NCBI GenBank assembly: GCA_028708195.1 | Contig: JAQVZK010000008.1 | Coordinates: 1-18,052, forward strand | Direction of reading: 5' to 3' | DNA length: 18,052 bases | Source: Desulfovibrio sp. | Lineage (GTDB): Bacteria; Desulfobacterota; Desulfovibrionia; Desulfovibrionales; Desulfovibrionaceae | Shown: piece by piece, positions 1 to 18,052 of the stretch | How the letters are laid out: the number at the start of each line of letters is the position of its first letter | How positions within the stretch are numbered: the first letter of the stretch is position 1 | Notes under the pieces: generated by a model | Seen by the model: only the letters and a program-made list of their open reading frames with translations | Told to the model about the DNA's origin: nothing | The model's database searches: none | Position numbers and translations under genes: made by a program

Positions 1-128
1 CGGCGAGATTGCTGCGCTGCGCCCGTTCAGGGGCCAACAACGTGGTGAAATACATTCCTGAACTAAACCTGTAGATGCTTCGAGTGGAATGTTCTCGGAC
101 GGGGGTTCGATTCCCCCCGCCTCCACCA
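1..128 (+). ncRNA. ssrA: tmRNA (ssrA), 3' part, truncated at the window start
   Basis: This is the 3' end of transfer-messenger RNA, which rescues stalled ribosomes by trans-translation. Seen in the sequence: a T-arm (GGGGG-TTCGATT-CCCCC core, about 101-117), the acceptor 3' strand GCCTCCA and an encoded CCA at 126-128. The block just upstream (TGTAGATGCTTCGAGTGGAATGTTCTCGGAC split around 70-100) is typical of the 3' tRNA-like domain and H2/H5 strand of bacterial tmRNAs. The 5' half, including the tag reading frame, lies outside the window, so the peptide tag cannot be read. The 3' end of ssrA is a common integration site for islands, which matters for the odd region that follows. Confidence 0.93.
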
Positions 129-143
129 TAACAATTTCAGAAA

Positions 144-178
144 GGCTCACGCTTCCCATTATGGAGCGTGAGCCTTTT
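144..178 (+). terminator. Rho-independent terminator of ssrA
   Basis: GGCTCACGCTTCC pairs with GGAGCGTGAGCC around a short loop, with one unpaired T in the left arm, followed by TTTTG. It begins 16 nt after the tmRNA CCA end and fits as its terminator. Confidence 0.85.
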
Positions 179-381
179 GTTTGAGCCTTGCGGCCTGGAG
201 TCTCTTGGTGTTTGGTGCCCGTCAGCGGTGTCACCCCTGCCCTTTCGGCTCAGGCCTATTTAATTTTGATCGTGGCGAGAGCAGCTTTGCCTGCGCCGTA
301 AATCACTGTCTTTGTCCGTCCTTGACCGTGCCATCCCCGCCTTCTCCGATTCACTAATCTCAGTCTTGAAGGCGCAAAAAA

Positions 382-561
382 TCAAATGGCAAGCCAGATC
401 AAGAGCATCGCCCGCGCAGCCAGTGCAGCATCATTCAATTGCTGCAGCGATGAATAGCGTTCAGGTCTCAACTTGCGCTGGTGCTGTAAATTATCAGCTT
501 CAGGCTGGGCATATCCCCGCTCAGGGCCATCATACCAACTGAAGGTCAGCCAGGTCGAGCC
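382..561 (-). pseudogene. Startless protein-like frame continuing the 68-aa gene in another frame
   Basis: Reading the minus strand in the frame that is open from 561 down to the TGA at 382-384 gives a convincing polypeptide: it contains GSTWLTFSWYDGPERGY, then a charged stretch, then YSSLQQLNDAALAARAML and LIWLAI. No ATG, GTG or TTG lies at its front and no ribosome binding site is seen, while it overlaps the last codons of the gene at 530-736. The simplest reading is that one gene of roughly 115-120 codons spanning 736 to 382 has suffered a one-base frameshift near 530-561. Alternatives are programmed frameshifting or a chance open frame. Family unknown. Confidence 0.35.
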
Positions 562-736
562 TTACCCTTCTCTTTTGGGTATCGCCGGGCCGCGAAACAG
601 AAACGATGTCACAGTGGACACAATCCTTCGTTACGCCCCGGGGGATGATGCCAATGTTGCCGCGTACCTTTTCAGTGACAAAAACGCACTCGCCAAATTC
701 GATGGCTGCACACAAAGCACTCTTTAGTGTTCCCAT
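530..736 (-). CDS. Small hypothetical protein, 68 aa, probably frameshifted at its 3' end
   Basis: I do not recognise a family. On the minus strand the ATG (734-736) is preceded by GGGAGGT with a 6-nt spacer, one of the best ribosome binding sites in the window, which is why I accept this short frame. The protein starts MGTLKSALCAAIEFGE, is largely beta/alpha mixed with two cysteines in a C-x2-C arrangement (KDCVHCD), and ends in a basic/acidic tail (KRRVRLDLADLQLV). It has no signal peptide or membrane segment. A protein-like reading frame continues immediately downstream in another frame (see the pseudogene entry), so the present stop may come from a one-base indel. It lies behind the ssrA 3' end on the opposite strand and could be a leftover of an old integrated element; this is inference. 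Confidence 0.5.
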   Translation of the reverse strand: MGTLKSALCAAIEFGECVFVTEKVRGNIGIIPRGVTKDCVHCDIVSVSRPGDTQKRRVRLDLADLQLV

Positions 737-1562
737 AACAGACCTCCCACAGATTTGCTGTTAGCGTACGGGATGAGCCGTTTGGAGCTTAAAATAGCGC
801 TCCGCTACTCTACCTGGCAACCCATTGTTACGTACACGACCCGCGCCGCGCCTTTGCCGCTATTTCCTGGCACTTTTTCATTAATTGATCATAAGTGTAT
901 TTTCATATTCGCAGCAATATACCTAGTAATTTGGTTACTTTTATTCCTCCAAATTGTGAACATTATAACTCCTCATTGCGCTGGAAAATGTAGTGATAAT
1001 GGGCGACGTTAGTTAACGGACAGGTAAAATGCTAAACTTGGGGATTACAGAGTAACATTCACCAGCACAAAGGGATGAAACGAAAATATGAATAACACAC
1101 TGATTGATTTGAATAATTTTTTTAACGACAGGGTGAGGAATATTTTAATGCCAGATGAAAATATTTTTTAAATATCTGTGATACTGGCGTGACGAGGGCT
1201 TAAAAGCCCATATGGAGCACCGTGGAGGTAAAAAATTATCTGGAAAATATCGCAGAGCATCGCTTAATGTTGCCAAATAAACGTCCGACGGGCATAAAAT
1301 TTTTTAAAAAGGTTTCATCCCACTTTCGGGCACAGTTGCATTTATGTTTATAGGTATTTCCATAAGAAATTGAGTTTTATGATTTTTAATAATCGAGTGT
1401 GTTCTTATGTCTTTTGGCAAAGCATTTGCAAGAATTCTGAGAAATGGACATTTTTAAATTATCTGAAGTGTTATTTTCTTACGCCAGGAATGCAATATAT
1501 AGAAAGCTATTTTAGCTATATATTTAATCATTAGCTTACATTAGACTTATAAATTTTCTATC
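737..1562. other. Gene-poor, AT-rich intergenic stretch
   Basis: I see no convincing gene here. From about 880 the base composition turns markedly AT-rich compared with the flanking genes. The only short frames are a 27-codon one at 1089-1172 (MNNTLIDLNNFFNDRVR...), whose nearest purine-rich site AAGGG lies about 13 nt away, and a 22-codon one at 1212-1280. A small hairpin (GGGCT-TAAA-AGCCC) sits at about 1197-1210. It may be decayed foreign DNA behind ssrA or a regulatory region; the sequence does not decide. Confidence 0.5.
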
Positions 1563-1590
1563 TTGACCAAATTTTGAAATAGTATATCCT
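1563..1590 (+). promoter_or_regulatory. Candidate sigma-70-type promoter of the giant adhesin gene
   Basis: TTGACC (1563-1568), a 16-bp spacer and TATCCT (1585-1590) lie inside the AT-rich block. If used, transcription would start near 1597 and leave a leader of about 260 nt before the ATG at 1859. No better match was noticed closer to the gene, but this is by eye only. Confidence 0.4.
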
Positions 1591-1805
1591 CTAGCCGTAA
1601 ACTGATAGCTATTCGCATTAACTGAACACGCTTTTTTCCACTGCGTTCGTCAGCTTAGCATCTGCAATTCTGACGGGCACGAGGCCACGCCACTGTTCCA
1701 ATTGGCAGACGGCCTTGAACAGGTTCTGCCTGCTCCCTACCATTCCCCAGTTTGACCCTTATTGGGTACCACTTACCGCGCTACTTGGCGCGCAAGCCTG
1801 ATCTT

Positions 1806-1840
1806 TTACCGCTTGAGCTTCTTTTTCAGCTCGCGGTACA
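1806..1840 (+). promoter_or_regulatory. Leader hairpin just upstream of the adhesin ribosome binding site
   Basis: TACCGC-tt-GAGC pairs with GCTCGCGGTA across a T-rich loop, giving a 10-bp stem with a 2-nt bulge. It ends about 8 nt before the GGAGG that serves the ATG at 1859, so it could influence translation start. No known riboswitch consensus was recognised. Confidence 0.4.
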
Positions 1841-1858
1841 AAGTTTTCGGAGGCACGT

Positions 1859-4800
1859 ATGCGTATTGTAAACATCACCCGACCGACAGCTGCTCAACAG
1901 TCTCTTGTTCCAGCTGAAGCCGATGCAAGAATTACTTTGAATTTTCCTGCCAATGAAGCCACGCTTGAGCGTTCTGGCGACGACCTTATGTTCCGCTTTG
2001 ATGATGGCGCAAGCGTTCGCATTGAGAACTTTTATACGCAATATAACAAGGACACTGCCCCTGAATTTGAAGTTGACGGTCAACTCGTCAACAGCGCGGA
2101 TTTTTTTGCCGCCATGGGGCCTGACCTTATGCCTGCAGCCGGGCCCTCCTCCGCTGCCACAAGAGACAACCATTACAACGAGTATTCCAACAGTGCCCTG
2201 CAGGTTGGCATTGACCACCTTGGCGCGCTTGATTACGGCTTTGCCATGGGCGCTGTCACCTCTGAAGATTATTATGGTGGGCCCCTCAACCAGGCGCCGA
2301 TATTGAGCACCAATTCTGAATCGATCACGCTTTCACTGAAGGAGTCCGGTTGGGTTAAAACCCCTTCGGGCAGTTTTGTTCCTGAGCCTGGTGTTGCAGT
2401 CGTTAACGGCAGTTTTTCCGTCCATGATCCTGATGGCGACACACTCAGCGCCTCCATCGTCATTAATGGCGCATCCTATGCCATCAATACCACTGGTCCC
2501 ACGACTGTTACCACCGAATATGGCACATTTGTCATCACACCTTCCAACGCTGGTTCAAATGTGACCTATAATTTTACCTATACCCTGAACAACGATGACT
2601 ACGGCGCTACAGACTCGTTGAAAGAAGGCGAAATCCACACTGACAAAATTGTTGTCAGTGTGACGGACGGCATCAACCCAGTCAAAAATCAACCTATCAA
2701 TATTGTTATTGAAGGCACTAATGACGCTCCTGACATTATCAGGGTCGACGACGTTACGCTGAAAGAAGACGGCGTTTTTGCCGGAAGCTATGGCGAGCAC
2801 GACACCACCAATGCTCTTGATCCCGCTGAAAATGCGGTTACCCAGGCTGGCGGCACAGCGGCGGATCAGCACAGAACGTCCATTGAAGGCCAGATCGTCG
2901 CGCGTGACCCTGACCACGACAGCGTACTGACATACGGTCTTACCGACAACACAGGCAACGAACTTTCCCTTGGCGGTGTGGTTGGTTTTGTTGATGGAAT
3001 ACAGCCTGTGGTCATCATGGATATCGAGACTGATCCTGCCAACCCCAACATCACGATTTATCATACTGTATACGGCGACCTCAGCCTTGATACGTCAACG
3101 GGCCAATACCAGTTTACGCTTGTTGACACTGAGGCCGGAGGCAAAACCAACGCCCTCTCTGAAGGTCAGAAAGTGCACCTGCAGTTCAAGCCTTCGGTAG
3201 AAGACGAACACGGCCTGCACGACTTTGATGTCAACCACCTGCGTAACGGCAGCACCCCCGTAGACGGAGACAACACCATTGACGTCAATATTCTTGGCAC
3301 CAATGACCGCCCCGTATTTTCAGACGATGCCGCCCATTGGAACAACGCCCAGCTCTTACCTGACAAGCAGGGCGTCGACCATGAAAGCATCAAGGAATCC
3401 GGCGCCCCCAACGACAATAGTGGCGTTAACGACAATGTCAGCGTTAGCGGCACCATAACCGCCACCGACTACGACAATGACGCGGTACTGCGTTACGGCT
3501 TCAAAATCGCAACACCTTCCGGTCAGCAGATGGTCAATACGCTTTACGTGGTTTCTGACGGCGCAGACGGCTATGTTCTGCTGACTGAAGCGGATTTTCT
3601 TGCCCTGGGCACTACAGACTATTATGGCAAGCTTGAAATCACCGACAACAGCGCATTCAACAGCGGCACTTATACCTTTACGCTCAAAAACAGCTCCGAG
3701 TGCGTTCAGGCAATGGATGAAGGTGATACCCTGCTTGTGGAGCTTGAAGTTGTTGTCAAGGACGAATACGGGGCGTGGAGCGACATTCCCCTGGAATTGC
3801 AGATTGTTGGCGCTAACGATGCTCCCTTCTTTACCGAGGGCAGCCAGGGCACGGTGAAAGAAAGTGGCGTCTACGCCCCTGACAACAGCGCCCTCTTCCC
3901 CAATCTTGTTGAAAATACCTTGACCACTGATGTTGGCAACGGCGATCTGGCTACGGACGCTTCACGCAATGAGCAGCACAAGCTGACGCTCACCGGCCAG
4001 GTCAAAGCTGATGACGTGGACCTTGACGACAAGGGCAACCTCACCTTTGGCATGTCCAACTCACTGGGTATAACTTTTGATGCGGCCCCTGACGGTTCAA
4101 CCACTGTCTACTACCTTGCCAATGGCAGCGTTACCGACCAGACGCCTGGCAACAACGATTATTACGGCACTCTGACAATGAATGCCGACGGCACCTATAC
4201 CTTTGTTCTCAACAACGCCACCGGCAGCCCTGCCGACAAAATGAGCGAAGGCGAGCAAAAGGTCATAACGTTTTCCCCCTCGGTAAGTGACGGGCAGGCA
4301 ACCTCGGTGGGCGGTGGCGAAATTGTTGTTACCATCATTGGTTCCAATGACATTCCCGACCTGTCCATTGCGCACGACAATACGAGCCTCACTGGCGATG
4401 TGGGCGGCATATTCAATGATAACAAGACCGTTCAGCAGGCCACGGGCAAGCTGACAGTCAGTGATATGGATACGCTGGACATGACACAAGGCCACGACAT
4501 CAAAGCCGAAAGCACCAATACCGGCGATCAGGGGGTGGATCTTGCCAGCAGCAGTTCTGACAATACCATCAAAATCAACGGCGAGTACGGCAATCTGTAT
4601 ATTACTCGCACTTCTTCTGGCAGTGATCATACAGATGATACCTACACATACCGCTATGTCATCGATCCCATCCGGGCCGCTGCCGTGGGCAAAAACGAAG
4701 TAGGCAAAGAAGACTTTACCGTCACCATACGCGACCAGTTTGGCGCGTACGACGAAAAACAGCTTGTTTTTGAGGTTATTGGCAGCGACGACCCCACCAA

Positions 4801-7800
4801 CATCGGCCTTTCCAATGGTCGTGCCCTGGTTGTGGAAAGCGGCGTCACGCCCGCCGGGCAAATCAGAGTTACCGCCACTCAAGACGCTGTGTACAAGGCC
4901 CAGTACCAGAATGAAGAAAATGGGCAGCCCGAGACCAAGGGTGACCTCTACGCTCACGACGTGGACAAGAGCGACCAGGCAGCGCTGAACAACCCCGGCG
5001 TTGATGCCAATATGCACTACGTTATTGTAGACAATAACGGCACTCTGCATGACGTCAACAAGCTCATGAGTGGGCAAAGCTCCATTGAAATTCAGCTCAA
5101 GTACGGCAAACTCATCATCGAGCGCACCAAGGCCGATGGTGAGACCGATGACAGCGCTCCTTTCAAGTACACGTATGAGCTTGATAACGACAATCATGAC
5201 GTACAGGAACTGAATTTTAACGAAAAGTTGGATGACAACTTTGTCGTGCAGGTTTACGAAACCGATGGCAGCAATGAAATTACAGGCACCCCTGTAAGTC
5301 AGGTGCCTACCGGCGTTATCGTGCAGGGCACCAATGACAGGCCCATCATTGACATCAGCACTCTTGACCTGTCGATGGAAGAGCACTACGGCAACAATAC
5401 CGGCAGTCAGTTTGACAGCGGCGGCAGGGTTCTCAAGGGTCAGATTGCCATAACAGACTATGAGGATGCCGGCACGTATGATGATGCAAGCAATACGTGG
5501 CAGTCTGAATATGTAAATTCAGGCGCTGGATTTACGTTTTCTCTGGTTAACCTTCTGCCTGGCAAATCGGTTGATAACGCCGATCTGCGTGGCGACGACC
5601 TGTCAGACGAAGCCAACTTTGACCTTAAAAGCGATGCCTTTGTCCTTCAGGGCAAGTACGGCGTTCTTGAGATCGATCCGCAGACGGGCGAGTTTACCTA
5701 CACCCGTACCAACGACCTCACCTGGCTCAATAATGGCGAATCCACCGAAGACACCTTTTACGTTCGCGTAAAGGACCCCAATGGAGCGTATTCTGAAGTA
5801 AAACCGATCGTCATAACCATCAACGGCAATGACGATCCGGGCGTTCTTACTGGCAACCATGCAGACATGAAAGAAGACGGCGTGGACGGCTCGGACCTGC
5901 CCGGCGAAACCCACTACCTGCACTATGACGGCACAAGCAACGACCACGGACATACAGAGCATCTTGGTGCAAACCACCCCAACAACGGCAACCCTGCCTC
6001 CTTTGTGGTCAACGGCCAGCTTGGAGTGCGCGATCCAGACACTTCCGACAGCCCAGCTTCCGGTTCTGGCGCGTCTGATGCCTATACCTACGGCAATCCG
6101 ACAACAACTGTACCTGGCGGGGCTACCGACGATGGCGCCGATATAGGCAAGGTCAGCGAAGCCACCGCTAACAGCAACGGTTCTTTTGAGTATACCATCC
6201 ACGGCTACGGCACTCTGACCCTCTGGCCTGACGGAAAGTACACCTTTGAGCCGCTTATGGACGGTGACGACCTCGCTGCCCCCATAAACAACCTTGCCGT
6301 TGGCGAATCCGTTGTCATAACCGTACCCGTGACCGTCACCGGCTCAGGAGTAAACCACACAGGCGAAACGACAAAGGGCAACCTTGTCGTCATCATCAAT
6401 GGCACCAACGACGCGCCCATAGTGACTTCAGAAACTCAGGGCAGTGTTGAGGTGACCTACACCAACCAGTTAACCAAAGAAGAACTGACCTCCAAGCTCA
6501 CCCTTGATCAAAGAAACGGTGAAGCCGTCGTTGTAGACAGCGACGAAATGGCGCACTGGGATGCTGCCAAGGGCGGTAACATTACGGTAAACGGCTCGCT
6601 TAACTCTGAAAAGATCATCAAGGATGTGGACCACGGCGACCAGAGCGGGCTTACCTTCTTTACTGTTGACGGCACTGCCACCACAGGTGAAGCTCAGGGC
6701 AACCTTGTGCAGCAGATCGAAGGCAAATACGGCACGCTCATTATTCAGCGCGACGGGTCCTACCAGTACCTTCTGGACAAGAGCGGCACTGCCTACAAGG
6801 ATATGATTGCCGCAAAACCCGAGGGCATTGAAGAGGAAATCTTCAATATCTATGTGCGTGACCCGCACAATGCCACGTCTGAAGAGCCCATCAAGCTTGT
6901 CATCAAGGTTGCTGCCCCTGACGCGGACCACGGCGGTGGCGACCCAGGCAACCCCGACCCCAATCCCACCAACCCCGGTTCCGGTGGAAACCAGCCGGGT
7001 AAAGGCATTGATGACCAGCACAGCCTCGTCAAAGAAGACGTAAATTACACGGCCACTGGCAAGGTGGGCGGCGATAATTACTATGATTCCGCTCTCAAAC
7101 TGACCGGCTATACTTCTAGTGCGGGCGACGCAAGCCTCCACAACTCAGATAATGTGATCGTAACCAAGTACGGCACCATCAGCCTGATGCCCGACGGTAG
7201 CTACACCTACACCCTGAACAACGACCACCCCGACGTGCAAAAACTGCGCGAAGATGATGAAATCAAGCAGAAATTTACGTTTACAGACAAAGACGGTACC
7301 TCAAAGGTCGTCGAAATCATCATACAGGGCACCAACGATCTGCCCTTTGTGGTCAGTTCGTCTGACGGCAGCCTGACCCAGCAAAGCGGGGGCACCTGGG
7401 TTTCTGTCAGCGCAACTGGCTCCTTTGAAGCCAAAGACCTTGACGATGGGGAGCGCGAAAACCTGGTGCTCAAAGGCAGCAACGTCACGTCTACCGGTCC
7501 AGATACCTACACGGTTCAGGGCCAGTATGGCGTATACACCATCACCAAAACTGTCCTCAACGGCAACTCACACTTTGAGTATACGTACGATCTTAATTCT
7601 GCCTATTATACCCCCAACTTTGGCGGGCAGGTAAGTGACCCCGTAACGGTGGACATCAGCGACGGCAAGTCAAGCATCCAACACACTGTTAATGTTGAAA
7701 TATCTGCCCAAAACGACAACCCCATCATCAGCAAGGCAAAAGACCTTACTGTTTCTGAGGACAATAAAAGCATCAGTGACACGACCAAGGTTGAAGCAAC

Positions 7801-10333
7801 TGACCCCGACATTGCCATTGTTTCAACCGGCCCTGCAGACAACCTCACCTACACCGTAGCCAATGCAGACGGCAGCGGCGAAGGCTCTATGATCGTTGGC
7901 AAGTACGGCGTTCTGGTTATGGGCGCTGACGGCAGCTACTACTTCAAACTGAACAACTCGCACCCGGATGTTCAGGCGCTGAACGGTGCTGACCCCAACG
8001 ATCCTTCTTCCAGGCCTGAATCCATTGATGAAAAGTACCGGGTGATAGTACGGGACGGCAAGGGCGGCGTTGACTATAAGGAAATCACGGTTGTTATCGA
8101 AGGTTCTGACGACGTGCCCACGCTTTACCTCTATGGTGCCAACGCAGCGCTTGAAGCAACGGGCCCCGCAGGCGCTGGCGCGCTGCTTGTGGTCAAGGAT
8201 AAACAGGGTGGAACCGAAGCCGACTATACAGTGCATGGCAAGGCTCAAGGCTATGACACTGACCAGGCTGACTACGATACCCTGACATACAGCATCAAGG
8301 ATAATGGCAGCAACGTTGCCAGTGTTGATATCCACGCAATCAAGACCGCCACCGGTTGGGAGATCACCTCAGGTTTGACCCCTGGTGCCGTGCATATGGG
8401 CACCCTGAGCATCAACGGCTCCACAGGCTTGTACACTTTCAAGGGCGATCCCAAGGGTGTTGCCAATCTTGGCCTTGGTGAAGAAATCAACATCCCCGGC
8501 ACCATTGTGGTTTATGATTCGCACGGCAATGAAGCCTCTGCCGACATGAACATCAACATCATGGGCACCAATACCGCGCCCATCATTGTTTCCACTGGCG
8601 ATAAAACTCCTGACTACAGCACTGTGCCGCTGGATAAGAATGAATTTGATATCGCGCAGAGCAGTAGCGGCACGTATGCACCCCTTACTGGCGAGATTGT
8701 CACTGAAGACGCTGATGGCGATGAAACAATTGTCTATATCCGAACGACAGATCCCATCCTTGGCGAACGCAATGTAACAGAGCTGACCGGTAAATATGGC
8801 AAGCTGATACTCACAGTTGGCGACGATGGCAAAACCCACTACGAGTATATTGTTACCAACTCCGGCAGCATCAGAGCATTGGGTGAAGGCGAAACAGATA
8901 AGGATATCTTCAACCTTATTGTGCGTGACCCCTATGGAGCCGAAGGATCTGGAAGTCTGGTCATCGACATTATTGGTGCCAATGATGCTCCCAAGATATC
9001 CATTGACGAGAGCGCCCGCACCATAGCTGTCACCGATCCGGACAAGAACGATTCGCATACACTCACCATTGTTGTTGATGGAACAGATTATGCCCTTACC
9101 GTAGACCCGCTTGATCCTACGCTTTTTTCATGCGATTTGCCCGACGGCACGCTGACCCTGCGTTATGAAAAAATGCCTAACGGTGAAAAGCAGTGGACAT
9201 ACAGCTTTGAACCTGATGCTTCACTGGCAAGCGGTCTTCCTTCCAACAAATACAATGAGTTTGACTTCTCGGTTAAGGTAGAAGATCAACATGGGGCAAG
9301 GGATGCATCCGGTGATGCGACAGTTCGCTACTACGGCACAAACCATGCGCCGGTTGGCCAGCATGTAGCCCTGACCGCGATTCTTAGCGGCGTAATCCCT
9401 GCGGAGAGCGAATTTTCCTTTGGCGACAATCCTCTTGCCTTGCTGGATCAGGATGGTGACCACCTCAACTATACGTTCACCGACAGCACAGGCGCCGATG
9501 TTGCTGTTTCTGGCACAGCAACGACCATCGCCGGTGAATTTGGCACCCTTGAAATCATCACCAACACCAGTGGCGACGGGTATGTGTACAATTACACCAC
9601 GACCACCGATATGACCGCCATGAAAAAACTGGCGCAAATGTACGCCAATGGCGAAGAGTTGAAAGACGAGTTCCTTTACACTGTCAATGACGGAATCTGG
9701 CTGGACAGCGAATCTGGCAAGGTTGAAATCCATCTGGACGTCAACAACCTGCCAAGCGGATCGTTTGGCGATGCCAGCGAAACCAATGCACAGGTGATCT
9801 TTGGCACTGCCGGTGATGATATTCTTCTGGGCGGACTCGGCAATGACATTCTCTCCGGTGGAGAAGGCAATAACAGCCTTCACGGCGGCCTTGGCAACGA
9901 CAGCCTCTTTGGCGGCACCGGCAACGATTACCTGGATGGCGGCACCGGAGCCAACGAACTGTACGGCGGCGCTGGCAACGATGTGCTGGTGTTCAGTGCC
10001 AGCAATACCGCTATGGACGGCGGTGCTGGTATTGACATGATGGTCGGTGCCGACAAAGATTCCCTTGAAAGCCTGTTCTCAAACCCCGCCACCAACACCA
10101 TCAAGAGTATTGAAATATTCGTGATTGATGGTGGCGAAAGCCTGACCAGCCTTGCCAGTCTGAAAACCTACGGCGTACAGTTGAATGGATCTGAAAAAAT
10201 CGAACTGTCCTCTGACTGGGCTGTAAACAACGCCGAAACCCCAAGCAGCATGTCTGGCGACTATGTTGCCTTTACAAGTGACAACATGACCATACTGATC
10301 TCAAAGACTGCCCTTGCCGAGGGCATTATCTGA
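1859..10333 (+). CDS. Giant secreted VCBS-repeat / RTX adhesin (type I secretion substrate)
   Basis: A 2824-aa surface or extracellular adhesin. The ATG has GGAGG 6 nt upstream. It has no Sec signal peptide. Residues 1-75 form a short beta-rich head (FRFDDGASVRIENFY) resembling the prefix domain of Bap/BapA-type adhesins. From about residue 150 to 2500 it is built of VCBS/cadherin-like repeats of 110-310 residues; about 14 junctions carry the G-T/S/A-N/D-D-x-P signature, near residues 285, 479, 650, 827, 974, 1156, 1322, 1514, 1823, 1949, 2082, 2235, 2372 and 2492. Asp-rich DxDxD loops suggest calcium-stiffened rods. A Gly/Pro/Asn linker lies near 1687-1720. Residues 2649-2711 hold seven tandem RTX nonapeptides (GGxGNDxLx), followed by an acidic, small-residue C-terminus ending LISKTALAEGII, typical of an uncleaved type I secretion signal. 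Such proteins mediate biofilm formation and attachment. No ABC transporter, membrane fusion protein or LapD/LapG control genes are adjacent, so its exporter must be elsewhere. Confidence 0.92.
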   Translation: MRIVNITRPTAAQQSLVPAEADARITLNFPANEATLERSGDDLMFRFDDGASVRIENFYTQYNKDTAPEFEVDGQLVNSADFFAAMGPDLMPAAGPSSAATRDNHYNEYSNSALQVGIDHLGALDYGFAMGAVTSEDYYGGPLNQAPILSTNSESITLSLKESGWVKTPSGSFVPEPGVAVVNGSFSVHDPDGDTLSASIVINGASYAINTTGPTTVTTEYGTFVITPSNAGSNVTYNFTYTLNNDDYGATDSLKEGEIHTDKIVVSVTDGINPVKNQPINIVIEGTNDAPDIIRVDDVTLKEDGVFAGSYGEHDTTNALDPAENAVTQAGGTAADQHRTSIEGQIVARDPDHDSVLTYGLTDNTGNELSLGGVVGFVDGIQPVVIMDIETDPANPNITIYHTVYGDLSLDTSTGQYQFTLVDTEAGGKTNALSEGQKVHLQFKPSVEDEHGLHDFDVNHLRNGSTPVDGDNTIDVNILGTNDRPVFSDDAAHWNNAQLLPDKQGVDHESIKESGAPNDNSGVNDNVSVSGTITATDYDNDAVLRYGFKIATPSGQQMVNTLYVVSDGADGYVLLTEADFLALGTTDYYGKLEITDNSAFNSGTYTFTLKNSSECVQAMDEGDTLLVELEVVVKDEYGAWSDIPLELQIVGANDAPFFTEGSQGTVKESGVYAPDNSALFPNLVENTLTTDVGNGDLATDASRNEQHKLTLTGQVKADDVDLDDKGNLTFGMSNSLGITFDAAPDGSTTVYYLANGSVTDQTPGNNDYYGTLTMNADGTYTFVLNNATGSPADKMSEGEQKVITFSPSVSDGQATSVGGGEIVVTIIGSNDIPDLSIAHDNTSLTGDVGGIFNDNKTVQQATGKLTVSDMDTLDMTQGHDIKAESTNTGDQGVDLASSSSDNTIKINGEYGNLYITRTSSGSDHTDDTYTYRYVIDPIRAAAVGKNEVGKEDFTVTIRDQFGAYDEKQLVFEVIGSDDPTNIGLSNGRALVVESGVTPAGQIRVTATQDAVYKAQYQNEENGQPETKGDLYAHDVDKSDQAALNNPGVDANMHYVIVDNNGTLHDVNKLMSGQSSIEIQLKYGKLIIERTKADGETDDSAPFKYTYELDNDNHDVQELNFNEKLDDNFVVQVYETDGSNEITGTPVSQVPTGVIVQGTNDRPIIDISTLDLSMEEHYGNNTGSQFDSGGRVLKGQIAITDYEDAGTYDDASNTWQSEYVNSGAGFTFSLVNLLPGKSVDNADLRGDDLSDEANFDLKSDAFVLQGKYGVLEIDPQTGEFTYTRTNDLTWLNNGESTEDTFYVRVKDPNGAYSEVKPIVITINGNDDPGVLTGNHADMKEDGVDGSDLPGETHYLHYDGTSNDHGHTEHLGANHPNNGNPASFVVNGQLGVRDPDTSDSPASGSGASDAYTYGNPTTTVPGGATDDGADIGKVSEATANSNGSFEYTIHGYGTLTLWPDGKYTFEPLMDGDDLAAPINNLAVGESVVITVPVTVTGSGVNHTGETTKGNLVVIINGTNDAPIVTSETQGSVEVTYTNQLTKEELTSKLTLDQRNGEAVVVDSDEMAHWDAAKGGNITVNGSLNSEKIIKDVDHGDQSGLTFFTVDGTATTGEAQGNLVQQIEGKYGTLIIQRDGSYQYLLDKSGTAYKDMIAAKPEGIEEEIFNIYVRDPHNATSEEPIKLVIKVAAPDADHGGGDPGNPDPNPTNPGSGGNQPGKGIDDQHSLVKEDVNYTATGKVGGDNYYDSALKLTGYTSSAGDASLHNSDNVIVTKYGTISLMPDGSYTYTLNNDHPDVQKLREDDEIKQKFTFTDKDGTSKVVEIIIQGTNDLPFVVSSSDGSLTQQSGGTWVSVSATGSFEAKDLDDGERENLVLKGSNVTSTGPDTYTVQGQYGVYTITKTVLNGNSHFEYTYDLNSAYYTPNFGGQVSDPVTVDISDGKSSIQHTVNVEISAQNDNPIISKAKDLTVSEDNKSISDTTKVEATDPDIAIVSTGPADNLTYTVANADGSGEGSMIVGKYGVLVMGADGSYYFKLNNSHPDVQALNGADPNDPSSRPESIDEKYRVIVRDGKGGVDYKEITVVIEGSDDVPTLYLYGANAALEATGPAGAGALLVVKDKQGGTEADYTVHGKAQGYDTDQADYDTLTYSIKDNGSNVASVDIHAIKTATGWEITSGLTPGAVHMGTLSINGSTGLYTFKGDPKGVANLGLGEEINIPGTIVVYDSHGNEASADMNINIMGTNTAPIIVSTGDKTPDYSTVPLDKNEFDIAQSSSGTYAPLTGEIVTEDADGDETIVYIRTTDPILGERNVTELTGKYGKLILTVGDDGKTHYEYIVTNSGSIRALGEGETDKDIFNLIVRDPYGAEGSGSLVIDIIGANDAPKISIDESARTIAVTDPDKNDSHTLTIVVDGTDYALTVDPLDPTLFSCDLPDGTLTLRYEKMPNGEKQWTYSFEPDASLASGLPSNKYNEFDFSVKVEDQHGARDASGDATVRYYGTNHAPVGQHVALTAILSGVIPAESEFSFGDNPLALLDQDGDHLNYTFTDSTGADVAVSGTATTIAGEFGTLEIITNTSGDGYVYNYTTTTDMTAMKKLAQMYANGEELKDEFLYTVNDGIWLDSESGKVEIHLDVNNLPSGSFGDASETNAQVIFGTAGDDILLGGLGNDILSGGEGNNSLHGGLGNDSLFGGTGNDYLDGGTGANELYGGAGNDVLVFSASNTAMDGGAGIDMMVGADKDSLESLFSNPATNTIKSIEIFVIDGGESLTSLASLKTYGVQLNGSEKIELSSDWAVNNAETPSSMSGDYVAFTSDNMTILISKTALAEGII
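2280..9370 (+). repeat. Array of about 14 degenerate VCBS-type coding repeats
   Basis: The repeats are visible as protein motifs rather than as identical DNA: each unit has a YGxLxxxxDGxYxYxLxN core (for example KYGTISLMPDGSYTYTLNN at about 7168-7220) and closes with V-x-I-x-GTNDAP-like residues. The low DNA identity between units suggests an old array rather than recent duplication. Confidence 0.85.
9803..9991 (+). repeat. Seven tandem RTX nonapeptide coding repeats
   Basis: Consecutive 27-bp units encode GTAGDDILL, GGLGNDILS, GGEGNNSLH, GGLGNDSLF, GGTGNDYLD, GGTGANELY and GGAGNDVLV. These form a calcium-binding beta-roll that folds outside the cell after type I export. Confidence 0.9.
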
Positions 10334-10355
10334 TCAGCTAAGGCTATTCTAGCCA

Positions 10356-10402
10356 TATAAACGAGCGGGCCGTCATTTTTAATGGCGGCCCGCTCGTTTA
10401 TA
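10356..10402. terminator. Strong inverted-repeat terminator behind the adhesin gene
   Basis: Two arms of about 21 bp (TATAAACGAGCGGGCCGTCA and its near-perfect complement at 10381-10402) flank a T-rich loop. The arms have A/T-rich ends, so the element may act in both directions. It starts 22 nt after the adhesin stop codon. Confidence 0.85.
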
Positions 10403-10451
10403 TACCAGCCCCCCAGCGCCTCTTTCTTATAAATCTGCGCCACATGCCGCC

Positions 10452-10480
10452 TTGACCTTACGCCCCGCGCGGCTTATATT
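10452..10480 (+). promoter_or_regulatory. Promoter of tatA and the ACT gene
   Basis: TTGACC (10452-10457), a 17-bp spacer and TATATT (10475-10480) make a near-consensus sigma-70 promoter. Transcription would begin near 10487, downstream of the more distal ATG at 10484, which supports the ATG at 10532 as the tatA start. Confidence 0.7.
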
Positions 10481-10531
10481 CCAATGTGTAATATGGCTTT
10501 TCTGTCCAACCCAGTAACGGAGGCTTGCCGC

Positions 10532-10738
10532 ATGTTCGGCATTGGCATGCAAGAATTATTGCTCATATTGGTGGTTGTTCTACTGCTTTTCGGAGCGAAA
10601 AAACTGCCAGAAATCGGCGGAGGGCTCGGCAGGGCCATTCGCAACTTTAAACGTGCCTCTTCAGAGCCTGATGAAATCGACATCACGCCCAAGGATAAAA
10701 AGCCTTCTTCCACTGATGACCCAAATCATAAAGCCTGA
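10532..10738 (+). CDS. tatA: Sec-independent protein translocase subunit TatA/TatE
   Basis: A 68-aa TatA-family subunit of the twin-arginine pathway, which moves folded, often cofactor-containing proteins across the inner membrane. The start at 10532 was chosen because CGGAGG sits 8 nt upstream and because TatA proteins begin just before the membrane helix ([20 protein letters not shown]). The layout is textbook: a short periplasmic N-terminus, one transmembrane helix (about residues 7-20), the FGxKKLPEIGxGLG hinge, then an amphipathic helix (RAIRNFKRA) and a charged, disordered tail. An in-frame ATG at 10484 would add 16 residues but lies ahead of the predicted transcription start. No tatB or tatC is adjacent. 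The gene is 26 bp upstream of the ACT gene and probably shares its transcript. Confidence 0.95.
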
Positions 10739-10764
10739 ACTGCGCCGGACGTGAGGATTCTATC

Positions 10765-11193
10765 ATGAAAGCAGAGCAACTATCCGTTTTTTTGGAAAAC
10801 AGGGCCGGACGTCTGGCAGAAGTAACCCGCACACTTGCTGAAGCGGGCGTCAATATTCGCGCACTGTCACTGGCCGACACTTCTGACTTTGGCATCCTGC
10901 GCATGATCGTCTGCGATCATGAAAAAGCCAAGACTGTTCTTAAAGAAAAAGGCTTTACCCTGGGACGTACCAGTGTTGTGGCTGTAGAAGTCAATGACAA
11001 CCCCGGCGGGCTTGACGCAGTGCTGCAACTGGTTTCACGCAACGGCATCAATGTGGAATATATGTACGCCTTTGTGCAGCGTGAAGGTGAAAGCGCGGTC
11101 ATGATTTTTCGCTTTGACAAGGTTGATCAGGCTGTTGAAGTTCTTCAGGCCAACAACTTTACCATTATTCCTGCTAACCGCCTCTGTTCCTAG
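10765..11193 (+). CDS. Double ACT-domain amino-acid-binding protein
   Basis: A 142-aa protein made of two ACT domains: residues 1-70 ([20 protein letters not shown] and following, ending in the VAVEV strand region) and 71-142 ([26 protein letters not shown] and following). ACT modules bind amino acids or other small ligands and usually regulate metabolic enzymes; stand-alone tandem-ACT proteins of this length are often found near phenylacetate-CoA ligase-like genes in anaerobes, but none is in this window, so the ligand and partner remain unknown. It is cytoplasmic, without signal or membrane segments. The ATG has TGAGGA about 9 nt upstream and follows tatA closely; a strong terminator ends the unit. 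Confidence 0.9.
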
Positions 11194-11197
11194 AACA

Positions 11198-11237
11198 GAC
11201 ACCTTTGAAATGCCTTACATTTCAAAGGTGTCATTTT
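11198..11237 (+). terminator. Rho-independent terminator of the tatA-ACT unit
   Basis: A perfect 14-bp stem, GACACCTTTGAAAT with its exact complement at 11219-11232, closes a 7-nt loop and is followed by ATTTTG. It starts 5 nt after the ACT gene stop codon. Confidence 0.9.
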
Positions 11238-11238
11238 G

Positions 11239-11557
11239 CCCCAAATGCGATTTTGGCAGAATCTACGAACGCCTGTCAGAGCAGATAAACGCGTGCTAAA
11301 CAACGTAGCAAGGCAACCCCGCATTATATAGCAGCCTCTGTTCAAAAAAGTGGCCGCATAGAAGGCAACGCCCAAATTATTCAGGATAAAACAGGCATTG
11401 TTTTGGACGCCTATTTTTCAGGGCTTAACATTGAATTGAAGGGTAACACGCTGCAAATCCAGCTTTTCGGGGCATTTTTGTCACCTCTACACAGGGGCGG
11501 ATGTGCTGGGTGCAAAGAACTTATGTAGTTAACGGGCAATTAATCTCACGCATGTTC
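11239..11557. other. Intergenic stretch without recognisable genes
   Basis: No frame with a credible ribosome binding site was found between the ACT-gene terminator and the tRNA-Leu promoter; the longest candidate is about 28 codons and lacks one. No clear repeat was seen either. Confidence 0.5.
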
Positions 11558-11586
11558 TTGACTTATCCCCATCCCTTACGCTAAAA
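11558..11586 (+). promoter_or_regulatory. Candidate promoter of tRNA-Leu
   Basis: TTGACT (11558-11563), a 17-bp spacer and CTAAAA (11581-11586) lie about 50 nt upstream of the tRNA 5' end. The -35 is good and the -10 weak. Confidence 0.5.
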
Positions 11587-11634
11587 AAGCTCTTCGCACA
11601 TCTGGGCTCGCATAAAAACCGAAGCACAGTGTAC

Positions 11635-11721
11635 GCCGGGATGGTGGAATTGGTAGACGCAGCGGACTCAAAATCCGCCGGGGGCAACCCCTTGCGAGTT
11701 CAAGTCTCGCTCCCGGTACCA
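11635..11721 (+). tRNA. tRNA-Leu, anticodon CAA
   Basis: An 87-nt class II tRNA. The acceptor strands GCCGGGA and TCCCGGT pair (with one G-U), the D-arm contains TGGTAGACGCA, and the anticodon stem GCGGA/TCCGC encloses CTCAAAA with anticodon CAA. A long variable arm (about CGGGGGCAACCCCTTG) and the T-arm with GTTCAAGTC follow, and CCA is encoded at 11719-11721. It is the last host-like gene; the sequence behind it changes composition and gene content, so its 3' end is the likely attachment site of the element to the right. Confidence 0.97.
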
Positions 11722-11730
11722 AGTAAAATC

Positions 11731-11776
11731 AAGGGCTTGTGAAGATGGCTTAAGGCCGCTCACAAACCCTTTTTTC
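11731..11776 (+). terminator. Terminator directly behind tRNA-Leu
   Basis: AAGGGCTTGTGA pairs, with one mismatch, with TCACAAACCCTT, and a T6 run follows. If the element inserted in the tRNA 3' end, this terminator belongs to the element rather than to the original locus. Confidence 0.8.
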
Positions 11777-11790
11777 TTATCTACTGCCGT

Positions 11791-11811
11791 TTATCCCGCT
11801 CTTATCCCGCT
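11791..11811 (+). repeat. Two tandem copies of TTATCCCGCT next to the tRNA
   Basis: TTATCCCGCT occurs at 11791-11800 and again at 11802-11811, an 11-bp period. Short direct repeats 70-90 bp inside an integrated element are often arm-type sites of tyrosine integrases; that role here is inference only. Confidence 0.6.
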
Positions 11812-11828
11812 AGATATTACCGTTAAGA

Positions 11829-11867
11829 CATGTCGACCAAAAAAACCATTTTTTTTTGGTTGACATG
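11829..11867. repeat. 17-bp inverted repeat overlapping a consensus -35 box
   Basis: CATGTCGACC plus seven A pairs with T-run plus GGTTGACATG around a 5-nt loop; the only non-Watson-Crick position is a G-U wobble in RNA. The right arm contains TTGACA at 11860-11865, so a protein bound to this palindrome, or a hairpin extruded from it, could control the promoter of the next gene. Confidence 0.8.
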
Positions 11868-11888
11868 GTCGGAGGTGCGAGATAGTTT
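11860..11888 (+). promoter_or_regulatory. Candidate promoter of the zinc-ribbon gene
   Basis: A perfect TTGACA (11860-11865), a 17-bp spacer and TAGTTT (11883-11888) suggest transcription from about 11895. That start leaves about 44 nt ahead of the TTG at 11939 but only 11 nt ahead of the more distal TTG at 11906. Confidence 0.5.
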
Positions 11889-11938
11889 TCTGCAGGCGAT
11901 AGTTTTTGTCTAAACCACATGGTCAAGGGGTGGTTGGG

Positions 11939-12679
11939 TTGAACCAATATCTCATTCATAAATATGCAAATCTTACCATCCCCGTGGAGTCGGATCTAAG
12001 GAAATTTAGCGACTTTGTACTCATGTGGGGTGGAGGACAAGAACGTTTTCGTTCCTCGGGCATCGTGCATAATGTGTTTACCATGACCTTGGATTCAAAA
12101 AGGTACTATGTGTGTTTTTCAGAAGAAGCTAAGCATTTTTTTGAGCTTGAGGTGCATGAACGCATCCGGGCGATCTATGACAGCGAAATTAATGAAGAAT
12201 ACTTGCGCCATATTGAAGAGGATACTGCCCAGTATGGTCAATTCCCTTATTTACTTGAGGGGGATGTTATAACTCCAGACAGTACCATTTTTAAAGAAAT
12301 TTGTGCTCATATCGATGTGCACATCTCCGAAATCAAGAAAGTGCTTGATCTGTGCCAAGATGGCATATTACCACTTTCATATCTACAGAAATGCCTAGAA
12401 AAAGCTTGCGCCTTGAATGTGCTAGTTCTTATCCAAGATGGGTGGAAGCCACGCATTGACATTAATTCAAATACACTGCTTGGCCTCGATTTAGATATAA
12501 CGGACTACATCGATATCGCAGGCCTATTATTGCCTTCCATAACGAAAAATGAAACGATATTGGAGTACACAAAGAAATGTTTGAACTGTGGAACCTACTA
12601 TCAGGCAAAAGGCTCTAAAGCAGTATTTTGTCGTGAGGCATGCCGTTCCAGCTATAGAAGAAGAAAAAAGAAGATGTAA
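11939..12679 (+). CDS. Hypothetical protein with C-terminal zinc ribbon
   Basis: I do not recognise the full-length family. The start is a TTG at 11939 with AAGGGG 8 nt upstream; an upstream in-frame TTG at 11906 would give 257 aa but has a poorer site and lies almost on the predicted transcription start. The 246-aa product has an alpha/beta N-terminal two thirds (residues about 1-205, including SDFVLMWGGG and acidic stretches) and a C-terminal zinc ribbon, C-x2-C-x13-C-x3-C (CLNCGTYYQAKGSKAVFC, REAC), closing in the very basic tail RSSYRRRKKKM. That ending resembles DNA-binding zinc ribbons of small MGE proteins. Its DNA is clearly more AT-rich than the host genes to the left. Position as first gene behind the tRNA and the palindrome at its promoter suggest a regulatory or recombination-linked role, but this is inference. 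Confidence 0.8.
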   Translation: MNQYLIHKYANLTIPVESDLRKFSDFVLMWGGGQERFRSSGIVHNVFTMTLDSKRYYVCFSEEAKHFFELEVHERIRAIYDSEINEEYLRHIEEDTAQYGQFPYLLEGDVITPDSTIFKEICAHIDVHISEIKKVLDLCQDGILPLSYLQKCLEKACALNVLVLIQDGWKPRIDINSNTLLGLDLDITDYIDIAGLLLPSITKNETILEYTKKCLNCGTYYQAKGSKAVFCREACRSSYRRRKKKM

Positions 12680-12682
12680 AAA

Positions 12683-12742
12683 ACCCGGCCTCTCACATAG
12701 GGATAACCGGGCTTGCGCAGGAGAAACCGCGCCAACGGTTTC
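12683..12742 (+). terminator. Two stem-loops behind the zinc-ribbon gene, possible termination region
   Basis: ACCCGG (about 12683) can pair with CCGGGC (about 12707), and GAAACCG (12723-12729) pairs with CGGTTTC (12736-12742). Neither is followed by a T-run, so factor-independent termination is uncertain. Confidence 0.4.
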
Positions 12743-12816
12743 GGCCTGACTGACTAACTAGAACTTCAGTCTGCCATACTCCTCTTTCTTCCGCAAGCCT
12801 TCCCTCAAAATGTGTG

Positions 12817-12844
12817 TTGCCTGACATAGCGGTCATCTTAAAAC
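12817..12844 (+). promoter_or_regulatory. Candidate promoter of the HTH-helicase operon
   Basis: TTGCCT (12817-12822), a 16-bp spacer and TAAAAC (12839-12844) precede the HTH gene. It is only a moderate match; its interest is that the -10 overlaps the left half of the CATCTTAA inverted repeat. Confidence 0.35.
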
Positions 12845-12873
12845 CAGGAAACTGCGCTTAAGATGCAATCTTA
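12834..12873. promoter_or_regulatory. Possible operator: inverted repeat CATCTTAA...TTAAGATG
   Basis: CATCTTAA (12834-12841) and its exact complement TTAAGATG (12858-12865) are spaced 24 bp centre to centre, and a further ATCTTA lies at 12869-12873. The site is 35-65 bp upstream of the HTH gene, a usual place for an operator of the gene's own product or of an element repressor. Confidence 0.5.
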
Positions 12874-12899
12874 GCTCTCGTTCAAAAAAGAGGTGACTC

Positions 12900-13130
12900 A
12901 TGGCGACTACGCTCATTGATCAGTATTCTGCGATATTGCCTGAATCGTTTCCGGGCCCCATGATCGACTATTTGACAAGCAAGGGGTTGCGCTGGCGCAC
13001 AATCCAGAATCGTAGGTCACGCGGCGAGATCCCTGCTCACTGCTTTGTCAAAGTGTCTCCTCGCAAGGTTCTCATTCTGCGTGATGCTTTTTTGGCTTGG
13101 CTCTCCGACGATATGCGTCGCGTCAATTAG
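12900..13130 (+). CDS. Small helix-turn-helix protein, excisionase/AlpA-like
   Basis: A 76-aa protein with AAAGAGGTG 6 nt ahead of its ATG. The core YLTSKGLRWRTIQNRRSRGEIPAHCFVKV looks like a winged helix-turn-helix of the MerR/AlpA/excisionase class, in which a first helix is followed by a recognition helix (TIQNRRSRGEIP) and a short beta hairpin; the remainder (LILRDAFLAWLSDDM) forms the closing helix. Members of this class act as recombination directionality factors or as transcription regulators of integrated elements. It is the first gene of a run with the 65-aa gene and the helicase gene, and the palindrome upstream is a candidate binding site. Without an integrase in view, excisionase versus regulator cannot be decided. 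Confidence 0.75.
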   Translation: MATTLIDQYSAILPESFPGPMIDYLTSKGLRWRTIQNRRSRGEIPAHCFVKVSPRKVLILRDAFLAWLSDDMRRVN

Positions 13131-13186
13131 TAACAAAACCTCCTCGCCTGTGTTTTTCAGGCCGTGGACATAGTAAGGAAACAACG

Positions 13187-13384
13187 ATGGATTGTAATAA
13201 AAATAAAAACGAAGGCATGCCTATAGTGGCTGATGGCGCTGTAGACAGCGTCAGACATGAAATCCCGGGCAATAATAAGGCTCTTTTGGAAGAAACTCTC
13301 CGTGCGTTTAAAGCTGCCGGCTACGAAAACAGGCGCATGACTGTGCATTCCATAATGATTGTTGTGGAGCCGCGTAATTCTTAA
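13187..13384 (+). CDS. Hypothetical 65-aa protein
   Basis: Family not recognised. The ATG at 13187 has TAAGGA about 7 nt upstream; an upstream GTG/ATG-like extension into the preceding gene (frame open from 13097) would overlap the HTH gene and lacks a binding site. The N-terminus (MDCNKNKNEG) is polar and probably disordered, followed by an amphipathic helix (NNKALLEETLRAFKAAGY) and a beta segment (MTVHSIMIVVEP). It has no membrane or signal segment. It lies between the HTH gene (56 bp away) and the helicase gene (50 bp away), all on one strand, so it is likely co-transcribed. Confidence 0.65.
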   Translation: MDCNKNKNEGMPIVADGAVDSVRHEIPGNNKALLEETLRAFKAAGYENRRMTVHSIMIVVEPRNS

Positions 13385-13395
13385 ACATGCTTCAT

Positions 13396-13423
13396 GGTGC
13401 AGGGCTGACTCTAGCCCTGCACC
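13396..13423 (+). promoter_or_regulatory. Perfect 11-bp hairpin abutting the helicase ribosome binding site
   Basis: GGTGCAGGGCT (13396-13406) and AGCCCTGCACC (13413-13423) pair perfectly around a 6-nt loop. The next bases, GGGAGG (13424-13429), are the ribosome binding site of the 878-aa gene. There is no T-run, so a role in translation control or mRNA processing fits better than termination. Confidence 0.75.
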
Positions 13424-13434
13424 GGGAGGACCGT

Positions 13435-16071
13435 ATGGGAAATATCAAGGAAGAGCTCAATAAATTTGGTAATGAATTGGGCATGAACATCTGGCTTATT
13501 GAAGAATCCCCCGTGGTTGAATATGAGGCACAAACACACCAAGCCAACATGATGAATGCGCCAATTAAAGATGCAATACTTGATGTGCATGCCAGCTCTG
13601 TGCCCTCAAACAAGAGGTGCGGCAGGGGCTATCACGATTACCATATCTCACGTGCCCCGATAACGTACACTCGCACGCATTTGGAAAGATTCATCGACAA
13701 TTGGCCTGCTCGCGAGCAGGCCAATAAAACTGAAAAGAGCATTGCCCTGGCAGGAAAGGATTCGTTCTCTTCTGCCTTTAACAGGGCGTTCAGCATGTCT
13801 AATGTCACCAATATCTATGACCCGGATGACGACCTGATCAAGGCAGCTGTTTTTGAGGCTCTTCTTGAGCGGGAGGCATCTTGCCAGTTCGCTTCCGGCA
13901 GCAATGCCAATCTTCGTGTGCTTTTGAATATCAAGGAAAGCCATGGCCGTGAGAGCATGACGGTTTCTGGCGAGCTTGGGCCAGATAACGAACTGAGGTG
14001 GGCCCTTAACCACGGCAAAACCACAGGCAGGACATGGGTGAAGCTGCTTGGCATTGTTTATAACTTGTCCCACATGGACACCTTGGCGACTCTGGCCAAC
14101 ATTCTGAGCATGAGCTTTGAAAATCTTTTTAAGCTTTCCAGTGATAGGCATGCCGCTGAATTCAATGGTGGATCGCGGCCAATAGAAGACGTGCCTGCCT
14201 TTCTTCAGTTGCCTGGACTTCCGGCTGGATCGGCTTGCGCTGAGTTGATGGAGATAAGGTACATCTACGGCAATGCCGGGCAGATAATCGGAGCCATCCT
14301 GCGCTATCGGTTGAATGGAAATGATTTCTGTCTCCCTGCCACTGTTGGGCGTGGGGTTCTTTGCATGGGCAAGTACAAACCGACAGCCCATTTCCTTAAC
14401 CAGCACCTTATGGACCAACACCCGTTCGCTCCGGTCATTTTCTTTCAGGACATGCGTACAGCTCTTGCCTTTGAGCGTATGCTTGGCGAAGCGCGAGGTT
14501 ACGACTCCGAAAAATTCATTGTGACAGCCCATCTTGGGGATGACCTTTCAGTGCTACCTTGGAGTTACTTCCATGGTCATGAGGTTGTGCTTATCCCTGC
14601 TCCGGTAAAAGAGTGCATGGCGCTGGTCAAGTTGTACAAGGAGTACATTACGGGCGCACAGGCTAAGAGCTTCCAGGTCTATTCTGGCTTTCTTCTCCAC
14701 TCCCAGCCAGCCTGTGCCCTGGTAGGCCCTGTGGAGGGCGTCACTGATGCCGAGGCAGAACTGCTGCACACCGCTATCGTACTCGACGCTATAGAACGCC
14801 CCTTATGGTTGGCCCAACAAGTAGTCAATGACAGCGTTTCATATGAGGCATTTGTGGCATGGGGCCAGAGGCAGTGCATTTTCAAAGGCCCCAACAAAGC
14901 CAGCAACGTCCCTTCAACGGGGCAATCATGCTCGTTACCCCCGGCGGACCCCGCCCTGACACCTCCACTTGCATACAGCTTAGATATGGTAACACTCTAC
15001 CACATCATACGCCCAGGTAGCTTTTTTGCGCTTGTGGGGCCTAAGGGATCCGGAAAAACTCAGATTGCGATGTCTACTTGCCGTGGGATCATATATGGCA
15101 ACACCCCATGGCCTTTGTTTAGTGGAAATGGGATTAGCGCTGGCAATGTAGCCTATATTGACGCAGAAACGCCCTATGATGAATTTTGCGCCAACCAACA
15201 GCAGCACGGCCTTACCGAAGTACGCGACACCCGTTTTTTTGGGCTGTCGAGGTTCGATCCTCACCTCCCAGATTTTTGTAATACCTTTTCTTTGACGGAT
15301 GCAGCATTTCGCGAAGGTTTAACCACCTACCTCCTAGAAAATAAATGCCGCGTCGTTGTTTTGGACAACCTCACAGCCTTGATGGGTGACGGCGTACATC
15401 ACGGAAAGGTGGCTGAAACCTTGCTCGACTGGGTCAAATTGTTGCAAGGCCATGGGCTGTGTGTGGTGCTTGTTCACCACAAAACGACTGATGTAGGAAC
15501 TCCCCAGCATGGTGTTCAAGCAAGAGGCAGCCATCTCTACACCACCCTGGCCAGAACAGTCATTACTCTCGTAAGTAGTGCAGAAATACTGAATAATAGT
15601 GTCGCACCGGAAATAGTCCAAACTAAGGCGGCACAGGATGGGTTGACTGTTGGGATGCGGTTTGACGCGAGCAAGCCTGCTCCAGTTCTTGATAAGAAGT
15701 CCTTTTGGCTGCATCTGCCGTTTGGGGCTTCAGAATGGCAGTTTTTGACCGCTACCGGAGCAGATGGGAAGGAAGTTGAGTTTGCCCAAGTCTGCGCTAA
15801 ACCGGAGGCTGGTCTTGCAATTCAGGGCGACCCTTTAATTGACGCGCCTGAGTCTGGAGATGTAGCGATCCTTGACCAACTGTCTTCCGACGAAAAGTTG
15901 GTATTCGACATGGCCAAGATTGCAGGGACGGTTAAAACCGCTGATATCACAAAGAAACTTGATTGCAGTGACAGAAAAGCCCGTAACCTCACAAAAAGCT
16001 TGGAAGAGTGCGGACTTCTTGAACCCGACGGGAACAGTGGCTCCCAACAGGGATATCGCATAAAAAATTAG
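13435..16071 (+). CDS. Replicative helicase-like RecA/AAA ATPase with Toprim-like region and C-terminal winged helix
   Basis: An 878-aa protein of the mobile-element RepA/AAA_25 helicase type, likely unwinding DNA in the element's own replication. The ATG at 13435 is chosen over one at 13387 because GGGAGG lies 5 nt upstream and the longer start would sit in the preceding hairpin. Residues 1-250 are not assignable. Residues about 273-400 resemble a Toprim primase fold (EIRYIYGNAGQIIGAILRY, PVIFFQDMRTALAFERML, TAHLGDDLSVLPW, VVLIPA), but the usual catalytic Glu and DxD are not evident, so it is probably inactive. Residues about 515-750 hold the ATPase: Walker A GPKGSGKT (about 534), DAETP, Walker B RVVVLDN (about 641), LVHHKTTD (about 679) and RGSHLYTTLAR (about 703). 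Residues 815-878 form a winged helix (KTADITKKLDCSDRKARNLTKSL split by turns). It is the last gene of its operon, next to the iterons and the AEP primase. Confidence 0.85.
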   Translation: MGNIKEELNKFGNELGMNIWLIEESPVVEYEAQTHQANMMNAPIKDAILDVHASSVPSNKRCGRGYHDYHISRAPITYTRTHLERFIDNWPAREQANKTEKSIALAGKDSFSSAFNRAFSMSNVTNIYDPDDDLIKAAVFEALLEREASCQFASGSNANLRVLLNIKESHGRESMTVSGELGPDNELRWALNHGKTTGRTWVKLLGIVYNLSHMDTLATLANILSMSFENLFKLSSDRHAAEFNGGSRPIEDVPAFLQLPGLPAGSACAELMEIRYIYGNAGQIIGAILRYRLNGNDFCLPATVGRGVLCMGKYKPTAHFLNQHLMDQHPFAPVIFFQDMRTALAFERMLGEARGYDSEKFIVTAHLGDDLSVLPWSYFHGHEVVLIPAPVKECMALVKLYKEYITGAQAKSFQVYSGFLLHSQPACALVGPVEGVTDAEAELLHTAIVLDAIERPLWLAQQVVNDSVSYEAFVAWGQRQCIFKGPNKASNVPSTGQSCSLPPADPALTPPLAYSLDMVTLYHIIRPGSFFALVGPKGSGKTQIAMSTCRGIIYGNTPWPLFSGNGISAGNVAYIDAETPYDEFCANQQQHGLTEVRDTRFFGLSRFDPHLPDFCNTFSLTDAAFREGLTTYLLENKCRVVVLDNLTALMGDGVHHGKVAETLLDWVKLLQGHGLCVVLVHHKTTDVGTPQHGVQARGSHLYTTLARTVITLVSSAEILNNSVAPEIVQTKAAQDGLTVGMRFDASKPAPVLDKKSFWLHLPFGASEWQFLTATGADGKEVEFAQVCAKPEAGLAIQGDPLIDAPESGDVAILDQLSSDEKLVFDMAKIAGTVKTADITKKLDCSDRKARNLTKSLEECGLLEPDGNSGSQQGYRIKN

Positions 16072-16090
16072 CTCTGCCTGTCTATTCATA

Positions 16091-16126
16091 ATGGCGCGTG
16101 GCTTTCGGGTCACGCGCCATTTTTTT
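16091..16126 (+). terminator. Rho-independent terminator of the helicase operon
   Basis: ATGGCGCGTG pairs perfectly with CACGCGCCAT around a 10-nt loop, followed by TTTTTT. It starts 19 nt after the helicase stop codon. Confidence 0.92.
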
Positions 16127-16198
16127 ATCCTCAACATAGCCTACTGACAAACAGTCCGACCACTGTAGCGTCCTTGCCGAAAACAGAAGCTCCCCCCC

Positions 16199-16340
16199 CC
16201 TGCATGACCTGCAAAAGTGTCCTGCATCTTTAGCCATGGTCGATCCCAATCCTGCATCTTTCCTGCATTTGACCTGCATTATAGTGAAACGCTCCTGCAT
16301 TTTTGTCTGCATTTACCCTGCAAAATAGCCTGTATGCAGG
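16199..16340 (+). repeat. Iteron-like array of about ten CCTGCAT repeats, candidate replication origin
   Basis: CCTGCAT or a one-base variant starts at 16199, 16208 (CCTGCAA), 16221, 16251, 16262, 16273, 16294, 16306 (TCTGCAT), 16317 (CCTGCAA) and 16329 (CCTGTAT), and a reversed copy ATGCAGG ends the array at 16334-16340. Most steps are 11-12 bp or about twice that (11, 11, 21, 12, 11, 12), so the sites face the same side of the helix. A C10 run (16191-16200) precedes it. Location between a helicase-like gene and a primase gene points to an initiator-binding origin; a regulator array is the alternative. Confidence 0.75.
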
Positions 16341-16420
16341 ATCCGAAAAAAGTCGTTGATAAGCATTTCAGCATGTTAAGCTAGTATCCATTTTACATGG
16401 GGAGGGCAAAAAGGCGTTAA

Positions 16421-16569
16421 ATGCAATTTGATTTGTGGGGGATGAGTTACAAGATGCCTATGCCTCCATGAGCGTGAACACCTTGACCCCTGTAGTTGGG
16501 CTGAATGAAAACATTCCAGAAGTTGTAGCCGCACAAGGCGATACTAATATTCCACACAGCGCTGTGTAA
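16421..16569 (+). other. Two overlapping mini reading frames in the origin-primase gap
   Basis: A 16-codon frame (16421-16471, MQFDLWGMSYKMPMPP) has AAAAGG 6 nt upstream and ends in an ATGA overlap with a 33-codon frame (16468-16569, beginning MSVNTLTPVVGLNENI). The second can also be read from a GTG at 16435. They might be coupled small proteins or one gene broken by a frameshift; the last codons overlap a palindrome, which argues for caution. Confidence 0.25.
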
Positions 16570-16631
16570 ATTTTTGTCCCCCACCTTTTCAGGTGTATGG
16601 GCTTTCGCACAGCACGCACACCTCGCACAGC
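16554..16631. promoter_or_regulatory. CACAGC sites upstream of the primase gene
   Basis: A perfect 14-bp palindrome, ACACAGCGCTGTGT (16554-16567), is followed by two direct copies of TCGCACAGC (16605-16613 and 16623-16631, 18 bp apart). All share CACAGC. They lie between the iterons and the candidate primase promoter and could bind a repressor or initiator. Confidence 0.5.
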
Positions 16632-16658
16632 GCAAAAAAACCATCTGCGAAAATAAAA

Positions 16659-16687
16659 TTAAAGAATACATTTCTGCTGGTTAGTAT
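16659..16687 (+). promoter_or_regulatory. Candidate promoter of the primase gene
   Basis: TTAAAG (16659-16664), a 17-bp spacer and TAGTAT (16682-16687) precede the primase gene by about 70 bp, in an A-rich stretch. A 15-codon frame (16703-16750, MQTISALNDYHTHTQ) lies in the leader and stops inside the primase ribosome binding site; it lacks a clear site of its own. Confidence 0.35.
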
Positions 16688-16758
16688 ATGTGTAATAGCC
16701 CGATGCAGACCATTTCGGCCCTGAACGACTATCACACGCATACTCAGTAGGATTTACA

Positions 16759-18052
16759 ATGGAAAGTTTGAATTGTTCACTTATGCCAACAGGGCAGAAG
16801 GAAGAACGGATAGTCTACGCGGGCCATGCCGACCAGGAGCACGCGGATTTTGCGGAAATGTCTCGCCAATGGCGTGAGTACCCTGCTTCAGAAGAAGGTA
16901 TCAGAGAAGCCGTAGGTGACGGCTATACCGCCATTTCCATCTACGAATTCAGCGGGCCTGTGGAAAAGGGTAAACCTCAGCCCATGCGCTATGGCGACCT
17001 GGTGCTGGACTTCGATGCCAAAAAAGAGCTGCTTGATAACGATGGCAATTCGTTGGGCAAGGTGGGCGATATTGGTAAGGCACTTGAAGCTGTTCGCATT
17101 TTCAGCAGGTTGCTTACCAAAAAATATGACGTGAACCCCAACCATTTGCATTATTACGCCAGTGGCGGCAAGGGATTCCATGTGATTATCCCACGAGAGC
17201 TTATAGGTTCAGAAGCTGGTGACATTGAGTTGCCTGCCATTTACAGGCGTACCCTTGATTCCATTCTGAATATTGCTGCCCATAAGGAGCTTTGGAACGG
17301 TATAGTCCTTGGTGCACTTAAAGATAACCGTAAACTGGCCCCTGAAGACCTTTGCATCGACCCAAACGGGTTCAAAGGTGGCAAAGGCCAGCTCATACGC
17401 CTGCCGCATATCCAGCGGGCTGATGGCAATTACAAGGTGCCGGTGACATATGACGAGATCATGCATAATGGAGCTTCCTTTTTTGAAGAACTCGTCAAGA
17501 AAGACCGGCATATTGAGGAGGAAGGAAGCCGGAATGGTATCACCTGCGCTCCCATGCTGGAAGAAGCCTATTTGCAAGCCAGAAGGGTTGTTTGTCTTAC
17601 TGCTGACAGGCGTAACGCCGATAGCCAGGTTGCAAGCCTTGAAACAGAATGTAAATTTGTGACCTTTTGTGCCCAGCATGCGGGTGAGGTTACAGAGCCA
17701 CAATGGTTTGCGCTTGCCAGAATCTTTTCCCACTGTGGGTCATTAGGGCAAGCTCTGTTCCACATGTACAGCCGCTTGGATCCTCGTCGCTATAATGAAG
17801 AAGAGGCCAAAAATAAGCTGCATAATGCCTACAGTTATTCCCCCATCACCTGCAAGGAAGTCCAGAAAGTATTCCCTTGTTCAGGCGACTGCCGGGTAAA
17901 ATGCCCTATGGATCTTTATCGGCGGAAGCTCTCTGCGACTCTCGAAGTTGATGCCTTTGCCGTACTGGACGAAGGGCTTGTATTTTATCCAGATGCCAGC
18001 GACAAAACCATTTACGAAAAAGTTTCTTCACCTGTTGAAGTAAAGGCCTCTG
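16759..18052 (+). CDS. Archaeo-eukaryotic primase (PrimPol-type), 3' truncated by the window
   Basis: The frame is open for 431 codons from the ATG at 16759 to the window end, so the C-terminus is missing. TAGGA lies 6 nt upstream. The product carries the AEP signature in order: motif I GDLVLDFDA (Asp84, Asp86; metal binding), motif II ASGGKGFHVIIP (Ser135 to His141; nucleotide binding) and motif III-like LIRLPHIQRADG (about 212-223). A PriCT-like helical segment follows at about 313-360 (EPQWFALARIFSHCG, ALFHMYSRLDP), then a cysteine cluster C-x8-C-x3-C-x3-C (about 364-382) that may bind zinc. AEP primases of plasmids and integrative elements make primers at their own origin and often are fused to a helicase; here the helicase-like protein is encoded separately, about 0.7 kb upstream, with the iteron array between. 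A longer C-terminal helicase domain may lie outside the window. Confidence 0.88.
   Translation, partial: MESLNCSLMPTGQKEERIVYAGHADQEHADFAEMSRQWREYPASEEGIREAVGDGYTAISIYEFSGPVEKGKPQPMRYGDLVLDFDAKKELLDNDGNSLGKVGDIGKALEAVRIFSRLLTKKYDVNPNHLHYYASGGKGFHVIIPRELIGSEAGDIELPAIYRRTLDSILNIAAHKELWNGIVLGALKDNRKLAPEDLCIDPNGFKGGKGQLIRLPHIQRADGNYKVPVTYDEIMHNGASFFEELVKKDRHIEEEGSRNGITCAPMLEEAYLQARRVVCLTADRRNADSQVASLETECKFVTFCAQHAGEVTEPQWFALARIFSHCGSLGQALFHMYSRLDPRRYNEEEAKNKLHNAYSYSPITCKEVQKVFPCSGDCRVKCPMDLYRRKLSATLEVDAFAVLDEGLVFYPDASDKTIYEKVSSPVEVKAS

Follow-up and report, generated by a model that had tools for sequence, protein, structure and literature searches.

A phased CCTGCAT iteron array behind a RecA-fold helicase gene, a probable island origin in Desulfovibrio

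Described iteron-reading helicases and the Desulfovibrio locus

In SaPI islands, the C-terminal domain of the Rep helicase recognises iterons directly downstream of its gene, and in SCC elements Cch2 binds a repeat region directly downstream of its own gene (PMC7581432). In the origin of Gram-negative PICIs, two iteron sets flank an AT-rich region (PMC6092414). SGI1 carries an iteron oriV immediately 3' of rep (PMC7433901). For pRN1, a candidate origin lies just 3' of a gene whose product, a replication protein, carries a winged helix at its C-terminus, while in RSF1010 a separate RepC reads the iterons (PMC4234260). Finally, AEPs fused to DUF927 were described in integrated elements, with integration at tRNA genes (PMC5862659). 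What is said here of these systems, including what they lack, holds for the accessible parts of the cited articles.

We looked at a window of 18,052 nucleotides, one contig of a draft Desulfovibrio sp. genome, in which the right side of an island is cut by the contig end. There, a gene for a candidate initiator-helicase is followed by an array of CCTGCAT repeats and an AT-rich core. We consider it likely that this stretch, 16199-16384, is the recognition part of the oriV of an integrated mobile island and is read by the RecA-fold helicase encoded upstream. With SaPI, SCC and PICI, the locus shares an initiator helicase with a C-terminal DNA-binding domain, here a predicted winged helix, short iterons and an AT-rich stretch directly downstream, and an island with integrase and AlpA-like genes. 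Unlike in these systems, the helicase is of the RecA fold (AAA_25) and not of the D5/DUF927 (MCM-like) kind, and a conserved core and a strict 11-bp phase are kept across diverging repeat words; unlike in PICIs with their two flanking iteron sets, no second set was detected beyond the core. By analogy, binding and replication may proceed in this module as in a SaPI-type helicase-ori, although these two differences, in helicase fold and in the lack of a detected second set, place it outside that family. The initial annotation had suspected an unusual recognition system; the principle turns out to be less unusual, since SaPI and SCC already provide helicases that read iterons just 3' of the gene encoding them (accessible part of PMC7581432).

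The other systems are related to the locus in single traits. Its C-terminal winged helix and candidate origin 3' of the gene are shared with pRN1, but pRN1 has a helicase of another superfamily and, in place of iterons, a long stem-loop as its origin. SGI1 is likewise an integrated island with an iteron oriV right after rep, but its iterons, four in number, are 17 bp long, it has a putative DnaA box, and its initiator is of the RepA_C type and not a helicase. Unlike in RSF1010, where the iterons are long and RepC is a separate protein, the winged helix is fused to the helicase here and the repeat word has 7 bp; no member of the RepC family was found in the eight window ORFs scanned, in an island truncated by the contig end. 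Integration at a tRNA gene and an AEP-DUF927 protein, of 972 aa, are shared with the AEP-DUF927 islands; the module differs from what the accessible part of PMC5862659 describes in having a RecA-fold helicase as a separate protein, followed by a phased array and a core. No title on an iteron origin in Desulfovibrio or on this module was found in a search that left subscription journals mostly outside.

The array, the helicase gene and the island

The leftmost feature of the window is a tmRNA end. Left of the island lies an ORF of 2824 codons (1859-10333). Its product has a cadherin-like domain and, towards the C-terminus, RTX calcium-binding repeats, which makes it a candidate for a very large secreted or surface protein. 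Between this ORF and tRNA-Leu lie a TatA gene and an ACT-domain gene. The tRNA-Leu(CAA) gene (11635..11721, + strand, detected by ARAGORN) is the presumed attachment site of the island, of which only this tRNA end is visible; the exact 24-base tail occurs in the host draft genome solely at this tRNA, with no second copy of the tRNA-Leu 3' end. The island then reads, in order, a treble-clef ORF, a helix-turn-helix gene, a small ORF, the helicase gene, a terminator, the array, the core, a gap with 9-bp repeats and an AEP gene. The first ORF (11906..12679, + strand), a zinc-ribbon protein in the initial annotation, has a weak treble-clef match near its C-terminus (DUF2116, 17.7 bits, below the cut-off of 26.8). 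The product of the small helix-turn-helix gene (12900..13130, + strand) matches HTH_17 with 21.9 bits, below the cut-off of 27, and is called AlpA/excisionase-like by analogy.

The candidate initiator-helicase gene (13435..16071, + strand) encodes 878 aa from the ATG at 13435, or 894 aa from the ATG at 13387. Its product matches AAA_25 with 46.1 bits (cut-off 27), a domain present in all 29 family members, and in part of the family Pfam winged-helix matches (TrmB or HTH_27) were obtained as well. An AlphaFold2 model, in the 894-aa numbering, has a RecA-fold domain at about 505-800 and a C-terminal winged helix at about 834-892, and its fold matches are of the RecA/DnaB/KaiC type; the best reading is a helicase resembling the RSF1010-RepA/T7-gp4 kind. 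Behind the gene stands its intrinsic terminator (16090..16131, + strand), a 14-pair stem at 16090-16121 followed by a T-rich tail.

The array itself (16199..16340, + strand) consists of ten forward copies of CCTGCAT with at most one mismatch, six exact and four with one mismatch, starting at 16199, 16208, 16221, 16251, 16262, 16273, 16294, 16306, 16317 and 16329, and of an exact inverted copy at 16334-16340; the description of about ten copies of a 7-bp motif in 142 bp, closed by an inverted copy, is thus confirmed. The start-to-start spacings are 9, 13, 30, 11, 11, 21, 12, 11 and 12. Six of the nine agree with the spacing of 11-12 bp or its double that had been claimed and the other three do not, the phasing being strict for the last seven copies alone (vector strength 0.96, period 11.1; all ten copies together, 0.85 and 10.8). 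The next-densest 142-bp cluster in the window holds 3 copies, and to the right of the core the motif is not clustered. Shuffling the window 200 times with dinucleotides preserved put at most 4 copies in one span against the 10 observed, and 200 shuffles of the array stretch with any 7-mer allowed gave at most 6. Over the whole window, hits to CCTGCAT numbered 68 against 67 expected, and since this is no enrichment, clustering is the sole non-random aspect of the motif. Exact CCTGCA pairs separated by 3-15 bases occur 31 times in the host draft genome (2.3 Mb, 344 contigs, 78% complete). Five of these pairs belong to this array, and the remaining 26 form no chain of three.

The closest homologue, locus L033 of genome G045, has an orthologous array behind an orthologous helicase gene, and absence of the repeats from close homologues, which would have spoken against the origin, is not what is seen. 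Between window and L033 the array is kept in its right half and remodelled in its left (0.48-0.77 identity per 60 columns), while a block of 152 bp (16334..16485, not assigned to a strand) is identical and runs from the last iteron across the core and some 100 bp beyond it. The coding parts have 0.67-1.0 identity per 60 columns, and within the comparison conservation is highest in the array's right half, the core and the flank. No RNA fold better than those of shuffles was obtained in 16385-16470 or 16466-16566, on both strands. The L033 island measures 28.9 kb and is bounded by two 39-bp copies of the tRNA-Asn 3' end, in direct orientation. A tyrosine integrase is encoded at one of its ends, and further products are the 972-aa AEP-DUF927 protein, a ParB-like protein, a cytosine methylase, an ERF annealing protein and a restriction-like protein. 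L033 thus has both the AEP-helicase fusion and the tRNA direct repeats of an integrated AEP-primase island. At 7191-7268 of the oriented locus (G045:C1), the last residues of its winged helix, about 22, lie in another frame, from damage or an assembly error.

The initial annotation had also considered equally dense CCTGCAT clusters elsewhere in the host chromosome. Among exact CCTGCA pairs there are none in the host draft genome, but two other species of the genus have CCTGCAT-type 11-bp arrays that lie outside islands and lack any helicase, in L160 (G112:C155, array at 1443-1550) and in L159 (G104:C168, array at 2292-2320), with very strong phased statistics of 67 and 110, respectively. One of the two arrays lies upstream of an aspartate-carbamoyltransferase-like gene and the other upstream of an anaerobic-ribonucleotide-reductase-like gene, both named from translations, and they could reflect a regulator or slippage. 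Together with the remodelled left half, such arrays would suit a functionless 11-bp minisatellite that arose by slippage and is decaying. For the island array we regard this as very unlikely: the right half, core and flank are what is best conserved in L033, the spacers separating the window copies are not repeated, and helicase relatives with other repeat words hold the 11-bp phase at the same place.

Phase and core in relatives of the helicase

Relatives of the helicase were matched in 40 of the 288 genomes of the family (E <= 1e-3) and, with a family profile, in 55 of the 348 genomes of the order (E <= 1e-15), and a protein collection holds at least 82 of them. Plasmid and phage records gave no match, and no homologue was confirmed in viral contigs. 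The homologues in other Desulfovibrionaceae islands are 22-82% identical and most are followed by the array and core layout. For the comparison, 20 loci with a helicase match were taken, as stretches of 8-20 kb selected by the helicase.

The repeat word varies with the lineage: TCTCGCC in L035 (spacings 11, 11, 12, 21, 11), CCnCCAA in L052 (11, 11, 12) and a TTTGC-like word in L034. Genome G045 even holds three helicase modules (L033, L034, L038), each with a different word, which favours an element-encoded binder and disfavours a host protein. In a phase test, recurring 7-base words with at least 6 matches were counted per lag in the 170 bp before the core. The main test comprised 12 loci, the window and L033 being left out. 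Lag 11 was counted 38 times against 3.3 expected by shuffles, an excess of 12.7 sd (11.5 sd in a repeat run), with further excess at lags 21, 22, 23 and 55. In five control regions of the same loci lag 11 was not in excess (-0.9 to 0.7 sd), although in two of them single other lags reached 4.2 and 6.5 sd. Taken singly, 13 of 18 loci were phased (p <= 0.05), and significance was not reached in L034 (p 0.054), L039 (0.082), L040 (0.31), L042 (0.44) and L051 (0.33). Among ten more distant relatives lag 11 was counted 22 times (4.3 sd, above all 300 shuffles), with four loci individually at p < 0.05, and lag 9 exceeded lag 11 (5.6 sd, mostly from one locus). Beyond the core (+24..+194) no lag-11 excess that would mark a second iteron set was found (0.7 sd).

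Repeats phased at 11 bp would also suit a partition centromere, to which a segregation protein of the element would bind. The spacing here is that of a type II centromere such as parC of plasmid R1, an array of repeats of about 11 bp, and the ParB-like protein of the L033 island is encoded downstream of the AEP gene. We nevertheless find a centromere quite improbable, because within the stretches of 8-20 kb just two of the 20 helicase loci, L033 and L040, yielded a ParB homologue and because an AT-rich core and a fixed place behind a helicase gene would not be expected of it.

The core of the window (16361..16384, + strand) reads AAGCATTTCA-GCATG-TTAAGCTAG and differs at 3 of 19 positions from the family consensus, AATAATTTCA-N5-TTAAACTAG. 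With at most 4 mismatches in 19, on the helicase strand and downstream of the helicase gene, the core is present in 13 (the window, L033-L036, L038-L042, L048, L049 and L051) of 21 loci, i.e., the window and the 20 relatives, a count that is partly circular because the consensus was derived from these same loci. L052 has the core with one extra base, L037, L044, L045 and L046 have it only with 6-7 mismatches, and downstream of the helicase gene it is absent from three of the 20 relatives (L043, L047 and L050). Unrelated viral DNA, 668,582 bp in all, contained no occurrence at the same threshold. When 288 genomes were scanned, the reversed pattern matched at 15 places and the core at 32. Six of these have 0-1 mismatch, and five of the six adjoin a helicase relative; one of the five, in G048, had been missed by the earlier genome search for helicase matches, and its helicase relative was confirmed after the core scan. 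The AT fraction peaks at the core, 0.68 against about 0.5 around it (mean of 14 loci). Thus, short iterons, significantly phased in 13 of 18 loci, and an AT-rich stretch (AT 0.68) do stand directly downstream of the helicase gene. In L207 (G048:C58) and in G107:C161 the core lies on the strand opposite to the adjoining helicase relative, unlike in the other loci. In L039, at about 13050-14550 of the oriented locus, a flagellin-like ORF, named from its translation, separates helicase and core.

Standing between two genes of the same direction, the array might be no origin at all and instead an operator. The helicase, a regulator of the AlpA-like type or some other protein of the element would bind it and thereby control either the helicase gene or the primase operon. 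AlpA-like proteins related to an 84-aa protein of L033 are indeed encoded in 11 of the 20 helicase loci. We consider an operator unlikely, since the array is also present in L035, L041, L045, L048 and L052, where the fetched stretch has no AEP homologue, and an AlpA-like protein was not found in the stretches of L035, L045 and L052. Moreover, the array lies behind the terminator, no promoter-like site was found at the core, and the 761-bp region holds 2 such sites against 1.3 expected. An origin remains our preferred reading, and the array together with the core is probably that of the island. An origin with an element-encoded initiator is what the initial annotation had placed here; the array and core downstream of most helicase relatives agree with it, and the origin activity itself is what we infer from them.

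Candidate binder and the adjoining AEP module

Three candidates for the binder had been named: the winged helix of the 878-aa protein, the primase and the zinc-ribbon protein. Neighbouring genes were counted in the 20 helicase loci, and absences hold for the fetched stretches only, because these were selected by the helicase and span 8-20 kb. Homologues of the AEP were found in 5 of the 20 loci, those of the zinc-ribbon protein in none and those of the small helix-turn-helix protein of the window in 2. The array is linked to the helicase and not to the AEP primase or the zinc-ribbon gene. The winged helix, with which the array goes and which is predicted to bind DNA, is therefore the favoured candidate, and the zinc-ribbon protein becomes a less likely one. 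Several helicase copies would use their C-terminal winged helices to bind the short iterons, and would align on one face of the DNA because the iterons stand one helical turn apart. The helicase might then open the AT-rich core beside the array and load there, with priming from its own N-terminal part, from the adjacent AEP-DUF927 protein or from the host.

The AEP-type primase gene (16759..18052, + strand) is cut by the contig end, and its product matches DNA_primase_S with 19.4 bits, below the cut-off of 26.8. In the complete 972-aa orthologue of L033 the DUF927 helicase domain scores 215 bits, and the AEP part gives weak primase matches. As the product of the next gene, with a DUF927 part that matches SCC Cch and a SaPI protein, helicases of the iteron-binding kind, this primase-helicase might itself bind the array as its origin. 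This is hardly probable, as only a quarter of the helicase loci have an AEP homologue and the array is present without a nearby AEP. Further, in L135, L136 and L137 AEP orthologues (91-94% identical) occur without this helicase and without a CCTGCAT array, and keep other repeats upstream instead.

These other repeats are, in the window, three 9-bp copies with CGCACA (16606..16632, + strand). They stand at -154..-136 of the AEP start in L033, L135, L136 and L137 and at -82..-64 in L040, and are thus kept, with the window, in 6 of 13 AEP loci. In the window they are followed by an AT-rich stretch, which makes them a candidate second origin or an operator. Since AEP loci without helicase and array keep the CGCACA repeats, the window seems to contain two adjoining replication modules. 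The change-over between them would lie near 16455-16470, L135 being similar to the window from 16468 onward. In L136 (G043), the AEP is divided between two frames, and immediately upstream of its gene lies the end of a transposase-like ORF, named from its translation.

As a tentative proposal, which may well claim too much, the loci could represent an undescribed class of Desulfovibrionaceae origins. A single polypeptide, an initiator-helicase of the RecA/DnaB kind, would read the origin with its own C-terminal winged helix; the word would drift, while the 11-bp phase and the core consensus would stay fixed, the phase acting as the code and the core as the common melting or loading site, and the window island would have two origins, the second made of the 9-bp repeats and served by AEP-DUF927. 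If this is true, the self-recognising helicase logic known from SaPI would have arisen on another helicase fold. The loci would be a natural set of origins with a diverging recognition word and constant spacing and core, which would permit a direct test of how an initiator-helicase reads helical phase and would give a handle on the evolution of origin specificity, that is, of incompatibility between islands in one cell. They would also suggest a replicon for Desulfovibrio genetics and provide a sequence signature for replicating islands, several of which carry restriction-modification or other defence genes, in sulfate reducers.

As for such cargo, L033 encodes a cytosine methylase and restriction-like proteins, L035 a type II/III methylase and a ResIII-type protein, and L041 a HEC-01-like ATPase. 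In distant helicase islands, a trio of AAA_5, DUF3150 and CobT-like genes is conserved beside ERF (L138, oriented 4125-8340; L043-L046, L051 and L052).
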